A DNA stretch of 64,000 nt from assembly GCF_014764305.1 (NCBI RefSeq), contig NZ_CP061703.1, positions 2,895,501 to 2,959,500 on the forward strand, given 5' to 3'. This stretch comes from Mesoflavibacter profundi. Its GTDB lineage: Bacteria > Bacteroidota > Bacteroidia > Flavobacteriales > Flavobacteriaceae. Made by a program: the position numbers and the translations under genes. Shown here piece after piece: positions 1-64,000 of the stretch; within the stretch, counting starts at the first letter, position 1, and each line of letters begins with the position of its first letter. The notes below the pieces were generated by a model that was given only the letters and a program-made list of their open reading frames with translations, had not been told where the DNA came from and ran no database searches.

Positions 1-1828
1 CTTGGTATCGTTTTGGTTTTGCTGCGTGATAACCGCCTAAAGCATTATGGAAATAACTTGCTTTTGCGCCACCAGAAGTTATATCAAAAACTCTGTAATT
101 AGAATCGTCTTTTAGGATTTGTAAATCGGCTTTATTAGCTTGATATGGACGTTCCATTTTAATTTTAGATACAAAATCCTCATTGTTAACATAACGTCTA
201 TCTACACTTACAAGATCTACAACAATAAGAACAGCAAACGCAAGAATAACTTTAGTTTCACTAACTTTTTTCTTTAAGAATAAATAGATAATTCCTGCGG
301 AAAGCAATACGAAAATCAACGTTCTAAATGTATCCATTGTTAAGAAACTAGCACGATCTTCACGCAACGCATCTACAAATTCTTGACCGTAATTTTGACG
401 ATAATAACCGTCGTTACCACCAACAAAATCGAATATTCCAAATAACTTTCCTAACAAAATAAGAACAGTAAAACCAGCAGTAATCATAGTGGTTTTCTTT
501 AATGCGTTAAGCTTTTCTTCATCATTAGAAAAATTATTAAACAATCTAACCAATGCAAAAATCGCTAACACAGGAATACACAACTCTAAAATAACTTGAA
601 TTGAGCTTACTGCTCTAAATTTATTATAAAGCGGTACGACGTTTATAAAAAAGTCGGTTAAAAAGTCTAAATTCTTACCATAAGATAGAAGAAGTGATAA
701 AATAGTTCCGCCTAAAAGCCACCATTTTAAACGACCTTTTACTAAAAACATTCCTAAAACAAATAGAAAAATTACTACAGCACCAATGTATGCTGGCGCT
801 TCTACAATAGTTTGTTCTCCCCAATATGTTGGAGTGCTTTTTGCGTATTCTTTGGCTTCTACAGGTGATACGCCTCTATCTGTAAAAAACTTATACATTG
901 CTGAGTTTTCGCCCACATCTTCACCGCTTCCGCCACCATAAAATCTTGGAATAAATAGATTAAAACTTTCAATTATTCCATAACTATATTCTGTAATGTA
1001 TTCTTTACTTAAACCGTTTGTATTCGCTCTACTTGATCCGTCTGGATTAATGGTTAATTCAGATTTTCCGCGTGTACTTTCATTAACATAGTCCTTTGTG
1101 GCTAAAATATTTGTAGCATTAAGACCAATAGATAAAATTACGGCAACAACTAAAATACCAATAGACTTAAAATAATGTGGTAATTCTTGTTTTTTATATG
1201 CGTCTATTAAATATACTATTCCTAAAACTATAACTAGTAATAGTAAGTAATAAGTCATTTGATAGTGATTTGCAACAAGCTCTAATCCCATTGCAATTGC
1301 GGTTAATAAAAAACCAGCGATATATTTTTTTCTGAATGTGAGGATAATACCGCTTAACACTAAAGGCATATAAGCAATCGCATGCGCTTTACTATTGTGT
1401 CCAACGCCAAGTATTATGATTAGATAGGTTGAAAATCCAAACGCTAAAGCGCCTAATCCAGCTAATTTCCAATCTACTTTTAATACCAAAAGTAAAATAT
1501 AAAATCCTAAAAAGTAAAGGAATAAGTAATCTGCTGGTCTTGGTAAAAACCTAAGTGATAAGTCTAATTTTTTAATATAATTATTTGGGTATTTTGCACC
1601 TAATTGATAGGTTGGCATACCGCCAAATGCACTATTTGTCCAATAGGTTTCTTCTCCAGTTTCAGCTTTAAAATCTTTTTGCTGCTTTGCCATACCTTGG
1701 TAATGAACAATATCACTTTGGAAAATAGTTTTTCCTTGCAAAACAGGATTAAAATACAATAAGGCACAAGCAATAAAACTTACCAACACAATTATGTGTG
1801 GTAACATTTTTTTAAAAGAAAATTGCAT
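1..1828 (-). CDS. YfhO-family multi-pass membrane protein (3' end beyond window)
   Basis: This open frame starts at an ATG (complement of 1826-1828) and runs through the left edge without a stop, so only the first 609 or so residues are visible. The translation opens with a hydrophobic anchor, followed by a conserved luminal-type stretch that includes GKTIFQSDIVHYQGMAKQQ and TYWTNSAFGGMPTYQLGA. Many alternating transmembrane helices follow, and the last visible residues are a soluble stretch ending near YHAAKPKRYQ. This pattern matches the YfhO group of GT-C-like membrane proteins, which in Gram-positives help glycosylate cell-envelope polymers. In Flavobacteriia the substrate is unknown. It reads in the same direction as the DUF4834 gene just upstream (31 nt gap), so the two may share a transcript. 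Family assignment is from recognised sequence; function is inferred. Confidence 0.82.
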   Translation of the reverse strand, partial: MQFSFKKMLPHIIVLVSFIACALLYFNPVLQGKTIFQSDIVHYQGMAKQQKDFKAETGEETYWTNSAFGGMPTYQLGAKYPNNYIKKLDLSLRFLPRPADYLFLYFLGFYILLLVLKVDWKLAGLGALAFGFSTYLIIILGVGHNSKAHAIAYMPLVLSGIILTFRKKYIAGFLLTAIAMGLELVANHYQMTYYLLLLVIVLGIVYLIDAYKKQELPHYFKSIGILVVAVILSIGLNATNILATKDYVNESTRGKSELTINPDGSSRANTNGLSKEYITEYSYGIIESFNLFIPRFYGGGSGEDVGENSAMYKFFTDRGVSPVEAKEYAKSTPTYWGEQTIVEAPAYIGAVVIFLFVLGMFLVKGRLKWWLLGGTILSLLLSYGKNLDFLTDFFINVVPLYNKFRAVSSIQVILELCIPVLAIFALVRLFNNFSNDEEKLNALKKTTMITAGFTVLILLGKLFGIFDFVGGNDGYYRQNYGQEFVDALREDRASFLTMDTFRTLIFVLLSAGIIYLFLKKKVSETKVILAFAVLIVVDLVSVDRRYVNNEDFVSKIKMERPYQANKADLQILKDDSNYRVFDITSGGAKASYFHNALGGYHAAKPKRYQ

Positions 1829-1859
1829 AAATAATTATAAGATTGAATGAGGTTGAAAA

Positions 1860-2111
1860 TTACTCAATTTCTTCGTAATCTACATACTCGCCAACATTTT
1901 TATTTGAAGATTTGTTTTCAGGCATTTTGTCTATGGTCACTTCACCTTCTTTTCTTAAAGGTTCTTTTCTTTGCTGGTTAAAAGCTCCACCAAAACGTTC
2001 TTCAGCTTTTTTAGCAGCATATTTAAATAATACAGGAGCAAAAATTCTGGATAGAATTTTTATTCCATAGTAAATCAACAATATAATAAGTATGGTTCTC
2101 AATAAACCCAT
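1860..2111 (-). CDS. DUF4834-type small membrane protein
   Basis: The protein has 83 residues when started at the internal methionine of MGLLRTILIILLIYYG. The open frame extends 11 codons further upstream to 2144, but this start places the hydrophobic helix at the N-terminus, as in relatives. One transmembrane helix (about residues 3-20) is followed by a basic/amphipathic part containing FAPVLFKYAAKKAEERFGG and an acidic tail ending in DYEEIE. This matches the small Bacteroidota family I know as DUF4834, whose function is not known. It lies directly upstream of the YfhO-like gene on the same strand. Confidence 0.7.
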   Translation of the reverse strand: MGLLRTILIILLIYYGIKILSRIFAPVLFKYAAKKAEERFGGAFNQQRKEPLRKEGEVTIDKMPENKSSNKNVGEYVDYEEIE

Positions 2112-2195
2112 AATTCTAATTTTAACTAAAATACAAAAATACAATTCTATAGCTTTTATTTAGGGTTTTAATACCTAAAAAAAATATAAAATCTC

Positions 2196-2203
2196 TATAT
2201 TTG
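2196..2203 (+). promoter_or_regulatory. Candidate -7 box (TATATTTG) for the outer-membrane protein gene
   Basis: TATATTTG matches the Bacteroidota primary-sigma -7 consensus TAnnTTTG and sits 17 nt before the ATG at 2221. I see no convincing TTTG -33 box at the usual 19-21 nt distance, so this is a half-supported promoter. Confidence 0.4.
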
Positions 2204-2220
2204 AATTTAAACAATTAACT

Positions 2221-3276
2221 ATGAATAACCCTAAAAACTACTTAACATTAGTCTTACTATTGTTTAGTTTTACTGCTTTTGCGCAATATACTGATGTAAT
2301 AAACTCTAATAGACCTGGAGAATCCAAAAGTGCTTTTGCTGTTGGTAAAAATGTTGGTCAAATAGAAGCTGGACCTTTTACTGTTAAAGATGAACACACG
2401 CCATTAAAGACTGAAGCTAAAGGTTTTGGGATAGACTTTGCATTGCGTTATGGCTTGCTTTGGGAAGAATTAGAAATTAATATAGAAGGTAATTATCAAA
2501 ATGATACGTTTAAAGATAATAGGTCTGAATTTTCTCCTCAAGAAATTAAACGTTCAAATTTTAAAAATTTAGCATTAGGTGCTAAATACTTAGTCTATGA
2601 TCCTTATAAAAATAGAGAGGAAGAAAAACCTAATTTATATAGTTATCACGCTAATAAAAAGTTTAAATGGCGTAATCTAATACCAGCAGTTGCAGTTTAT
2701 GGTGGTGTAAATTATGATGCCGAAAATAATGTTTACGTACCTTACACTAATCCTTTTACAAAACCGTATTACGAAGGTGGTGTTAACTTTAAAGCTATGG
2801 TTGCAACACAAAACAATTTTAGTAGCGGTTGGGTATTAGTTACCAATTTTTTAATGGAACGCATTAGTACAGACTATTCTAGTTTTCAATATATAATTAC
2901 ATTAACAAAAGCTATAAACGAGCAATTTGTTTTGTTTGGAGAAACACAAGGAATAAGTGGTGATTATTATGCTGATAACTTATTTAGATTTGGTGGCGCT
3001 TATTTATTTGGTAAAGATTTTCAGTTAGATACTGCGGTTACTTTTAATACTAAAGATACACCTTCTGTATTCAGTTTAAATTTTGGAGCATCTTACCGAT
3101 TAGATTTTCATAAAGATCCTCAAGTAGATAACGGTACAAATGCTATGGATGAATATGAAAGAAGAGCTAATAAAAAACGTAACAAAAAGAATAAAAATAA
3201 AGATGGTGACGACTCACCAGACGATACTGGAAAGCGTAAAAAAGAAACGCAAGTAATTGATTTTGATGACGAATAA
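2221..3276 (+). CDS. Outer-membrane transporter-like beta-barrel (phenol MetA-like)
   Basis: This 351-residue protein has a clear signal peptide ending in TAFA-Q (cleavage near residue 21). The mature part is made of alternating aromatic and polar strands (for example FGIDFALRYGLLWEELEINIEGNY and FRFGGAYLFGKDFQL) and includes the SNRPGE start motif typical of Bacteroidota transporter proteins related to the MetA phenol-degradation family. A long basic/acidic tail follows the barrel (about residues 300-351, rich in Lys, Asn and Asp), which is unusual for a barrel C-terminus and is probably periplasmic. The GNAT-like gene follows after 14 nt and is probably co-transcribed. No substrate can be inferred. 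Confidence 0.7.
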   Translation: MNNPKNYLTLVLLLFSFTAFAQYTDVINSNRPGESKSAFAVGKNVGQIEAGPFTVKDEHTPLKTEAKGFGIDFALRYGLLWEELEINIEGNYQNDTFKDNRSEFSPQEIKRSNFKNLALGAKYLVYDPYKNREEEKPNLYSYHANKKFKWRNLIPAVAVYGGVNYDAENNVYVPYTNPFTKPYYEGGVNFKAMVATQNNFSSGWVLVTNFLMERISTDYSSFQYIITLTKAINEQFVLFGETQGISGDYYADNLFRFGGAYLFGKDFQLDTAVTFNTKDTPSVFSLNFGASYRLDFHKDPQVDNGTNAMDEYERRANKKRNKKNKNKDGDDSPDDTGKRKKETQVIDFDDE

Positions 3277-3290
3277 GCCACTTTAGTGTT

Positions 3291-4409
3291 ATGATTACTA
3301 TTAAAGAAGTAAATACAAAAGCAGATTACAAGTTATTTGTAAAATTTCCATTTACACTATATAAAGATTGTGAAAATTGGATTCCGCCAATAATAAGTCA
3401 AGAATTAGAAGTTTTTGATAAAACCAAAAATCCTGTTTTTAATGATGCTGAAGCTAAATTATTATTAGCATATAAAGACAATAAAGTTGTTGGACGTATT
3501 GCTGCAATTATAAATTGGTTAGAAGTAAATAAACAAGGTGAAAAGAAAATGCGCTTTGGATGGTTTGATTTCATAGATGATAAAACAGTAAGCAAAGCTT
3601 TAATTGAAGAAGTTATTAAAATAGGACAACAAAACAATTTAGAATTTGTTGAAGGTCCTGTTGGTTTTTCTAATCTTGATAAAGTTGGTGTTTTAACCGA
3701 AGGGTTTGATTACCCAAACGATATGATAACATGGTATAATTATCCTTATTATGCCTCACATTATGAAGCTTTAGGTTTTAATATCGAGAAAACTTATATA
3801 GAAAGTTCATTTAAATTTAGTAGTGTAGATCCTAAATCTTTTGGAAAAATACAAGATCTTATAAAACGTAGATACGGTTTAAAACCTTTAAATTTCACAA
3901 AAACAAAAGATATAATGCCTTATGTAGATAAGATGTTTGATCTTTTTAATTTAACCTACGCTAAGTTATCTTCTTTTGTTGAAATTACTGATATCCAAAA
4001 AGACTACTTTAAGAAAAAATATATTGGTTTTATTAACCCAGAATACATCAAATTTGTTGTAGACAAAGACGATAATTTAATTGCTTTTGCAATTGTAATG
4101 CCTAGATTTAATAAAGCCTTAAAAGCTATGAACGGAAAACTTTTCCCGTTTGGATTTTTAAAACTTTTAAAAGAAAAGAAAACCAGTAAAAGTGTGAATT
4201 TTTACTTAATTGGTGTTCATCCAGAATATCAAAATAAAGGTGTGCACGCCATTATTTTTAATGAGTATTATCCTATTTTTCAAGCTAGAGGAATTGAAGA
4301 TTGTTATCGTACACCAGAATTGGAAAATAACGAAGCTATTCAAAAGATTTGGAAAAATTTTAATCCTACAATCATTAAAAGACGAAGTACTTATAGAAAG
4401 GATTTATAA
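3291..4409 (+). CDS. GNAT-like acetyltransferase-fold protein
   Basis: This 372-residue protein belongs to a conserved Bacteroidota family. The N-terminal part contains ENWIPPIISQELEVFD and NPVF, followed by a strand-turn segment LLLAYKDNKVVGRIAAIIN typical of GNAT folds. The C-terminal third has a second GNAT-like motif, NFYLIGVHPEYQNKGVHAII, which resembles the acetyl-CoA binding loop (Q-x-x-G-x). This suggests two GNAT-like halves. Homologues are often mislabelled as GTP cyclohydrolase in databases, and I see nothing supporting that. The substrate is unknown. It is the last gene of the two-gene unit and is followed at once by a strong terminator. Confidence 0.65.
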   Translation: MITIKEVNTKADYKLFVKFPFTLYKDCENWIPPIISQELEVFDKTKNPVFNDAEAKLLLAYKDNKVVGRIAAIINWLEVNKQGEKKMRFGWFDFIDDKTVSKALIEEVIKIGQQNNLEFVEGPVGFSNLDKVGVLTEGFDYPNDMITWYNYPYYASHYEALGFNIEKTYIESSFKFSSVDPKSFGKIQDLIKRRYGLKPLNFTKTKDIMPYVDKMFDLFNLTYAKLSSFVEITDIQKDYFKKKYIGFINPEYIKFVVDKDDNLIAFAIVMPRFNKALKAMNGKLFPFGFLKLLKEKKTSKSVNFYLIGVHPEYQNKGVHAIIFNEYYPIFQARGIEDCYRTPELENNEAIQKIWKNFNPTIIKRRSTYRKDL

Positions 4410-4410
4410 A

Positions 4411-4445
4411 AAACAAAACCCGATTCTAACGAATCGGGTTTTTTA
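4411..4445. terminator. Bidirectional rho-independent terminator
   Basis: A perfect 10-bp stem AACCCGATTC / GAATCGGGTT (4417-4426 with 4431-4440) has a TAAC loop, an A-rich 5' flank and a T run 3'. It lies between the convergent GNAT-like gene (+) and the oxoamine synthase gene (-), so it may end both transcripts. Confidence 0.88.
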
Positions 4446-4473
4446 ATTTATGTATGTTGATAATCTAATTATA

Positions 4474-5733
4474 TTACTCTCCCATTGCTTTCATTACTGC
4501 TGCAGACATACGCTTGTATGTTCCGTTTTCTAATCTATCTCTAATAGCATCAAAAGCATCTAAAGTTTCATTTACATCTTCTAATGTATGAGTTGCTGTA
4601 GGAATCATACGTAATAATATTAATCCTTTTGGTATTACTGGATAAACTACTATAGAACAGAAAATACCATAGTTTTCTCTTAAGTCTTTTACTAATGCCA
4701 TAGCTTCTGGAATACTTCCGTTAAGATAAACAGGAGTTACACAGCTTTGTGTAGTACCTATATCAAAACCACGTTCTTTTAATCCAGATTGTAAAGCGTC
4801 TACAATTTTCCATAAGTTTTGTTTTAACTCAGGCATTGTACGTAACATATCTAAACGCTTTAAAGCACCTTCTACTAATTGCATCTGTAAAGACTTTGCA
4901 AACATTTGAGAACGTAAATTGTACTTTAAGTAGTCTATAATTTCTTGATCTGCAGCTATAAATGCTCCTGTACTAGCCATAGATTTTGCAAATGTTGCAA
5001 AGTACACATCAATATCGTCTTGCACGCCTTGCTCTTCTCCTGCTCCTGCTCCTGTAGCACCTAAAGTTCCAAAACCATGAGCATCGTCAACAAATAATCT
5101 AAAGTTGAATTTTTCTTTTAAAGCTACAATTTCTTTTAAACGTCCTTGTTCACCACGCATTCCAAACACACCTTCAGAAATCACTAAAATTCCTCCTCCA
5201 GTTTGCTCTGCCATTTTTGTAGCACGTTCTAAGTTTTTCTCTAAGCTTTCTATATCATTATGCTTGTAAGTAAAACGCTTTCCGTGATGTAATCTTACAC
5301 CATCTATAATACATGCATGTGCATCTACATCGTAAACAATTATATCGTCTTTAGATACTAATGCATCTACTGTAGACACCATACCTTGGTAACCAAAGTT
5401 TAATAAATAAGCAGCTTCTTTGTTAACAAACTCAGCTAATTCATTTTGTAGTTGTTCATGTAAATCTGTGTGACCAGACATCATTCTTGCTCCCATTGGG
5501 TAAGCAGATCCATATTTTGCAGCAGCTTCTGCATCTACTTTTCTTACTTCTGGATGATTAGCTAGACCTAAATAATCGTTGATACTCCAAGTAATTACTT
5601 CTTTTCCTTGGAATTTCATACGGTTAGAAATTTGACCTTCTAGTTTAGGAAACACAAAGTATCCTTCTGCTTGAGATGCCCATTTTCCTAACGGTCCTTT
5701 GTCTTTGTATATTTTTTCAAATAAATCTTTCAT
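4474..5733 (-). CDS. Alpha-oxoamine synthase: serine palmitoyltransferase / cysteate acyltransferase type
   Basis: This 419-residue fold-I PLP enzyme shows INDYLGLANHPEV, the Asp-His pair in FVDDAHGFG (D217, H219) that contacts the cofactor, and the Schiff-base lysine in YFATFAKSMASTG (K250). The family condenses an amino acid with an acyl thioester and includes KBL, BioF, HemA and SPT. The Bacteroidota-specific form with the N-terminal extension FEKIYKDKGPLGKWASQAEG is associated with sphingolipid or sulfonolipid synthesis. In Flavobacterium the equivalent enzyme class makes capnine precursors from cysteate, which matter for gliding. A cysteine-synthase-like PLP gene lies upstream on the same strand, but a terminator intervenes. 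The choice between serine and cysteate as substrate cannot be made from sequence alone. Confidence 0.78.
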   Translation of the reverse strand: MKDLFEKIYKDKGPLGKWASQAEGYFVFPKLEGQISNRMKFQGKEVITWSINDYLGLANHPEVRKVDAEAAAKYGSAYPMGARMMSGHTDLHEQLQNELAEFVNKEAAYLLNFGYQGMVSTVDALVSKDDIIVYDVDAHACIIDGVRLHHGKRFTYKHNDIESLEKNLERATKMAEQTGGGILVISEGVFGMRGEQGRLKEIVALKEKFNFRLFVDDAHGFGTLGATGAGAGEEQGVQDDIDVYFATFAKSMASTGAFIAADQEIIDYLKYNLRSQMFAKSLQMQLVEGALKRLDMLRTMPELKQNLWKIVDALQSGLKERGFDIGTTQSCVTPVYLNGSIPEAMALVKDLRENYGIFCSIVVYPVIPKGLILLRMIPTATHTLEDVNETLDAFDAIRDRLENGTYKRMSAAVMKAMGE

Positions 5734-5842
5734 CTTTAAATGATTATTAAGCCTATGGCTTGAGCTGTTATTATTTAGTTAGATTGGACAAAATTAGGCA
5801 ATTTTACTATTCTTGCATAATAAATTATCCAACTATTATTAA

Positions 5843-5884
5843 CAAAAAAAAGTTAACCTTAATGATTTTGCATTAAGGCTAACT
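5843..5884 (-). terminator. Terminator of the cysteine-synthase-like gene
   Basis: The hairpin pairs CCTTAATG (5857-5864) with CATTAAGG (5871-5878) and AGTTA (5851-5855) with TAACT (5880-5884), with one A-C mismatch and a 6-nt loop. Read on the minus strand it is followed by a run of eight T. It lies just downstream of the gene ending at 5902 and before the oxoamine synthase gene. Confidence 0.8.
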
Positions 5885-5901
5885 AATTTATTGGTTTTAT
5901 T

Positions 5902-6942
5902 TTATTTTACGTATTGTATGCTTTGTGAAGCTTCTTCGTTTTGACTATCAAAAAATCCTTGATCATTCATCCATTTATCACTATAGATTTTACTCATATA
6001 TCTTGATCCATGATCTGGAAATATTACTACCACATTATCTGTAGGTTTAAAATAATCGTCTTCATTTAATTGCTTAATAGCTTGTAAAGCTGCTCCAGAA
6101 GTGTAGCCTACAAATAATCCTTCTGTTAGAGCAATTTGTCGAGCTGTATGTGCACTTTCTTCATCTGAAACTTTTACAAATTGATCTATAGCATCAAAAT
6201 CTGTAGCAGTTGGTATTAAATTTTTACCTAAACCTTCGATTCTGTAAGGATAAATTTCATCTTTATCAAACTCACGTGTTTCGTGATATTTTTTAAGAAC
6301 AGATCCATAAGCATCAACACCAATTACTCTAATGTTAGGATTTTGTTCTTTTAAGTATTTTGCTGTTCCAGAAATTGTTCCTCCAGTTCCACTACAAGCA
6401 ACTAAATGGGTTATTTTACCGTCGGTTTGATTCCAAATTTCAGGTCCTGTAGAGTTGTAATGTGCATCAATATTTAATTGGTTAAAGTATTGATTTATGT
6501 AAACAGATCCTTTTATTTCTTCGTGTAAGCGTTTTGCTACTTGGTAATAACTTCTTGGGTCATCTGCACTTACATTTGCTGGACAAACGTAAACTTTTGC
6601 TCCCATGTTTTTTAACATATCGATCTTGTCTGCAGATGATTTTGAACTTACTGCTAAAATACAATCGTAACCTTTAATGACACTTACCATTGCTACACTA
6701 AATCCTGTATTTCCAGAAGTAGTTTCTATAATGGTATCACCAGGTTTAATTATACCTTGCTTTTCTGCTTGTTCAATAATGTAAAGTGCTATTCTATCTT
6801 TAGAAGAATGTCCTGGATTAAAAGCTTCTACCTTTGCTTGGTAATTACCTTTAAAATTAGACGTTAATTTATTTAGTTTAATCATTGGTGTATTGCCTAC
6901 TAGATCCAATACATTATCATAAACTTTTTTATTGTTTTCCAT
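5902..6942 (-). CDS. PLP-dependent cysteine synthase / cystathionine beta-synthase family enzyme
   Basis: This 346-residue fold-II PLP enzyme has the lysine motif NPGHSSKDR (K48), the substrate loop TTSGNTG (residues 74-80) and the phosphate-binding GTGGT (about 185-189). The C-terminal part, including [10 protein letters not shown] and [15 protein letters not shown], resembles the catalytic core of cystathionine beta-synthase more than CysK. There is no CBS regulatory domain. Activities in this family include beta-replacement of activated serine by sulfide, homocysteine or sulfite. Because its same-strand neighbour is an SPT-like acyltransferase, a role as cysteate synthase for capnine lipids is possible. 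Ordinary cysteine or cystathionine synthesis is the conservative alternative. Confidence 0.8.
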
Positions 6943-7019
6943 AAACGCTGTTTAAAAGCTACTTATTTAAAATTAGTTTTTAATACTAAAACCTGACAAA
7001 AATAAGAATTTTTTATTTA

Positions 7020-9158
7020 TTATTGATTAATTCCTTCTAAATAGAATAAGAATGCATATTCTAAAGCTACTTCTTTTAAGGCTTCAAATCTTCCTGAAGC
7101 GCCGCCATGACCTGCATCCATATCAGTTTTAAGTAATAATAAATTTTTGTCTGTTTTTTGGTCTCTTAATTTTGCTACCCATTTTGCTGGTTCCCAATAT
7201 TGTACTTGGGAATCATGTAAACCTGTAGTTACCAATAAATTAGGGTAATTTATTTGTTGTACATTATCGTATGGCGAATAAGATTTTATGTAATTGTAGT
7301 AAATTTCTTTATTTGGATTTCCCCATTCGTCATATTCTCCTGTTGTTAAAGGTATACTATCATCTAGCATTGTTGTTACAACATCTACAAATGGTACAGC
7401 AGCAATTACACCATTATATAATTCTGGATTTAGATTTATAATTGCTCCCATTAATAATCCTCCTGCACTTCCACCCATTGCGTAAAGGTGTTTTGGTGAA
7501 GTGTATTTATTTTCAATTAAATATTTAGAACAGTCTATAAAATCTGTGAAAGTATTCATCTTTTTTAGAAGTTTTCCATCTTCATACCATGGTCTTCCTA
7601 AATATTCACTTCCGCGAATGTGAGAAATCACATAAATAAAACCTCTGTCTAATAAACTTAACCTTATTGTAGAAAAATAAGGATCTATGGTAGATCCATA
7701 ACTTCCATATGCATATTGCAGTACCGGATTAGTTCCATCTAATTTAATTCCTTTTTTGTACACAATAGACATAGGCACTTTAACTCCATCTCTTGCTATT
7801 GCCCATAAACGTTTAGATGTGTAATTATTTTTATCAAAATTTGAATCTAAAACTTCTTGTTCTTTTTTAACCGTTTTTTCTTTAGTCTTGAAATTGTAAT
7901 CTAATACAGAACTTGGATTAGTTAGAGAATTGAACGTATATCTTAAAAACTGACTGTCAAAATCTGGATTATTACCAATATTTGCGGTGTATGTTTCGCT
8001 TTTAAAATCTAAATAATAGTCTTCTTTTTTATCCCAACTTATTATTCTTAATTGGTTTAATCCGTTTTTACGTTCGTTAACTACTAAATAATCTTTAAAG
8101 ATTTCTATGTCTTCAATTAGCACCTCTTGTCTATGCGGAATAACATCTACCCAATTTTCTTTTAACGTATTGTTTTCATTTGTTTTCTGAACCTTAAAAT
8201 TGGTTGCTTTATCTTTATTAGTAATAATGTAAAAGCTATCGTTATAGTGCGCTATAGAATATTCTAAGTCTCTAACTCTTGGTTGAAAAACTTTGAATTG
8301 ATTGGTTGGTTGATTTGCAGGTAATATTTGATATTCTGAAGTTTGAGTACTAGAACTACCTATTATAATATACTTTCTTGATTTTGATTTGTATACATAG
8401 GTGTAAAATGTGTCGTCTTTTTCCTCAAAAACTAATTTATCATTATCTGAACTATCACCTAATTGATGCCTAAAAATCTTATCTGATCTTAAGGTTACAG
8501 GATCTTTTTTAGCATAAAAAATAGTCTTATTATCACTTGCCCAAGTAGAGCTTCCTGTTGTATTTTCAATTTTATCATTATAAACTTCTCCAGTAATTAG
8601 ATTTTTAACAAATATTGTATACTGTCTTCTACTTACTGTATCTACAGAAAAAGTTGCTAATGTATTATCCTCGCTAACTGAAAATCCTCCTAATTTAAAA
8701 TAAGCATGATCTTTAGCCAGTAGATTACAATCAAAAAGAATTTCTTCTTTAGCATCTAGAGTTTCCTTTTTTCGGGTATAAATTGGATAATCTTTACCTT
8801 CTTCAAATTTTGTAATATACCAATATCCATTAAATTTATATGGTACACTTTGGTCATCTTCTTTTATTCTAGATTTCATCTCTTCAAAAAGTGATTTTTG
8901 AAAAGCTTCTGTTGGTTTTAAAACAGCTTCTGTATAATTATTTTCTTCGGTTAGATAATTTAAAACGTCTTTATCTTCTCTTTGATTTAACCAATAATAA
9001 TCATCTATTCTTTGGTCGTTATGAATGGTAAGTGTTTTTGGGATTTTTTTAGCTATTGGCGCTTTTAAACTAGTGCTAGTTTCATTCATTTTTTGATCAT
9101 TTTTACAGGAAAAAACAAATGTAAAACTTAATAATGTAAGAGTAATTAGATTTTTCAA
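7020..9158 (-). CDS. S9 prolyl oligopeptidase / oligopeptidase B-like lipoprotein
   Basis: This 712-residue protease has a lipoprotein signal ending in FVFSC (Cys about residue 18), so it is probably anchored in the periplasm or outer membrane. After a beta-propeller region with repeated WAS/IFYAKKD-type blades comes an alpha/beta hydrolase domain. It has the nucleophile motif GGSAGG (Ser about 564), the Asp in GLHDSQV (about 649) and the His in DAGHGGASGR (about 684). The motif DGVKVPMSIVYKK before the hydrolase domain is typical of the PtrB/S9A family, which cuts short peptides after basic or prolyl residues. Length fits the family. It is divergent from ybaB/ebfC. Confidence 0.9.
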   Translation of the reverse strand: MKNLITLTLLSFTFVFSCKNDQKMNETSTSLKAPIAKKIPKTLTIHNDQRIDDYYWLNQREDKDVLNYLTEENNYTEAVLKPTEAFQKSLFEEMKSRIKEDDQSVPYKFNGYWYITKFEEGKDYPIYTRKKETLDAKEEILFDCNLLAKDHAYFKLGGFSVSEDNTLATFSVDTVSRRQYTIFVKNLITGEVYNDKIENTTGSSTWASDNKTIFYAKKDPVTLRSDKIFRHQLGDSSDNDKLVFEEKDDTFYTYVYKSKSRKYIIIGSSSTQTSEYQILPANQPTNQFKVFQPRVRDLEYSIAHYNDSFYIITNKDKATNFKVQKTNENNTLKENWVDVIPHRQEVLIEDIEIFKDYLVVNERKNGLNQLRIISWDKKEDYYLDFKSETYTANIGNNPDFDSQFLRYTFNSLTNPSSVLDYNFKTKEKTVKKEQEVLDSNFDKNNYTSKRLWAIARDGVKVPMSIVYKKGIKLDGTNPVLQYAYGSYGSTIDPYFSTIRLSLLDRGFIYVISHIRGSEYLGRPWYEDGKLLKKMNTFTDFIDCSKYLIENKYTSPKHLYAMGGSAGGLLMGAIINLNPELYNGVIAAVPFVDVVTTMLDDSIPLTTGEYDEWGNPNKEIYYNYIKSYSPYDNVQQINYPNLLVTTGLHDSQVQYWEPAKWVAKLRDQKTDKNLLLLKTDMDAGHGGASGRFEALKEVALEYAFLFYLEGINQ

Positions 9159-9224
9159 CTTTATTGTATTTAGCTTTTTTTAAAATTAATAAATTTGCTC
9201 CTATAATTTTAAAAAATAATAACC

Positions 9225-9548
9225 ATGTTTGGAGACCTTATGGGAATGATGGGTAAATTGAAAGAAACCCAAAAAAAAGTTGAAGAAACTAAAGCAAGAT
9301 TAAACACAGTATACGTTGACCAGAAAAGTAACGACAATTTATTACATGTCACATTAACTGCTAATAGAGAAATTAAATCTATTACTATTGATGAAAGTTT
9401 GTTACAGGACAAGGAACAATTAGAAGATTATTTAATCTTAACATTAAATAAAGCTATAGAAAAAGCGACTCAAGTACACGAAACAGAAGTTGCTGCTGTT
9501 GCTAAAGATGGTATGCCTAACATACCAGGAATGGACTTGTTTAAATAA
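9225..9548 (+). CDS. ebfC: YbaB/EbfC nucleoid-associated DNA-binding protein
   Basis: This 107-residue protein has the family layout: an N-terminal helix [26 protein letters not shown], a central sheet with [15 protein letters not shown], and a C-terminal helix of Lys/Glu-rich heptads ending in NIPGMDLFK. YbaB proteins form dimers that bind DNA without strong sequence preference, and they often accompany recombination genes. Here there is no recR or dnaX neighbour. The gene stands alone between the divergent peptidase gene and a terminator shared with the convergent ompA-like gene. Confidence 0.9.
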
Positions 9549-9570
9549 TTAACTTATTTTGTTTTAACAA

Positions 9571-9601
9571 AAAAAAGGAAGCTTTAAAAGCTTCCCTTTT
9601 T
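9571..9601. terminator. Bidirectional rho-independent terminator
   Basis: GGAAGCTTT (9577-9585) pairs with AAAGCTTCC (9587-9595); in practice the loop opens to about TTAAAA. A run of A lies 5' and a T run 3', so it can end both ebfC (+) and the repeat-OmpA gene (-). Confidence 0.85.
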
Positions 9602-9623
9602 ATATATTAAAAGTATACTAATT

Positions 9624-11300
9624 TTAGTTTGAGTTTATTACTCTAAATTGTGTACGTCTGTTAGCTAAGTGCTCAGCTTCAGTACATGATACTCCGTCAG
9701 AACATCTGTTTGTTAATCTTGACTCACCATATCCATTAGATGTAATTCTTGAAGAGTTTATCCCTTTTGAAATTAAGTAGTTAGTAACTGCTTGTGCTCT
9801 TCTTTCAGATAATAATCTGTTTGATTCTTTAGATCCTCTAGAATCTGTATGAGAAGCAATCTCTACAGAAACACCATCTGCTAATACTGGTAATAATTTA
9901 GCATCAATCTCAGCTTTAGCTGCAGGAGTTAAAGATGCAGATCCTAAGTTCCAGTTTATGTTTAAGTCGTTATATTCTACTAATTTACAATCTACTTCTT
10001 TCCAAGTTGTTAAACCTCCTTTAGTTTGTAAAACTTCTTTTGTAACAGTTTTGTTAACCGCTGGTACAACAGATTCTTCTACTCTTGCATCTGAAGCTAA
10101 AACAGTTTTCTTAATTGTAGAACGTTTTTCAGCAATTTCTATCGCTCTTGTAGTTGGAGGCGTTACCATTACAGTACGCTTCATAGTTTGTTTTACTTCA
10201 GGAATTTCTACAACTCTTGTTGTTTCTGGAGTAATAACTTTTTTCTTTACTGTTTTTGTTACAGCAGGAATATCAATTACTCTTGTAGTTGGAGGAGTTA
10301 CCATTACAGTACGCTCCATAGTTTTAGTAATTGCAGGAACATCTATAACTCTTGTTGTTGGAGGCGTTACCATAACAGTCTTTTTAACTGTTTTAGTTTC
10401 TGCAGGTATATCAATAACTCTTGTAGTTGCAGGAGTTTCGATTACTTTTTGCGTATAAGTAGACATTCCACAATCATCACCACCGTTAGAAGTATCACAT
10501 CCTGGAGTTGTAACTACAGATGCATCGTTAGCTAATTCTGTAGTGTTAATTGTAATGTTTTGTGCTGGTACGCTTTTGTAACACCAGTATCTACAATCGT
10601 TTGGATCACTTGACTGGCATTCTGCTGCTGGAGTATCACTCATCTCCCATTTTGCAGTTGCAGGTTTTACCTCTATAACTTGGTAGCTAGATGTAAATTG
10701 AGCTGGTACAACTTTTAAAGTATTACCAAACTCTCTTTTCTTATAAGAGATTGTTTTTGTTCCCCAAACTGCAGGAATAACTTCTAATCTTTGACTAGCT
10801 TCTTTTACAACAACAACTTCTTCTCTAGTCTCGTATTGCGCAGGAATAACTTCTAAACGTTGAGTAGCTGGCTGAGTTACTACTTCAAAAGTACGAGTTT
10901 CGTAAACTGCTGGTACTAACTCTAATCTTTGACTAGCTTCTTGAACTACTACTGTTTCTTCTACATAAGATACAGATGATGGTACGATTTCTAATTTTTG
11001 ACTAGCTTCTTGTACTGTAACATCAAAGTTTTGAGTTTCGTATCTAGCTGGTACAACTGTTAATTCTGTTCCAGCTGCTTGTACTACAACTTCTTCTGTT
11101 ACAGTATTGTAAGTTGCAGGTACTACAGATAGTTTTTTGTAGGCTGGCGCTACTTGAACTGTTACGTCTTGATTAACCCAAACATCTGGTGTTACACAAC
11201 GCACATAACATTTTCCTGGTTCAGGATTTGTAGGTAAATCTTGAGCAAACATTGCTGAGCATGCTACTAAAGATAAAATGGTTAGTAATACTTTTTTCAT
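9624..11300 (-). CDS. OmpA-family protein built from 23-residue repeats
   Basis: This 558-residue protein has a signal peptide ending in AMFAQ, then a short Cys-containing segment (KCYVRCVTPDVW). Seven repeats of exactly 23 residues follow, each starting like LEVIPAxYET and ending EASQR. A Cys-rich insert comes next (about eight Cys, including CRYWCY and GGDDCG), then about six repeats of 22-23 residues of the form TTRVIDIPAxTKTVKKTVMV. The C-terminal OmpA domain has the peptidoglycan-binding signatures ASHTDSRGS and ERRAQAV...YLISKGI. The two repeat series align with each other at IPA and T positions, so the whole middle is one amplified unit. It is probably an outer-membrane or surface protein tethered to peptidoglycan. 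Its function is unknown; adhesion or a stalk role is inferred only. Confidence 0.85.
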   Translation of the reverse strand: MKKVLLTILSLVACSAMFAQDLPTNPEPGKCYVRCVTPDVWVNQDVTVQVAPAYKKLSVVPATYNTVTEEVVVQAAGTELTVVPARYETQNFDVTVQEASQKLEIVPSSVSYVEETVVVQEASQRLELVPAVYETRTFEVVTQPATQRLEVIPAQYETREEVVVVKEASQRLEVIPAVWGTKTISYKKREFGNTLKVVPAQFTSSYQVIEVKPATAKWEMSDTPAAECQSSDPNDCRYWCYKSVPAQNITINTTELANDASVVTTPGCDTSNGGDDCGMSTYTQKVIETPATTRVIDIPAETKTVKKTVMVTPPTTRVIDVPAITKTMERTVMVTPPTTRVIDIPAVTKTVKKKVITPETTRVVEIPEVKQTMKRTVMVTPPTTRAIEIAEKRSTIKKTVLASDARVEESVVPAVNKTVTKEVLQTKGGLTTWKEVDCKLVEYNDLNINWNLGSASLTPAAKAEIDAKLLPVLADGVSVEIASHTDSRGSKESNRLLSERRAQAVTNYLISKGINSSRITSNGYGESRLTNRCSDGVSCTEAEHLANRRTQFRVINSN

Positions 11301-11513
11301 TTTTTGTTAATTTTAAATTATTAAAGTTAATTTTTTTAAAGTCAAAGGGTTAAGACTTTCTACTAATTTCATGCAAAAAAAATAGTTATCAAACTAAATG
11401 GATTACTAAATGTTAAAAAAAACTAAAAATTCGACAAACAACACTTTTTATCGATAATCTGCTTTTTGTAATCCTTTTCTGCTTTTCTCCTTAACTTAAT
11501 TTTGATTTAAAAT

Positions 11514-12530
11514 TTACAAAGATTTAATCACTTTAGCAACTTTATCTATTTGATTTTCATTTACTTCAAGATGTGTCACCATTCTTAATTTGTTATTTCC
11601 CATATTAATTATTTGAATATCATTGTAAGAAAGTGATTTCATAAAGTGTTCGCTTGCTTTATCAAAAAGTTCAAATATGACTATATTTGTTTCTACTTTT
11701 TCTACCGTTTTAACACAATTAGATTCGTTTAAAATTTCACCTAAATACTTAGCTTTTTTATGATCTTCTTCTAACCTATTTAGATGATTATCTAATGCAT
11801 AAATTCCTGCTGCTGCTAAGTAACCAACTTGTCGCATTCCGCCACCTAAAATCTTTCTAATTCTAATGGCGTTTTGCATAAATTTAGTATCGCCAACCAA
11901 AACAGAACCTATGGGACAACCTAAACCTTTACTCAAGCAAACCGATATGGTATCAAACGCTTGTCCATATTGCAATGCTGTTTCTTGTTTAGCTATCAAA
12001 GCATTCCATAATCTTGCTCCATCTAGATGAAATCCTAAATTATTAGTAGTACAAATGGATTTTATTTTTAAAATTTCATCAAAATCCCAACAAGCGCCAC
12101 CACCTTTATTTGTAGTGTTTTCAATTTCTACCAATGTAGTTAACGGACTATGATAAAAATCTGGTGGATTAATTGCTTCTTCAACTTGTTTTGCTGTAAA
12201 CATTCCGCGATTTCCGTCCAATAATTTGCAGGATACACCACTATTAAAAGAAGCGCCACCACCTTCATAATTATAAATATGCGCATATTTATCACAAATT
12301 ACTTGATCTCCTGGATTAGTATGTAATTTTATTGCGGTTTGATTAGCCATAGTACCTGTTGGAAAAAACAACGCAGTTTCTTTACCAAACATTTTAGCCA
12401 CTTTTTCTTCTAATTTATTTACTGTTAGATCTTCTTTATATACATCATCTCCAACTTGAGCTTGCATCATAAACTCTAACATTTCCTTTGTTGGTTTTGT
12501 AACCGTATCGCTTCTTAAATCAATTTTCAT
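11514..12530 (-). CDS. ltaE: Low-specificity L-threonine aldolase
   Basis: This 338-residue fold-I PLP enzyme begins IDLRSDTVTKPT, the family hallmark. It has FPTGTMANQTA for cofactor binding, HLDGARLWNA (Asp about 170, Arg about 173) and the Schiff-base lysine in SVCLSKGLGCPIGS (K201). It cleaves L-threonine or allo-threonine to glycine and acetaldehyde, supplying glycine. Length is normal. Two hundred bases of gene-free, AT-rich sequence separate it from the ompA-like gene downstream. It is divergent from prfB. Confidence 0.93.
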   Translation of the reverse strand: MKIDLRSDTVTKPTKEMLEFMMQAQVGDDVYKEDLTVNKLEEKVAKMFGKETALFFPTGTMANQTAIKLHTNPGDQVICDKYAHIYNYEGGGASFNSGVSCKLLDGNRGMFTAKQVEEAINPPDFYHSPLTTLVEIENTTNKGGGACWDFDEILKIKSICTTNNLGFHLDGARLWNALIAKQETALQYGQAFDTISVCLSKGLGCPIGSVLVGDTKFMQNAIRIRKILGGGMRQVGYLAAAGIYALDNHLNRLEEDHKKAKYLGEILNESNCVKTVEKVETNIVIFELFDKASEHFMKSLSYNDIQIINMGNNKLRMVTHLEVNENQIDKVAKVIKSL

Positions 12531-12628
12531 ATTTATATTTTTAAACCTTAAAACTATAAAATATGTCTATAAATATTTTAGTTTAATGCTATTAATTATA
12601 TTTTTGCTTATTAAATAATTTCATAGTT

Positions 12629-13739
12629 ATGATTACTTCCGATCACATAAAAGATCTTAATAAACGCCTTGATGCTTTAAGGCAATATCTTTGACTTAGA
12701 TGCTAAAAAAGTAGAGTTACACAACGAAGAAGAAAAAACTTTTGATCCTAACTTCTGGAACGATTCTCAAGCTGCAGAACTGATCATGAAATCCATTAGA
12801 GAGAAGAAAAAATGGATTGAAGATTTTAATACCTCTAAAACTTTTGTTGAAGATTTAGAAGTAATATTTGAATTTTACAAAGAAGAAGAAGCTACTTTAA
12901 AAGATGTAGAAGCTAGATTTAATAAAGCTAAAACAGCAATAGAAGATCTGGAATTTAAAAATATGCTTTCTGAAGAAGGAGATAGCCTAAGTGCTGTATT
13001 ACAAATTACTGCTGGTGCTGGTGGAACAGAAAGTTGTGATTGGGCAAGTATGTTAATGCGAATGTATTTAATGTATGCTGAAAAAAATGGCTTCAAAGTA
13101 AAAGAGCTTAACTTTCAAGAAGGTGATGTAGCAGGTATCAAAACTGTAACCTTAGAAATTGAAGGTGATTTTGCTTTTGGTTGGTTAAAAGGAGAAAATG
13201 GAGTACATAGACTGGTTCGTATTTCACCTTTTGATAGTAATGCAAAACGCCATACCAGTTTTGCGTCTGTTTATGTTTATCCTTTAGTAGACGATTCTAT
13301 CGAAATTGAAATTAACCCAGCAGATATAGAAATAGTTACCGCAAGATCAAGTGGTGCTGGAGGACAAAATGTAAATAAAGTTGAAACTAAAGTACAACTT
13401 ACCCATAAACCAACAGGTATTCAAATATCATGCTCTGAGACTAGATCACAACATGATAACCGTGCAAGAGCTTTACAAATGCTTAAATCTCAATTATATG
13501 AAATTGAGCTACAAAAACAATTAGCTCAAAGAGAAGATATTGAAGCTAGCAAAATGAAAATAGAATGGGGAAGCCAAATTAGAAACTACGTCATGCATCC
13601 TTACAAATTAGTAAAGGATGTAAGAACAAGTCATGAAACTGGAAATGTAGATGCTGTAATGGATGGCTATATAGAACCTTTTTTAAAGTCTTACCTAATG
13701 ATGATGGGGCAACAAACAGAAGACACAAACAAGCTTTAA
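12629..13739 (+). CDS. prfB: Peptide chain release factor 2, programmed +1 frameshift
   Basis: The true start is the ATG at 12629. Codons 1-21 (ending CAA TAT CTT) are followed by an in-frame TGA at 12692-12694 with C next. A +1 slip at CTT-T continues in the frame that runs to 13739, giving about 369 residues, normal for RF2. Simple ORF calling would start falsely at 12786. The body has the SPF anticodon-like tripeptide ([12 protein letters not shown]) and the catalytic GGQ ([11 protein letters not shown]), which triggers peptide release at UGA and UAA. The internal TGA is read by RF2 itself, so low RF2 favours the shift (autoregulation). Two ArsC-like genes follow, the first after 2 nt. Confidence 0.95.
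12679..12695 (+). promoter_or_regulatory. prfB recoding site: slippery CTT with in-frame TGA-C
   Basis: The sequence AAGGCAATATCTTTGAC carries the universal RF2 shift cassette CTT TGA C (12689-12695). The only Shine-Dalgarno-like element is AAGG at 12679-12682, six bases upstream of CTT rather than the three seen in E. coli. It is therefore weak and poorly spaced. Confidence 0.93.
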
Positions 13740-13741
13740 AT

Positions 13742-14083
13742 ATGACAACAATTTATCATAATCCTAGATGCAGAAAATCTAGAGAAGGATTACAAATATT
13801 AGAAAATTCGGGAATTAATTTTAAAGTAATCAAATACCTAGAAGACAAGCTAACTGAAGAGGAATTAACACACATAATTTCACTTCTTGATATTAAACCA
13901 ATAGAGTTAGTTAGAAAAAACGAAAGTATTTGGAAAACAGACTTTAAAGACAAGCAATTATCTGACAAACAAATAATTAAAGCTATGATAGATAACCCAA
14001 AGCTAATAGAAAGGCCTATTGTAGTTTCTAATAATAAAGCAATAATTGGACGACCACCAGAAAATGTTAAAAAAATTATTTAA
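13742..14083 (+). CDS. ArsC-family (arsenate reductase/Spx-like) protein with active-site Cys
   Basis: This 113-residue thioredoxin-fold protein starts TTIYHNPRCRKSR, keeping the catalytic Cys10 and the NPxCxxS loop. It has the later ERPIVV motif with the conserved Arg of ArsC/YffB enzymes. Such proteins reduce arsenate with glutathione or glutaredoxin, or have unassigned thiol roles (YffB type). There are no arsenic genes around it, so a real arsenate function is doubtful. It starts 2 nt after the prfB stop and is very likely co-transcribed with it. Confidence 0.8.
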   Translation: MTTIYHNPRCRKSREGLQILENSGINFKVIKYLEDKLTEEELTHIISLLDIKPIELVRKNESIWKTDFKDKQLSDKQIIKAMIDNPKLIERPIVVSNNKAIIGRPPENVKKII

Positions 14084-14171
14084 CTTGTACACGCTATAAA
14101 TTAATAAATTAACCAACAAAATGAATTAAAAGATTAGTAGCAAACCCTCAAAAAAATTTCCCTTAGCCTAA

Positions 14172-14537
14172 ATGATAGTAATATATCACAACCCAGAGTC
14201 TAAACACTCTAACAAATGTCTTGAGATACTAGAAACAAGTAAACATGATCATCAAATCATTAAATACCAAGACAAACCATTAGATAAAGAAAAGCTTAAT
14301 AAAATTATTAAGTTATTAAATGTCACTCCAGAAGAACTTATAAGAAAAGACAGTAAAATTTGGAAGGATCATTTTGAACATTTACAAGAAGACGGTCACA
14401 CTTTTGATCATGAAGAACTTGTAGAGATCATGGTAGAATATCAAGAAATTATAGAACGACCAATAGTTATTAATGGCGAAAAAGCAGTAATTGGTAAACC
14501 TGCCAAACGTATTTTTGATATTTTTCCTAAAGTTTAA
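14172..14537 (+). CDS. ArsC-like paralogue lacking the catalytic cysteine
   Basis: This 121-residue protein is clearly related to its upstream neighbour: MIVIYHNPESKHSNKCLEIL aligns with TIYHNPRCRKSREGLQIL, and IIERPIVINGEKAVIGKP with LIERPIVVSNNKAIIGRP. The catalytic Cys10 is replaced by Ser, while a cysteine six residues later (C16) is present. It also carries a short insertion (HLQEDGHTFDHEE). It is full length and in frame, so it is not a broken gene. It is either a non-catalytic binding paralogue or uses C16. A gap of 88 nt without a terminator separates it from the first ArsC gene. Confidence 0.75.
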   Translation: MIVIYHNPESKHSNKCLEILETSKHDHQIIKYQDKPLDKEKLNKIIKLLNVTPEELIRKDSKIWKDHFEHLQEDGHTFDHEELVEIMVEYQEIIERPIVINGEKAVIGKPAKRIFDIFPKV

Positions 14538-14571
14538 TACATTAACATACTTTAGTTTTATTTAACAAAGC

Positions 14572-14607
14572 TTTAACCAATATAGGTTAAACCTGTATCT
14601 ACTTTTG
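14572..14607 (+). promoter_or_regulatory. Inverted repeat plus -7 box before the outer-membrane receptor
   Basis: TTTAACC (14572-14578) and GGTTAAA (14585-14591) form a 7-bp inverted repeat with a 6-nt spacer, immediately upstream of TACTTTTG (14600-14607). The latter matches the Bacteroidota -7 consensus TAnnTTTG. The repeat covers the expected -33 zone, so it could be an operator for the receptor gene starting at 14632. The regulator is unknown. Confidence 0.45.
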
Positions 14608-14631
14608 CAGTCTTAGTACAAAAATCTAACA

Positions 14632-17040
14632 ATGACTCAAAAATTAATTAATAGTTTTATACTATTATTCGCAGCGCTTTCCTTTGCGCAAACCAAAGAA
14701 TTAACAGTTACAGGTAAAATAGTTGAAGACGGTTCTAATTTTCCTTTAGAATATGCAACCGTTGTATTTAAAGATGTAAATAATCCAAGTAGTATTACTG
14801 GTGGCATTACAGATGCTAATGGTAATTATAACGTTAATGTATCTAAAGGAACGTACTCTATTTCTTTTGAATATATTGGATTTAAAACCTTCACAGTTAA
14901 TAATAAAACTATTAACCAAAATACAGATTTAGGCACTACTACTCTATCTGTAGATGCCGAAGCTTTAGATGAAGTAGAAATTGTTGCAGAAAAAACTACT
15001 GTAGACATTAGACTTGATAAAAAAATCTACAACGTAGGAAAAGACCTAACCGTAAGAGGCGGAACGGTAAGTGACGTTTTAGATAATGTTCCTTCTGTAT
15101 CTGTAGATGTAGAAGGTAATGTAGCGTTAAGAGGTAACGATAATGTAAGAATATTAATTAATGGTAAACCATCTGGATTAGTTGGCTTAAATTCTACAGA
15201 CGCTTTAAGACAATTACCTGCAGAATCTATAGAAAAAGTTGAAGTTATCACGTCGCCTTCTGCTAGATACGATGCTGAAGGTACTGGTGGAATTTTAAAT
15301 ATTATTTTAAAACGAAGCAAATTAGAAGGTCTTAATGGTGCAATTTCTACTAATGTTGGATATAATCCTACAGCTGGAATTAACGGTAACATTAATTTTA
15401 GAACAGGAAACATCAATATTTTTAATACTACAGGATTCAGTTACCGCGAAAGTCCAGGAAATTCATTTACATCTACTCAATACGCATCTTCTGGTAATTT
15501 TTTAGATGAAACCAATGATTTTGAAAGAGTTCGCAAAGGTTTAACTACAAACTTTGGCGTAGAATGGTACATTAACGATAGTGCATCTTTAACAACATCT
15601 TTAGTGTATGGAGACAGAAATAACGAACGTAATACACTAAATCTTTTAGAACAATTTGATAGCAATCGTAATTTATTATCAACAACTACACGTTTAGATC
15701 CAGAATTAGAAGATGATAAAAGCATACAATATGCTTTAAATTTTCAGAAAAACTTTAAAGAAAGTGGTCATGTATTAACGTTTGATTTTCAATATGAAGA
15801 CAATCAAGAAGACGAAAACAGCTTAGTACAAGTTGACAATGTAGTTTCAGAACGTGTTGCTACATTAGAAGACCAAAATCGTATTTTACTTCAAACAGAT
15901 TATGTATTACCAATTGGAGAGAATAGTCAATTTGAAGCTGGTTATAGAGGTAATTTTAACAATACTGCAACAGATTATATAGTAGACACTTTAAACGTAA
16001 ACACTAATCAATTTGATACTAATAGAGATTTATCTAACTTATTAAATTTTAGAGAGTATTTAAATGCTGTTTACACACAATACGGTAGTAAATTTGGCAA
16101 GTTTTCGTTTTTATTAGGATTACGATTAGAAAACACTCAAATTACAATAGACCAACCAACATCGGGTAGTTTTAATAAGAAAAACTACACAGGACTGTTT
16201 CCTACAGTTAACTTAAATTACGAGATTACAGACAGAGAAAATATTACATTAGGTTATGCAAGACGTTTAAGAAGACCAAGAGGTTTCTTTTTAAATCCAT
16301 TTCCTTCAAGATCTAGTATTACCAACATATTCCAAGGTAACCCAAATTTAGATCCAAGTTACTCTGGACAATTTGATTTAGGCTATTTAAAACGTTGGAA
16401 TAAATTTACTTTTAATACATCTGCTTATTATTCTCATGCTACAGATGGTTTTAGCTTTGTAAGTTTTGATACAGGAGAAACTGTAAACGTAAATGGTGAA
16501 GAATTAGCAGTAATTAACAGAACACCAATTAACCTTGCTACCGAAGATCGTTATGGTTTTGAATTTACTTTAACCTACAATCCATCTAAAAAATGGAGAA
16601 TAAACGGTAACTTTAATTTCTTTCAAAATGAAACTAAAGGAACAACTCCTAATGGATTATCATTAGATAATACAAACAATAGCTGGTTTGCAAGAATAAG
16701 CAATAAATACACGTTACCAGGAAGTATAGATTGGCAAACTAATATAAATTATAGAGGACCAAATGCAGATGCGCAAAACGAATCTGAAGGTATTTTATCT
16801 GCAAATTTAGCCTTTAGTAAAGATTTATTTAACGAGCGCGCATCTATAGCATTAAATGTAAATGATGTCTTTAATAGCCGAATTAGAAAAACTGAAACTA
16901 CTACTCCAACCTACAATGCTTACAGCGAATTTCAATGGAGAGAACGTAGTTTTAATCTATCGTTCACTTACAGATTTAATCAGCAGAAAAAACGTGCACA
17001 ACGTAATGATTATGGTGGTGATGAAGAATTTGAAGGCTAA
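14632..17040 (+). CDS. TonB-dependent-receptor-like outer-membrane beta-barrel protein
   Basis: This 802-residue protein has a signal peptide (FAALSFAQ). It then has a carboxypeptidase-regulatory-like domain (TVTGKIVEDGSNFPLEYATVVF, about residues 23-110), a plug domain (GGTVSDVLDNVPSVSVD, VALRGNDNVRILINGKPS) and a long beta-barrel ending in LSFTYRF and a basic/Gly tail. This is the outer membrane beta-barrel family related to TonB receptors, common in Bacteroidota. No susD-like gene follows, so a glycan-uptake locus is unlikely. Iron, copper or peptide uptake are possible. The gene stands alone and ends in a strong hairpin terminator. Confidence 0.85.
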   Translation: MTQKLINSFILLFAALSFAQTKELTVTGKIVEDGSNFPLEYATVVFKDVNNPSSITGGITDANGNYNVNVSKGTYSISFEYIGFKTFTVNNKTINQNTDLGTTTLSVDAEALDEVEIVAEKTTVDIRLDKKIYNVGKDLTVRGGTVSDVLDNVPSVSVDVEGNVALRGNDNVRILINGKPSGLVGLNSTDALRQLPAESIEKVEVITSPSARYDAEGTGGILNIILKRSKLEGLNGAISTNVGYNPTAGINGNINFRTGNINIFNTTGFSYRESPGNSFTSTQYASSGNFLDETNDFERVRKGLTTNFGVEWYINDSASLTTSLVYGDRNNERNTLNLLEQFDSNRNLLSTTTRLDPELEDDKSIQYALNFQKNFKESGHVLTFDFQYEDNQEDENSLVQVDNVVSERVATLEDQNRILLQTDYVLPIGENSQFEAGYRGNFNNTATDYIVDTLNVNTNQFDTNRDLSNLLNFREYLNAVYTQYGSKFGKFSFLLGLRLENTQITIDQPTSGSFNKKNYTGLFPTVNLNYEITDRENITLGYARRLRRPRGFFLNPFPSRSSITNIFQGNPNLDPSYSGQFDLGYLKRWNKFTFNTSAYYSHATDGFSFVSFDTGETVNVNGEELAVINRTPINLATEDRYGFEFTLTYNPSKKWRINGNFNFFQNETKGTTPNGLSLDNTNNSWFARISNKYTLPGSIDWQTNINYRGPNADAQNESEGILSANLAFSKDLFNERASIALNVNDVFNSRIRKTETTTPTYNAYSEFQWRERSFNLSFTYRFNQQKKRAQRNDYGGDEEFEG

Positions 17041-17065
17041 CATATTATCTAGTGATTTACTATTT

Positions 17066-17101
17066 AAAAAAGGGTTTATAAAATTTTATAAACCCTTTTT
17101 T
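17066..17101 (+). terminator. Rho-independent terminator, very long perfect stem
   Basis: A perfect palindrome centred at 17083/17084 has arms AGGGTTTATAAAA and TTTTATAAACCCT, extended by flanking A and T runs. It lies 26 nt after the receptor stop and is symmetric, so it works in either direction. Confidence 0.88.
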
Positions 17102-17142
17102 AATGAAATCATTTTTTAAATAATTTCTACTTTAAAGTTGAA

Positions 17143-17183
17143 AACAAAAAAAGGTAAACTCTAAAAAAATAGAATTTACCTTT
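17143..17183 (-). terminator. Terminator of the small membrane-protein gene
   Basis: AAAGGTAAA (17150-17158) pairs with TTTACCTTT (17175-17183), with partial inner pairing. On the minus strand the hairpin is followed by a T run. It lies just past the stop of the gene at 17210-17380. Confidence 0.75.
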
Positions 17184-17209
17184 AAAATATTGTTTAAAAA
17201 AGCTTAAGC

Positions 17210-17380
17210 TTATCCTCTTTTAGCCTTTTTTTCTTCTTTAATTTCCTTTAAACGCTCAATTAAACTTCCTCCAATCCAATAAGGAACTACAAAAGTGATT
17301 AAAAAAATCATTAACCAAAAGCCTATGGTTAAGATAGTTAAAAATGCTAAAAAGCCTAAATATTGGTCAAATTCGAACAT
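17210..17380 (-). CDS. Small conserved membrane protein, 56 residues
   Basis: This short gene starts at the ATG complementary to 17378-17380 and ends at TAA (complement of 17210-17212). It encodes MFEFDQYLGFLAFLTILTIG, a second hydrophobic part (LMIFLITFVVPYWIGG) and a basic tail (ERLKEIKEEKKAKRG). Two closely packed or one long helical membrane segment followed by a positive cytoplasmic tail is visible. A dedicated terminator follows, which supports it as a real gene. I know no function; small proteins of this shape recur in Flavobacteriia. Confidence 0.72.
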   Translation of the reverse strand: MFEFDQYLGFLAFLTILTIGFWLMIFLITFVVPYWIGGSLIERLKEIKEEKKAKRG

Positions 17381-17484
17381 GATTACGTTTAATTTCTTGT
17401 TTGTTATTAATGCAAAGATACTTATAACCTTTTTTTAAAACAACAGTAAGTTAAAAATTATTAACAGAGTTGTTAAGAATTATT

Positions 17485-19074
17485 TTAGTTGACATGATAT
17501 TGCTTAAAATAAATAGTAAATCTGCTTTTATTTTTGTGGTCATTAACCAATTGACCATTTAGTTGATCTGTTAAAATATACATTAATTGAAATCCTAAAG
17601 ATTCTGAATTTTCTATATCAAAATCTTCAGGAATACCTTCGCCATTATCATCATAATCCAATTTATAAAACTCATCTTCTTTAGTTATGCTTAGATAAAG
17701 CGTGTTTTCTTGATTAATTTTAAAGGCATGTTTGTAAGAATTTGTAATTAATTCGTTTATAATTAATCCTAAGTAAGATGTCGTTTCGGCATCAAAAATT
17801 AAGGTGTCATCTACCAATAATGTTTTACTTAAAATAATGTTTTTATCGGCAATAGTTTGTTCTACAAACTCAATTAATTCTGTAATGTAATCTTTTATTT
17901 TAACGTCTTTTAAAGATGTACTTCCATAAAGTTTTTCGTGTACCAAAGCCATAGAGTTTATTCTATTTTTACTTTGATCTAATGCAGATATTACTTTTTT
18001 ATCCTCAGATTCTTCTTGTTGTAAAGTTAAAATACCGGATATCATTTGCATATTATTTTTTACCCTATGATGTATCTCTTTAATAAGCGTTTCTATCTTT
18101 GTTAAGTTATTTTCTAAGTCTTTATTTTTAGAGAGAATTTTTAAATTAGCTTGACTAAGTTCACTATTTAAAGTTTTATTTTTTCTGTATTGATAAAAGG
18201 AAATTAACACTAAAAAAGAAATTAATATATACCAAAAATAACCAATAACATTTAGTAAAATACTTGTTTTTGGTCTATCCTTGTAAGCACTACCTATTTT
18301 TAGGTTAAGGTTAAATAATCTAACATTAGAGTACACAAATTGATTGTCGTTAACCTCATAATTCTTATAGTATTCTGCATCTCTATTTTTATTATATGAT
18401 GTTGTACCATCATATAGTACTTCTCTAGTTAAATCTATACTATCATTAACAATAAATTTATGTATGTATTTATCATTATTAGGACCGTTATAAAAGTTAT
18501 CTAAAAGGTATTTAACATTTATAATTGGTGCCATATAACCTAATACTTCATCTTGATTATTTTTAACAGAAAAATTAAAAGGAAATCCAACCCAACCTTC
18601 TCTTAAATTAATTGGATCAAACAAAGTAATTTTATCATGTTGCATTAACATATCAAGCTCTTTGATTATTTTTTCACTTCTAAAATCTTTAACAGAAAGT
18701 CCTTTTAAGTTAGCATCGTCAATACTATGAGGAGTAATTACATATTTAAACACATGATTTTTATCGATGTAATTAACAATAATCGAGTCTTTAAAGTTTA
18801 ATTCCTTTAATAAATCTTTTAAATAGTTTTGCAACTCTAATTCTGAAGGAAATTGAGCCGAATTTTTTACATGACTTCTTAAAGAAGACACCAACGCTGC
18901 ATAAACTTTTATAGTAGATTTTGAGTTAATAACAGCATCTGAATGTGCTTTTAACAATCTATCCTCTATTCGTTTCTCTTCTAATTGATAATTAGAAACC
19001 AGCAACTTATTTAAAAATACTCCTGCAACAATTATCACAAGAATAATTAGTATATATGTTTTATTAAATTTCAT
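17485..19074 (-). CDS. Membrane sensor histidine kinase (HisKA_2 type), orphan
   Basis: This 529-residue protein has a TM helix at residues 7-25, a periplasmic sensor region of about 245 residues (Cache/CHASE-like, inferred from size and position) and a second TM (about 272-292). A short coiled coil follows, then the HisKA_2 phosphoacceptor EIHHRVKNNMQMISG (His335/336). The ATPase domain has the N-box LIINELITNSYKHAF and the G-box DDNGEGIP. This kinase class usually signals to response regulators or to LytTR-type regulators. None is encoded nearby, so its partner is elsewhere. The formamidase-like gene is 31 nt upstream on the same strand and may share its transcript. Confidence 0.88.
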   Translation of the reverse strand: MKFNKTYILIILVIIVAGVFLNKLLVSNYQLEEKRIEDRLLKAHSDAVINSKSTIKVYAALVSSLRSHVKNSAQFPSELELQNYLKDLLKELNFKDSIIVNYIDKNHVFKYVITPHSIDDANLKGLSVKDFRSEKIIKELDMLMQHDKITLFDPINLREGWVGFPFNFSVKNNQDEVLGYMAPIINVKYLLDNFYNGPNNDKYIHKFIVNDSIDLTREVLYDGTTSYNKNRDAEYYKNYEVNDNQFVYSNVRLFNLNLKIGSAYKDRPKTSILLNVIGYFWYILISFLVLISFYQYRKNKTLNSELSQANLKILSKNKDLENNLTKIETLIKEIHHRVKNNMQMISGILTLQQEESEDKKVISALDQSKNRINSMALVHEKLYGSTSLKDVKIKDYITELIEFVEQTIADKNIILSKTLLVDDTLIFDAETTSYLGLIINELITNSYKHAFKINQENTLYLSITKEDEFYKLDYDDNGEGIPEDFDIENSESLGFQLMYILTDQLNGQLVNDHKNKSRFTIYFKQYHVN

Positions 19075-19105
19075 TTTTGCTATTAATCAATTGTAAGTGT
19101 AAAAA

Positions 19106-19798
19106 CTATTCAAAAACTGCAACAGCTCTTACAGGAGAACCTGTTCCGCCTCTAATTTTTAGAGGCAAACCAATAAACCTAAACCTTCCTTTTCCTATTA
19201 GTTTGTGTAGATTTATCATATTTTCATAATGTGTAAAACCTAGTTCTCCACAAATATGGTGTACTTCTTTATTAGATACCTTAGGTATTCCAGGAGACAT
19301 CGTTTCTACACCAAAAGCAGCAATACCTTGTTCGCCTAACCAACGTGCAGCTTTTACAGACAATCCAGGACCATCAGACCAAAATTGTGTATTAAAATAT
19401 TGCCTATAATGATTGGTATATAAAAGTACAGTATCGTTTTTTTTGATGGTTAATTTATGCAAATTACAGGCTTCAATAAGATCCTCTACTTCAATTAGTT
19501 CTTTTAATGTTTTATAAGAAAGATCTAAACAAATTCCTTTGGTATAAAACATAGATAAAGGCATTTTATCTATAGACTGTCCTTCATAAATTTTTGCCAT
19601 ATGGTTAATAGCATCTACATGTGTTCCTGTATGCTCACCAAGTTCTAATTTATGTACAGCTGGTGTTTTCTCTATAGGATTTTTAATTCCGTCCCATTCT
19701 TCATGACTATTATGCACACTCATTTTTACTTGAGGTAAGTCTTTATAGACAGGCATACCTTCATAAATTTCTTGACTTAAGTCAATAATTTTAGTCAT
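19106..19798 (-). CDS. Cyclase / kynurenine formamidase-like metal hydrolase
   Basis: This 230-residue protein has the family signature HTGTHVDAINH (metal-binding His/Asp, about residues 56-66) and the start IIDLSQEIYEGMPVY. The later segment YTNHYRQYF...GPGLSVKAARWL and the end GGTGSPVRAVAVF are also typical of PF04199-type cyclases. Members hydrolyse N-formylkynurenine or other amide/ester bonds. No tryptophan-degradation genes are adjacent, so the substrate is open. It lies directly upstream of the histidine kinase gene and divergent from fumC. Confidence 0.82.
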   Translation of the reverse strand: MTKIIDLSQEIYEGMPVYKDLPQVKMSVHNSHEEWDGIKNPIEKTPAVHKLELGEHTGTHVDAINHMAKIYEGQSIDKMPLSMFYTKGICLDLSYKTLKELIEVEDLIEACNLHKLTIKKNDTVLLYTNHYRQYFNTQFWSDGPGLSVKAARWLGEQGIAAFGVETMSPGIPKVSNKEVHHICGELGFTHYENMINLHKLIGKGRFRFIGLPLKIRGGTGSPVRAVAVFE

Positions 19799-19985
19799 TT
19801 TAAATCTAATTTAAAATAGTTTAATACTATAATATGTAAGTGGTTTAAGGGAATTTTTAAATAGAAATGCTAAGTAAAAGTAATTAATTTAAATAATCTA
19901 ATAAATTAACACATAAACCAGTGTTAGATTATAAAAATACTTCCAAATTTTGTAATTTCGCGCTTCAAATCATACAACGTTTACA

Positions 19986-21383
19986 ATGGAATACAGAATA
20001 GAAAAAGATACAATGGGAGAAGTTAAAGTGCCTGCAGACAAACTTTGGGGCGCACAAACAGAACGCTCTCGTAATAATTTTAAAATTGGTGCAGCTGCAT
20101 CTATGCCTTTAGAAATTGTTTACGGTTTTGCTTACCTTAAAAAAGCTGCTGCTTACACTAACTGCGAACTTGGTGTTTTACCAGTAGAAAAACGCGATTT
20201 AATCGCTAAAGTTTGTGACGAAATTTTAGAAGGAAAACACGACGATCAATTTCCTTTAGTTATATGGCAAACTGGTTCTGGTACGCAATCTAATATGAAT
20301 GTTAACGAGGTTATTGCTAACCGTGCACATCAATTAGCTGGAAAAACTATTGGTGAAGGCGAAAAAACTATTCAACCAAACGACGATGTAAATAAATCTC
20401 AGTCGTCTAACGATACGTTTCCAACAGGTATGCATATCGCAGCTTACACAAAAATTGTAAAAACAACAATTCCTGGTGTTAAGCAATTAAGGGATACATT
20501 AAAGAAAAAATCTGAAGAGTTTAAAAATGTTGTAAAAATTGGTCGTACACACCTTATGGATGCAACACCTTTAACTTTAGGTCAAGAATTTTCTGGATAC
20601 GTATCGCAATTAGATCACGGTTTAAAAGCTTTAGAAAACACTTTAGATCATCTAAAAGAATTAGCTTTAGGTGGAACTGCTGTAGGAACAGGTTTAAATA
20701 CGCCTAAAGGCTATTCTAAACGTGTCGCAGAATTTATAGCAGAATTTACAGGTTTACCTTTTATTACTGCTCCTAATAAATTTGAAGCTTTAGCTGCTCA
20801 CGATGCAATTGTAGAAAGTCATGGCGCATTAAAACAACTTGCAGTGTCTTTAAATAAAATAGCTAACGATATTCGTATGATGGCTTCTGGTCCAAGATCT
20901 GGTATTGGAGAGATTATTATACCAGCTAATGAGCCTGGAAGTTCTATCATGCCTGGTAAAGTTAACCCAACACAATGCGAGGCTTTAACTATGGTTTGTG
21001 CACAAGTTATGGGTAACGATGTTGCTGTAACTGTTGGTGGTACACAAGGACATTACGAGCTTAATGTTTTTAAACCTATGATGGCTGCTAACATTTTACA
21101 ATCTGCACAACTTATTGGTGATGCGTGTGTAAGTTTTGATGTAAATTGTGCTTCTGGTATAGAGCCAAACCATACTGTAATTAAAGAATTACTAAATAAT
21201 TCTTTAATGTTAGTAACCGCTTTAAATACTAAAATTGGATATTATAAAGCTGCCGAAATTGCAAATACAGCACATAAAAACGGTACAACGTTAAAAGAAG
21301 AAGCTATTAATTTAGGTTACGTAAGTGCAGAAGATTATGACGAATGGGTTAAACCAGAAGACATGGTTGGAAGCTTAAAGTAA
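19986..21383 (+). CDS. fumC: Class II fumarate hydratase
   Basis: This 465-residue enzyme converts fumarate to malate in the citric-acid cycle. It starts [25 protein letters not shown] and carries the superfamily signature [16 protein letters not shown] plus the active-site segments [14 protein letters not shown] and [17 protein letters not shown]. Length is standard. It is a single-gene unit with its own terminator. The iron-free class II type is usual in aerobic Flavobacteriia. Confidence 0.96.
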
Positions 21384-21404
21384 TAATTTTCAAAATATTA
21401 AAAT

Positions 21405-21436
21405 AAAAAAACCCGTTTTTATAAAACGGGTTTTTT
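21405..21436 (+). terminator. fumC terminator
   Basis: ACCCGTTTT (21411-21419) pairs with AAAACGGGT (21423-21431), with a TAT loop, a preceding A run and a following T run. It lies 21 nt after the fumC stop. Confidence 0.9.
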
Positions 21437-21535
21437 GTTTTCTAGTTAGTTATTAATATGTATCAAATTGGACATAATAATGTATAAACAATATTAATAT
21501 AACTGCTTTAAAAACACATTAACATATGTTAATAA

Positions 21536-22129
21536 TTATAACTTGGCTCTAATCCTGCTTAACTGTACTGGTGTTATACTTAAGTAAGATGCAATTTGGT
21601 ATTGTGGTATCAAATTATCAATATTAGGTATTTGTTTACGCAAACTTAAATAACGTTGCGTAGCATTCATACTTAATAATTCTTTATGCTTCACATCATT
21701 CTGACAAATTAGATATTCCATAAAATGAGAATGAAATCTAAACAAATCACAATTTTTATCTCTAAGTTTTAAATAATCAAAATAATCTAACTCAAAAAGC
21801 TCACAATCGGTTAAGGTTTCATAAAGACAATCTGATTTAACCTGATTAATTAAAGCATTAAAGGAAGCAAATATATCTAAGGGTTTAAAAAATGTTTTGG
21901 TAATTTCTTTACCATTTTCTAGTCTAAAATAGGATCTGCAATACCCTTTTAAAATAACGTAAATTTTAGTAGGTACTACTCCAACATCGTCTAATACAAT
22001 TCCAGATTTTACCGATTTAACTTTAGAAACTTCTACAATTTCAGCAAAAGATTCATCAGAAATTTCAGAAAAAGTTCGTACTCTAGACATTACATCTTCT
22101 AGACTATAAGATTCTTTTTTTTCAAACAT
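21536..22129 (-). CDS. Crp/Fnr-family transcriptional regulator
   Basis: This 197-residue protein has an N-terminal cyclic-nucleotide-binding-like beta roll (SGIVLDDVGVVPTKIYVILKG and ENGKEITKTFF) and a C-terminal helix-turn-helix reading YQIASYLSITPVQLSRIRA. This is the short Bacteroidota Crp type, which usually lacks the residues that bind cAMP. It is divergent from hutI with 173 nt between, so control of hutI or of itself is plausible but unproven. Confidence 0.85.
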   Translation of the reverse strand: MFEKKESYSLEDVMSRVRTFSEISDESFAEIVEVSKVKSVKSGIVLDDVGVVPTKIYVILKGYCRSYFRLENGKEITKTFFKPLDIFASFNALINQVKSDCLYETLTDCELFELDYFDYLKLRDKNCDLFRFHSHFMEYLICQNDVKHKELLSMNATQRYLSLRKQIPNIDNLIPQYQIASYLSITPVQLSRIRAKL

Positions 22130-22265
22130 AAAAAGGGATTTGTTTGATTATTCTTTACACACTTGCTAAAAGTATCATTAATATTTTAGAATTAGTCTAT
22201 TTTAATGTAAAAAATAGAAAAAAGTTAATTTGTAAGTATTAAAAATGTCTTCTGTTCAATTTATT

Positions 22266-22273
22266 TATATTTG
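22266..22273 (+). promoter_or_regulatory. Candidate -7 box (TATATTTG) for hutI
   Basis: TATATTTG matches TAnnTTTG and lies 29 nt before the hutI ATG. There is no well-placed TTTG -33 box, which would fit an activator-dependent promoter, possibly the divergent Crp-like protein (inference). Confidence 0.4.
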
Positions 22274-22302
22274 AAATTATTTATTCAACCAAAAAACAAC
22301 TC

Positions 22303-23541
22303 ATGTCTATATTAATTACAAATATTAAATCCTTAGTACAAGTTAGAGAAAATTGTCCGTCATTTTTAGCTGGTAAAGACATGAAAACAATACCTGTTAT
22401 AGAAAATGCCTATGTATTAGTAGATAATGATACGATTGTAGATTATGGTAAAATGGATGACATTAATGGCTTAACAGCAGATCAAATAATAGATGCGACT
22501 GGTAGAATTGTTTTGCCAACTTGGTGCGATTCTCATACACATATCGTGTATGCTGGAAATAGAGAACAAGAATTTGTAGATAGAATAAATGGCTTGTCTT
22601 ATGAGGAAATTGCAAATCGTGGTGGCGGAATTTTAAACAGCGCTAAAACGTTACAAAACACTTCTGAAGAAGATTTATACAATCAATCCATAAATCGACT
22701 GAAATCTGTAATAAAATTAGGTACAGGCGCAATAGAAATTAAATCTGGATATGGATTAACTACAGATGCAGAATTAAAAATGCTTCGTGTAATAAAGAAA
22801 ATAAAACAAGATTTTCCTGTAAAAGTAAAAGCTACATTTTTAGGTGCACATGCTTTACCTTTAGAATTTAAAGACAATAAACAAGGTTATTTAGACTTGA
22901 TTATTAATGAAATACTACCTAAAATAGCTAAGGAAAATTTAGCCGATTACATTGATGTTTTTTGCGAAAAAGGATATTTTGATTTAGAGGATACACTACA
23001 AATTATTAACGCTGGAAAGCAATATCATCTACCAGCAAAAATACATGTTAACCAATTTAATGCTATTGGCGGTGTTGCTTTATCTACAAAACACAACGCT
23101 GTAAGCGTAGATCATCTTGAAGTAATTACAGAAGAAGATATTACTGCTCTTAAAAATAGCCAAACAATGCCTGTTGCTTTACCGTCTTGTTCTTATTTTT
23201 TAAGTATACCATATACGCCTGCAAGACAACTTATTGATGCAGGTTTACCTCTTGCTTTGGCTACAGATTATAATCCTGGATCTACTCCAAGTGGTAATAT
23301 GAATTTTGTAATTAGTACTGCTTGTATTAAAATGAAAATGACGCCTGAAGAAGCTATTAATGCAGCAACAATTAATGGCGCGTTTGCAATGGGTATTAGT
23401 AATGAATATGGAAGTATTACTAAAGGTAAAAAAGCAAATCTAATTATAACTAAAGCTATACCAAGTTATAATTATTTACCATATTCATTTGGAGAAAATA
23501 ATATTGAAACTGTAATTATTAACGGTAAAATTTTTGCATAA
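22303..23541 (+). CDS. hutI: Imidazolonepropionase
   Basis: This 412-residue amidohydrolase has the metal motif SHTHIVYAGNRE (HxH), the EIKSGYGLTTDAELKMLR segment specific to HutI, IHVNQFNAIGG, and LPSCSYFL with TDYNPGSTPS near the end, where the Asp is catalytic. It hydrolyses 4-imidazolone-5-propionate to N-formimino-glutamate in histidine degradation. hutG, the next enzyme, lies 1 kb downstream on the same strand, separated by an opposite-strand coiled-coil gene. hutU and hutH are not in the window. Confidence 0.95.
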   Translation: MSILITNIKSLVQVRENCPSFLAGKDMKTIPVIENAYVLVDNDTIVDYGKMDDINGLTADQIIDATGRIVLPTWCDSHTHIVYAGNREQEFVDRINGLSYEEIANRGGGILNSAKTLQNTSEEDLYNQSINRLKSVIKLGTGAIEIKSGYGLTTDAELKMLRVIKKIKQDFPVKVKATFLGAHALPLEFKDNKQGYLDLIINEILPKIAKENLADYIDVFCEKGYFDLEDTLQIINAGKQYHLPAKIHVNQFNAIGGVALSTKHNAVSVDHLEVITEEDITALKNSQTMPVALPSCSYFLSIPYTPARQLIDAGLPLALATDYNPGSTPSGNMNFVISTACIKMKMTPEEAINAATINGAFAMGISNEYGSITKGKKANLIITKAIPSYNYLPYSFGENNIETVIINGKIFA

Positions 23542-23569
23542 AAAAACCCAAAACTAGTTTGGGTTTTTT
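23541..23569 (+). terminator. hutI terminator
   Basis: AAACCCAAA (23544-23552) pairs with TTTGGGTTT (23558-23566), with an ACTAG loop, flanked by A and T runs. It abuts the hutI stop codon and may also serve the convergent gene. Confidence 0.88.
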
Positions 23570-23595
23570 ATCGTGGAATAATTAACTAATACAGT

Positions 23596-24480
23596 TTATT
23601 TTAAAGTAAATTCTGAATTTGATACCAGCTCTTTACCGTTAAAAACGTTTACTTTATAACGACCTTTTTCAAAATCTTCTCCAGTATTATTTTTAACAAA
23701 CTCGCATACGTCTAAGTTTTTGTTTTCGTAATTAAATTTACTAATTACACTGTAATTTAAACTCTGGTCACCAAAACTAACTTGTTGATTTAAACCTAAA
23801 ATGTTATTCTTAGGATCTATCACCTGTACATATAATTCTTTATCACCAGATTGTACTAACTTGTTTTTTGCAACAGTATAGCAAACTCTAATTTTATCAC
23901 TTCTTCTAGCGCGTTCTGTAGGAATTAATTTTCCGTTACTACGCTCTATCACACCAAATCCTTTTAAATTGGCTGTAGTTAATACAGCAGCGTTTTCCAT
24001 TACTTCAGCTAAAGCAGTGTTTTGAATCACTAAAGAATCATTAAACATTCTACCTTCTTCTAATTGTACTTTGGTGCTATCTAAAGTAGTTGCTAATTGC
24101 ATGTTTTCTACTTTTAATCTATCGTTTTCAGCTAAAAGCACATCCATTTCTTCTTGTAAAGCAAGATATTTTTGTTTGTATCTCCATAAACTTTTCACGT
24201 TAGTTTCAGAAGTTTTTAAAGAGTCTATCAATCCTTGAATACGCTCTCTTGCTTCTACTAAATTTTGATTAGTTACTTCGCTTTCACTTAATGCTAAATC
24301 ATATTTTGCTTTCATTGCATTAAGATTTTCCATCACATCATTTTTTTCAGATGTTAATTGTTGTTCTGTTTCCTGTTTGTCTTGATACAATGAAGATGTA
24401 TAAACAGCTGTTCCTATAAATAAGGCAATTGCTATACCTAATGCTACTTTTAATCCTGTACTTGCTGGGTTATTTGCCAT
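23596..24480 (-). CDS. Single-pass membrane coiled-coil protein with beta-rich C-terminus
   Basis: This 294-residue protein has one TM helix near the N-terminus (GLKVALGIAIALFIGTAVY). A long coiled coil of Glu/Gln/Lys-rich heptads spans about residues 30-165. A globular beta-rich end (VCYTVAKNKL, KELYVQVIDPKNNILG, GRYKVNVFNGKELVSNSEF) looks like an immunoglobulin-like fold. Relatives are common in Flavobacteriia and are sometimes mislabelled as chromosome partitioning proteins. I see no ATPase or DNA-binding motif. It lies between hutI and hutG in the opposite orientation. Its role is unknown. Confidence 0.72.
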   Translation of the reverse strand: MANNPASTGLKVALGIAIALFIGTAVYTSSLYQDKQETEQQLTSEKNDVMENLNAMKAKYDLALSESEVTNQNLVEARERIQGLIDSLKTSETNVKSLWRYKQKYLALQEEMDVLLAENDRLKVENMQLATTLDSTKVQLEEGRMFNDSLVIQNTALAEVMENAAVLTTANLKGFGVIERSNGKLIPTERARRSDKIRVCYTVAKNKLVQSGDKELYVQVIDPKNNILGLNQQVSFGDQSLNYSVISKFNYENKNLDVCEFVKNNTGEDFEKGRYKVNVFNGKELVSNSEFTLK

Positions 24481-24581
24481 AGTTAAAATTGTTTTTAAAA
24501 TGAAACGTTAATTCTTTTTTTTGTTTTTAAACATTAAGGATAATTATCTTAATTTTATTCTGCAAAACTTATAAAAAGTAA

Positions 24582-25607
24582 ATGGAAAAACTAATTTTAT
24601 TTAATAAAACCGACTTAGACACTGTACTTTCTAAACGCATTGGTGAAACAAAATTTGGAGAACAAATTAAATTATTACCCGATGTTACTTCTATATACGA
24701 TGCAATTAAAAAAATAGACGTTAACTATGTTATTTTTGGTATTCCGGAAGATATCGGCGTGTTTTCAAATAACGGTAAATCAGGTACTTACACTGCTTTT
24801 GACGCTACAATTAAAATTTTGTTAAATACACAAAATAACGATTTAAATAATGCAGATAAAGTCTTATTACTTGGTCATTTAGATTTTACAGAAGAATTAA
24901 AACAGGTAAAACAACTTGATCAAAATTTAGAAAAAGATATTGAAAAAGCTAGAAAAATAGTTTCTACTATAGATAAAGAAGTTTCTTATTTAGTCCAATT
25001 AATTGTTAGCGCTGGTAAAATTCCAATTGCTATTGGTGGCGGACACAATAATGCTTACGGATTAATTAAAGGGACAAGCCTTGCCTTAAAAAGCCCAATA
25101 AACGCAGTAAATTTTGATGCTCATACAGATTTTAGAGCATTAGAAGGTAGACATAGCGGTAATGGTTTTAGTTATTGTTTTGAAGAAGGTTTTTTAAAAA
25201 AATATTTTGTTTTTGGTCTTCATGAAAACTATACGTCAAAATCTATTTTTGATGTTTTTAATGAAAACAAAAAACTGGATTTTGTAACTTATGAAGCTAT
25301 CGAAGTCACTAATAAAATCACGTTTAAAAACGCATTAAAACAAGCAAAACAACACATTTGCGGTACTAATTATGGAATTGAAATAGATTGCGATGCTATA
25401 ATTAACACAGCAAGTAGCGCGAAAACGTCTAGCGGATTTTCTGTAAAACAAACAAGACAGTTTTTACACTATTTTGGTAAACGTAAAAACGTAAAATATT
25501 TGCATATTTGCGAGGCTATTGCTACCAAAAAAAATAAAACTGAAATTGGTAAACTAATCACGTATTTAATCACAGATTTTATAAAATCCAGAACAATTAA
25601 TGACTAA
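24582..25607 (+). CDS. hutG: Formimidoylglutamase (arginase family)
   Basis: This 341-residue metallohydrolase has the arginase-family metal motifs GGGHNNAYG, NFDAHTDFRALEGRHSGNGFS and IDCDAI, which bind a di-manganese centre. With hutI nearby, hydrolysis of N-formimino-glutamate to glutamate and formamide is the likely role. Agmatinase or arginase is less likely. It heads a tight group with the membrane protein (8-nt overlap) and the acetyltransferase gene. Confidence 0.85.
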   Translation: MEKLILFNKTDLDTVLSKRIGETKFGEQIKLLPDVTSIYDAIKKIDVNYVIFGIPEDIGVFSNNGKSGTYTAFDATIKILLNTQNNDLNNADKVLLLGHLDFTEELKQVKQLDQNLEKDIEKARKIVSTIDKEVSYLVQLIVSAGKIPIAIGGGHNNAYGLIKGTSLALKSPINAVNFDAHTDFRALEGRHSGNGFSYCFEEGFLKKYFVFGLHENYTSKSIFDVFNENKKLDFVTYEAIEVTNKITFKNALKQAKQHICGTNYGIEIDCDAIINTASSAKTSSGFSVKQTRQFLHYFGKRKNVKYLHICEAIATKKNKTEIGKLITYLITDFIKSRTIND

Positions 25608-25890
25608 ACTTAAGCTAGAATATTTAAGACTTATACTTACGTTTATAATATTTATATTTATTGTAACAAATCTATTTTTTTACATCAATCAGGTAAATAG
25701 CAATTGGTTTAATTCCTTATCAAAAATAGTATTTATACCTAGTTTAATACTAATTATTTGTATTCCCATTTGGATGATTATAGACTTAATTAGAAAAAAA
25801 ATTGAAGATAAATCTATCTTTAACTTAACCTTCTTTATTGTATTTGTTTCTATTTTACTTTATGGATTTGCTTTAATTTATTTAAACTAA
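25600..25890 (+). CDS. Small three-helix membrane protein
   Basis: This 96-residue protein has three hydrophobic helices (about residues 9-28, 43-62 and 72-93) and short charged turns (IRKKIEDKS). Its start overlaps the end of hutG by 8 nt, which suggests translational coupling. The acetyltransferase gene begins directly after its stop. I do not recognise a family. Confidence 0.6.
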   Translation: MTKLKLEYLRLILTFIIFIFIVTNLFFYINQVNSNWFNSLSKIVFIPSLILIICIPIWMIIDLIRKKIEDKSIFNLTFFIVFVSILLYGFALIYLN

Positions 25891-26364
25891 ATGAAAACAG
25901 ATTTACAAATTATACCTTTTAAAAAACCATATAGTACGGATTTTTATAAACTAAATAAAGAATGGTTAGAAACCTATTTTTATGTAGAACCTTTAGATGA
26001 AGACGTTTTAAGCCAACCTGAAAAGTATATTATTAACAAAGGTGGTTATATCTTTTTTGCAAAATTAAACGATACAATAGTTGGTACATATGCTTTTATG
26101 CCATTAAAAGACATTGATGGATTTGAATTAACTAAAATGGCTGTTTTACCAGAAATGAGAGGTCAAAAAATAGGACATAAATTATTAGAACATGCTATAA
26201 ATTTTGCTAGAGAAAATAAGTTTAAAAGCTTATTACTTTATTCTAACAGATCGTTAGAAAACGCCATTTATTTGTATAAAAAAATTGGTTTTAAAGAGGT
26301 AAAACTAGAACCAAATACACCTTACAAAAGAGCAGATATTAAAATGGAATTTAATATGAATTAA
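25891..26364 (+). CDS. GNAT-family N-acetyltransferase
   Basis: This 157-residue protein has a single GNAT fold. FFAKLNDTIVGTYAFMPL forms the central strands, MAVLPEMRGQKIGHKLLEHA is the acetyl-CoA pyrophosphate loop (R/Q-x-x-G-x-G/K), and LYSNRSLENAIYLYKKIGF is the C-terminal motif. The acceptor is unknown. Its ATG abuts the stop codon of the previous gene, and a terminator follows, so it closes the hutG unit. Confidence 0.88.
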   Translation: MKTDLQIIPFKKPYSTDFYKLNKEWLETYFYVEPLDEDVLSQPEKYIINKGGYIFFAKLNDTIVGTYAFMPLKDIDGFELTKMAVLPEMRGQKIGHKLLEHAINFARENKFKSLLLYSNRSLENAIYLYKKIGFKEVKLEPNTPYKRADIKMEFNMN

Positions 26365-26367
26365 ATA

Positions 26368-26398
26368 AAAAAAGCACTCTACTTTTAGAGTGCTTTTT
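26368..26398 (+). terminator. Terminator of the hutG unit
   Basis: GCACTCTA (26374-26381) pairs with TAGAGTGC (26386-26393), with a CTTT loop, between A and T runs. It lies between this unit and the convergent aceA gene, so it may act in both directions. Confidence 0.9.
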
Positions 26399-26419
26399 CA
26401 ATTAAAACTAACAAATTAA

Positions 26420-28051
26420 TTAAGCAACAACGCTTATAGTATTTTCCTCTTTTTTAACCTGTTTTTTAGTTTCAAATTGATTTGAAGTATTTTTTGCGCC
26501 ACCAGCTTTTAAAGCATTATCTCCTGCAAAAAATGTTTTATGGTCGTCTCCTAAATCAGATCCAGCCATACGTTGGTGTTTTACACAAGCTACACCTTTA
26601 CGTATTTCTTGTCTTTGCACATCTTTAACGTAAGCTAACATACCATCTTTACCAAAATACCCTTTAGTTAAATCGTTCATGTGTAACGCTGTAGTATGAT
26701 ACGTAGGTAATGTTATTAAGTGATGAAAAACGCCTGCTTCTCGAGCTGCATCTATCTGAAACGTTTTAATTTTTTGATCTGCTCTAAACGATAATTCGGT
26801 ATTATCATATTCTGCATCCATTAAATTATTACGGTCATAAGCAGTCATGTTTTCGCCTTCGGCTAACATCTCTTCATAGACTTGATTTCTAAAGTTTAAC
26901 GTCCAATTAAACGATGGTGAATTATTGTAAACTAATTTAGCATTAGGCACAACATCTTTAACACGATTTACCATATGTGCTATTTGCTTTACGTTTGGTG
27001 TTGGCGTTTCTATCCATAAAAGATCTGCGCCATTTTGTAAGCTTGTTATACAATCTAGCACTACTCTATCTATATTAGAGCCTTCTTTAAATTTATACAA
27101 TCCGTTGGCTAATCGTACAGGTTTTACTAATTGTCCGTTTCGTTTTAACAATACTTCATTTTCGGTTACGTCTTCAATATTAACTGGATTTGCATCTACA
27201 AACTCTAAATATTTAGATGCCAAATCGCCTTTTGTTTTACTTACCGGAAGCTTTTGTGTTAATCCTGCACCTTCAGAATCTGTTCTGGCTACAATAATCC
27301 CATCATCAACTCCAAGCTCTAAAAATGCATATCTAACCGCATTTAATTTTGCAATAAAATCTTCATGTGGTACAGTTACTTTTCCATCTTGATGACCGCA
27401 TTGTTTGGCATCAGACACTTGGTTTTCAATCTGTATCGCACATGCACCAGCTTGAATCATTTTTTTTGCTAATAAATATGTTGCTTCTTCATTACCAAAA
27501 CCAGCATCTATATCTGCTATAATTGGTACGATATGCGTTTGAAAATTATCTATTTGATCTTGTACATCTTCGCCTAATTCTAAACGTCTAAATAAATCGT
27601 TTAATTCTATTGCATCTGCTTGACGTAAAAAATCATAAATCTCTGCAATTAAAGCAGGAACTGCTGTTTTTTCGTGCATAGATTGATCTGGTAATGGTCC
27701 AAATTCTGAACGTAATGCAGCTACCATCCAACCCGATAAGTATAAGTATCTTTTATTTGTCGTATTATGATGTTTTTTTACAGCAATCATTTTTTGCTGT
27801 GCCACAAAACCATGCCAACAACCTAAAGACTGTGTGTAATTTGAAGCATCTGCATCATATTCTGCCATATCTTTTCGCATAATAGCTGCAGTATATTTTG
27901 CAATATCTAAACCTGTTTTAAACTGATTTTGAAATCTCATTCTTGCGCCATTTTGTGCCGAAATTGCTTCCCAAGTTGTACCAAATTTTGCTTTTAAATC
28001 TTGTATTGTTTGTAAAGCAGAATTGTAATTAGTATCAAATAAATTTTTCAT
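26420..28051 (-). CDS. aceA: Isocitrate lyase
   Basis: This 543-residue enzyme splits isocitrate to succinate and glyoxylate. Visible signatures are PIIADIDAGFGNEEATYLLA, the catalytic loop SDAKQCGHQDGKVTVP with its Cys, and IETPTPNVKQI. It is longer than the E. coli enzyme (about 434) and fits the long isocitrate lyase group. It is transcribed downstream of malate synthase with a 72-nt gap containing a nested hairpin. Together they form the glyoxylate shunt, needed for growth on acetate, fatty acids or ketogenic amino acids. Confidence 0.95.
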   Translation of the reverse strand: MKNLFDTNYNSALQTIQDLKAKFGTTWEAISAQNGARMRFQNQFKTGLDIAKYTAAIMRKDMAEYDADASNYTQSLGCWHGFVAQQKMIAVKKHHNTTNKRYLYLSGWMVAALRSEFGPLPDQSMHEKTAVPALIAEIYDFLRQADAIELNDLFRRLELGEDVQDQIDNFQTHIVPIIADIDAGFGNEEATYLLAKKMIQAGACAIQIENQVSDAKQCGHQDGKVTVPHEDFIAKLNAVRYAFLELGVDDGIIVARTDSEGAGLTQKLPVSKTKGDLASKYLEFVDANPVNIEDVTENEVLLKRNGQLVKPVRLANGLYKFKEGSNIDRVVLDCITSLQNGADLLWIETPTPNVKQIAHMVNRVKDVVPNAKLVYNNSPSFNWTLNFRNQVYEEMLAEGENMTAYDRNNLMDAEYDNTELSFRADQKIKTFQIDAAREAGVFHHLITLPTYHTTALHMNDLTKGYFGKDGMLAYVKDVQRQEIRKGVACVKHQRMAGSDLGDDHKTFFAGDNALKAGGAKNTSNQFETKKQVKKEENTISVVA

Positions 28052-28083
28052 AATTTTGTAATAGTTATTTATTATTAATAATT

Positions 28084-28117
28084 GGATCCTGTTGATTGTT
28101 GCCGCAATCGCAGGATC
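28084..28117 (-). promoter_or_regulatory. Nested stem-loop between aceB and aceA
   Basis: GATCCTG (28085-28091) pairs with CAGGATC (28111-28117). Inside it, GATTG (28094-28098) pairs with CAATC (28105-28109), with a 6-nt loop. No T run follows on the minus strand, so it is not a standard terminator for aceB. A processing or stability element that adjusts aceA against aceB levels is possible. Confidence 0.5.
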
Positions 28118-28123
28118 ATTTTT

Positions 28124-29722
28124 TTATAAGTATTTATAAGCTGGTAATGTTAAAAACTCTTCAAATTCGGTAGCAGTTACCAAAGATTTAAATAACGATA
28201 TCGCTAATTCAAATTTTGTATTTTTAATAGCATCGTCTCCTATTTCTGTGATCAATTTTTCAACTTCATCATCAAAAATATCAGTAAATAATTGGTTGTT
28301 AAATACACGTCCATCTTCAAGAGTTACTTCATTTTTTAACCATTGCCAAACTTGAGTTCTAGAGATTTCTGCTGTAGCTGCATCTTCCATTAAATTATAT
28401 AGCGCAACTGCACCAAAACCACGTAGCCAAGCTTCGATATAAAGAATACCAACGTTAATATTTTTTCTTATTCCTGCTTCGGTTACAGTTCCTTTTGGGA
28501 TTTCTACTAAATCTTCTTCTGTTATAGTAATATCATCTCTTGTAACATGAAGTTGATTTGGCGTTTTCATGTATTTATCAAATTCATTCATTGCTACTTC
28601 TACCAATGCTGGATGTGCTACCCAAGTCCCATCGTGACCATTTTTTACTTCGCGTTCTTTGTCTTTTCTTACTTTTTCTAACGCTGTTTTATTAGCTGAT
28701 TCGTTATTTTTTATAGGAATTTGCGCCGCCATTCCGCCAATTGCTAAAATGCCTCTTTTATGACATCTTTGGATTACTAATTTTGAATAAGCGTCCATAA
28801 ATGGCGACGTCATTGTTACTTGATCGCGATTTGGAACAACAAAATTTGGATGATTTCTAAACTTTTTGATGTATGAAAAAATGTAATCCCAACGTCCGCA
28901 ATTAAGTCCGACAATATGATCTTTTAACTCGTAAATAATTTCATCTAACTGAAAACTAGCCGTAATAGTTTCGATTAAAACCGTTGCTTTAAATGTGCCA
29001 ACTGGAACATTTAAATAGTTTTCGGCAAAGGTAAAAACCTCATTCCACCAACGCGCTTCTAAATAATGTTCTAATTTTGGTAGATAAAAGTATGGCGCTG
29101 TTCCGTTTTCTAACATAGTTTTTGCGTTATGGAACACATATAAACCAAAATCTAATAAACTTCCAGACGCTTCTTGATCATTAAATAAAAGATGTCTTTC
29201 GTTTAAATGCAATCCTCTTGGACGCACTAATAATACTGCTGTTTGATCGTTTAATTTATAGGTTTTATCGCGTTTGCTATCGTGTAAAATAATAGACTTA
29301 TTATTTGCATCTAATAAGTTTTGTTGACCTTCGATTGAGTTTTTCCAACTTGGCGCATTACTATCTTCTAGATCTGCCATAAAGGTTTTTGCACCAGAGT
29401 TTAATGCATTAATAATCATCTTTCTATCTACTGGACCAGTGATTTCTACGCGTCTATCTTGTAAATCTTCCGGAATTGCATTTGCTGTCCAATCACCTTC
29501 TCTTATGGCTTTAGTTTCTCTAGGAAATTCTGGAAATTTACCTTGATCAAACACCTTTTGTTGTTCTACACGTCTTGATAATAATTGTAATCTATTAGAA
29601 TTAAACTTTTCGTGTAAAGCAGAAAGAAACTCTAAAGCTTCATCGGTTAAAATTTCTGGGTAATACTGTTTTACCGCTTTAGAAAATTGTACTGTTGGTA
29701 ATTTTAATGTGCTGTATTCCAT
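28124..29722 (-). CDS. aceB: Malate synthase A
   Basis: This 532-residue enzyme condenses glyoxylate with acetyl-CoA. It carries the malate synthase signature region KLEHYLEARWWNEVF, with VPVGTFKATVLIETITASFQ and GLNCGRWDYIFSYIKKF in the active site (Arg, Glu and Asp of the TIM barrel). Length is typical of isoform A. It is the first gene of the aceB-aceA unit, with a promoter-like sequence and a palindrome upstream, and is divergent from a putative dedicated regulator. Confidence 0.96.
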   Translation of the reverse strand: MEYSTLKLPTVQFSKAVKQYYPEILTDEALEFLSALHEKFNSNRLQLLSRRVEQQKVFDQGKFPEFPRETKAIREGDWTANAIPEDLQDRRVEITGPVDRKMIINALNSGAKTFMADLEDSNAPSWKNSIEGQQNLLDANNKSIILHDSKRDKTYKLNDQTAVLLVRPRGLHLNERHLLFNDQEASGSLLDFGLYVFHNAKTMLENGTAPYFYLPKLEHYLEARWWNEVFTFAENYLNVPVGTFKATVLIETITASFQLDEIIYELKDHIVGLNCGRWDYIFSYIKKFRNHPNFVVPNRDQVTMTSPFMDAYSKLVIQRCHKRGILAIGGMAAQIPIKNNESANKTALEKVRKDKEREVKNGHDGTWVAHPALVEVAMNEFDKYMKTPNQLHVTRDDITITEEDLVEIPKGTVTEAGIRKNINVGILYIEAWLRGFGAVALYNLMEDAATAEISRTQVWQWLKNEVTLEDGRVFNNQLFTDIFDDEVEKLITEIGDDAIKNTKFELAISLFKSLVTATEFEEFLTLPAYKYL

Positions 29723-29742
29723 GACGTTTTGTATTTATAAAG

Positions 29743-29774
29743 CAATATTAAAACAAACTTTTGAAAAAAACAAG
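29743..29774 (-). promoter_or_regulatory. Candidate aceB promoter
   Basis: Read on the minus strand, CTTG (29771-29774) is followed after 20 nt by TAATATTG (29743-29750). This fits the Bacteroidota -33/-7 pattern TTTG-N19-21-TAnnTTTG with one mismatch in each box. It lies about 21 nt ahead of the aceB ATG. The -33 box overlaps the palindrome at 29773-29786. Confidence 0.5.
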
Positions 29775-29820
29775 CGAACGTTCGCTGTTTTTATTTATTC
29801 GCTAAAAAATAATATTCGCA
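29773..29820. promoter_or_regulatory. Operator cluster: palindrome and phased TTCGC half-sites
   Basis: AGCGAACGTTCGCT (29773-29786) is a perfect 14-bp palindrome. Its right half TTCGCT starts at 29781 and recurs as TTCGCT at 29798 and TTCGCA at 29815, exactly 17 bp apart each time. A weaker TTTGCT lies at 29833. The half-sites resemble the TTTGCAAA-type motif bound by RamB/ScfR-like regulators of acetate genes. The cluster lies between aceB and the regulator gene. Confidence 0.6.
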
Positions 29821-29828
29821 AAATTAAT

Positions 29829-29836
29829 TATATTTG
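29829..29836 (+). promoter_or_regulatory. -7 box for the regulator gene, possibly leaderless
   Basis: TATATTTG exactly matches TAnnTTTG and ends 5 nt before the ATG at 29842. The transcript would therefore start at or next to the start codon. The TTCGCA half-site at 29815 lies between the expected -33 and -7 positions, which suggests self-repression. Confidence 0.45.
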
Positions 29837-29841
29837 CTATT

Positions 29842-31317
29842 ATGGAAGAAGATTATATTAAGTTAATTTTTGGCTTAAAGCTAAAGCAGATAAGAACTGA
29901 CAGGAATTTATCCCTATTTGGATTATCTAAATTATCTGGGTTATCAAAATCGTATTTAAACGAAATTGAAAAAGGAAAAAAATATCCTAAACCTGATAAA
30001 ATTGCAATATTATCTGAAAAATTAGATGTGCCTTACGATCAATTTGTATCCTTAAAATTGGATAAAAATTTGGCACCAATTGGTGATATCTTAAAGTCGA
30101 AGATTTTAAAGGAAATTCCGTTAGATTTATTTGGAATAAAAGAAAGTAACTTAATAGAAATTATTGCCAATGCACCAGCAAAAGTTAATGCTTTTATAAG
30201 TACAATTATAGAAATAGCGCAGCATTACAGCTTTAGTAAAGAAAGTTTTTATTTGGCGTCTGTAAGATCTTTTCAAGAAGCAAACAACAATTATTTTGAA
30301 GATTTAGAGCAAAGCGTAATTAAGTTTGCAGAAGCGTATCAATTGGATTTAAAAGCTAATATTTCGTCTTTAGAATTAGAAGAAATTTTAGTTGAAGAAT
30401 ATGGCTATACCATTAATAATAAAGAATTAGAAAATTATAAAGAATTAGATAATTTAAGATCTATTTTTATTCCTAAAACAAAAACGTTGTTAGTGGCTAA
30501 TCATATAGATGAAGCGCAACGTACCTTTATTTATGCTAAAGAAATTGCATATAATTATTTGAATTATAAAGAGCGATTATATACGTTTTCCTGGATTAAA
30601 TTCGAGAATTTTGATCAAGTATTAAATAACTTTTACGCATCTTATTTTGCTGGTTCGTTAATTTTACCACAAGAATTACTTACCAATCAAGTAGAAAAAC
30701 TATTTAAGAAAAAAACCTTTGACGAAAAGCAATTTGTGCAAATTGCACAATCGTTTAACGCTTCGCCAGAATCTTTTTATCAGCGTTTAACCAATATTTT
30801 ACCTAAAGATTTTAATATTCAGAATTTATTTTTCTTACGTTTTATACATAAAAAAAATAGTCCAAACTTTTACTTAACCAAAGAGCTGCATTTATCACAT
30901 CAACATTCGCCTCATGCTAACGAAACTAACGAACATTATTGCAGACGTTGGATGTCTTTAAAGGTGTTAAAAGACATTGTAGATACAAACGACAAACATG
31001 TGTTTAATTTACAAATCTCTAATTATCCAGATAGTAACCAATCGTATTTAGTATTGTCTTCTGCAACCAAAGATCCGTTTAAAACCGATCAATATAGAAG
31101 CGTTAGTATAGGATTATTAATAAACCAACAATTAAAAAGAAAGCTTAACTTTTTAGAAGACAAAAAAATTGAAACCTTTAATGTTGGTGTTACTTGCGAG
31201 CGTTGTGCGATTAAAGATTGTAAAGAGCGAATGGTACCATCTAAACTATTAGATCGTCAACAACGAAATCTAAAAATAGAGACCGTTGTTAACGATATTT
31301 TTAAACAGTTTAGTTAG
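29842..31317 (+). CDS. XRE-family regulator of the short-chain fatty acid / glyoxylate type (RamB-like)
   Basis: This 491-residue protein has an N-terminal XRE helix-turn-helix (LKLKQIRTDRNLSLFGLSKLSGLSKSYLNEIEKGKKYP). The middle part has the layout of the IrrE/ImmA-like region (QRTFIYAKEIAYNYL at the place of the HExxH helix, but without the metal ligands). The C-terminal domain carries a Cys motif, CERCAIKDCKER. This architecture is that of RamB/ScfR/MccR-type regulators, which sense acyl-CoA or acetate status and control isocitrate lyase and malate synthase. Its divergent position to aceB supports the same role. Its stop overlaps the end of the convergent gene by 4 nt. Confidence 0.85.
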   Translation: MEEDYIKLIFGLKLKQIRTDRNLSLFGLSKLSGLSKSYLNEIEKGKKYPKPDKIAILSEKLDVPYDQFVSLKLDKNLAPIGDILKSKILKEIPLDLFGIKESNLIEIIANAPAKVNAFISTIIEIAQHYSFSKESFYLASVRSFQEANNNYFEDLEQSVIKFAEAYQLDLKANISSLELEEILVEEYGYTINNKELENYKELDNLRSIFIPKTKTLLVANHIDEAQRTFIYAKEIAYNYLNYKERLYTFSWIKFENFDQVLNNFYASYFAGSLILPQELLTNQVEKLFKKKTFDEKQFVQIAQSFNASPESFYQRLTNILPKDFNIQNLFFLRFIHKKNSPNFYLTKELHLSHQHSPHANETNEHYCRRWMSLKVLKDIVDTNDKHVFNLQISNYPDSNQSYLVLSSATKDPFKTDQYRSVSIGLLINQQLKRKLNFLEDKKIETFNVGVTCERCAIKDCKERMVPSKLLDRQQRNLKIETVVNDIFKQFS

Positions 31318-33074
31318 TTTTCTAAAGCTTTTAAAGAGTCAAGTTCGCGTTGTAAACGTTCTACTTCACTTTGTTGTCTAGCTTTTTTAATAGAATCTAT
31401 CTGTGCTTTAAGTTCTTCTACAGTCAAGTCTTTGTTTGAAGGATTAGTTAATGTAGAATCTATGGAAACAACTTTATCCTCTATATCACTTAAAGCGTCT
31501 AACATTGTATTATCCTCTTGAAAATAATTGCCAATACCTTCGCTAGCACGCCAAGCTTCGTTTAACTGATTATAAACTGTTTTATCCCATTGACTTGGAT
31601 GTTTTGCATCAATCCAAACTACATCACGATATTCGCTATCAATTAAAGCTAAATCTGGTGTTGCAGAACCATCAAACTGTGCATTATCTTTTTTAATTGA
31701 AGAAATAGTACCTAAAAAGAACATGCGTTTTCTACCAGCTATTTCTTTTATATACGGTCTAAATTCTACAGGTTTATTTACAGACCAATCGTATTCTTTT
31801 CTTGATTCTATTACTTTTAAAGGCATTGCAGAAACACCTGCATAACCTTGTTTTTTACTAGCATGATCGTAGTAAAATAGTTTTTCTGTTCCATCTGCAG
31901 GCACAAAAACACTGTACGTTAAACTGGTACGCTCATCGCCTACTGGTTCTAAACCAAACCAATGGTATAATCCACTATACGCGTCTTTATTACTTTCAGA
32001 AAAATCAAAATCGGTTACAAATGGTTGTTGGTTTTGATCGTCTGGTAAAACAGGAATTTTTACAGCTGTTTCCATATTCCATGGTAATGGATCACTAAAT
32101 CCACCAAGAAATTTTAAAGATTCTGCTTGTAAACGCGATACTCTTTCGGCAAGCGTATTTTGACGTGTTAAAAATGGATAGTTTTTCATTTGATCTGGAG
32201 CTACAAATGTTCCTTTTCCTATAAATACACGCTCTAAATAATCGTTAAAATCATGTTCTCCGTTTTCAATAATCATAACGCCACCAAAAGTTGGATACGG
32301 GAAGAAAAATCCTTTCCATTTAATTAAACTAACTACTTCTACCCAATGTCCGCTATCATCTTTCATGTAATACGTATCACTTGGTTCGTAATTAAATAAC
32401 ATCCAAGGATTAAAACGTTGTACTACAGCATTGTATGTGTTTCGGCTAAATTTTAAAGATTCTCCTATGGAAAAGGTGACAGGAATTCGGTTTTCATTTG
32501 AAAAACGAGGAAAAGGCGATGTGCTTGGTACTGCAAACACTTCTTCTGTGTTATCACTTATACCTTGCCAAACGTATTTTTCGGTTGGTTGAATTGCCAT
32601 AGTCCATTTATTTTCTCCATCAACTCTAACTAAATGTGGTAACGAAACGTCTTTGGTTTCGCCAACACTTTCATTAGCCATAGAAAAAATATTACGTAAT
32701 GGTTGTATACGTTCGTTTTGTGTTAGCGGTAACTCATTGATTTCAACTCTATTTAAATTATTAAAAACGTTATACGTTTTCATATAATCGTAAAGTTGTA
32801 AGTGCCAACCTAACACGTAAAGCAGACCGAAAAAGGCTACTAAAATTCCTAAAATACCAAGTCGTGTTCCTGTTGAAGCAGATTTTCGGAATTTTCTAAG
32901 TCCGAAAAATAAAACAACACCACTAAGTAATATGATGAAAATATACTTTCTAAAAAACAGTAAAGCCGGTTGATAATCGTCTCTTAAAAAAAACAGAATT
33001 CCAACTATTATTAGTGCTACAATAGTGACTATTGCTTTTTGTTTTCCGCCTTTATTCCAATAATTTTTTATCAT
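31314..33074 (-). CDS. Unrecognised membrane protein with a domain of about 490 residues
   Basis: This 586-residue protein has three TM helices in the first 100 residues (about 14-30, 41-58 and 71-92). A large soluble part follows, rich in aromatic and Pro residues (for example NPWMLFNYEPSDTYYMKDD and KGFFFPYPTFGGVMIIENG), and a short coiled coil of Lys/Glu/Leu ends it (about 545-586). Topology would place the large part outside the cytoplasm if the N-terminus is inside. I do not recognise the family. It is the last gene of the eight-gene block and starts 38 nt after the previous one. Its stop overlaps the convergent regulator gene. Confidence 0.6.
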   Translation of the reverse strand: MIKNYWNKGGKQKAIVTIVALIIVGILFFLRDDYQPALLFFRKYIFIILLSGVVLFFGLRKFRKSASTGTRLGILGILVAFFGLLYVLGWHLQLYDYMKTYNVFNNLNRVEINELPLTQNERIQPLRNIFSMANESVGETKDVSLPHLVRVDGENKWTMAIQPTEKYVWQGISDNTEEVFAVPSTSPFPRFSNENRIPVTFSIGESLKFSRNTYNAVVQRFNPWMLFNYEPSDTYYMKDDSGHWVEVVSLIKWKGFFFPYPTFGGVMIIENGEHDFNDYLERVFIGKGTFVAPDQMKNYPFLTRQNTLAERVSRLQAESLKFLGGFSDPLPWNMETAVKIPVLPDDQNQQPFVTDFDFSESNKDAYSGLYHWFGLEPVGDERTSLTYSVFVPADGTEKLFYYDHASKKQGYAGVSAMPLKVIESRKEYDWSVNKPVEFRPYIKEIAGRKRMFFLGTISSIKKDNAQFDGSATPDLALIDSEYRDVVWIDAKHPSQWDKTVYNQLNEAWRASEGIGNYFQEDNTMLDALSDIEDKVVSIDSTLTNPSNKDLTVEELKAQIDSIKKARQQSEVERLQRELDSLKALEN

Positions 33075-33112
33075 GTTTAAATAATTCTTTTGTAAAAAAA
33101 AGTCAGTTTTAA

Positions 33113-33637
33113 TTACATTAACCCTTTATCTTTTAAGCGTTCGCGTGCGCTTTTTTCTTCTTTTTTAGGTGTTTCTTTTATTTCTTCTTTTGCTTCTTCA
33201 ACAACTTTTGTGTCTTTGGTTTTTAAATCGTCTATAAACTTTTTTCCTTTGTTTATACTTTCGTTTAAAACATCTTCAAAAGATTCGCTTTTTTCACCAA
33301 TTACGTCACTAGATTTAAGTATAAAATTAGCTAAATACGTACCAATTAATGTACCTACAATTGCAGACACAAACCATTGTACTAAAGATGCTGAAATTGG
33401 TAAAACAAATTGAACAACGACTATTGAAACCAAAAATATTAAGGTAATGTAGACCAATCTTAACAGAAAGTTTTGCTGATAAATGAAGCCTTTTTTGCTA
33501 TCTGATTTCATCTGTAAATCTTTAGAATACATTAGTTTATTAAAAAATCGATAGACTTTATTGCTTTTGGATTCTCTCCAATACAATAAAATTCCGAATA
33601 AAATTGAAGCTACGAATATGATGAGTTCTAGTGTCAT
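33113..33637 (-). CDS. Small membrane protein with charged cytoplasmic tail
   Basis: This 174-residue protein has TM helices near residues 2-20, 58-82 and 85-107. A highly charged tail follows (DDLKTKDTKVVEEAKEEIKE, KKEEKSARERLKDKGLM) that looks disordered or helical. No family is recognised. It sits between the 411-residue and 586-residue genes of the block on the same strand, with gaps of 74 and 38 nt. A membrane anchor or scaffold role is only an inference. Confidence 0.55.
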   Translation of the reverse strand: MTLELIIFVASILFGILLYWRESKSNKVYRFFNKLMYSKDLQMKSDSKKGFIYQQNFLLRLVYITLIFLVSIVVVQFVLPISASLVQWFVSAIVGTLIGTYLANFILKSSDVIGEKSESFEDVLNESINKGKKFIDDLKTKDTKVVEEAKEEIKETPKKEEKSARERLKDKGLM

Positions 33638-33639
33638 GT

Positions 33640-33682
33640 TGTTAAGGTTGAAGGTTTAGATTCCGCATCAAGTGCGGAATAA
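33640..33682. repeat. Inverted repeat ATTCCGCA-TCAAG-TGCGGAAT with AAGGTT repeats
   Basis: Perfect 8-bp arms at 33660-33667 and 33673-33680 surround a 5-nt loop. They are preceded by TTAAGGTTGAAGGTTTAG, two units of a 7-8-bp direct repeat. The arm sequence resembles REP-like intergenic hairpins found in many genomes. No T run follows on the minus strand, so it is not a normal terminator. Confidence 0.5.
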
Positions 33683-33711
33683 CAAGTTTATACTAAATTA
33701 GTCTATAATTT

Positions 33712-34947
33712 TTAAATATTGTTACTAATTGTCTCAATCACCCAATCTTTAAATGATTCATCCCAAGTGGCATATTGTTTATAAAATTCGTCTTTATCAT
33801 ACCAAAACAAGAATAAAACGTCTTTTGGCGCTATGTTAATTAATAACTTCCAAATTAAGTCTTGTTGCGTTACAGGTAAAGACGAATGTGGCGTATGCAA
33901 AGCATTAAAAACACCTATATCTACCAAATCGTGTATTTTATATTGATTGCTAATTTCAAGTTTTTCAAGGTATAATTCTACACCCATAATTTTTTTTCTA
34001 GTATCAATATCAAGTCTGTTTAAATAGCTTTTAAATAACACATTATCATTAAGAATTTGCTTAATTGGATGTTGCGTATCTTTTAGTGACATAGCAAATT
34101 CCATTTTTTTAATACGTTGGTATCGATCTGTGTTTAGTGCAGCTTCTAAATCGTATTCTACAATAATATGATCTCGTAATTTTTCTATTAATTCTGGTTG
34201 ATTAATATGAAAAATCATGACATCATGTATGGTATCTTTTATAGCCTCTTTGTACCATTTTAAATTTTCAAAAACTACTATTGGTGATATAAAATCTCTA
34301 AGCACATAAACGCCACCAAAAGCTTTGGTGTAAAACGAATCTGTTTCATATTGAAGACTGTGCAAACTTAAATCTCGGTTACGTAAATCGCCATGTTTTT
34401 TAGCCGATTCTAATAATTGCTGATGAATACTTTCATCTATAAAATTATTGTCTTTTTTAAAGATTTCAATAAGTTGTTCTTGTTCTTTTTGAGCTTTATT
34501 TAAATTATCTATTAAATGAAAATTGATACTTACTTTATCATATTTTAAAACATCTAATGGCTCATAAAACGCATCTATATTTTGATCAAAATCTAGGCAA
34601 ATGGCACTATCGCGAGTAATATCATTTATTTTATCACCATGTATTCTAAAGACTTGCTGCATCATTTCTTTATCAAACGTGTGAAACGGAGAATACACAG
34701 GTTTACCTTTTTGTAAAGGCGAAATAATGATGGCATGCGGATTAGCTTCTCCATTATTTAAATACATAGTCGAGCCTTTTTCTTCGGCTATTTCTGGACT
34801 ATAACCAACGCCATCAATAAAAAATGAAGTTAATTTTGTTGGCGTAAAACCAAGCTTAACTAGGCATTTATTATAACGCTCCACTAACTTTCCGCTAACG
34901 GGAATTAATTCACTTCTATATAAATTGGCTTGTTTTAGTTTTTGCAT
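33712..34947 (-). CDS. Unrecognised soluble protein of the AAA+ block
   Basis: This 411-residue protein has no signal peptide or TM helix. It has a mixed N-terminal part (KLGFTPTKLTSFFIDGVGYSP, ANPHAIIISPLQKGKPVYSP) and a helical C-terminal half (LIEKLRDHIIVEYDLEAALN, TRKKIMGVELYLEKLEI). No catalytic motif is obvious. It probably belongs to a Bacteroidota-specific uncharacterised family. It lies 118 nt downstream of the block's third membrane-protein gene; that gap holds short AAAGTT-type direct repeats. Confidence 0.55.
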   Translation of the reverse strand: MQKLKQANLYRSELIPVSGKLVERYNKCLVKLGFTPTKLTSFFIDGVGYSPEIAEEKGSTMYLNNGEANPHAIIISPLQKGKPVYSPFHTFDKEMMQQVFRIHGDKINDITRDSAICLDFDQNIDAFYEPLDVLKYDKVSINFHLIDNLNKAQKEQEQLIEIFKKDNNFIDESIHQQLLESAKKHGDLRNRDLSLHSLQYETDSFYTKAFGGVYVLRDFISPIVVFENLKWYKEAIKDTIHDVMIFHINQPELIEKLRDHIIVEYDLEAALNTDRYQRIKKMEFAMSLKDTQHPIKQILNDNVLFKSYLNRLDIDTRKKIMGVELYLEKLEISNQYKIHDLVDIGVFNALHTPHSSLPVTQQDLIWKLLINIAPKDVLFLFWYDKDEFYKQYATWDESFKDWVIETISNNI

Positions 34948-34961
34948 TTCATTATTAGTTG

Positions 34962-34990
34962 AAAGTTTAAAGTTGTAAAGTTATAAGTTT
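34962..34990. repeat. Degenerate AAAGTT direct repeats
   Basis: AAAGTT occurs at 34962, 34969 and 34977, with a shortened AAGTT at 34985. The period is therefore 7-8 bp. It lies in the gap between two genes of the block and resembles the heptamer arrays at 38749 and 41424 in unit length. Confidence 0.45.
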
Positions 34991-35065
34991 GAATCGCCTT
35001 GTTAAACAAATAATAATTTCACTTTAAAACTCTTTTACTTTTTATACTATTTGCTTGTTTTCAAT

Positions 35066-35710
35066 TTATTCCTTTTTGTCTTTAGAAGGTAATTTCTTTA
35101 TTACTTTAATATTGCCTTCAATAGGAGAAATTTGAACATCTTTATTGTCTTGCGTAGCATAAAAAACATATAAACTGTTTTTTCCTAAGATTTTTACGTC
35201 TTTAGCTTCTCCATCTTCAAACACGATTTGATGTGTGTATTTATAATCTTGAGTTTCTAAACGTTCTTTACTTTTATATCCGCCACCTAATCCAAATCCT
35301 AAAAACATACAAATTAGCATCATTAATATAAAAGGAATTACTGCATACTTTTTATTTAAGCTTTTAAGCACCTTATCTAATTTTTCTTTCTTTTTTCCAG
35401 ATTGATACTTTTCTTTTCTTGAAAGTTTTACATAATACCATTGTAAAAGTTTAAAATATCCAATCATTAATGGTATTAATACTGCTAAAATAACAGGCAT
35501 AAGCCAATGCGAACTTATCACAGCCAACGGACTTAATAACACATCTAAAACCGATGTATATTCAAAAATATTTACACCTAACAATCCATAAAATATAGCT
35601 TGATTAGCTACACCTAAAACTAATAAAAACAAATAGCCAATAGACATATAATCTTGGATACTGTAATTAGTTACACTTTGCTCTGTTGTTTCAATCTTAG
35701 CTGTTTCCAT
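35066..35710 (-). CDS. Three-helix membrane protein of the AAA+ block
   Basis: This 214-residue protein has TM helices at about 22-45, 55-85 and 121-145, the last ending in MFLGFGLGGGYKS. It has a basic loop of about 30 residues (KLSRKEKYQSGKKKEKLDKVLK). The C-terminal soluble part (about 70 residues) has short beta strands (YTHQIVFEDGEAKDVKILG, LYVFYATQDNKDVQISPIEG). It begins 6 nt after the AAA+ gene, so the two are almost certainly co-translated. The family is unrecognised. Confidence 0.58.
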   Translation of the reverse strand: METAKIETTEQSVTNYSIQDYMSIGYLFLLVLGVANQAIFYGLLGVNIFEYTSVLDVLLSPLAVISSHWLMPVILAVLIPLMIGYFKLLQWYYVKLSRKEKYQSGKKKEKLDKVLKSLNKKYAVIPFILMMLICMFLGFGLGGGYKSKERLETQDYKYTHQIVFEDGEAKDVKILGKNSLYVFYATQDNKDVQISPIEGNIKVIKKLPSKDKKE

Positions 35711-35716
35711 GATTTA

Positions 35717-37675
35717 TTACGATTTATCAAACTGTTTTCTTGCTTCCATTTCAATATTTAACTGATTAACTCTTCCTTCTACTTGACGTTTAAAATCGGT
35801 ATCTGCAATAGTAGCAACGTTATCTAAATAACGTACGACTTCTTGTCGTCTAATTTCTGAAAAATCTAAACCTTTCATATTGGCTTTCATTAATTCTTGA
35901 AGCATCGCAAACTTGGTATCGTAATCTTTTTTGAAATAAATCTCTGGATTTTCAAACCAGCTTTCTTCTAAATCAAAATCTGTTAAACGTAATGAGATTG
36001 CGCTTTGTATATTTCTAACATCTCTAGAAGAGAAAAACGGAAATATCTTCTGAATTTCTTTATACAACGTTGCATAAAACAAATGATCTGTTGTTTTATG
36101 TTGCTTTTCGGCAATATCATAAGCTTCTAAAACACGTTGTTCTGTTGGTTTGTTAGATACGTTTAAAATTTCACCCATATTTTTAGCCAAACCTTGATCT
36201 TGTAAATAAGTATAATTTGCAGGATTTTGCATGTTTACAAAGTCGGGCATTGTCTTTTCAAACTTACGCCACCATAAATGATCTTGATCTAAAAAGTCGT
36301 GTTCTGTACGTGCTCCATCAATTTTAAAACGTCCTTGCACACGAGAGATTACGGCTTTATCCAACATTTCTGGTAAGTTGGTAAACAAACCTATAGAACT
36401 GTTCCCATAATTAACCGCATAAGCACCTTCTGTATAACGTAAAAAGACACCAATAACTTCTTTTACACCAGCCGAAACACCTTGTGCTGTACGCTCTTGC
36501 AAGTTATTTTCGGCATCATCAATTGGTGCAAAAATTAATTTTGTTGGATCTTGTAAAGGTTTCATCCAGTCTACCATTTTCTCAGCAGATCCACCTTGAA
36601 ACGTACTTATTAACGTATCTGGCATTGGATGAAACAAAAACGGAATATCTAAATTATCACAATGTTCTTTTAAACGTGTTGCTATTGCGGCAATAAGCAT
36701 ACTTTTTCCTGTTCCTGGAATACCGTAACCCATAAAGACTGGCATGAATCCGCCTAATTCTTGAAACGGATTTTTCTGTGCTTGAAAATCGTAGCTTAAC
36801 ATTCTTTCTGTTAAACGACGTGCAAAGTGTTTAGCATCTCTGTTACCTACAATTTGCTCGAATTTAATTTTATTAAACTCGACACTTTTTGCAGTGCCTT
36901 GAAACGTGTTTTCCCAACCAGAAATAGCAAAATCACTGTTTTCTAACTTGTATGTTCTATCTACAATCGTTTCGGTGTATTCTAAACTGCTTCGTCTTAA
37001 ATTAATTTCGCCAATTACAGCTTCAAAAAATACCGCTGTAAAATCGGCTACATCTTTATCAGATTTGATTATATCTGGATGCGCTAAATATTTATCATAG
37101 TAAAATAATGTACACGAAATTCCTTTTAATGGCGATAGTAAAGACACTTCAGGGATACCTGCAAACTTCTGTTTCATCACACTTAAATCGTCTGACGCAT
37201 ATGGTTTTATTTGATGCAGAATATAATACGATGTTGCAAATAGCATAAACGCTGTTGCGGTTTGCATTTTGCTTTCGTATTCGCGTTTTCCGCTACTATC
37301 TAATGCCGATTTACGCTCGTTTAAACTTGACAAACCAGATGCATCGTAATAGCTATCTTTTATCCACGTTCCTAAAGTAATACCTTCTTGAACAGCATAT
37401 AACGTCTGGTTAAGATGAATTGGAATTGCAATACTATCTGGCAACAAACGCTTTTTAAGCGCTAAAATGGTTTTTGAAACTGATGTTACAGAAACTGAAG
37501 AACCATTATTGGCACGAGACAGATACAATAAAATAGACTCGTCTTTAGCATCTTTATCTCTGTTTTTTGCACGCGCGCCTTGCTCCCAACTTACACTTTT
37601 TAAGTAAGATGAAGCTTCATCGCGCAAGACATCTAGTTCTGATTTTTTTATAGGAAATGTGGAATTGTGTTCCAT
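35717..37675 (-). CDS. AAA+ ATPase with large N-terminal extension
   Basis: This 652-residue protein has a helical extension of about 300 residues and then an AAA+ core. Walker A is MGYGIPGTGKSMLIAA (Lys324), Walker B is KLIFAPIDDAEN (Asp386/Asp387), sensor-1 is LFTNLPEM (Asn433), and VISRVQGRF holds arginine-finger-like residues (Arg445/449). The motif FQGGSAEKMVDW before Walker B resembles a pore-loop region. About 190 more helical residues follow. It lacks protease, helicase or MoxR-VWA signatures. It sits 2 nt after the 354-residue gene and 6 nt before a membrane protein gene, which suggests an ATP-driven machine linked to the inner membrane. Confidence 0.75.
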   Translation of the reverse strand: MEHNSTFPIKKSELDVLRDEASSYLKSVSWEQGARAKNRDKDAKDESILLYLSRANNGSSVSVTSVSKTILALKKRLLPDSIAIPIHLNQTLYAVQEGITLGTWIKDSYYDASGLSSLNERKSALDSSGKREYESKMQTATAFMLFATSYYILHQIKPYASDDLSVMKQKFAGIPEVSLLSPLKGISCTLFYYDKYLAHPDIIKSDKDVADFTAVFFEAVIGEINLRRSSLEYTETIVDRTYKLENSDFAISGWENTFQGTAKSVEFNKIKFEQIVGNRDAKHFARRLTERMLSYDFQAQKNPFQELGGFMPVFMGYGIPGTGKSMLIAAIATRLKEHCDNLDIPFLFHPMPDTLISTFQGGSAEKMVDWMKPLQDPTKLIFAPIDDAENNLQERTAQGVSAGVKEVIGVFLRYTEGAYAVNYGNSSIGLFTNLPEMLDKAVISRVQGRFKIDGARTEHDFLDQDHLWWRKFEKTMPDFVNMQNPANYTYLQDQGLAKNMGEILNVSNKPTEQRVLEAYDIAEKQHKTTDHLFYATLYKEIQKIFPFFSSRDVRNIQSAISLRLTDFDLEESWFENPEIYFKKDYDTKFAMLQELMKANMKGLDFSEIRRQEVVRYLDNVATIADTDFKRQVEGRVNQLNIEMEARKQFDKS

Positions 37676-37677
37676 TT

Positions 37678-38742
37678 TTAATTAATTTTTTCAATTTTTA
37701 AATCTGAAATTTGAAATGGTGGTTTAGCCAATTTATTCATTATTTCAGAGTTTTTGTTGTATAATAGCTGTATGATTCTATGAGGCGCAAAGACGTATTT
37801 TTGTTTGATAACTGGACTCCAATTTTGTAATACTTGCTTGTTAAAAAATCCGCCTTCTTGAAATGTACTTCCAGACATAACCTCATGTACTTTAAAAGAC
37901 AACGCGTAAGCTTCTAAAGGCACTTCTTTTTTTGTTATTGCTTCTAAAATGGTATGTGTTAATTCGTTTTCGTCTTTTGCAAATACATTATGAAATGCAC
38001 CAACATCTAACCGTCTTATATGTTTTGGCAACACACGTTTTAAGCGTCTATCTATACCATAAGCCATAGTATCTAAATCCATTTGGCGATCTGCAACTTT
38101 GCTTAAAACTTCGTAGATATCTTCTTTGTCTTTTAAAGGATCTTTACCATCGTAATCAAAATACATGTAGCAAATAAATGGTCTGTTTAAGGACACATCA
38201 TAAAAACTCCAACTGGTCATATATTCTGCTTGACTACCTTCTGGTGCTTTTATTATTTTACCTTGAACAAATCGGTTGAAAATATATTTTTGTTCTACAG
38301 AAGTATAATAAACTATGGACGCTGCTTGAAATAATTTATCACGACTAACCGGTTCTTTTACCCTTAATAATTGGTCTAAAAACTCTTCCTGCAATTGTGA
38401 TACATCTTTTAATTTATTAATGTAATTATGACGTAATGATAAATCATTATATAGGTATCTAAACTCTAAATAATTAGGAAACCCAGAATCCGTTACATCA
38501 ACTTTCATGTTATCTTCCTCATCGTACATGTATTTAATACGCATAGCCTCGATAGAATACAACAACAGATCTGCATATTGCTTAAAAAACACAATTTCTT
38601 GCTGTGTACACAAGTTGTTTTGCTGTACAGCAACAATTAATTCTTTAAGAGCAAAATCTACTTTTTTATGATAAAACACGTATTGTGCTTTACTATCTAA
38701 AATAGCCGAATCTAATGGTGTTGTAATATGGTTTATTGACAT
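37678..38742 (-). CDS. Unrecognised soluble partner gene of the AAA+ ATPase
   Basis: This 354-residue protein has no TM helix. The N-terminal half is helical (YHKKVDFALKELIVAVQQNN, FLDQLLRVKEPVSRDKLFQA). The C-terminal half has the strands NRPFICYMYFDYDGKDPL and KEVPLEAYALSFKVHEVMSG. No catalytic motif is evident. The AAA+ gene starts 2 nt after its stop, which is typical of proteins acting together. The gap upstream of it carries a degenerate heptamer repeat. Confidence 0.58.
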   Translation of the reverse strand: MSINHITTPLDSAILDSKAQYVFYHKKVDFALKELIVAVQQNNLCTQQEIVFFKQYADLLLYSIEAMRIKYMYDEEDNMKVDVTDSGFPNYLEFRYLYNDLSLRHNYINKLKDVSQLQEEFLDQLLRVKEPVSRDKLFQAASIVYYTSVEQKYIFNRFVQGKIIKAPEGSQAEYMTSWSFYDVSLNRPFICYMYFDYDGKDPLKDKEDIYEVLSKVADRQMDLDTMAYGIDRRLKRVLPKHIRRLDVGAFHNVFAKDENELTHTILEAITKKEVPLEAYALSFKVHEVMSGSTFQEGGFFNKQVLQNWSPVIKQKYVFAPHRIIQLLYNKNSEIMNKLAKPPFQISDLKIEKIN

Positions 38743-38748
38743 GTTTTT

Positions 38749-38775
38749 GCTGTTAGCTTTATGCTTTAGCTTTTA
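38749..38775. repeat. Degenerate heptamer array GCTGTTA-like
   Basis: The units GCTGTTA, GCTTTAT, GCTTTA and GCTTTTA follow each other between the start of the 354-residue gene and the stop of the small membrane gene. They share unit and spacing with the perfect GCTGTTA array at 41424-41474. Confidence 0.6.
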
Positions 38776-38949
38776 TTTTTTTAAATATTGAATAAGTGCC
38801 TTTAATATTAATCCGCCAAAGACTAGTACATTAATACTACCAATGATTAATCCAATGTCTGAACTTGTTGTTTTTATTATGAAAATACCAACAATGACTA
38901 TGATTATTGATAATCCGTTGTCTTTGATAAATTGAATGAAGTTATCCAT
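38773..38949 (-). CDS. Small two-helix membrane peptide, 58 residues
   Basis: The ATG is the complement of 38947-38949 and the TAA the complement of 38773-38775. The product is MDNFIQFIKDNGLSIIIVIVG, a short polar turn (KTTSSD), a second hydrophobic helix (IGLIIGSINVLVFGGLILKAL) and a basic end (QYLKK). It lies on the strand of the block, between the coiled-coil gene and the 354-residue gene. It is too short for routine gene calls. Its position suggests it is part of the system. Confidence 0.6.
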   Translation of the reverse strand: MDNFIQFIKDNGLSIIIVIVGIFIIKTTSSDIGLIIGSINVLVFGGLILKALIQYLKK

Positions 38950-39005
38950 TTTACACTGTAAATATTGACTAACTTTTGCGTTTTACTTTTACTTGGCTAA
39001 GTGAT

Positions 39006-39100
39006 GCGTTAAGGATTGAGGTATTGTTGGAGCACATCTTTGATTGCGACTACCGAAAGCCTGACCTACTTTTGCCATTAAAAGCAAAAGTAGGTAACGC
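39006..39100. repeat. REP-like intergenic element with inverted ends
   Basis: The element begins GCGTTA (39006-39011) and ends TAACGC (39095-39100), inverted copies of each other. It contains a perfect 11-bp hairpin, CCTACTTTTGC (39065-39075) with GCAAAAGTAGG (39084-39094). The architecture (GATGCGTTAAGGATT start, GCCTGACC, hairpin, GTAACGCCC end) matches, from memory, a class of dispersed flavobacterial intergenic repeats. Only one copy is in this window. Confidence 0.55.
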
Positions 39101-39110
39101 CCTTTTTATT

Positions 39111-40457
39111 TTAACCTAATAAATCGTCTTCGGTGTCTTGTTTTGGAGTACCATTACCAACACCACTAGAATTATCTTCAGTAGGTTTGTTAGCATCTGC
39201 TTTGTAATAGTCTTCAAAAATTTCTTTCATATCGATACCGTAACGCTCGGCAAAATTCTTTTGAATATCTACATCTTTTGCGCGGATTTCTTGTAACGCT
39301 TCTGCGTAACTACTATAAACACCTTGCATTACTTTTTCGTGAACTGGTATGTTGTCCATCATCTCTTGACGTGCTCTAGCACTTGCTGTGTGCATTGCTG
39401 CTAAGGTCTCACCAATATGCTCGTCTGTTTTTACACCTAAATGCTCTAAAATAGACGCAAACTCTTGGTCTGTACGTGCTTTAAGTGCTACTACGTAACC
39501 ATCGTAATACTTTAAACGCTCGTCTGTATCTGACTTTAATTTTGCACGATGTGTCTGTAAATTACTACGTAAAGACGTTAAAACTTTAATCGTTAAATTA
39601 TGCTTGTGTACAAAGCTATCTTTTGAAGCAGCTAAAGTTGTGTAAGCGTTTTTAAGACCTTCTAATTCTTCTACTTTTTGCTCAAGTTTTGTGACTTTAG
39701 CTAACGCTTCTGAGTATTCTGTAGATTGTTTATCTGCTACTTCTTCTAAAGCTTGACGCGCTTGTTTTAATAATGCGTATTGCTCTTCTAATTTAGCTTC
39801 AGTTTCGGCTTTTTTCTCTAACGCTTTAGTATGATTTTTAGACGCTTCTACTATGGCATCTTGCAGCTTATCTTCTACTTCTTTGATTTCAACCTCACGG
39901 TTTTTTAATCGTGTAATTGCAGCTTGAGATTTATAAGACAACTCACTTAACAATGTCTGTACATCTGCACTTTCTATACGCTCTTGGAACATTGCTTTTG
40001 CTTTGTTATCTGCAGCTGCACGTGTTTTTTCGGCTTCTTTTAAAGTATCTTCGGCTTTTTTGATTTTGCTTTTTCTTCCCCAAAGGTTATTCCACCATGT
40101 ATCTGGTTTGTTTTGTGCGTCTTCAAGTTCGATTTTAGCACGTTCTAATGCTTTTTGTGCATCGTCGATTACTTTTTGCTCATCTTCATTTAAAGACGAA
40201 AATCGCTCGAAAAGTATACCAACTTCATCTTGATAATCGGTTAAATCTTTAATTGCATCTAAAAGTGTTGTACGGTCTTTTTCTGCCATATGTACAACAT
40301 CATCTAAGGTTGCGTTAAGAATTTTTTGACGACTTTCAGGATCGTCTTCTTGCGCTAGTTTAGACTTCATTGTGTCAATTGCTTTTCCCCAATTAACGTC
40401 TACTTTTTCGTTTTTTTCTTGAGAGTTGGTTTCTAATAAGTCAAAATCATCAGACAT
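39111..40457 (-). CDS. Long coiled-coil protein opening the AAA+ block
   Basis: This 448-residue protein is acidic and strongly helical. Continuous heptads run through about residues 85-150 and 180-290 (for example ALERAKIELEDAQN, AEDTLKEAEKTRAAADNKAK, KVTKLEQKVEELEGLKN), with a Trp-rich break (PDTWWNNLWGRK). A further helical domain follows, then a disordered acidic/Ser-Gly tail ending EDDLLG. It has no TM helix or ATPase motif. Relatives are sometimes labelled microtubule-binding protein, which is only a coiled-coil match. A scaffold or filament role is possible, and a distant TelA-like relation could be tested. It is 161 nt upstream of the small membrane peptide gene, with a REP-like element between. 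Confidence 0.6.
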   Translation of the reverse strand: MSDDFDLLETNSQEKNEKVDVNWGKAIDTMKSKLAQEDDPESRQKILNATLDDVVHMAEKDRTTLLDAIKDLTDYQDEVGILFERFSSLNEDEQKVIDDAQKALERAKIELEDAQNKPDTWWNNLWGRKSKIKKAEDTLKEAEKTRAAADNKAKAMFQERIESADVQTLLSELSYKSQAAITRLKNREVEIKEVEDKLQDAIVEASKNHTKALEKKAETEAKLEEQYALLKQARQALEEVADKQSTEYSEALAKVTKLEQKVEELEGLKNAYTTLAASKDSFVHKHNLTIKVLTSLRSNLQTHRAKLKSDTDERLKYYDGYVVALKARTDQEFASILEHLGVKTDEHIGETLAAMHTASARARQEMMDNIPVHEKVMQGVYSSYAEALQEIRAKDVDIQKNFAERYGIDMKEIFEDYYKADANKPTEDNSSGVGNGTPKQDTEDDLLG

Positions 40458-40624
40458 ATATACTTAGTTTTAAGGTTGGACAAATTTTATGTAAGCAATT
40501 TCGTTAAAAAATATTAGTTGAAGAAATATTTTATGCTCATATTATCAGTATTAATTGTTATAAAAATGTTACAAATTATTTTTTCTGTTGAATGATACTT
40601 ATCTTTAAAAGAAAACCATAAAAA

Positions 40625-41413
40625 ATGAAAAAACTACTATTTATTGCTCTTTCAATGTCTATTTTATTGACCAGTTGTAAAGACAATTCTAAAAAAGAAA
40701 CAACTTCTGAAATGGCTAACACAGAAGTTATTGAAAAAGCTGAAACCAAAGCGAGTTTAGATTTTACGCCAATCACACATGCAACCATGGTAATGAATTA
40801 TGGTGACGAAACTATTTATGTAGATCCTACTGGCGGCAAAGCAGCATTTGCTGATTTTAAACAACCAACAATTGTTTTAATTACAGACATACATGGTGAC
40901 CATTTAAATATTGAGACCTTAAAAGAATTAAACCTTAAAGGTACTTTAATTGTTGCGCCACAAGCTGTAGTAGATAAATTTCCTGAAGACTTTAAACCAA
41001 TGTTTAAAGTGATGAATAACGGACAAACAGCAGTTGTTAAAGACATAAATATTGAAGCTATACCAATGTATAATTTACGTGAAGAAGCATTAAAATTTCA
41101 TAAAAAAGGTAGAGGAAATGGTTATGTATTAACCTTTGGAGACGAACGTGTTTACATCTCTGGTGACACCGAAGATATCCCAGAAATGAGAAATCTTAAA
41201 AACATTGATAAAGCTTTTGTATGTATGAATTTACCTTATACAATGCCTATTGAAAGTGCAGCAAGTGCTGTATTAGATTTTAATCCTAAAACCGTTTATC
41301 CTTACCATTTTAGAGGTACTGAAGGTTTAAGTAATGTAAAAAAATTTAAATCTATTGTAAACGAAGGTAATCCTGATATTAATGTTGAGCTTTTGGAATG
41401 GTATCCAAATTAG
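40625..41413 (+). CDS. MBL-fold metal-dependent hydrolase lipoprotein
   Basis: This 262-residue protein has a lipoprotein signal with lipobox ILLTSC (Cys about 18) and a polar linker. A metallo-beta-lactamase fold of the UlaG-like type follows: ITHATMVMNYGDETIYVDP, the metal motif DIHGDHL, and YISGDTEDIPEM. The first His of the usual HxHxDH is Asp here (TDIHGDH), so the metal site may differ. It probably acts in the periplasm. The substrate is unknown. It is divergent from the coiled-coil gene of the AAA+ block and followed by a heptamer repeat and a terminator. Confidence 0.8.
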   Translation: MKKLLFIALSMSILLTSCKDNSKKETTSEMANTEVIEKAETKASLDFTPITHATMVMNYGDETIYVDPTGGKAAFADFKQPTIVLITDIHGDHLNIETLKELNLKGTLIVAPQAVVDKFPEDFKPMFKVMNNGQTAVVKDINIEAIPMYNLREEALKFHKKGRGNGYVLTFGDERVYISGDTEDIPEMRNLKNIDKAFVCMNLPYTMPIESAASAVLDFNPKTVYPYHFRGTEGLSNVKKFKSIVNEGNPDINVELLEWYPN

Positions 41414-41423
41414 TTAACTGTTG

Positions 41424-41474
41424 GCTGTTAGCTGTTAGCTGTTAGCTGTTAGCTGTTAGCTGTTAGCTGTTAGC
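41424..41474. repeat. Perfect heptamer tandem repeat, GCTGTTA x 7
   Basis: Seven identical 7-bp units (41424-41472) plus a partial GC follow the stop of the MBL-fold gene by 10 nt. A degenerate unit (ACTGTTG) precedes them. A unit of 7 is not a multiple of three, and copy number is likely variable, but it lies outside coding sequence. Confidence 0.95.
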
Positions 41475-41480
41475 AAAATA

Positions 41481-41515
41481 AAAAAATCCTCAAAAATTAT
41501 TTTTGAGGATTTTTT
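41481..41515. terminator. Bidirectional rho-independent terminator
   Basis: ATCCTCAAAAA (41486-41496) pairs with TTTTTGAGGAT (41500-41510), with a TTA loop, between A and T runs. It lies between the convergent MBL-fold gene and ettA. Confidence 0.88.
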
Positions 41516-41529
41516 AGTTTAATCCGTTA

Positions 41530-43221
41530 TTATCTTACAAGCTTTTTATACTTGATTCGTTTTGGCATTAAATCGCCACCAAGACGTTTTTTCTTATTTT
41601 CTTCATAATCACTAAATCCACCTTCAAAGAAGTATACTTGGCTATCACCTTCAAAAGCTAAGATATGTGTACAAATACGATCTAAAAACCATCTATCGTG
41701 AGATATAACAACAGCACAACCTGCAAAGTTTTCTAAACCTTCTTCTAATGCACGAAGTGTATTTACATCAAGGTCGTTTGTTGGCTCATCCAATAGTAAT
41801 ACGTTACCTTCTTCTTTTAAAGTCATTGCTAAATGAAGTCTGTTACGTTCTCCACCAGACAATAATTTTACCTTTTTATTTTGCTCGCTACCAGAAAAAT
41901 TGAATCGACTTAAGTACGCACGAGAGTTTACTTCTCTTCCTCCCATCATGACCAATTCCTGCTCGTCACTAAAGTTTTGCCAAATTGTTTTTTCTGGATC
42001 TATGTTAGAATGACTTTGGTCTACGTAAGCGATCTTTGCAGTTTCACCAACTTTAAATTCGCCTTTATCAGGTGTTTCTTCACCCATAATCATTCTAAAA
42101 ATTGTTGTTTTACCAGCTCCGTTAGGACCAATAACACCAACAATTCCTGCTTGGGGCAAATTAAAGTTTAAGTCTTCGTAAAGTAACTTATCTCCGTAAG
42201 CTTTACTTACACCAATCGCTTCAATGACATTGGTTCCTAAACGTGGACCATTTGGAATATAAATTTCAAGTTTTTCGTCTAATTGTTTTTGATCTTGACT
42301 CATTAACTTGTCGTAATTCTTCAAACGTGCTTTTTGCTTGGTTTGTCTTCCTTTTGCACCTTGTCTAACCCATTCTAACTCTCGTTCTAATGTTTTTTGA
42401 CGCTTAGAAGCGGCTTTACCTTCTTGAGCCATTCGTTTAGATTTTTGATCTAACCAAGATGAATAATTTCCTTTCCATGGAATACCTTCACCTCTATCTA
42501 ATTCTAAAATCCAACCAGCAATGTTATCTAAGAAATAACGGTCGTGCGTTACAGCAATTACAGTTCCTTTATATTGCGCTAAGTGATGCTCTAACCAATG
42601 TACAGATTCTGCATCCAAGTGGTTGGTTGGCTCATCTAATAGTAATACATCAGGCTCTTTTAATAATAATCTACAAAGTGCCACACGACGTCTTTCTCCT
42701 CCGGATAAAACAGCTATTTTTTTATCGCCTTCTGGAGTACGTAGTGCATCCATAGCAATTTCTAATTTATTGTCTAATTCCCAAGCATTAGAAGCATCGA
42801 TTTGATCTTGAAGTTCGGCTTGACGATTCATCAGCTTTTCCATTTTATCTGGATCGCTATAGACTTCTTCTAAACCAAACATATCGTTAATTTTGTTGTA
42901 TTCATCAAGAATAGCAACAGTTTCTGCAGCACCTTCTTTAACAACTTCTAGTACTGTTTTTTCTTCATCTAATTGTGGTTCTTGTTCTAAATAACCAACT
43001 GAATATCCTGGAGAAAAAACAACATCACCTTGATAGTTTTTATCTACACCAGCTATGATTTTTAATAAGGTAGATTTACCCGAACCATTTAGTCCAAGAA
43101 TACCAATTTTTGCTCCGTAAAAGAAGCTTAAATATATATTTTTAAGTACTGGTGTATTAGCGCTTTGAAACGTTTTGGTAACACCAGACATTGAAAAAAT
43201 TACTTTTTTATCGTCTGACAT
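41530..43221 (-). CDS. ettA: ABC-F ATPase, energy-dependent translational throttle type
   Basis: This 563-residue protein has two ABC domains and no membrane segment. Walker A sites are GLNGSGKST and GPNGAGKTT, the signature motifs are LSGGERRR and LSGGERNR, and the Walker B regions read VLLLDEPTNHLD and VLLLDEPTNDLD. The linker (KRMAQEGKAASKRQKTLERELEWVRQGAKGRQTKQKARL) and overall length match EttA, which binds the ribosomal E site and gates the first elongation steps according to ATP level. It is followed downstream by the shared terminator. Confidence 0.92.
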   Translation of the reverse strand: MSDDKKVIFSMSGVTKTFQSANTPVLKNIYLSFFYGAKIGILGLNGSGKSTLLKIIAGVDKNYQGDVVFSPGYSVGYLEQEPQLDEEKTVLEVVKEGAAETVAILDEYNKINDMFGLEEVYSDPDKMEKLMNRQAELQDQIDASNAWELDNKLEIAMDALRTPEGDKKIAVLSGGERRRVALCRLLLKEPDVLLLDEPTNHLDAESVHWLEHHLAQYKGTVIAVTHDRYFLDNIAGWILELDRGEGIPWKGNYSSWLDQKSKRMAQEGKAASKRQKTLERELEWVRQGAKGRQTKQKARLKNYDKLMSQDQKQLDEKLEIYIPNGPRLGTNVIEAIGVSKAYGDKLLYEDLNFNLPQAGIVGVIGPNGAGKTTIFRMIMGEETPDKGEFKVGETAKIAYVDQSHSNIDPEKTIWQNFSDEQELVMMGGREVNSRAYLSRFNFSGSEQNKKVKLLSGGERNRLHLAMTLKEEGNVLLLDEPTNDLDVNTLRALEEGLENFAGCAVVISHDRWFLDRICTHILAFEGDSQVYFFEGGFSDYEENKKKRLGGDLMPKRIKYKKLVR

Positions 43222-43275
43222 ATTGATTACGATTTATAATTTTTGATTTATGTTTTTTATATAATTTATCTTCAT

Positions 43276-43458
43276 TTAAACGCGTCCTTTTAACGCGTTA
43301 AACACCCATGCTATTGCAAAAAAACCAATCCCTACAGAAGCAAATCCCCATCCGGCTACATCATCATATCTAAAAGCACCAAGTGCTATTAATGCTAAAC
43401 CTACAATTATCATTATAAATGTTGCCCAAGCTAAGACTGTATTTTTATTCATTGCCAT
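43276..43458 (-). CDS. CAL67264-type small membrane protein
   Basis: The best start is the Met of MAMNKNTVLAWATF, giving 60 residues; the open frame extends 11 codons upstream to 43491 without support. Two hydrophobic helices are visible (about 7-26 and 34-55), with the conserved turn GAFRYDDVAGWGF and the end NALKGRV. This matches a small Flavobacteriia membrane family I know by the name CAL67264; its function is unknown. It lies 54 nt upstream of ettA on the same strand. Confidence 0.78.
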   Translation of the reverse strand: MAMNKNTVLAWATFIMIIVGLALIALGAFRYDDVAGWGFASVGIGFFAIAWVFNALKGRV

Positions 43459-43684
43459 TTTAAGTTCTGTTTTAAAGTTAAGGAAACACAAATATCGTGT
43501 ATTTTGACATATTACAAAGTGAAATCAAATTGTTTTATATTAAATTCTTATATTTTTACTGTTGTTTATAGTACAATAAACAGATATAATTCTTAAAAAT
43601 GTAAAGAACACACTTAAATTTTATCAAGTTTACAATTAACATTTTATTATAGCTAAATTATACTTTATAATTTTGATTTGCTCT

Positions 43685-43692
43685 TACATTTG
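43685..43692 (+). promoter_or_regulatory. Candidate -7 box (TACATTTG) for the MFS gene
   Basis: TACATTTG matches TAnnTTTG and sits 26 nt before the ATG at 43719. The upstream -33 box is not clear. Confidence 0.45.
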
Positions 43693-43718
43693 TAGCTTGA
43701 TTTAATTTAAAATTAATT

Positions 43719-44867
43719 ATGAATAAAGCTTTACTTTCTTTAGCTATTGGCGGATTTGGAATTGGATTAACAGAATTTGTGATTATGGGAATTTTACCAG
43801 ATGTTGCAAATGCATTTGATGTTACAATTCCAGTTGCTGGACATTTTATATCTGCTTACGCTTTAGGTGTTGTTGTTGGTGCGCCAACACTTACAGGCTT
43901 TGGTAGTAAATATCCAGCAAATAAAGTCCTATTTGGACTTATGCTTTGGTTTACTGTTTTTAATACGCTTTCTGCTTTTGCTACTGGTTATTATTCATTT
44001 ATAACATTACGCTTTTTATCTGGATTACCACATGGTGCGTTTTTTGGTATTGGTGCTGTTGTTGCTGGTAAATTATCAAAACCTGGTAAAGAAGCTCAAG
44101 GCATTGCCATAATGTTTAGCGGATTAACCTTTGCTAACCTTTTAGGTGTACCATTAGGGACATATTTAGGTAAACATTTTAGCTGGAATGTGTCTTTTTT
44201 AATGGTTGGTGTTGTTGGTGTAATGGCTGTTTTAGGTGTTAAATTTTGGATGCCATTATTACAACAATCTTCAGAATCTAACTTTTTAAGTGAATTTAAA
44301 ATCTTTAAAAGGGTTGAATTATGGCTAATTATATTATTGACAACCATTGGAACTGGTGGATTTTTTGCATGGTATAGTTACATCGCACCATTAATTACAG
44401 ATGTTGCTGGTCACACAGAACAAATGGTGTCTTATGCAATGGTTTTAGCAGGTTTAGGTATGGTAATAGGTAACTTCTTAGGCGCTAAATTAACAGAAAA
44501 ATACTCTTCGCTTTATGCGGTAACTATAGTGTTAATTGTCATGGCTATATGTTTAGCTTTAAATACGTTTGCTGCTCATGATAAAATATTAGTTCTAGTA
44601 ATGACCTTTATAATTGGTGTTGTATCTTTTTCTATCTCTACACCTATTCAATTATTAATTATTAAAGCTTCTAAAGGCTCAGAAACTCTTGGTTCTTCAT
44701 TAAATCAAAGTGCATTTAATATTGGAAATGCTTCTGGTGCATTTTTTGCTGGAATACCTATAGCTATGGGATATGGATTTACCTCTGCAGATTGGGTTGG
44801 TGCTGGAATGGCTACTATTGGTGTTTTAATAGCTTTGATTATTATTTTATTAAGAAAACATAAATAA
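43719..44867 (+). CDS. MFS exporter of the DHA1 / AraJ-like group
   Basis: This 382-residue protein has 12 predicted TM helices. The opening LLSLAIGGFGIGLTEFVIMGILPDVANAF is characteristic of the AraJ/YdhP/chloramphenicol-resistance branch of DHA1 drug-efflux transporters, as is GLPHGAFFGIGAVVAGKL in TM4-5. It probably exports small hydrophobic compounds by proton antiport. The substrate is unknown. It is a single-gene unit with its own terminator. Confidence 0.88.
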   Translation: MNKALLSLAIGGFGIGLTEFVIMGILPDVANAFDVTIPVAGHFISAYALGVVVGAPTLTGFGSKYPANKVLFGLMLWFTVFNTLSAFATGYYSFITLRFLSGLPHGAFFGIGAVVAGKLSKPGKEAQGIAIMFSGLTFANLLGVPLGTYLGKHFSWNVSFLMVGVVGVMAVLGVKFWMPLLQQSSESNFLSEFKIFKRVELWLIILLTTIGTGGFFAWYSYIAPLITDVAGHTEQMVSYAMVLAGLGMVIGNFLGAKLTEKYSSLYAVTIVLIVMAICLALNTFAAHDKILVLVMTFIIGVVSFSISTPIQLLIIKASKGSETLGSSLNQSAFNIGNASGAFFAGIPIAMGYGFTSADWVGAGMATIGVLIALIIILLRKHK

Positions 44868-44900
44868 AAAAAAGCACTCATAATTTGAGTGCTTTTTTTA
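44866..44900. terminator. Rho-independent terminator
   Basis: GCACTCA (44874-44880) pairs with TGAGTGC (44886-44892), with a TAATT loop, between A and T runs. It lies between the convergent MFS and pirin genes. Its stem nearly repeats that at 26374-26393. Confidence 0.9.
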
Positions 44901-44916
44901 TTTTCATATAAATTAT

Positions 44917-45633
44917 TTAACGCATAGGAACTTCTATAAATAACAATTGTGTATCCTCGTTTGTTTTTAATGTAAATACTTTAGTATCGTAAATTCCAAT
45001 TGCATCTCTTGACTCTAGTTGATTATTTTCTACTGAAACATGTCCAGAAATGTTCATAATATAAACACCATGATTCTCACTAATCATGTTATAAGAAAAC
45101 GATTGGTCTTTTGATAAATCAATTCTTGATAATTTAGCATTTTGATGAATTTTTAAACCTTCATCTTCATTATCTATAGACGATACTAACGTTTGTAATT
45201 TGCCTTGTCTATCTTCTGCATTAAAATGTTTCTGGTCGTAACGCGGAGTTACATTTTTCTTATCAGGAAATATCCAAATCTGAAATAAATTTAAATACTC
45301 ATCTGTTTTAGCATTCATTTCTGAGTGTTGTACACCACTTCCAGCGCTCATGACTTGCACTTCACCTGCTTCTACCATTTCCCATGTATTTCCCATAGAA
45401 TCTTTATGTTTTAAAGTTCCTTTTAAAGGAATAGTAATAATTTCCATATTATCATGCGGATGTGTACTAAATCCCATGCTTGGTGCAATTATATCGTCAT
45501 TTAAAACACGTAATGCGCCAAATTGTACTTTTTCTGGATTAAAAAAGTTTGCAAAACTAAAACTATGATTAGCTTGTAACCAACCGTGATTTGCAAAACC
45601 TCTTTCGTTTGCTTTATGTACTATTGTTTTCAT
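44917..45633 (-). CDS. Pirin-family bicupin protein
   Basis: This 238-residue protein has the start ANERGFANHGWLQANHSFSFANFF. The N-terminal cupin metal motif is STHPHDNMEIITIPLKG with the later His/Glu in GVQHSEMNAK, followed by a second, degenerate cupin. Bacterial pirins include quercetinase-like dioxygenases and redox-linked proteins. It is grouped with a MarR regulator (18 nt) and an FMN reductase, which suggests a response to quinones or other electrophiles. Confidence 0.9.
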   Translation of the reverse strand: MKTIVHKANERGFANHGWLQANHSFSFANFFNPEKVQFGALRVLNDDIIAPSMGFSTHPHDNMEIITIPLKGTLKHKDSMGNTWEMVEAGEVQVMSAGSGVQHSEMNAKTDEYLNLFQIWIFPDKKNVTPRYDQKHFNAEDRQGKLQTLVSSIDNEDEGLKIHQNAKLSRIDLSKDQSFSYNMISENHGVYIMNISGHVSVENNQLESRDAIGIYDTKVFTLKTNEDTQLLFIEVPMR

Positions 45634-45651
45634 TTCTTTTTCTATTTCTTT

Positions 45652-46095
45652 TTAACCTCTTAATTTATCTAGTAAGTCACTTAATTCTAAAGCTTCTTTT
45701 TCGTTTAAATTATCTAAAAGATGCGTGACTGGATTTTCTGTTGTTATACTCTCTAAAAGTTTTAAACCTGCTTCTGTAATTGTGATTAAAACGACTCTTC
45801 TATCGTCTGCAAATGGAATACGTTCGATCAAATTTTTGTCACACAATTTATCTGTTAAACGTGTTAAATTTGGTGCACGTTCTACCATGCGTTCTTTAAT
45901 GGTTTGCACTTTTATTGGTTCTTTAGCGCCTCTTAATATTCTTAAAATATTGTATTGTTGAGGCGAAAGACCATATTGCTTAAAAAACTCGTTTTGATGA
46001 CTTGAAATCCAGTTTGCTGTATATAAAATATTAAGCATTGCTTTTACTTTATGATTAGCAAAAGAAGACTTTATAACATCTGAAAAATTTGTCAT
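45652..46095 (-). CDS. MarR-family transcriptional regulator
   Basis: This 147-residue winged-helix protein contains LSPQQYNILRILRGAKEPIKVQTIKE (helix-turn-helix) and the wing LIERIPFADDRRVVLITITEAG, the MarR hallmark. It lies 5 nt after the FMN reductase gene and 18 nt before pirin, so it probably controls this three-gene unit. No cysteine switch is obvious apart from one Cys in LTDKLCDKNLIE, the site of the sensing Cys in some thiol-reactive MarR proteins. Confidence 0.9.
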   Translation of the reverse strand: MTNFSDVIKSSFANHKVKAMLNILYTANWISSHQNEFFKQYGLSPQQYNILRILRGAKEPIKVQTIKERMVERAPNLTRLTDKLCDKNLIERIPFADDRRVVLITITEAGLKLLESITTENPVTHLLDNLNEKEALELSDLLDKLRG

Positions 46096-46100
46096 AATTA

Positions 46101-46634
46101 TTAATTTAAGTGTGAATTAAAAGTCGTAACGGCTTCGATTAACTTTGTATTTAATTGCTCATCCACTACTTCACCATTTTTAAAATTATCATTAAATGAA
46201 GGCAAATTAAACGTTGAAACTATTTGAGCATCATGACGCGGAAACCTATCATATCCCATATCAAATGCAGACTTAGCAGCTCTTTCTCCAGGAGAAGTAC
46301 TCATTAACAACATGGGTTTATTATAAAAAAACTTCAATTCTAATCTTGATAACCAATCCATTAAGCTTTTAAATACTGCTGTATACGCATTATTATGTTC
46401 TGCTAAAGAGATCACAAAACCATCGGCGCTTTTTAACTGCTCTAAAAACAATTTGGCATTTTCTGGAAAACCAGATTCGGTTTCAACATTTACACTGTAA
46501 GTTGGTAAAGGGTAATCGTTAAGATTTAAAATTAAAACTTCTACATCTTTAATATAGGTTGTTGCATAAGTGACTAGTTGTTTATTAATCGAAGTTTTAC
46601 TGTCACTTCCTGCAAATGCAATTATCTTTTTCAT
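46101..46634 (-). CDS. NADPH-dependent FMN reductase / quinone reductase
   Basis: This 177-residue flavodoxin-like protein begins KKIIAFAGSDSKTSINKQL (FMN phosphate loop) and has FVISLAEHNNAYTAVFKSLMDWLSR and MLLMSTSPGERAAKS, typical of the NADPH-dependent FMN reductase family (azoreductase/ChrR type). It probably reduces quinones or other electrophiles with two electrons. It is first in the unit reductase-marR-pirin. Confidence 0.9.
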   Translation of the reverse strand: MKKIIAFAGSDSKTSINKQLVTYATTYIKDVEVLILNLNDYPLPTYSVNVETESGFPENAKLFLEQLKSADGFVISLAEHNNAYTAVFKSLMDWLSRLELKFFYNKPMLLMSTSPGERAAKSAFDMGYDRFPRHDAQIVSTFNLPSFNDNFKNGEVVDEQLNTKLIEAVTTFNSHLN

Positions 46635-46789
46635 AGCTATTTTTATTTACTTCAAAATTATGATAATTAAATTTATATTCCAAGGAATATAATTACAATG
46701 TTTGTATTTTAAGAAATAATTAACGGATATATAATTTTCTGTTTAAAAAAGCATTTACTTTTTGTAAATTCGTGAAAAAATGAAAGCAT

Positions 46790-48433
46790 ATGGATTTAAA
46801 CTTCAATAAAAACGAAGATCACAATAAATTATTAGTATCAGAATTAAAGAAAAAACTAGCGAAAGTTAAACTTGGTGGCGGAGAAAAACGTATTGCTAAA
46901 CATCATGAAAAAGGCAAACTTACAGCAAGAGAACGTATTGATTATCTATTAGATAGCAAAAGAAAATCTATTGAAATTGGTGCATTTGCAGGAGAAGATA
47001 TGTACGAAGAACATGGTGGTTGTCCTTCTGGTGGCGTTGTTGTAAAAATAGGTTATATAAGTGGTAAACAATGTATTGTTGTTGCTAATGATGCTACAGT
47101 TAAAGCTGGTGCATGGTTCCCAATTACTGGAAAGAAAAACTTACGTGCACAAGAAATTGCTATAGAAAACCGATTACCTATCATCTACCTTGTAGATTCT
47201 GCTGGTGTTTATTTACCTATGCAAGACGAAATTTTCCCAGATAAAGAACATTTTGGACGCATCTTTAGAAACAATGCGGTTATGAGTAGTATGGGAATTA
47301 CACAAATTGCTGCTGTTATGGGAAGTTGTGTTGCTGGTGGCGCTTACTTACCTATTATGAGTGACGAAGCGCTAATTGTAGACAAAACCGGAAGTATATT
47401 TCTTGCTGGTAGTTATTTAGTAAAAGCTGCAATTGGCGAAAGTATAGATAACGAAACTCTTGGAGGCGCAACTACACATTGCGAAATTAGTGGCGTTACC
47501 GACTATAAAGCTGCAGACGATAAAGATGCTTTAGATAAAATCAAGCGAATTGTAGATAAAATTGGTGACTATGATAAAGCTGGTTATAACCGTGTTGATG
47601 CTAAGAAACCAAAAGAAAATCCTGAAGATATTTATGGGATTTTACCTAGATCTCGAGCTGATCAATATGATATGAAAGAAATTATCAAACGATTAGTAGA
47701 TAATTCTGAATTTGATGAATATAAAGAAGGTTACGGACAAACCATTATAACTGCTTACGCTCGTATTGATGGTTGGGCTGTAGGTATTGTAGCCAACCAA
47801 CGTACTTTAGTTAAAACTAAAGGCTCTAAAACCAAACCAACCGAAATGCAATTTGGAGGAGTAATTTATAATGATAGCGCAGATAAAGCAACTAGATTTA
47901 TAGCTAATTGTAACCAGAAAAAAATTCCGTTAGTGTTTTTACAAGACGTTACTGGTTTTATGGTTGGTAGCAAAAGTGAACACTCTGGAATTATAAAAGA
48001 TGGTGCCAAAATGGTTAATGCAGTTAGTAATTCTGTTGTTCCAAAATTTACAATTGTTGTTGGTAATAGTTATGGTGCTGGTAACTACGCTATGTGCGGT
48101 AAAGCTTATGATCCTACATTAATCGCTGCTTGGCCAAGTGCAGAGTTAGCTGTTATGAGTGGTAATAGCGCTGCAAAAGTTTTATTACAAATTGAAACAG
48201 CTTCTCTAAAGAAAAAAGGCGAAGAGATTACTAAAGAAAAAGAAGAAGAATTATTTAATAAAATAAAAGCGAGATACGACAATCAAGTATCACCTTATTA
48301 CGCTGCAGCACGAATTTGGACAGATGCAGTTATAGATCCATTAGATACAAGAACATGGATAAGTATGGGTATTGAAGCCGCTAACCACTCGCCTATCGAA
48401 AAACCTTTTAATATGGGTGTTTTACAAGTTTAA
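46790..48433 (+). CDS. Acyl-CoA carboxylase carboxyltransferase (beta) subunit, methylcrotonoyl-like
   Basis: This 547-residue protein has the two crotonase-like carboxyltransferase halves. The N-half has RLPIIYLVDSAGVYLPMQ and GSCVAGGAYLPIMSDEA; the C-half has FLQDVTGFMVGSKSEHSG and VVGNSYGAGNYAMCGKAYDP, where Gly-Ala loops form the oxyanion holes. The QDVTGFMVG and LGGATTHCEISG segments are closest to 3-methylcrotonoyl-CoA carboxylase in leucine breakdown, with propionyl-CoA carboxylase as the alternative. No biotin-carboxylase (alpha) gene is adjacent, so the partner must be elsewhere. Confidence 0.88.
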   Translation: MDLNFNKNEDHNKLLVSELKKKLAKVKLGGGEKRIAKHHEKGKLTARERIDYLLDSKRKSIEIGAFAGEDMYEEHGGCPSGGVVVKIGYISGKQCIVVANDATVKAGAWFPITGKKNLRAQEIAIENRLPIIYLVDSAGVYLPMQDEIFPDKEHFGRIFRNNAVMSSMGITQIAAVMGSCVAGGAYLPIMSDEALIVDKTGSIFLAGSYLVKAAIGESIDNETLGGATTHCEISGVTDYKAADDKDALDKIKRIVDKIGDYDKAGYNRVDAKKPKENPEDIYGILPRSRADQYDMKEIIKRLVDNSEFDEYKEGYGQTIITAYARIDGWAVGIVANQRTLVKTKGSKTKPTEMQFGGVIYNDSADKATRFIANCNQKKIPLVFLQDVTGFMVGSKSEHSGIIKDGAKMVNAVSNSVVPKFTIVVGNSYGAGNYAMCGKAYDPTLIAAWPSAELAVMSGNSAAKVLLQIETASLKKKGEEITKEKEEELFNKIKARYDNQVSPYYAAARIWTDAVIDPLDTRTWISMGIEAANHSPIEKPFNMGVLQV

Positions 48434-48436
48434 TTA

Positions 48437-50419
48437 ATGAAAAAACGTCCCATTTTATCTGCTTTAGGCGTATTGTTTATAGCTTTTTGTTTGTATCAAG
48501 TTTATGTGTTTTATTTTGCTACAAACGATAACATTCAATCCATATATTTGGTACCGAAAGATGCGGTTTATGTTATCGAAACCGATCAACCTGTAGATAA
48601 TTGGGCTACGATTAGTAAAAGTGAAATTTGGCAACATCTAAACACTAACGACTATTTTAACACGCTTGCTAAAAATCTTAATAAACTCGATTCTATTTTT
48701 AAGGAAAAAGAATCGGTTTTTAATCGAATTGGCAACAGAGATGTTTTGGTTTCTGCTCACGTGTATGCGCCAAAAAAGTATGGCTTTTTTTATGTTGTAG
48801 ACCTTCAAAAACTATCACGATTAAATGTATTAAAGTCGCATTTAAACACTGTTGTAAACAACAATTATAAAGTGAGTAAACGAGATTATAAAACTCATGA
48901 AATCACTGAAGTTTACGATAACAAAACACGTGAAACGCTATACATAAGCTTTATAAAAAATCAAATGATTGCGTCCTACGTGCACACGTTAGTAGAAGCC
49001 TCTATTGATCAATATTTAGAGCCAGAAATTGGTAGAAATCTTAATTTTTTAGAGGTTAAAAAAGAAGTCGACGGTGATGATATGTTTCGTCTATATTTTC
49101 AATATGATTATTTAGATGAATTTGTCAAAGTATTCTCCAATAAACCCAACACACTAACCAAATCAATTAGTAACAGTTTAGCGTTTAGTGGCTTTAGTTT
49201 CGATTTAAATAAAAATATCATTACCGCAAACGGAATTACAAATGTAAATCCAAATGCTGGTATCTACCTTAAAGCCTTACAAAAATCAGGTAAAGGCGGA
49301 CGTAGTATTACCGAAATAGCGCCAAAACAAACCGCGTTATATCTTAGCTTTGGTTTCAGTCGTTTTTCTGAATTTTATCAGAATTTTGAGGCACTTCAAA
49401 AAGAAAATCCAGAGCAATTTAAAACTTATACCGAAGGTATCGAGCAAGTCGAAAACTTCCTTAAAATAAACATTAAAAGACACTTTATAAATTGGGTTGA
49501 TGACGAAGTAGCATTACTTCAATTACATTCGTCGGTTTCGCAATCTAAACAAGATGTCGCTTTGGTTTTAAAGGCGAAATATAAAGATGATGCAAAAGAA
49601 AATTTAGGCTTTGTTTTAGAGCAAATCAGAAAAAGAAGTCCTGTAAAATTTAAGGAAATAAACTATAAAGGTTACGCTATTAATTTCATGCAAATTAAAG
49701 GCTTTTTTAAACTGTTTTTAGGCGGATTATTTGAAGATATTGAAAAGCCTTACTTCACTATAATTGATGATTATGTCGTATTTAGCAATCATCCAAACAC
49801 GCTTAAAAGTATTATAAACACTTACATTGATAAAGAAACACTTTCTAATTTTGAAGCTTTTAAAGACTTTGAAGATCGGTTTGAAAACAGATCAAGTGTA
49901 TTTACCTACATCAATACGCCAAGTTTATATAATTCGGCTTACCAATTTGTAGATAATGACACAAAAAAACAACTAAAAGCGAATAAAGATTACTTTATTT
50001 GTTTTCCTCAAATTGGATTACAATTAACACCAGAAAACAAGTTTTTCAGCAGTAAAATTGTTATGCAATACGATGACTTAGAATCTGTGAAAAACAATTT
50101 CATTTTTAAAGAAGAAAAGCAATATACTTCATCTTATTCTATAGAAATTACCGAAGAAAATTTAGATAAAAACACTGTATTTAATGTTGCTGAATTATAT
50201 CCAACAGACTTAACTGCAAAAACATTCACCAAAAACTACACTAACGGAAAACCACACATTGTAGTCGAACTTAAAGACGGTTTAAAACACGGTAAATACC
50301 AAGAATTTTATCCAAACGGGATTTTAAAAATTAGCGGTAAATACCGAAAAGACAAACAAGTCGGACTTTGGAGAGCTTACAATCTAAACGAAGATTTAGT
50401 CTACAAAGACAGACTGTAA
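48437..50419 (+). CDS. Membrane-anchored protein with C-terminal MORN-like repeats
   Basis: This 660-residue protein has an N-terminal signal anchor (ILSALGVLFIAFCLYQVYVFYF). A large region follows that resembles periplasmic substrate-independent beta/alpha modules (AVYVIETDQPVDNWATISKS, repeated SRFSEFYQNF-type segments). The C-terminal end has two MORN-like units, LKHGKYQEFYPNGILKISG and GLWRAYNLNEDLVYKD. The middle looks like the DUF3352-type fold, but I am not certain. It starts 3 nt after the carboxyltransferase stop, so the two are probably co-transcribed, although no functional link is clear. Confidence 0.6.
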   Translation: MKKRPILSALGVLFIAFCLYQVYVFYFATNDNIQSIYLVPKDAVYVIETDQPVDNWATISKSEIWQHLNTNDYFNTLAKNLNKLDSIFKEKESVFNRIGNRDVLVSAHVYAPKKYGFFYVVDLQKLSRLNVLKSHLNTVVNNNYKVSKRDYKTHEITEVYDNKTRETLYISFIKNQMIASYVHTLVEASIDQYLEPEIGRNLNFLEVKKEVDGDDMFRLYFQYDYLDEFVKVFSNKPNTLTKSISNSLAFSGFSFDLNKNIITANGITNVNPNAGIYLKALQKSGKGGRSITEIAPKQTALYLSFGFSRFSEFYQNFEALQKENPEQFKTYTEGIEQVENFLKINIKRHFINWVDDEVALLQLHSSVSQSKQDVALVLKAKYKDDAKENLGFVLEQIRKRSPVKFKEINYKGYAINFMQIKGFFKLFLGGLFEDIEKPYFTIIDDYVVFSNHPNTLKSIINTYIDKETLSNFEAFKDFEDRFENRSSVFTYINTPSLYNSAYQFVDNDTKKQLKANKDYFICFPQIGLQLTPENKFFSSKIVMQYDDLESVKNNFIFKEEKQYTSSYSIEITEENLDKNTVFNVAELYPTDLTAKTFTKNYTNGKPHIVVELKDGLKHGKYQEFYPNGILKISGKYRKDKQVGLWRAYNLNEDLVYKDRL

Positions 50420-50423
50420 ACTG

Positions 50424-52079
50424 CTATAATTTAAAATGCGTTCTTAAATACGCGTAAGCATCTTCTATAGTATCAAAAATATGTGCTTCAGATATTAAAT
50501 CTGGTACAATATCTATTGATATTAATTTGTCTTTAGGTTGTTCTTGTACAGCGGTTAAAAGTACTTGTATACCACGTTGTTCTAAATCTAAGACTGCATT
50601 TTCTAAAGCATATAAACCAGATTGGTCAATATATGGTACACGATCTAACCTAATAATTAATGCCTTTACTTGCTCTGGTATATTTGCAATTTCATCTTGA
50701 AAATGAGAGGTAAATCCAAAAAATAACGGTCCGTAAAGGTGTTTGATATATACTTTGTCCTTATGCGCTTCGTAAAATTCTTTTTCATCTTGCCAAGGTT
50801 TTTCGCCATCAAAACCAGCCAAAGTACCAACTTCCATACCTTTTTCACCAATATCACTAGCGCGTTTCATAAATAATAAAGAGGCTAATAATAACCCAAT
50901 TCCTACTGCTTGTATTAAACTACCAAATGTGGTAATTAATAAAACAATTATTAAAACTACAGCATCTGCTCTTGGTACAACTAGTAAATGCTTTAAGCCT
51001 TTAACATCTATAATTTTAAACGCAATTGGAATTAATAATCCAGCTAAAACCGATAATGGAATAAACGCCGCTAACTTACCTAAACCAAGTAAAACCGCTA
51101 ATAAAAACAACCCATGTGTTGCGCCAGATAATCTTGTACGTCCGCCAGAATTTATGTTTATCACTGTTCCTTTGGTTGCGCCAGCACCAGGAATACCACC
51201 AAAAATTGCAGCAATTGCATTTCCTATACCTTGACCAATTAATTCGCGATTACTATTGTGTTTTGTTTTAGTCATATTATCTGCGATAACCGAAGTTAAT
51301 AACGAATCTATCGAGCCTAAAACAGCTAAAACCAAAGCGTATTCTAACACTAAAGCGTAAGCACTAGCATCTACAGAAAACAATCCAGAAACTTGTAAAC
51401 TTGGTAAACCTGAAGGAATTTCGCCAATAATTGGTACGTCCCATTTTAATAAAAATGATAATACAGATGAAAAAATTAAAGCAACCAAAGCACTAGGAAT
51501 CGCTTTTGTTATATACGGAAAAACAAAATAAACAATAATTGTTATGACACCTAAAACTAATGCTTGCCAATTAAAATCTGAAAACAATCTAGGTAAATCC
51601 TGCATCACTAACCATGTAGATTTAGCTGAACTTAAACCAACAAATGGAAACAACTGAAGGATAATTATTATTAATCCTACGCCACTCATAAATCCAGAAA
51701 CTACAGGATATGGAAAGTATTTAACGTAACCTGCAATATTTAAAAATCCAAAAACAATCTGAAAAATTCCACCTAATAAAAACGTAAGAATAATGATTGG
51801 CATTGCAGCTTCCAAACTACCAGTAATTTCTATGGAAGCAGCTACTAATGCTGCAGAAACAACCGTCATTGGACCAGTTGGTCCACTTGCTTGTGTAGCT
51901 GTACCACCAAAAATAGCAGCAAAAATACCAACAGCTATTGCGCCATAAAGTCCTGCAATTGCACCTAAACCAGATTGTACACCAAATGCTAATGCTAAAG
52001 GTAAAGCAACAACACCAGCCACTAATCCGCCAGTTAAATCTCCTTTTAAGTTTTTAAAATCGTAAAATTTAGAACTCAT
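50424..52079 (-). CDS. SulP/SLC26-family anion transporter with STAS domain
   Basis: This 551-residue transporter has 10-12 TM helices with SulP signatures (GVVALPLALAFGVQSGLGAIAGLYGA and QASGPTGPMTVVSAAL) and a C-terminal STAS domain (FFGFTSHFQDEI, LDRVPYIDQSGLYALENAVLDL). Such proteins carry sulfate, bicarbonate or other anions across the inner membrane. No carbonic anhydrase gene is adjacent. It is convergent with the MORN-ended gene (4 nt between stops), and no terminator was seen there. Confidence 0.9.
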   Translation of the reverse strand: MSSKFYDFKNLKGDLTGGLVAGVVALPLALAFGVQSGLGAIAGLYGAIAVGIFAAIFGGTATQASGPTGPMTVVSAALVAASIEITGSLEAAMPIIILTFLLGGIFQIVFGFLNIAGYVKYFPYPVVSGFMSGVGLIIIILQLFPFVGLSSAKSTWLVMQDLPRLFSDFNWQALVLGVITIIVYFVFPYITKAIPSALVALIFSSVLSFLLKWDVPIIGEIPSGLPSLQVSGLFSVDASAYALVLEYALVLAVLGSIDSLLTSVIADNMTKTKHNSNRELIGQGIGNAIAAIFGGIPGAGATKGTVININSGGRTRLSGATHGLFLLAVLLGLGKLAAFIPLSVLAGLLIPIAFKIIDVKGLKHLLVVPRADAVVLIIVLLITTFGSLIQAVGIGLLLASLLFMKRASDIGEKGMEVGTLAGFDGEKPWQDEKEFYEAHKDKVYIKHLYGPLFFGFTSHFQDEIANIPEQVKALIIRLDRVPYIDQSGLYALENAVLDLEQRGIQVLLTAVQEQPKDKLISIDIVPDLISEAHIFDTIEDAYAYLRTHFKL

Positions 52080-52162
52080 AGATTGTATTTTTAGTTAGAC
52101 CATAAAAATAAATGATTAAAAATTAAAAATACAATCTAGTTCTAAATTCATTATACAATTAA

Positions 52163-54268
52163 TTAAAATGTTTGTGTTTTTGCGAGTCTAATAAATTCTG
52201 CACGATAACCGTTTTTATCTTCGCCTCTTCCCTTTTCTGCTAATTGAATCACTAATTCTTGAGATGCGTTATTGTAAAACTGAGATTGTCTTAATTGCAT
52301 ACCAAATAAAGCAACTGCACTAGCAAAATTCATGTTTTCGGAAGCTTCTGTTGTTTCATCTTTTTGAACATGAACCATTTCTATGCTCGTGTCTTCGTCT
52401 GGTTTTTTGTATCTGAATTTTACTGTAAATAACTCGTCAGAATAATTGTTATTCGCTTTTTTGTCTGTGTATTTTAAATCAATTTCATCTTTTATAAATT
52501 CACTTTTTACACCAATAGGAATCACTTCGTAAAGTGCTGTTACGGTATGTCCTGCGCCTAATTCGCCTGCATCTTTAGTATCATCAATAAAATCTTCGTC
52601 TGCTAATAATCTATTTTCGTAACCAATTAAACGGTAGGCTTGTACTTTATTTGGGTTAAATTCTACTTGTAATTTTACATCTTTTGCAATGGTAAATAAC
52701 GTTCCGCCAAATTCACTTTCAAAAATACGTCTAGCTTCTTGCATTGTATCTATGTAAGCGTGATTACCGTTACCTTTATCGGCTAAAGTTTCTAATTTAG
52801 AATCTTTGTAATTTCCATATCCAAAGCCTAAAACTGAAAGAAATACGCCAGATTTACGTTTTTCAGTGATTAAATCTTCCATATCTTGATCTGAAGATGC
52901 GCCAACATTAAAATCACCATCGGTTGCTAAAATCACTCTGTTATTTTCTTTTTTATTGAAGTTTTCTTGTGCCAATTTGTATGCTAACTGTATACCTGCG
53001 CCGCCAGCTGTAGATCCGCCAGATTCTAAATTATCTAATGCTTTGATAATTTTATTTTTGTGTTTGCCAGATGTTGGTTTTAAAACAACTCCTGCTGCAC
53101 CAGCATAAACCACGATAGATACTTTGTCTTTTTCTCTAAGCTGATTTACTAATAATTTAAATGCTTGTTTTAATAATCCTAGCTTATTTGGACTTCCCAT
53201 AGATCCAGATACATCAATTAAAAATGTAAGATTGGCTGCTGGTAAGTTTTCGTTTTCATATATTTTACCTTGTAATCCAATTTTAACCAATTTTGTGTCT
53301 TGATTCCATGGTGTTTTCGCCACTTCTGTATGAATTGAAAATGGATGTTCGTCTTTTGGTTGCGAATAATTATAATTGAAATAATTAATCATTTCTTCTA
53401 TTTTTACAGCATTTGCTGGTACAAATTGACCATTATTAATTAAGCGTCTTACATTGCTATAACCTGCTTTATCTACATCTATTGAAAATGTTGATAATGG
53501 CGAAGTACTTACAGTTTTAAACTTGTTTTCGTGAATTTTTGTGTAGGATTCGTTTTCAATACTCTCTAAATCTGGTAGAATATAATTGCTATTCTTAGTT
53601 TTTACGAAAACTACTCCATATTTTCCTTTGTCTCCATAAAGTGTTTGACCAACAAAAGTTTTAGCAACTTTGACTTCTGATACTTTTCTCGCTTTAATAG
53701 CATTTAATTCCTCTTTACTAGAAATTTTTCCGTCAATTATGTATAAAGGTTCGTTATTATTAATTGAATTATAACCTCTAATTCTAATATTAGCTGTATT
53801 ACCAGGCTGTCCAGTAGAATTTATTACAGCTACACCTGCAACTTGTCCACTTAAAGCTTGAGTGACATTTGAAGATTCTTGCTGTTTGTTACTAATTAAT
53901 TGACTAGCATTTTTAATTCTTTCTTTTTTTACACGATGTCTAGTTGTACCATAACCAATTACAACAACTTCATCTAAATTATTATCTGGCACTAAACTCA
54001 CATTAATTTTATTAGTTGCACCAACTGTAACTGCTTTTGTTGCATAGCCTACATAACTAAAAACTAAAATGTCTCCTAGTTGTGCTTTGATAGTGTATTT
54101 TCCATCAAAATCGGTTTGAGTACCGTTTTTTGTTCCTTTTACTAATACGGTTGCAGATGGTAATGGTAACCCATTCTCATCTGAGACAACACCGCTTATT
54201 GTTTGTTCTTGTGCATGCATTTGTACCATTGCAAATAGTACAAATATTGTTTTTAAAAATAGTTTCAT
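52163..54268 (-). CDS. Fusion of CarboxypepD-like, TonB-plug and VWA (YfbK-like) domains
   Basis: This 701-residue protein has a signal peptide (MVQMHAQ). It then has a carboxypeptidase-like domain (ISGVVSDENGLPLPSATVLV, FDGKYTIKA), a short SusC-type TonB plug (VVVIGYGTTRHRVKKERI, TGQPGNTANIRIRGYNSINN) and, instead of a barrel, a YfbK/VWA part. The VWA domain carries the MIDAS motif FLIDVSGSMGSP (DxSxS, about residue 355) and ILATDGDFNVG. A YfbK C-terminal segment closes it. Without a barrel the plug cannot gate transport. Export and surface or periplasmic interaction are likely. It is a single-gene unit. Confidence 0.85.
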   Translation of the reverse strand: MKLFLKTIFVLFAMVQMHAQEQTISGVVSDENGLPLPSATVLVKGTKNGTQTDFDGKYTIKAQLGDILVFSYVGYATKAVTVGATNKINVSLVPDNNLDEVVVIGYGTTRHRVKKERIKNASQLISNKQQESSNVTQALSGQVAGVAVINSTGQPGNTANIRIRGYNSINNNEPLYIIDGKISSKEELNAIKARKVSEVKVAKTFVGQTLYGDKGKYGVVFVKTKNSNYILPDLESIENESYTKIHENKFKTVSTSPLSTFSIDVDKAGYSNVRRLINNGQFVPANAVKIEEMINYFNYNYSQPKDEHPFSIHTEVAKTPWNQDTKLVKIGLQGKIYENENLPAANLTFLIDVSGSMGSPNKLGLLKQAFKLLVNQLREKDKVSIVVYAGAAGVVLKPTSGKHKNKIIKALDNLESGGSTAGGAGIQLAYKLAQENFNKKENNRVILATDGDFNVGASSDQDMEDLITEKRKSGVFLSVLGFGYGNYKDSKLETLADKGNGNHAYIDTMQEARRIFESEFGGTLFTIAKDVKLQVEFNPNKVQAYRLIGYENRLLADEDFIDDTKDAGELGAGHTVTALYEVIPIGVKSEFIKDEIDLKYTDKKANNNYSDELFTVKFRYKKPDEDTSIEMVHVQKDETTEASENMNFASAVALFGMQLRQSQFYNNASQELVIQLAEKGRGEDKNGYRAEFIRLAKTQTF

Positions 54269-54361
54269 AATATGATGGTTTAGAATTTATAACTAAACTA
54301 TAACCAAACCAAAATGTATAAAACTAGTATTGAGTAAAGTGTGTTTTTTGTTGAGTGAAGT

Positions 54362-55450
54362 CTACTTTTGAAATAGTTGTAATGTTTTACCTCTGTTTAC
54401 TTTTCCTGAAGATGTTTCTATAAATTTATCTATAGTGTAGATATTTTTAGGTTCTTCTAACTTAGATAACCCTTTTAAATCTGAAGGTTTTAAGTTGAAA
54501 TCTTTATCTTCTACAACAAGTATCACTTGCTCTCCAAACTTATCATTGTTTTCTTTTGAAATAAAAAAACGTGAAGCTATTTGAGAATGTAATTTAGTTT
54601 CAATTTGTTCCGGAAACAATTTAACGCCACCAGAATTAATCACATTATCTTTACGTCCTAACCATTCAAAAGTAGTTGCAGAATGTAATTTTACAACATC
54701 GTTTGTTTCTATGGTTTCCTCTAAAATATTTGGCGCATCAATGACTAAACATTGGGATTTATTTTGTGAAATTTTGATGTTTGGTAAGGTCTCAAAATAA
54801 GACGTTTCAACTGTACTACAATCGTTATCTGCATTGAAGTTATTTAGCTTTTTTACTGCAATATGCGTTATGGTTTCGGTCATACCATAAGTTTCATAAG
54901 CATTCACTTTTAAATTTTGAAGCTTTTCTTTTAATTGATAATTTACCGAAGCGCCACCAATTATTAACGTGTTAATATGATCTAATCTTTGTATGGCTTT
55001 TTGTACTTGAATAGGTATCATTGCACAAAAATCGTAGTGTACTTCGTTATCAAAAATTGGATTTGTTTTTGGTTCTATAACTTCAATTTCTAAACCTAAA
55101 ATTAGCGCACGGACTAGCATCATTTTTCCTGCTATGTAATTTGCAGGAAGACACAATAACGCTGTGTTACCTGGTTCTAAACTAAAAAAATCTCCTGTTG
55201 CAATAGCAGAATGTACCATTGCTTGTTTGTTGATTTTAATCGCTTTTGGCTGACCTGTACTACCTGAAGTTTTAACAATGATAAAATCATTTTGATCTTG
55301 CCAATCTAGAAGGAATTGGCCTATTTCTTTTTCAAAAGGTTGACCTTCTTTAACTAAACTGTAAGCAACTTCTTTTAAATCCTCAAAATTATAATGCGTA
55401 CCGTTTAATTTAAAACGATTGTGAATGTTATTAAACGTTGGTATCATCAC
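54362..55450 (-). CDS. menE: o-Succinylbenzoate-CoA ligase, short form
   Basis: This 362-residue adenylate-forming enzyme has the nucleotide motif FIIVKTSGSTGQPKAIKI, the AMP loop YETYGMTETITHIAV, FEWLGRKDNVINSGGVKLFP and the C-terminal lysine motif SSGKVNRGKTL. It is shorter than the 450-500 residues usual for MenE, as is common in Bacteroidota. It activates o-succinylbenzoate in menaquinone synthesis. Its start overlaps the end of the CPBP gene by 20 nt, and menC lies two genes upstream, which strongly supports the role. Confidence 0.88.
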   Translation of the reverse strand: MMIPTFNNIHNRFKLNGTHYNFEDLKEVAYSLVKEGQPFEKEIGQFLLDWQDQNDFIIVKTSGSTGQPKAIKINKQAMVHSAIATGDFFSLEPGNTALLCLPANYIAGKMMLVRALILGLEIEVIEPKTNPIFDNEVHYDFCAMIPIQVQKAIQRLDHINTLIIGGASVNYQLKEKLQNLKVNAYETYGMTETITHIAVKKLNNFNADNDCSTVETSYFETLPNIKISQNKSQCLVIDAPNILEETIETNDVVKLHSATTFEWLGRKDNVINSGGVKLFPEQIETKLHSQIASRFFISKENNDKFGEQVILVVEDKDFNLKPSDLKGLSKLEEPKNIYTIDKFIETSSGKVNRGKTLQLFQK

Positions 55451-56612
55451 TTAATTCATGCATTTGATTAGCTATAGGATTACTTACATCTCCAAATAAT
55501 TTTTCTTTCCAATTGTTCCAACCATACATTTTAGTAAAAATGAAAATTAGAATAGGAAATACAATAAAAACAGGGACAAATATTTCGCCAATTCCCATAA
55601 CACTTGGATCTGAAATATCTTTTAAAACCGAATCTGTTTGTAAAGCTGTCCAATCCGCAGTTACTAGCAATGCTGTAAACAAGTTATTTGCTGCGTGAAA
55701 ACCAAGTGCAAGTTCCATACCTTCGTCCATTAATGTAATAATGCCTAAGAAAAAACCTGTACCTATATAATATACCATGATTACATAGCCCAATTTCTCA
55801 ACTTCTGGATTTGCAATGTGCATAACACCAAAAATTACTGAAGTAATTACAAGTGGTAACCATCTTCTAGCTATGTTTTCATGAATCATTTTATATGTTT
55901 TTGATTCTAAATAACTTTCATTAGAATTAGAAAAAATAATTAAAAATAATGTTAGTAATAAATATAGTAATTTAAAATACCATCTAAAGCTTATAGTATT
56001 ATCTAAAACAAAATAAAGTATTATTGAAACAGTAAAAATTATAAAATATAGAGGAAACTTTTTGTTAATACTAATTACACCAATTCCTTGCATTAAATAA
56101 CCTCTAAATAAATATTCTTCAAAACTGGTTTGAAATGGTAATAAAACTATTGCTATTACTGCTAAAATCAAGAATTTTTGTAAATCAAAATTCCAAACAT
56201 AGCCTTCTGGTTGTAAATAATAATCTAACACAACCATTGCGCTAGAAATAATTCCCCAAAAGAAAAATGCAAACCAAATACGTTTCCAATCTATTTTATC
56301 TCTTGCTGTTGTTAAGGATAAAATGGTTTGTTTATGAATTACTTTAATCACAAAAAACAAACCTATTAATCCTATTAAAAAGGAAACTAACATTAACGTT
56401 AAAAACGTGTTTTGTCCTAAAAGATTGGTTAATTCACTTATTTCTGAAGGCATATTTTGAAGTCCATTTCCTGACTTCATCATTGCCATGATTAATGCAA
56501 TAAGTAGTGGTAAACTACCTATAAATTGCCATGCTATTAATATGATTACAAATCCAATTAAGTAATGCCACCATTGGTGTTGTCCTTTAAAAGCTTGTTG
56601 TATATAATTCAT
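55431..56612 (-). CDS. CPBP-family intramembrane metalloprotease
   Basis: This 393-residue protein has about eight TM helices and the CPBP/ABI motifs FEEYLFRGYLMQG (EExxxR), FGVMHIANP (FxxxH) and FHAANNLFTALL (HxxxN/D), which form the metal site of Rce1-type proteases. The substrate is unknown. It lies between menC (2-nt gap) and menE (20-nt overlap), so it is translated with them. No link to quinone synthesis is known. It is long for the family because of extra loops. Confidence 0.87.
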   Translation of the reverse strand: MNYIQQAFKGQHQWWHYLIGFVIILIAWQFIGSLPLLIALIMAMMKSGNGLQNMPSEISELTNLLGQNTFLTLMLVSFLIGLIGLFFVIKVIHKQTILSLTTARDKIDWKRIWFAFFFWGIISSAMVVLDYYLQPEGYVWNFDLQKFLILAVIAIVLLPFQTSFEEYLFRGYLMQGIGVISINKKFPLYFIIFTVSIILYFVLDNTISFRWYFKLLYLLLTLFLIIFSNSNESYLESKTYKMIHENIARRWLPLVITSVIFGVMHIANPEVEKLGYVIMVYYIGTGFFLGIITLMDEGMELALGFHAANNLFTALLVTADWTALQTDSVLKDISDPSVMGIGEIFVPVFIVFPILIFIFTKMYGWNNWKEKLFGDVSNPIANQMHELSDDTNV

Positions 56613-56614
56613 AA

Positions 56615-57661
56615 TTAAAAAATAAATTTCCAGTTTAAGTTAGTATTGTATTGCAATGTACCATTTTTTACTTGTAAAGGTGCAGTAATATTATTTGTAA
56701 ATAAACTTCCTGTTCCAAGTCCTTGTGGCATCGGATTTTGCTTTAAATACGTATATTGTGCTATACCATTTAGTCCAACATTACTTTCTAAAGCACTAGT
56801 AATCCACCAACCAATATTTTGTTTTTCAGCAAGAGAAATCCATGTATCACTACCTTTAAAACCGCCAATAAAACTTGGCTTTAGGATTATGTATTGTGGA
56901 TTTATAGTGTTTAATAGTATTTGCTTTGTTTCATCATTAAAAACACCAATTAATTCTTCATCTAAAGCAATTGGAAGTGGCGTATTTTCACAAAGTTTTG
57001 CCATGTCTTCCCATTGCTTCGGTTGTATTGGTTGCTCAATAGAATGTAATTGAAAATCTGATAATCGTTTTAGTTTTTCTAAAGCAGAATCTGTACTAAA
57101 AGCACCATTTGCATCTACTCTAATTTCTATATCGCTTTCGCTAAAATTTTGCCTGATGCCTTTTAAAATATCTAGTTCAGTTTGAAAATCTATTGCGCCA
57201 ATTTTCATTTTTATACAATCAAAACCATCAGCTATTTTTTGTTTAATTTGCCGATTCATAAAGGCTTTATCACCCATCCAAATTAATCCATTAATTGGGA
57301 TTGCATCATTACCATTTGTAAAATTTGATGGAAACAGGATAAAAGGATCATTTGCTTCTAAACTTTTAAAAGCCATTTCTAATCCTATTTGAATGCTTGG
57401 AAATTCTTCATTTTCTTTATAAAGTACGTCTAAGCCTTTTTCTATATTTTGACACGTGTATTTTAATTGCGTCTCGTAATCTGGTCTATCGTCTGCGCTT
57501 AAACCTCTTAAAATACCACATTCTCCAATTCCTTTTTTATCATCCTTAGTTATCGTGATATACCAAGTTTCTTTGGTTTTTAAAATACCTCTAGAAGTAC
57601 CACTTGGTACTTTAAAGTTTAAAATGTGTTTGTAGTAATTTGCTTTCATTGTAATAATCAA
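56615..57661 (-). CDS. menC: o-Succinylbenzoate synthase
   Basis: This 348-residue enolase-superfamily enzyme has the barrel motifs FDCIKMKIGA (KxK, catalytic Lys), IRVDANGAFS (Asp), HSIEQPI (Glu) and ALDEELIG (Asp), and KPSFIGGF (Lys). It dehydrates SHCHC to o-succinylbenzoate. It opens the menC-CPBP-menE unit, and its promoter region faces the divergent desaturase gene across 50 nt. Confidence 0.9.
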   Translation of the reverse strand: MIITMKANYYKHILNFKVPSGTSRGILKTKETWYITITKDDKKGIGECGILRGLSADDRPDYETQLKYTCQNIEKGLDVLYKENEEFPSIQIGLEMAFKSLEANDPFILFPSNFTNGNDAIPINGLIWMGDKAFMNRQIKQKIADGFDCIKMKIGAIDFQTELDILKGIRQNFSESDIEIRVDANGAFSTDSALEKLKRLSDFQLHSIEQPIQPKQWEDMAKLCENTPLPIALDEELIGVFNDETKQILLNTINPQYIILKPSFIGGFKGSDTWISLAEKQNIGWWITSALESNVGLNGIAQYTYLKQNPMPQGLGTGSLFTNNITAPLQVKNGTLQYNTNLNWKFIF

Positions 57662-57711
57662 AAATAGGCAATATTTTTTGTATTTTTATAGCATAACTAA
57701 CTCTAAATAAA

Positions 57712-58611
57712 ATGCAGGAATTTCCTAACATTATACTATATGCAATCCCTTTTTTTATAGTATCTATGGTTGTAGAAATTATCTATACCATAAAATTTAA
57801 TATTAAATCTTACAACACAAGAGACTCAGTAACATCACTAAGTATGGGCATTGGAAATGTTTTACTTGGTTTTTTTAGTAAAGCAGTTGTGATTGCTGCG
57901 TTTTATTTTATTTATGATAATTTTAGGTTATTTACAATACCTATAAGTTGGTGGAGTTTTATTTTAATCTTTTTTGCAGACGATTTTAGTTATTATTGGT
58001 TTCATCGTGTATCACATGAATGTCGGTTATTTTGGGCTTCACATGTAGTTCACCATTCTTCACAAAAGTATAATTTAAGTACAGCTTTAAGACAAACTTG
58101 GTCTGGCGGATTTTACACATTTATTTTTTGGCTTTGGTTACCTTTAATTGGTTTTCATCCTGGAATGATTTTATTACAAATGTCTATAAGTTTGTTATAC
58201 CAATTTTGGATCCATACAGAAGCTATACATAAAATGCCCAAATGGTTTGAAGCAATTTTTAATACGCCATCACATCATCGCGTACATCATGGAAGTAATC
58301 CTATTTATTTAGATAGAAATCATGCTGGTATTTTAATCATTTGGGATAAACTTTTTGGTACTTTTCAAGAAGAATTAGAGGACGAGAAAGTTGTGTATGG
58401 TCTTGTTAGTAATATTTCAACCTTTAATCCGGTAAAAGTTGCTTTTTTAGAATGGTATTTAATGTTTAAAGATGCTTTTAGACAAAAAATTTCAATAAAA
58501 AATAGACTTAATTATTTAATAAAACCACCAGGTTGGAAACACGATGGTACAAGTATATTAAGTGACGATTTAAGACAGCAATGGTTAAAAAATAAACAAC
58601 ATGACGTTTAA
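57712..58611 (+). CDS. Sterol desaturase / fatty acid hydroxylase family protein
   Basis: This 299-residue membrane protein has four to five hydrophobic segments and the three histidine boxes of the family: WFHRVSHECRLFW, HVVHHSSQKYN and HHRVHHGSNPIYLDRNHAG. They bind a di-iron centre. Such enzymes hydroxylate or desaturate lipids, or (alkylglycerol monooxygenase) cleave ether lipids. It overlaps the SDR gene by 11 nt, so the two probably act on the same lipid. The pair lies inside the men cluster on the other strand. Confidence 0.88.
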   Translation: MQEFPNIILYAIPFFIVSMVVEIIYTIKFNIKSYNTRDSVTSLSMGIGNVLLGFFSKAVVIAAFYFIYDNFRLFTIPISWWSFILIFFADDFSYYWFHRVSHECRLFWASHVVHHSSQKYNLSTALRQTWSGGFYTFIFWLWLPLIGFHPGMILLQMSISLLYQFWIHTEAIHKMPKWFEAIFNTPSHHRVHHGSNPIYLDRNHAGILIIWDKLFGTFQEELEDEKVVYGLVSNISTFNPVKVAFLEWYLMFKDAFRQKISIKNRLNYLIKPPGWKHDGTSILSDDLRQQWLKNKQHDV

Positions 58612-59392
58612 CAATAAGGTAATTTGGGTTACTGGTGCTTCTAGCGGAATTGGAAAAGGTTTAGTTGAGCATTTCTCTAAAATGAATTGTAAATTAATTA
58701 TTTCTGCAAGAAATAATGACAAATTAGAAGCCATAAAACAAGCCAGTAAAACACCTGAAAATATAGCAGTTATTCCTTTTGATTTAGCCGAAATTGATAA
58801 CCTGAAAACGGTTGTTAAAACCGCAATTAACTACTTTGGAAATATTGATATTTTAATAAATAATGGCGGTATTAGTCAACGATCATTAATTGTAGATACA
58901 GATATTAGTGTAGATAAAAAATTGATGGACGTTGATTATCTAGGTACTGTTGCTTTAAGTAAAGCCTTATTGCCACATTTTATCAAAAATAAAAATGGCC
59001 ATTTTGTTGTGGTTACCAGTCTAATGGGAAAATTTAGTTCGCCTTACAGATCAGGTTATTGTGGCGCAAAACACGCTTTACATGGTTTTTTTGATGCGTT
59101 ACGTATGGAACATCAGAAAGACAATATTAAAGTGACCATAGTATGTCCAGGTTTTGTAAATACAAACATTGCTAAAAATGCATTAATAGGTGATGGTAGT
59201 TTACAAAACAAACAAGATCAAGCTACAGAAAACGGTTTAACTATAACCCAATTTTGTAAGCGTATGGTAAATGCCATACAAAAGGAAAAGTTTGAAGTTT
59301 ATATTGGTAAAAAAGAAATTTTAGGCGTCTATTTAAAACGATTCTTCCCTAAGCTACTTCATAAATTTATTCTAAAAAGTGACGTTAGATAA
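58601..59392 (+). CDS. Short-chain dehydrogenase/reductase (DHRS7-like)
   Basis: This 263-residue Rossmann enzyme has the cofactor motif VTGASSGIGKG, NNGGISQRS, the catalytic Ser of VVTSLMGKFSSPYRSGYCGAKHAL with the YxxxK motif (YCGAK), and the late CPGFVNTNIAKNAL. The SLMGK and HALHGFFDALRMEH segments are typical of the DHRS7/classical SDR group that acts on lipids or steroids. Its ATG overlaps the desaturase gene by 11 nt. A ketoreductase role on sphingoid or sulfonoid bases can be proposed but not shown. Confidence 0.87.
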   Translation: MTFNNKVIWVTGASSGIGKGLVEHFSKMNCKLIISARNNDKLEAIKQASKTPENIAVIPFDLAEIDNLKTVVKTAINYFGNIDILINNGGISQRSLIVDTDISVDKKLMDVDYLGTVALSKALLPHFIKNKNGHFVVVTSLMGKFSSPYRSGYCGAKHALHGFFDALRMEHQKDNIKVTIVCPGFVNTNIAKNALIGDGSLQNKQDQATENGLTITQFCKRMVNAIQKEKFEVYIGKKEILGVYLKRFFPKLLHKFILKSDVR

Positions 59393-59393
59393 T

Positions 59394-60299
59394 TTAAAAT
59401 AAATATCCAATTCCTAAAAGGATACAAAACAAAACAGTAGATAATGCTACTTTTTTAAGTTCGGGATCATAATCTTTTGGGTTAGTAATAGTTTTTATTC
59501 TTTTTAAATGTAAACCTAAAGGAATAAAAGCTATTAAAAACAGTAAATTATAAAAACTACCTGTAAAATATAAAATAGCAAATACTACAGCAATAAACAT
59601 TGCTAGTAGTATAATTGTATAATGATACCGTTTTGCTTTACTAGCTCCTAACTTAACAGCTAACGTCATTTTATTAGATTTTAAATCTGAATTAATATCA
59701 CGCATATTATTAAGGTTTAGAACAGCAGTACTTAGTAATCCTACGCTAATTGCTGGTAAAACTACTAGATGATCTATACGTTTTGCGTATAAAACATAAC
59801 ATCCTATAACACTTACAAGCCCAAAAAACAAAAAAACAAAAATATCACCTTGTCCTTTATAACCATAAGCAGATTGGCCAACGGTATATTTTATCGCTGC
59901 TCCAACAGCAAGTCCACCAAGAATAAAAAATAGGATAGCTAAGAAGAAATGTTTAGATCCAAAAGCGTAAAAAATTAACCCAACAGTTAATACGATACTT
60001 ATTAAAATATTAAAACGTATGGCTTTAAACATTTGGTCTTCGGTAATATTACCAGATTGTATGGCACGTTTTGGTCCAATGCGTTCTTCATTATCTGTAC
60101 CTTTTACGCCATCACCATAATCGTTTGCAAGATTTGATAGAATTTGATAGCTAAGCGTTGTTAATATTGCAAAAACAAAAATTTTTATATCAAAAAACCC
60201 ATTGTATTCGGCAAAACAAGAAGCTAATATAATTCCAGAAATAGATAATGGCAATGTGCGTAAGCGCATTGCCGAAATCCAATATTTTAAGTTTTTCAT
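59394..60299 (-). CDS. menA: 1,4-Dihydroxy-2-naphthoate polyprenyltransferase
   Basis: This 301-residue UbiA-superfamily protein has about nine TM helices and the prenyl-diphosphate motif NLANDYGDGVKGTDNEERIGP (NDxxDxxxGxD), with the second Asp-rich motif NLNNMRDINSDLKSNKMTLAVKLG. It attaches the isoprenoid tail to DHNA in menaquinone synthesis. It follows menB with a 1-nt gap and is convergent with the SDR gene (1 nt between ends). Confidence 0.92.
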   Translation of the reverse strand: MKNLKYWISAMRLRTLPLSISGIILASCFAEYNGFFDIKIFVFAILTTLSYQILSNLANDYGDGVKGTDNEERIGPKRAIQSGNITEDQMFKAIRFNILISIVLTVGLIFYAFGSKHFFLAILFFILGGLAVGAAIKYTVGQSAYGYKGQGDIFVFLFFGLVSVIGCYVLYAKRIDHLVVLPAISVGLLSTAVLNLNNMRDINSDLKSNKMTLAVKLGASKAKRYHYTIILLAMFIAVVFAILYFTGSFYNLLFLIAFIPLGLHLKRIKTITNPKDYDPELKKVALSTVLFCILLGIGYLF

Positions 60300-60300
60300 T

Positions 60301-61140
60301 TTAAGGAATCCATTTTTTAGGGAAATTAGGCTTACGTTTTTCTAAAAACGCATCTCTACCTTCTTTAGCCTCGTCTGTCATATAAGCTAAACGTGTGGCT
60401 TCACCAGCAAAAACTTGTTGTCCTACCATACCATCGTCTGTTAAGTTCATCGCAAACTTTAACATTTTAATAGATGTTGGCGATTTAGCTAAAATTTCTT
60501 GAGCCCATTCGTAAGCAGTATCTTCTAAATCTGCATGAGGTATTACTGCGTTTACCATACCCATTTCGTAAGCCTCTTGAGCCGAGTAATTTCTACCTAA
60601 AAAGAAAATCTCGCGAGCCTTTTTCTGTCCTACCATTTTAGCAAGGTAAGCAGATCCATATCCACCATCAAAGCTTGTCACATCGGCATCGGTTTGTTTA
60701 AAAATAGCATGTTCTTTACTTGCTAAAGTAAGATCACAAACTACGTGTAAACTGTGTCCGCCACCAACTGCCCAACCAGGAACAACTGCGATTACAGCTT
60801 TAGGCATAAACCTAATTAATCGTTGTACTTCTAAAATGTTTAGTCTGTGATAACCATCTTCTCCTACGTAACCTTGATGTCCTCTTGCTTTTTGATCGCC
60901 ACCAGAACAAAAACTATAAATCCCATCTTTAGATGATGGTCCTTCTGCAGATAGTAAAACTACACCAATAGATGTATCTTCATTTGCATCGTAAAATGCA
61001 TCATATAGTTCTTTAGTTGTTTGTGGTCTAAACGCATTACGTACGTCTGGTCTATTAAATGCAATACGTGCTACACCATCACATTTTTTATAAGTTATGT
61101 CTTGATATTCTTTGGCTGTAACCCAATTAATTTCACTCAT
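60301..61140 (-). CDS. menB: 1,4-Dihydroxy-2-naphthoyl-CoA synthase
   Basis: This 279-residue crotonase-fold enzyme has GVARIAFNRPDVRNAFRPQT, the oxyanion-hole segment YSFCSGGDQKARGHQGYVG and VPGWAVGGGHSLHVVCDLTLAS, plus TSFDGGYGSAYLAKMVG with the conserved catalytic Ser/Asp region. It cyclises o-succinylbenzoyl-CoA to DHNA-CoA. It heads the menB-menA unit. menD, menF and menH are not seen in the window. Confidence 0.95.
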   Translation of the reverse strand: MSEINWVTAKEYQDITYKKCDGVARIAFNRPDVRNAFRPQTTKELYDAFYDANEDTSIGVVLLSAEGPSSKDGIYSFCSGGDQKARGHQGYVGEDGYHRLNILEVQRLIRFMPKAVIAVVPGWAVGGGHSLHVVCDLTLASKEHAIFKQTDADVTSFDGGYGSAYLAKMVGQKKAREIFFLGRNYSAQEAYEMGMVNAVIPHADLEDTAYEWAQEILAKSPTSIKMLKFAMNLTDDGMVGQQVFAGEATRLAYMTDEAKEGRDAFLEKRKPNFPKKWIP

Positions 61141-61448
61141 TGTTTTATAAATTCTATTTAGAGTATAAAAATAAGTAATAAAACTGTTTTTAAATAATTT
61201 TAAAACAATAACTGTATATACAATTACTTTAGATGTAAAGACACGTTTAATTTGAATTTAAAAATTGAAACACATTAATTATAAAGCATTGATTTTCAAT
61301 ATTATAAAATTAAGTGTTTTCTTACATAAAACATTTATAATCGATAAAAAATGTATTTTATCGATTAACCATTCAAAGTTAAGTTACAGAAAATGAAAAG
61401 ATTGGGACTAAGTATACCTTTGTCTAGTTATTAATCTTTTAGTCAAAT
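61141..61448. other. Gene-free 308-nt region upstream of the paralogue triplet
   Basis: This very AT-rich stretch lies between menB (-) and the first paralogue gene (+). The only motif I can support is TACCTTTG (61415-61422), matching the -7 consensus TAnnTTTG, 27 nt before the ATG. I see no ORF of note, RNA gene or repeat. Confidence 0.4.
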
Positions 61449-61877
61449 ATGACATTATTGAATTCCGCATATAGCCAAAAGGTGAAATCTAGCTACCAAC
61501 TAGGTTTAGGAAATATATTTTTTTTTGAAAATATATTAATTAGCGAAATTAATGAAGGTAAGCACGTTAATTATAACGAAGCATTAGACTATAAAGATTT
61601 AATTACAGAGAAATTTGATGGTAAACCATTTATATATATATCAAATAGAGTTAATCAGTTCTCTGTAAATATTATGGATTTTGAAAAGTTTTGCAATACT
61701 TTTCCTAATATGAAAGCATTTGTAACAGTCTATTACAACCAGTTTACATATAAAGGATTAGCTTTTGAAAAACAATTTTGTAAAATTCCGTATTTAGATT
61801 TTAAAACAATAACAGAAGCTTATAAATTCTCTAAAAAAGAATTGAAAGTTTCTAATAAAAATAAATTCCCTAAGTAG
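61449..61877 (+). CDS. Tandem-paralogue family protein, copy 1 (142 residues)
   Basis: This soluble protein of 142 residues has the shared pattern LGNIFFFENILISEINEG (strand-turn), a helix, FIYISNRVNQFSVNIMDFEKF, a strand and ITEAYKFSKKEL. It is the most divergent of three neighbours (see 62016 and 62466): the later PxDW motif is altered to IMDF. The fold resembles a small alpha/beta STAS or SpoIIAA/Sec14-like domain (inference). No catalytic residues are evident. A hairpin terminator follows it, so it is transcribed apart from copies 2 and 3. Confidence 0.55.
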   Translation: MTLLNSAYSQKVKSSYQLGLGNIFFFENILISEINEGKHVNYNEALDYKDLITEKFDGKPFIYISNRVNQFSVNIMDFEKFCNTFPNMKAFVTVYYNQFTYKGLAFEKQFCKIPYLDFKTITEAYKFSKKELKVSNKNKFPK

Positions 61878-61890
61878 TAATTAGTTATTC

Positions 61891-61937
61891 TAAAAAAGCT
61901 AATCATGTTATGAATAATAACATATTAGCTTTTTTTA
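61891..61937 (+). terminator. Terminator after paralogue copy 1
   Basis: A two-part stem pairs AGCTAA (61897-61902) with TTAGCT (61925-61930), and ATGTTAT (61905-61911) with ATAACAT (61917-61923). The loop is GAATA and a T run follows. Confidence 0.8.
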
Positions 61938-62015
61938 TTTAAAATTTTAACTATTTAGTTATTAGTATGTTATTTAATTTTTATTAAATTTAATAATCAA
62001 CTAAATTATCTTCTT

Positions 62016-62444
62016 ATGGAAAACCCAAATCAAAACCAAGTAAGAGAAATTTTTACTACAGAAATTGGTAAATTTTATTTCTTAGATCGTATTGTGATAG
62101 GAGAAATCGATCATGGTGCAACATTAACCTACCAAAAAAGTTTAGAGGTTATAGAAAAAGCAAAAAAAATGTATGGAGAAAAAACAAACCTTGCTTACAT
62201 TTCTAACAGGATTAATCCTTACTCTGTAAGACCAACAGATTGGTTAAAAATTTACAGTTTAAAGAAAAGCAATGTGGTTTCTTTTTCTATTGTAACAAGT
62301 AGTCAAAGTAGTTGGGCTAATTTACTTTTAGAACGTTATTTTTGCGATACAAATGTAAATGTTTTTAATACTTTAAGTAAAGCTATTAGTTTTTCTAAAA
62401 CTATTTTAGACAGTTTAGAGCAACATAAAACTAAAGCTTCTTAA
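62016..62444 (+). CDS. Tandem-paralogue family protein, copy 2 (142 residues)
   Basis: The pattern IGKFYFLDRIVIGEIDHGATLTY, YGEKTNLAYISNRINPYSVRPTDWLKIY, VVSFSIVTSSQSSWANLLLERYF and VFNTLSKAISFSK is shared with copy 3 at nearly every motif. The ISNRxNxYSVxPxDW core is the clearest signature. No signal peptide or TM helix is present, so it acts in the cytoplasm. It lies 21 nt upstream of copy 3 and is probably co-transcribed with it. I do not recognise a named family. Confidence 0.58.
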   Translation: MENPNQNQVREIFTTEIGKFYFLDRIVIGEIDHGATLTYQKSLEVIEKAKKMYGEKTNLAYISNRINPYSVRPTDWLKIYSLKKSNVVSFSIVTSSQSSWANLLLERYFCDTNVNVFNTLSKAISFSKTILDSLEQHKTKAS

Positions 62445-62465
62445 ATTAGTTGTTTTTTAATTTTA

Positions 62466-62897
62466 ATGAGAATAGCAGATTCTAACTTAGCAGACCAAAT
62501 ATTAGATGTTCATATTACAGATCAAGGTATTTTTTACTTTTTAGATGGCATTGTTATATCCGAATTAAATGAAGGTATAACATATACTTGGGAAGAAGCA
62601 AAAAATGCAATTGATGCCGCAATAGAATTTTACGGTGATGATTACAACTTGTGTTATATATCTAATAGAGTAAATAAATACTCTGTTAAGCCATCTGATT
62701 GGTTAAAATTTTATCGTAATAATTTTAGACTAAACGGTTATGCAGTAGTCACTAAAAGCGAAAATAGTTGGTTTAATGCTTTGATGGAAAAGCTATTCTC
62801 TAAAGTTGATATTAAAAGGTTTGACAGTTTATACGATGCTATAAATTGGTGCAAAACCCATAATGATTGTTGCAATAAAAAAACTATTGCTTCTTAA
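62466..62897 (+). CDS. Tandem-paralogue family protein, copy 3 (143 residues)
   Basis: It carries IFYFLDGIVISELNEGITYTWEEA, YGDDYNLCYISNRVNKYSVKPSDWLKFY, NGYAVVTKSENSWFNALMEKLF and RFDSLYDAINWCKTH, the fullest version of the family pattern. The end (NDCCNKKTIAS) has two adjacent Cys. The last 14 nt overlap the end of the convergent CvfB-like gene. The function is unknown; the STAS-like fold idea is inference. Confidence 0.58.
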   Translation: MRIADSNLADQILDVHITDQGIFYFLDGIVISELNEGITYTWEEAKNAIDAAIEFYGDDYNLCYISNRVNKYSVKPSDWLKFYRNNFRLNGYAVVTKSENSWFNALMEKLFSKVDIKRFDSLYDAINWCKTHNDCCNKKTIAS

Positions 62898-63720
62898 GAT
62901 ATATACCGTCTTCTTTAATTAAAATTGTTTTTTGCTTATAAAGTGTTCCTATTGCTTTTTTGAAGCTTTTCTTACTCATTTGCAATATATCTTTAATTAC
63001 TTCTGGATCAGATTTATCGTTTAGAGCTAAAAACCCTGAATTATCTTCTAATTCTTCTAAGATTTTTTTAGCATTTGGTTCTATATTTCTGTATCCTATT
63101 TGACCTAATGCAATATCTAACTTATTTCCTGGACGTATTTTTTTAACAATACCTTTTAGCTTATCACCTACGCTTATATCTTGGAAAATATTATCATTAT
63201 AGATTAAGCCTAAATGTTTTCCGTTTACAATTACATTCATTCCTATATCACTAGGATGAGAAGCTATTAAATCTACTTCTTCAAACTGTTCTACAGTTAA
63301 GGTTGTGTTATCTAAAAATCTATTTGTTTTACTTGAGGCAACTAACCTTTCGGTTTTTTCATCTATGTAACATCTTACTAGATACCAACCTCCTTTTTTC
63401 ATAGGAAAAGCTTGCTCTTTAAATGGACAAAATAATTCTTTTACTAAACCAAAATCCAGAAAAGCGCCATATTTAGAAACTTCGTTACAACGTAACATTG
63501 CAAATTCACCGTTTTTAATAAATGGTGTTGTTGTTGTGGCGATAATTCGTTCTTCATTATCTAAATACACAAACACCTCAATTTGGTCACCAATATTAAA
63601 TTGTGCAGGCACATAACGGTTAGGTAAAAGCACTTCATTACCTTCATTATCTCCTAAAAATAATCCAGGTTCTGTGTCTCTTAAAATTTCTAAAGTATTG
63701 TATTCTCCTAATTGTATCAT
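62884..63720 (-). CDS. CvfB/YitL-like S1 RNA-binding protein
   Basis: This 278-residue protein has tandem S1-type OB folds. Segment FMLR-like GEFAMLRCNEVSKYGAFLDFG is the classic S1 start, an earlier one covers IGDQIEVFVYLDNEERIIAT, and a third lies around GDKLKGIVKKIRPGNKLDIALG. A C-terminal winged-helix-like part (SKKSFKKAIGTLYKQKTILIKEDGIYL) completes the CvfB architecture. In Staphylococcus CvfB binds RNA and affects virulence; in Bacteroidota its role is not known. It overlaps the convergent paralogue gene by 14 nt. Confidence 0.87.
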   Translation of the reverse strand: MIQLGEYNTLEILRDTEPGLFLGDNEGNEVLLPNRYVPAQFNIGDQIEVFVYLDNEERIIATTTTPFIKNGEFAMLRCNEVSKYGAFLDFGLVKELFCPFKEQAFPMKKGGWYLVRCYIDEKTERLVASSKTNRFLDNTTLTVEQFEEVDLIASHPSDIGMNVIVNGKHLGLIYNDNIFQDISVGDKLKGIVKKIRPGNKLDIALGQIGYRNIEPNAKKILEELEDNSGFLALNDKSDPEVIKDILQMSKKSFKKAIGTLYKQKTILIKEDGIYLKKQ

Positions 63721-63740
63721 GCTGCAAATGTAAGCATATA

Positions 63741-63773
63741 AAAAAAGCGTTACTCTATTGTAACGCTTTTTTT
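63741..63773 (-). terminator. Terminator of the DUF2853 gene
   Basis: GCGTTAC (63747-63753) pairs with GTAACGC (63760-63766) around a 6-nt loop. On the minus strand a T run follows. It lies between the DUF2853 gene and the start of the CvfB-like gene. Confidence 0.88.
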
Positions 63774-63790
63774 ATATATATTTTTATCTA

Positions 63791-64000
63791 CTAGTAAACA
63801 GACTCTTTTTTAAAGTGTTTAGTTAATAAGTAATATACTACTGCTCTGTATTTATTTTTATTTGATTTACCGTAAGTTTCCATTACAGAATCTATTGCTT
63901 TATCTAAATCTGCACTATCTGCTAATCCTAATTTTTTAATTAAAAAATTATTTTTAACCGTTGCTAATTCTTTATCGTCAGAACTAGAAACCGTAGCAGC
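63791..64000 (-). CDS. DUF2853-family protein (5' end beyond window)
   Basis: Reading the minus strand from the right edge, an open frame of 69 codons ends at TAG (complement of 63791-63793). It includes ATVSSSDDKELATVKNNFL, IKKLGLADSADLDKAIDSVM and YGKSNKNKYRAVVYYLLTKH, finishing KKESVY. The motif of a helical bundle ending in NKYRAVVYYLL-KHF is that of the small DUF2853 family (about 110 residues in all), function unknown. The start codon lies outside the window. Confidence 0.8.
   Translation of the reverse strand, partial: AATVSSSDDKELATVKNNFLIKKLGLADSADLDKAIDSVMETYGKSNKNKYRAVVYYLLTKHFKKESVY

Follow-up and report, generated by a model that had tools for sequence, protein, structure and literature searches.

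The AAA proteins CbbX, SpoVK and EccA possess an aromatic-x-Gly pore loop, and the IetAS defence system is composed of the ATPase IetA and the serine protease IetS. The associations of PspA or Snf7 proteins with AAA ATPases described in PMC11237479 exhibit architectures that differ from that of the six-gene set described below. This set was identified in a window of 64,000 nucleotides (the whole stretch of DNA analysed) from Mesoflavibacter profundi. As judged by sequence comparison, it matches no described system among those tested, and the profile searches agree with an earlier note on this DNA in that none of the known AAA+ membrane families set aside there fits. At the cell envelope, the encoded proteins probably act on an assembly of a coiled-coil protein, taking it apart or reshaping it.

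The conserved six-gene set

Eight ORFs, designated p1 to p8 (586, 174, 411, 214, 652, 354, 58 and 448 aa, respectively), were identified on the minus strand of the window, on which all features given below are located. The earlier note had grouped these genes as an eight-gene block, and all eight were recovered with matching coordinates and lengths, as were the gaps of 2 nt (p6/p5) and 6 nt (p5/p4) between the middle three genes; the remaining gaps measure 30–161 nt. The conserved unit was, however, shown to consist of six genes in the order p8-p6-p5-p3-p2-p1, with p4 and p7, present in 11/108 and 5/108 loci, respectively, representing accessory cargo. Gene order and strand of the six are maintained in 92 of the 103 Bacteroidota loci, among which one contig is counted twice (L087 and L131, with identical p5 proteins). 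Ten of the 11 deviating loci represent cut stretches or ORF-caller misses, leaving L117, in which p6 was not seen in the 1.95 kb ahead of p5, at a contig end. The expectation that all eight genes travel together thus holds for six of them and fails for p4 and p7; apart from these two, independent occurrence, which had been named as evidence against a common system, was encountered in a single Rhizobium p8-DUF2333 pair.

Profile matches to p5, p8 and p1 were obtained in exactly the same 9/395 class-level genomes, including that of the window. In marine bacteria, the six-gene set is accordingly inherited all-or-none, the cross-genome test having been made on p5, p8 and p1. The proposal of one ATP-driven machine comprising a cytoplasmic ATPase, soluble partners, a coiled coil and membrane parts is supported by both this co-occurrence and the linkage of the six genes. 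Of 480 relatives confirmed in a contig scan, the best 80 were retained (all at 79–90% identity, nearly all named Flavobacteriaceae), and an ABC-F gene neighbours the locus in 10/13 close relatives. For the six proteins, the matrices of pairwise distances were correlated with one another at r values of 0.86–0.97 over 91 loci (L031 excluded), which, as the comparison was run without an unlinked control gene, mainly shows shared descent. Sequences with stops or below 70% of the median length were excluded from profile building, and alignments A5–A7 omit contig-edge ORFs and those whose length deviated by more than 20%; the ORF scan of five stretches covered 54/91 ORFs. No promoter was found upstream of p8 using a Bacteroidota consensus.

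Family searches placed p5 alone among the eight in a superfamily of known function and p3 in a family of unknown function. None of p1, p2, p6 and p8 reached a curated Pfam or NCBIfam cut-off, and PHROG and PADLOC yielded no convincing match for them. The earlier note, in which no enzyme other than the AAA+ ATPase had been identifiable, is corrected for p3, which belongs to a named family. Profile comparison between the parts yielded no pair above 2.4%.

The ATPase p5 and the coiled-coil protein p8

At the level of sequence, p5 (652 aa; 35717–37675) was shown to be a classical-type AAA ATPase: its nucleotide site is intact, its pore loop is aromatic, and it carries two SRH arginines and a Walker B Asp-Asp pair. 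It matches PF00004 (E=1.8e-8; 35.4 bits, cut-off 21.2), and its PDB profile matches comprise the Cdc48, proteasomal, Pch2, Pex6, Vps4 and katanin ATPases. In an alignment of 108 rows, one contig being contained twice, the Walker A Lys324 (36704–36706), the Walker B Asp386-Asp387 (36515–36520) and the sensor-1 Asn433, all correctly located in the earlier note, are invariant (108/108), as are the SRH arginines at positions 445 and 449. Residues Phe359-Gln360-Gly361 (36593–36601), which we take to be pore loop 1 by comparison with the Vps4 and FtsH loops, conform to [F/Y]QG in all 108 rows. The second acidic Walker B residue is Asp in every row, as opposed to the usual catalytic Glu, and hydrolysis by p5 could therefore be very slow or absent. 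Hydropathy analysis detected no membrane helix in p5, and hmmscan at E values up to 1 reported P-loop ATPase domains only, with no MIT domain. The window p5 had no match among phage records, and p5 of L145, a 359-kb IMG/VR contig, had one partial match (26% identity over 24%).

The first gene of the core operon encodes the coiled-coil protein p8 (448 aa; 39111–40457), with orthologues in 13/13 close relatives. Based on its AlphaFold2 model, p8 is predicted to form a long helical hairpin and to have unstructured ends, each of them bearing a conserved acidic-Leu-Leu motif. The mean pLDDT is 64, with residues 56–323 mostly above 70 and the ends below 50. The hairpin (residues 166–326, with helices 166–239 and 246–326; 39480–39962) displays block means of 73–95 up to residue 310, decreasing to 63 at residues 311–320 and 48 at 321–330. 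The N-terminal FDLL motif (residues 5–8; 40434–40445) is present in 96/98 Bacteroidota p8 proteins, the two exceptions (L102 and L116) beginning at a locus edge. The C-terminal DDLL motif (residues 444–447; 39117–39128), which follows a low-confidence tail (pLDDT about 30), is represented in 98/98 Bacteroidota p8 proteins by the pattern [DEN][DEN][LM][LM] within the last six residues. In Proteobacteria, the coiled-coil p8 measures about 360 aa and the terminal motifs are not kept; the profile–profile probability between the two p8 groups is 98.9%.

Structure alignment of the p8 hairpin returned PspA (4whe; Z 11.7, 120 residues, 2.5 Å), Vipp1 chains (Z 10.5–10.6) and CHMP1B (Z 10.3), with equal or better scores for unrelated hairpins (HP0958, Z 13.2; dynein stalk, Z 12.5). 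Pfam searches at E values up to 1 detected no PspA_IM30 (PF04012) in p8, and no ESCRT chain was present in the PDB profile match list. What p8 shares with ESCRT-III and PspA in these comparisons is a generic hairpin, with no sequence match and no discriminating fold match. A role of p8 as PspA replacement was also considered; PspA was found in 0/12 core-bearing genomes, but the class rate of just 12/99 renders this count uninformative, and no PspA_IM30 family member occurs anywhere in genome G000.

A proposed membrane machine and its exchangeable partners

For the six-gene set, we infer a single ATP-driven inner-membrane machine in which threading by p5 would remodel a p8 assembly, by analogy with Vps4 and ESCRT-III, a reading to which roughly even weight is given. 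In such a machine, p8 would assemble at the membrane into a filament or a patch. A slow p5 hexamer would grip p8, most likely at the C-terminal motif of the latter and with the help of p6 and p3 as adaptors. Threading of p8 would then remodel or disassemble the p8 assembly, as Vps4 acts on ESCRT-III, while p1 and p2 (or DUF2333) may tether it to the inner membrane, with a reading or active role on the periplasmic side. The position of p8 and its motif suggest that it may be the ATPase substrate, and the machine probably serves to maintain or repair the envelope or to respond to envelope stress. This reading draws on the linkage and co-occurrence of the six genes, the four-gene core found outside Bacteroidota, the invariant p5 motifs, and the hairpin and terminal motifs of p8. 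Against it weigh the lack of a discriminating match of p8 to ESCRT-III or PspA, the Asp in Walker B, the poor p1 model, the divergent p8 termini in Proteobacteria, the Rhizobium p8-DUF2333 pair, and the records described below in which DUF2333 and p5 occur separately, together with locus L117.

Of the two putative adaptors, p6 (354 aa, soluble; 37678–38742) has homologues in Proteobacteria and on L145 and was without match in Pfam, NCBIfam, PHROG and PADLOC at the limits used, whereas p3 (411 aa; 33712–34947) belongs to DUF6638 (PF20343; E=2.4e-37, 129.3 bits, cut-off 27), a family not mentioned in the literature searched. Both membrane proteins are core in Bacteroidota and are encoded in 13/13 close relatives: p2 (174 aa; 33113–33637), a three-helix protein with a charged tail that was also found in 6/6 divergent class genomes, and p1 (586 aa; 31314–33074), in which three N-terminal helices are followed by some 490 aa predicted to form a domain outside the cytoplasm. 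Hydropathy analysis agreed with the helix counts previously reported for p1, p2, p4 and p7 (three, three, three and two, respectively). A match of p2 to a Chlamydia inclusion protein was set aside (E=1.8e-4; 20.8 bits versus a cut-off of 90). In L023 and L031, the p1 gene is truncated where the retrieved stretch or the contig ends, and the predicted p1 model is poor (pLDDT 53). Residues 410–490 of p1 gave weak fold matches, regarded as a lead only, to YpeB (Z 5.0), CD1622 (Z 4.9) and YpmB (Z 4.7), which we take to be PepSY-like. When PDB sequences were searched with profiles of p1 and p6, nothing was returned at E values up to 1.

Outside Bacteroidota, the four-gene core p8-p6-p5-p3 was identified on Vibrio, Sinorhizobium, Shinella and R. 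leguminosarum replicons and on L145. The membrane protein DUF2333 adjoins the core in Sinorhizobium, Shinella and L145 and is located on the same replicon in Vibrio; it accompanies the core in 4/5 replicons searched outside Bacteroidota, in addition to L145, and was not found on the core-bearing R. leguminosarum TP16 pRlX5. In most Proteobacterial replicons seen, DUF2333 takes the place of p1/p2. Conversely, it was absent from 7/7 core-bearing Bacteroidota genomes tested and from G000, and occurred without a p5 match in five plasmid records. A relationship between p1 and DUF2333 (PF10095) was rejected, as neither the window p1 nor two divergent p1 proteins had a Pfam match and hhalign against two DUF2333 sequences gave 0.9%. 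In the literature searched, DUF2333 appears in one paper, as a gene in a Pseudomonas hcp locus.

This variation of membrane partners between phyla around a constant cytoplasmic four-gene core would also fit a reading in which the ATPase, p6 and p3 act as an assembly chaperone for the maturation of a membrane complex made of p1/p2 (or DUF2333), and p8 is a mere scaffold. Modelled on MoxR- and CbbX-type AAA proteins, in which a partner is activated and no polymer is recycled, this explanation is consistent with the weak resemblance of one divergent p5 to the models of SpoVK, CbbX and EccA (E=1.8e-7 to 1.2e-4, well short of the cut-offs). However, at a matching Rhizobium locus a p8 homologue lies beside DUF2333 (profile E=1.1e-22, tblastn E=7.5e-50), with no p6, p5 or p3 detected by tblastn over 13 kb. 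This shows that p8 can be retained where no ATPase gene is close by, which weighs against the remodelling reading too, and it points to p8 acting with the membrane partner. Furthermore, the conserved motifs at its ends suggest that p8 is itself acted upon, and searches at E values up to 1 detected no VWA domain in any of the eight proteins, which also sets aside MoxR-VWA; the chaperone explanation is considered rather doubtful.

An anti-phage defence operon, with the variable cargo as effectors, appears improbable. Its insertion slots are indeed variable: p7 (58 aa, two helices; 38773–38949) occupies the p8/p6 slot here, and the slot of the three-helix protein p4 (214 aa; 35066–35710) holds a NUDIX-type gene in 60/108 loci. 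Patchy occurrence (9/395 genomes) and weak similarities of p5 to IetA (E=2.5e-5, partial, residues 317–494) and of p8 to LmuB/JetC (E about 1e-3) point in the same direction. On the other hand, PADLOC gave no convincing match, the LmuB and JetC assignments being sub-cut-off and set aside; neither nuclease nor protease domains were found in the eight proteins, which likewise sets IetAS aside; the ABC-F neighbour is constant in most close relatives; the core proteins diverge in step; and much of the cargo looks like ordinary small mobile genes. The genes p4, p7 and NUDIX are optional cargo. Cargo types comprised NUDIX, four-helix and GIY-YIG-like, the last two assigned by eye, and a PHROG membrane protein match of p4 was set aside (E=1.4e-3).

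Comparison with known systems

TelA/Ter-like resistance to toxic anions, colicins or envelope antibiotics, in which a TelA-type coiled coil acts with a membrane partner, is less probable still: a similar layout was suspected by eye (in Proteobacteria, a coiled-coil protein of some 360 aa together with a membrane partner; in a Bacillus plasmid, TelA (yaaN) following xpaC), but p8 has no PF05816 match in Pfam, comparison with two and then seven TelA sequences gave hhalign probabilities of 0.2–1.2% versus 98.9% between the two p8 groups, and G000 has no TelA match. Literature searches on TelA/XpaC/AAA and on a Flavobacteriaceae AAA operon returned nothing useful.

Returning to the remodelling machine, it is tentatively possible that the six-gene set represents a third kind of bacterial membrane machine in which an AAA protein recycles a filament, one that evolved independently of PspA/Vipp1 and of archaeal/eukaryotic ESCRT. 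Its p8 polymer, with acidic-dileucine tags at both ends, would then be pulled by a slow Asp-Asp AAA ring via dedicated adaptors. The machine would be coupled through the inner membrane to outer parts that can be exchanged (p1/p2 or DUF2333), and the carriers would be cellular replicons and possibly a giant virus. If p8 is the ATPase substrate, for which its C-terminal motif offers a simple handle for testing, this would constitute a bacterial AAA-driven remodelling machine linking cytoplasm and periplasm, while DUF6638 and DUF2333, both nearly absent from the literature searched, gain a shared context and testable partners.

Among known systems, FtsH requires a C-terminal zinc protease domain and membrane helices, whereas its models match the ATPase region of p5 alone (E=0.018 and 0.048). 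CbbX, SpoVK and EccA share the aromatic-x-Gly pore loop with p5 but differ in their context, as rubisco, spore and type VII genes are absent from the family matches of the eight proteins. TelA and XpaC similarly pair a cytoplasmic coiled-coil protein with a membrane protein, whereas no AAA gene was seen beside TelA in short stretches, by eye and annotation. Vps4/ESCRT-III and PspA/Vipp1 share with the locus a classical-type AAA protein, an adjoining coiled-coil hairpin protein whose C-terminal motif is conserved, and membrane partners; in contrast, Vps4 carries an N-terminal MIT domain that was not found in p5, and the six-gene set differs from ESCRT-III and PspA in its additional DUF6638, p6, p2 and p1 proteins.

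Composition and distribution of the gene unit

All eight minus-strand ORFs that an earlier note had placed at positions 31314 to 40457 of the window were present as stated, including the gaps of 2 nt and 6 nt flanking the ATPase gene. Numbered from the low coordinate and transcribed from p8 towards p1, they encode proteins of 586 (p1), 174 (p2), 411 (p3), 214 (p4), 652 (p5), 354 (p6), 58 (p7) and 448 aa (p8), with p4 (window positions 35066-35710) located in the slot between p5 and p3. Library scans of the eight proteins identified p5 as an AAA ATPase and p3 as a DUF6638 protein (E=2.4e-37); the other six produced weak sub-cut-off matches only, and divergent relatives of p1, p2, p6 and p8 were likewise without a family match in these scans. 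On the plus strand, an ORF at positions 29842-31317, resembling by eye an XRE-type regulator gene, is convergent with p1 and overlaps its stop codon, and the gene beyond it resembles malate synthase (by eye).

The proposed eight-gene block was reduced to a constant set of six. Genes p8, p6, p5, p3, p2 and p1 were found in this order in all 13 close relatives (tblastn with each protein), and p4 and p7 in one of these relatives only. The gene-neighbourhood survey that the note had called for showed that these core six genes travel together and that p4 and p7, found in 11 and 5 of 108 surveyed loci, respectively, do not. Among 103 Bacteroidota loci (the window, 13 relatives, 80 named contigs representing the best 80 of 480 confirmed relatives, and nine further genomes, with one contig counted twice), 92 carry the six genes in order on a single strand. 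Eight of the 11 non-conforming loci are truncated by the end of the contig or of the fetched stretch, and two others, L034 (by tblastn) and L136, contain all six genes, the shortfall being due to ORF-caller misses. At L117, tblastn detected no p6 in the 1.95 kb that precede p5 at the contig end.

Insertions were observed in all five gaps between core genes, most in the p5-p3 slot and least between p2 and p1. The p5-p3 slot carries a NUDIX-type gene in 60/108 loci (one cluster at E<1e-4; PF00293 match at E=2.6e-11 for one member tested). Judged by eye, the slots also contain four-helix, GIY-YIG-like and RDD-like genes as well as larger ones. As p4 and p7 are rare and the core gaps accept such varied insertions, these two genes are lineage cargo. 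The Olleya locus possesses both p4 and the NUDIX-type gene. A 9-kb insertion at the p5-p3 slot of another locus (L131:2478-14800) encodes a 1490-aa protein whose start is CheB-methylesterase-like by eye, and also holds opposite-strand genes; L118 has a similar insertion.

The distribution of the core is patchy. Profiles of p5, p1 and p8 each matched the same nine of 395 class-level genomes, including that of the window, and none of the remaining 386; the p5 and p1 profiles were built without sequences from six divergent genomes, five of which were held in the p8 profile. A search of 60 genomes taken as relatives found full-length p5 (76-100% identity) in 14, one of them that of the window, and weak partial AAA matches only in six more; DUF6638 occurred in 4/296 phylum genomes.

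Predicted features of the core proteins

Across 108 aligned p5 rows, the Gly-x-Pro-Gly-Thr-Gly-Lys motif, Gln360, Gly361, Asp386-Asp387, Asn433, Arg445 and Arg449 were invariant, in agreement with the earlier assignment of Asp386/387 to Walker B and Asn433 to sensor 1, and residue 359 was Phe in 99 rows and Tyr in nine. The resulting aromatic-x-Gly pore loop is indicative of protein threading, an activity that p5 very probably possesses. In NSF-D2, Asp takes the place of the catalytic Glu and hydrolysis is slow; the same replacement in p5 suggests, by analogy, slow hydrolysis. A PDB profile search ranked Cdc48-type, proteasomal, Pch2, Pex6, Vps4 and katanin ATPases, and one divergent p5 was weakly similar to SpoVK/CbbX.

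The predicted model of p8 (mean pLDDT 64), usable at residues 56 to ~310 and below 50 at both ends, shows two long antiparallel helices. Foldseek returned no match for it at E 0.001 or better, and a second fold comparison listed PspA, Vipp1 and CHMP1B, and equally SMC, the dynein stalk and HP0958. All 98 Bacteroidota copies end in [DEN][DEN][LM][LM], and 96 of them carry an N-terminal FDLL, the other two beginning at the locus edge; proteobacterial copies are shorter, lack both motifs and have AANY-like letters at their end. Identification of p8 as TelA was not supported.

Three N-terminal helices were found in p1. Basic residues precede helix 1 and recur between helices 2 and 3, a placement from which, under the positive-inside rule, the large domain of p1 should be periplasmic. 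The predicted p1 model was poor, and residues 410-490 are weakly similar to PepSY-like domains, a lead only. The three helices of p2 are followed by a charged tail, which should be cytoplasmic.

The core outside Bacteroidota and its putative membrane partners

Matches to p5 were obtained in ten plasmid records (four Vibrio, four Sinorhizobium, one Shinella and one Rhizobium), and p8-p6-p5-p3 were in order in the five examined. In Shinella and Sinorhizobium, a gene for the membrane-protein family DUF2333 directly follows p3, which in Sinorhizobium is preceded by an endonuclease-domain gene and an IS4 element. The four p5-bearing Vibrio megaplasmids (882-939 kb) encode one DUF2333 each elsewhere on the same replicon, that of the V. 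vulnificus record (L160:7334-8332) being far from the core. No DUF2333 was found on the R. leguminosarum TP16 replicon or in any of seven core-bearing Bacteroidota genomes, and five plasmid records contain DUF2333 without a p5 match. The matching locus of R. leguminosarum BIHB 1148 (pSK03; L166:4777-7131) encodes a p8 homologue and DUF2333, with no p6, p5 or p3 within the 13 kb fetched; the core is complete at its Sinorhizobium counterpart, a pattern that would fit loss of the ATPase module.

A 359-kb IMG/VR contig (locus L145) displays the order DUF2333 (E=7.7e-91), p8, p6, p5 and DUF6638 (E=5.9e-100). This contig is classed as viral by its IMG/VR label alone: it encodes EF-G and IF3 (PHROG families), and neither a terminase (PF03237) nor, among the 25 PHROG families listed out of 31 (54 ORFs, 100 kb), a structural gene was found. 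Two standalone ORFs (L145:239-1146), one FliG-middle of 130 aa and the other FliM-like of 172 aa, lie ~2.3 kb before DUF2333, separated from it by four ORFs, one of which is SmpB-like by eye. Pseudomonas phage Y11 (OQ572412.1:49859-50695) encodes a DUF2333 relative with 44% identity to that of L145, and phage searches gave no p5 match in it. Profile comparison revealed no homology between p1/p2 and DUF2333; we infer that a single cytoplasmic core has either of the two as its membrane partner.

Proposed mechanism and comparison with known systems

The core genes almost certainly encode one machine, for which an envelope role is fairly probable. Most likely, p5 would act at the inner membrane by threading and remodelling an assembly of p8. 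In this scheme, p6 and p3 are putative adaptors, and the presumptive link to the envelope is p1/p2 or DUF2333; the chances that p8 is the substrate of p5 are about even. These gradings, and that for threading, are judgements.

The likeness of p5 and p8 to Vps4/ESCRT-III is one of analogy: no MIT domain was found in p5, and no PspA sequence match for p8. DUF6638 was not found in the literature searched, and DUF2333 is named there in one paper (PMC5256989). Bacterial PspA/Snf7-AAA operons have been described (PMC11237479), and their gene sets differ from the six-gene set. No described family among those tested accommodates the machine as a whole or four of its component proteins; the p5 engine belongs to a known superfamily, and the six-gene set is judged to be a new system of putative function.
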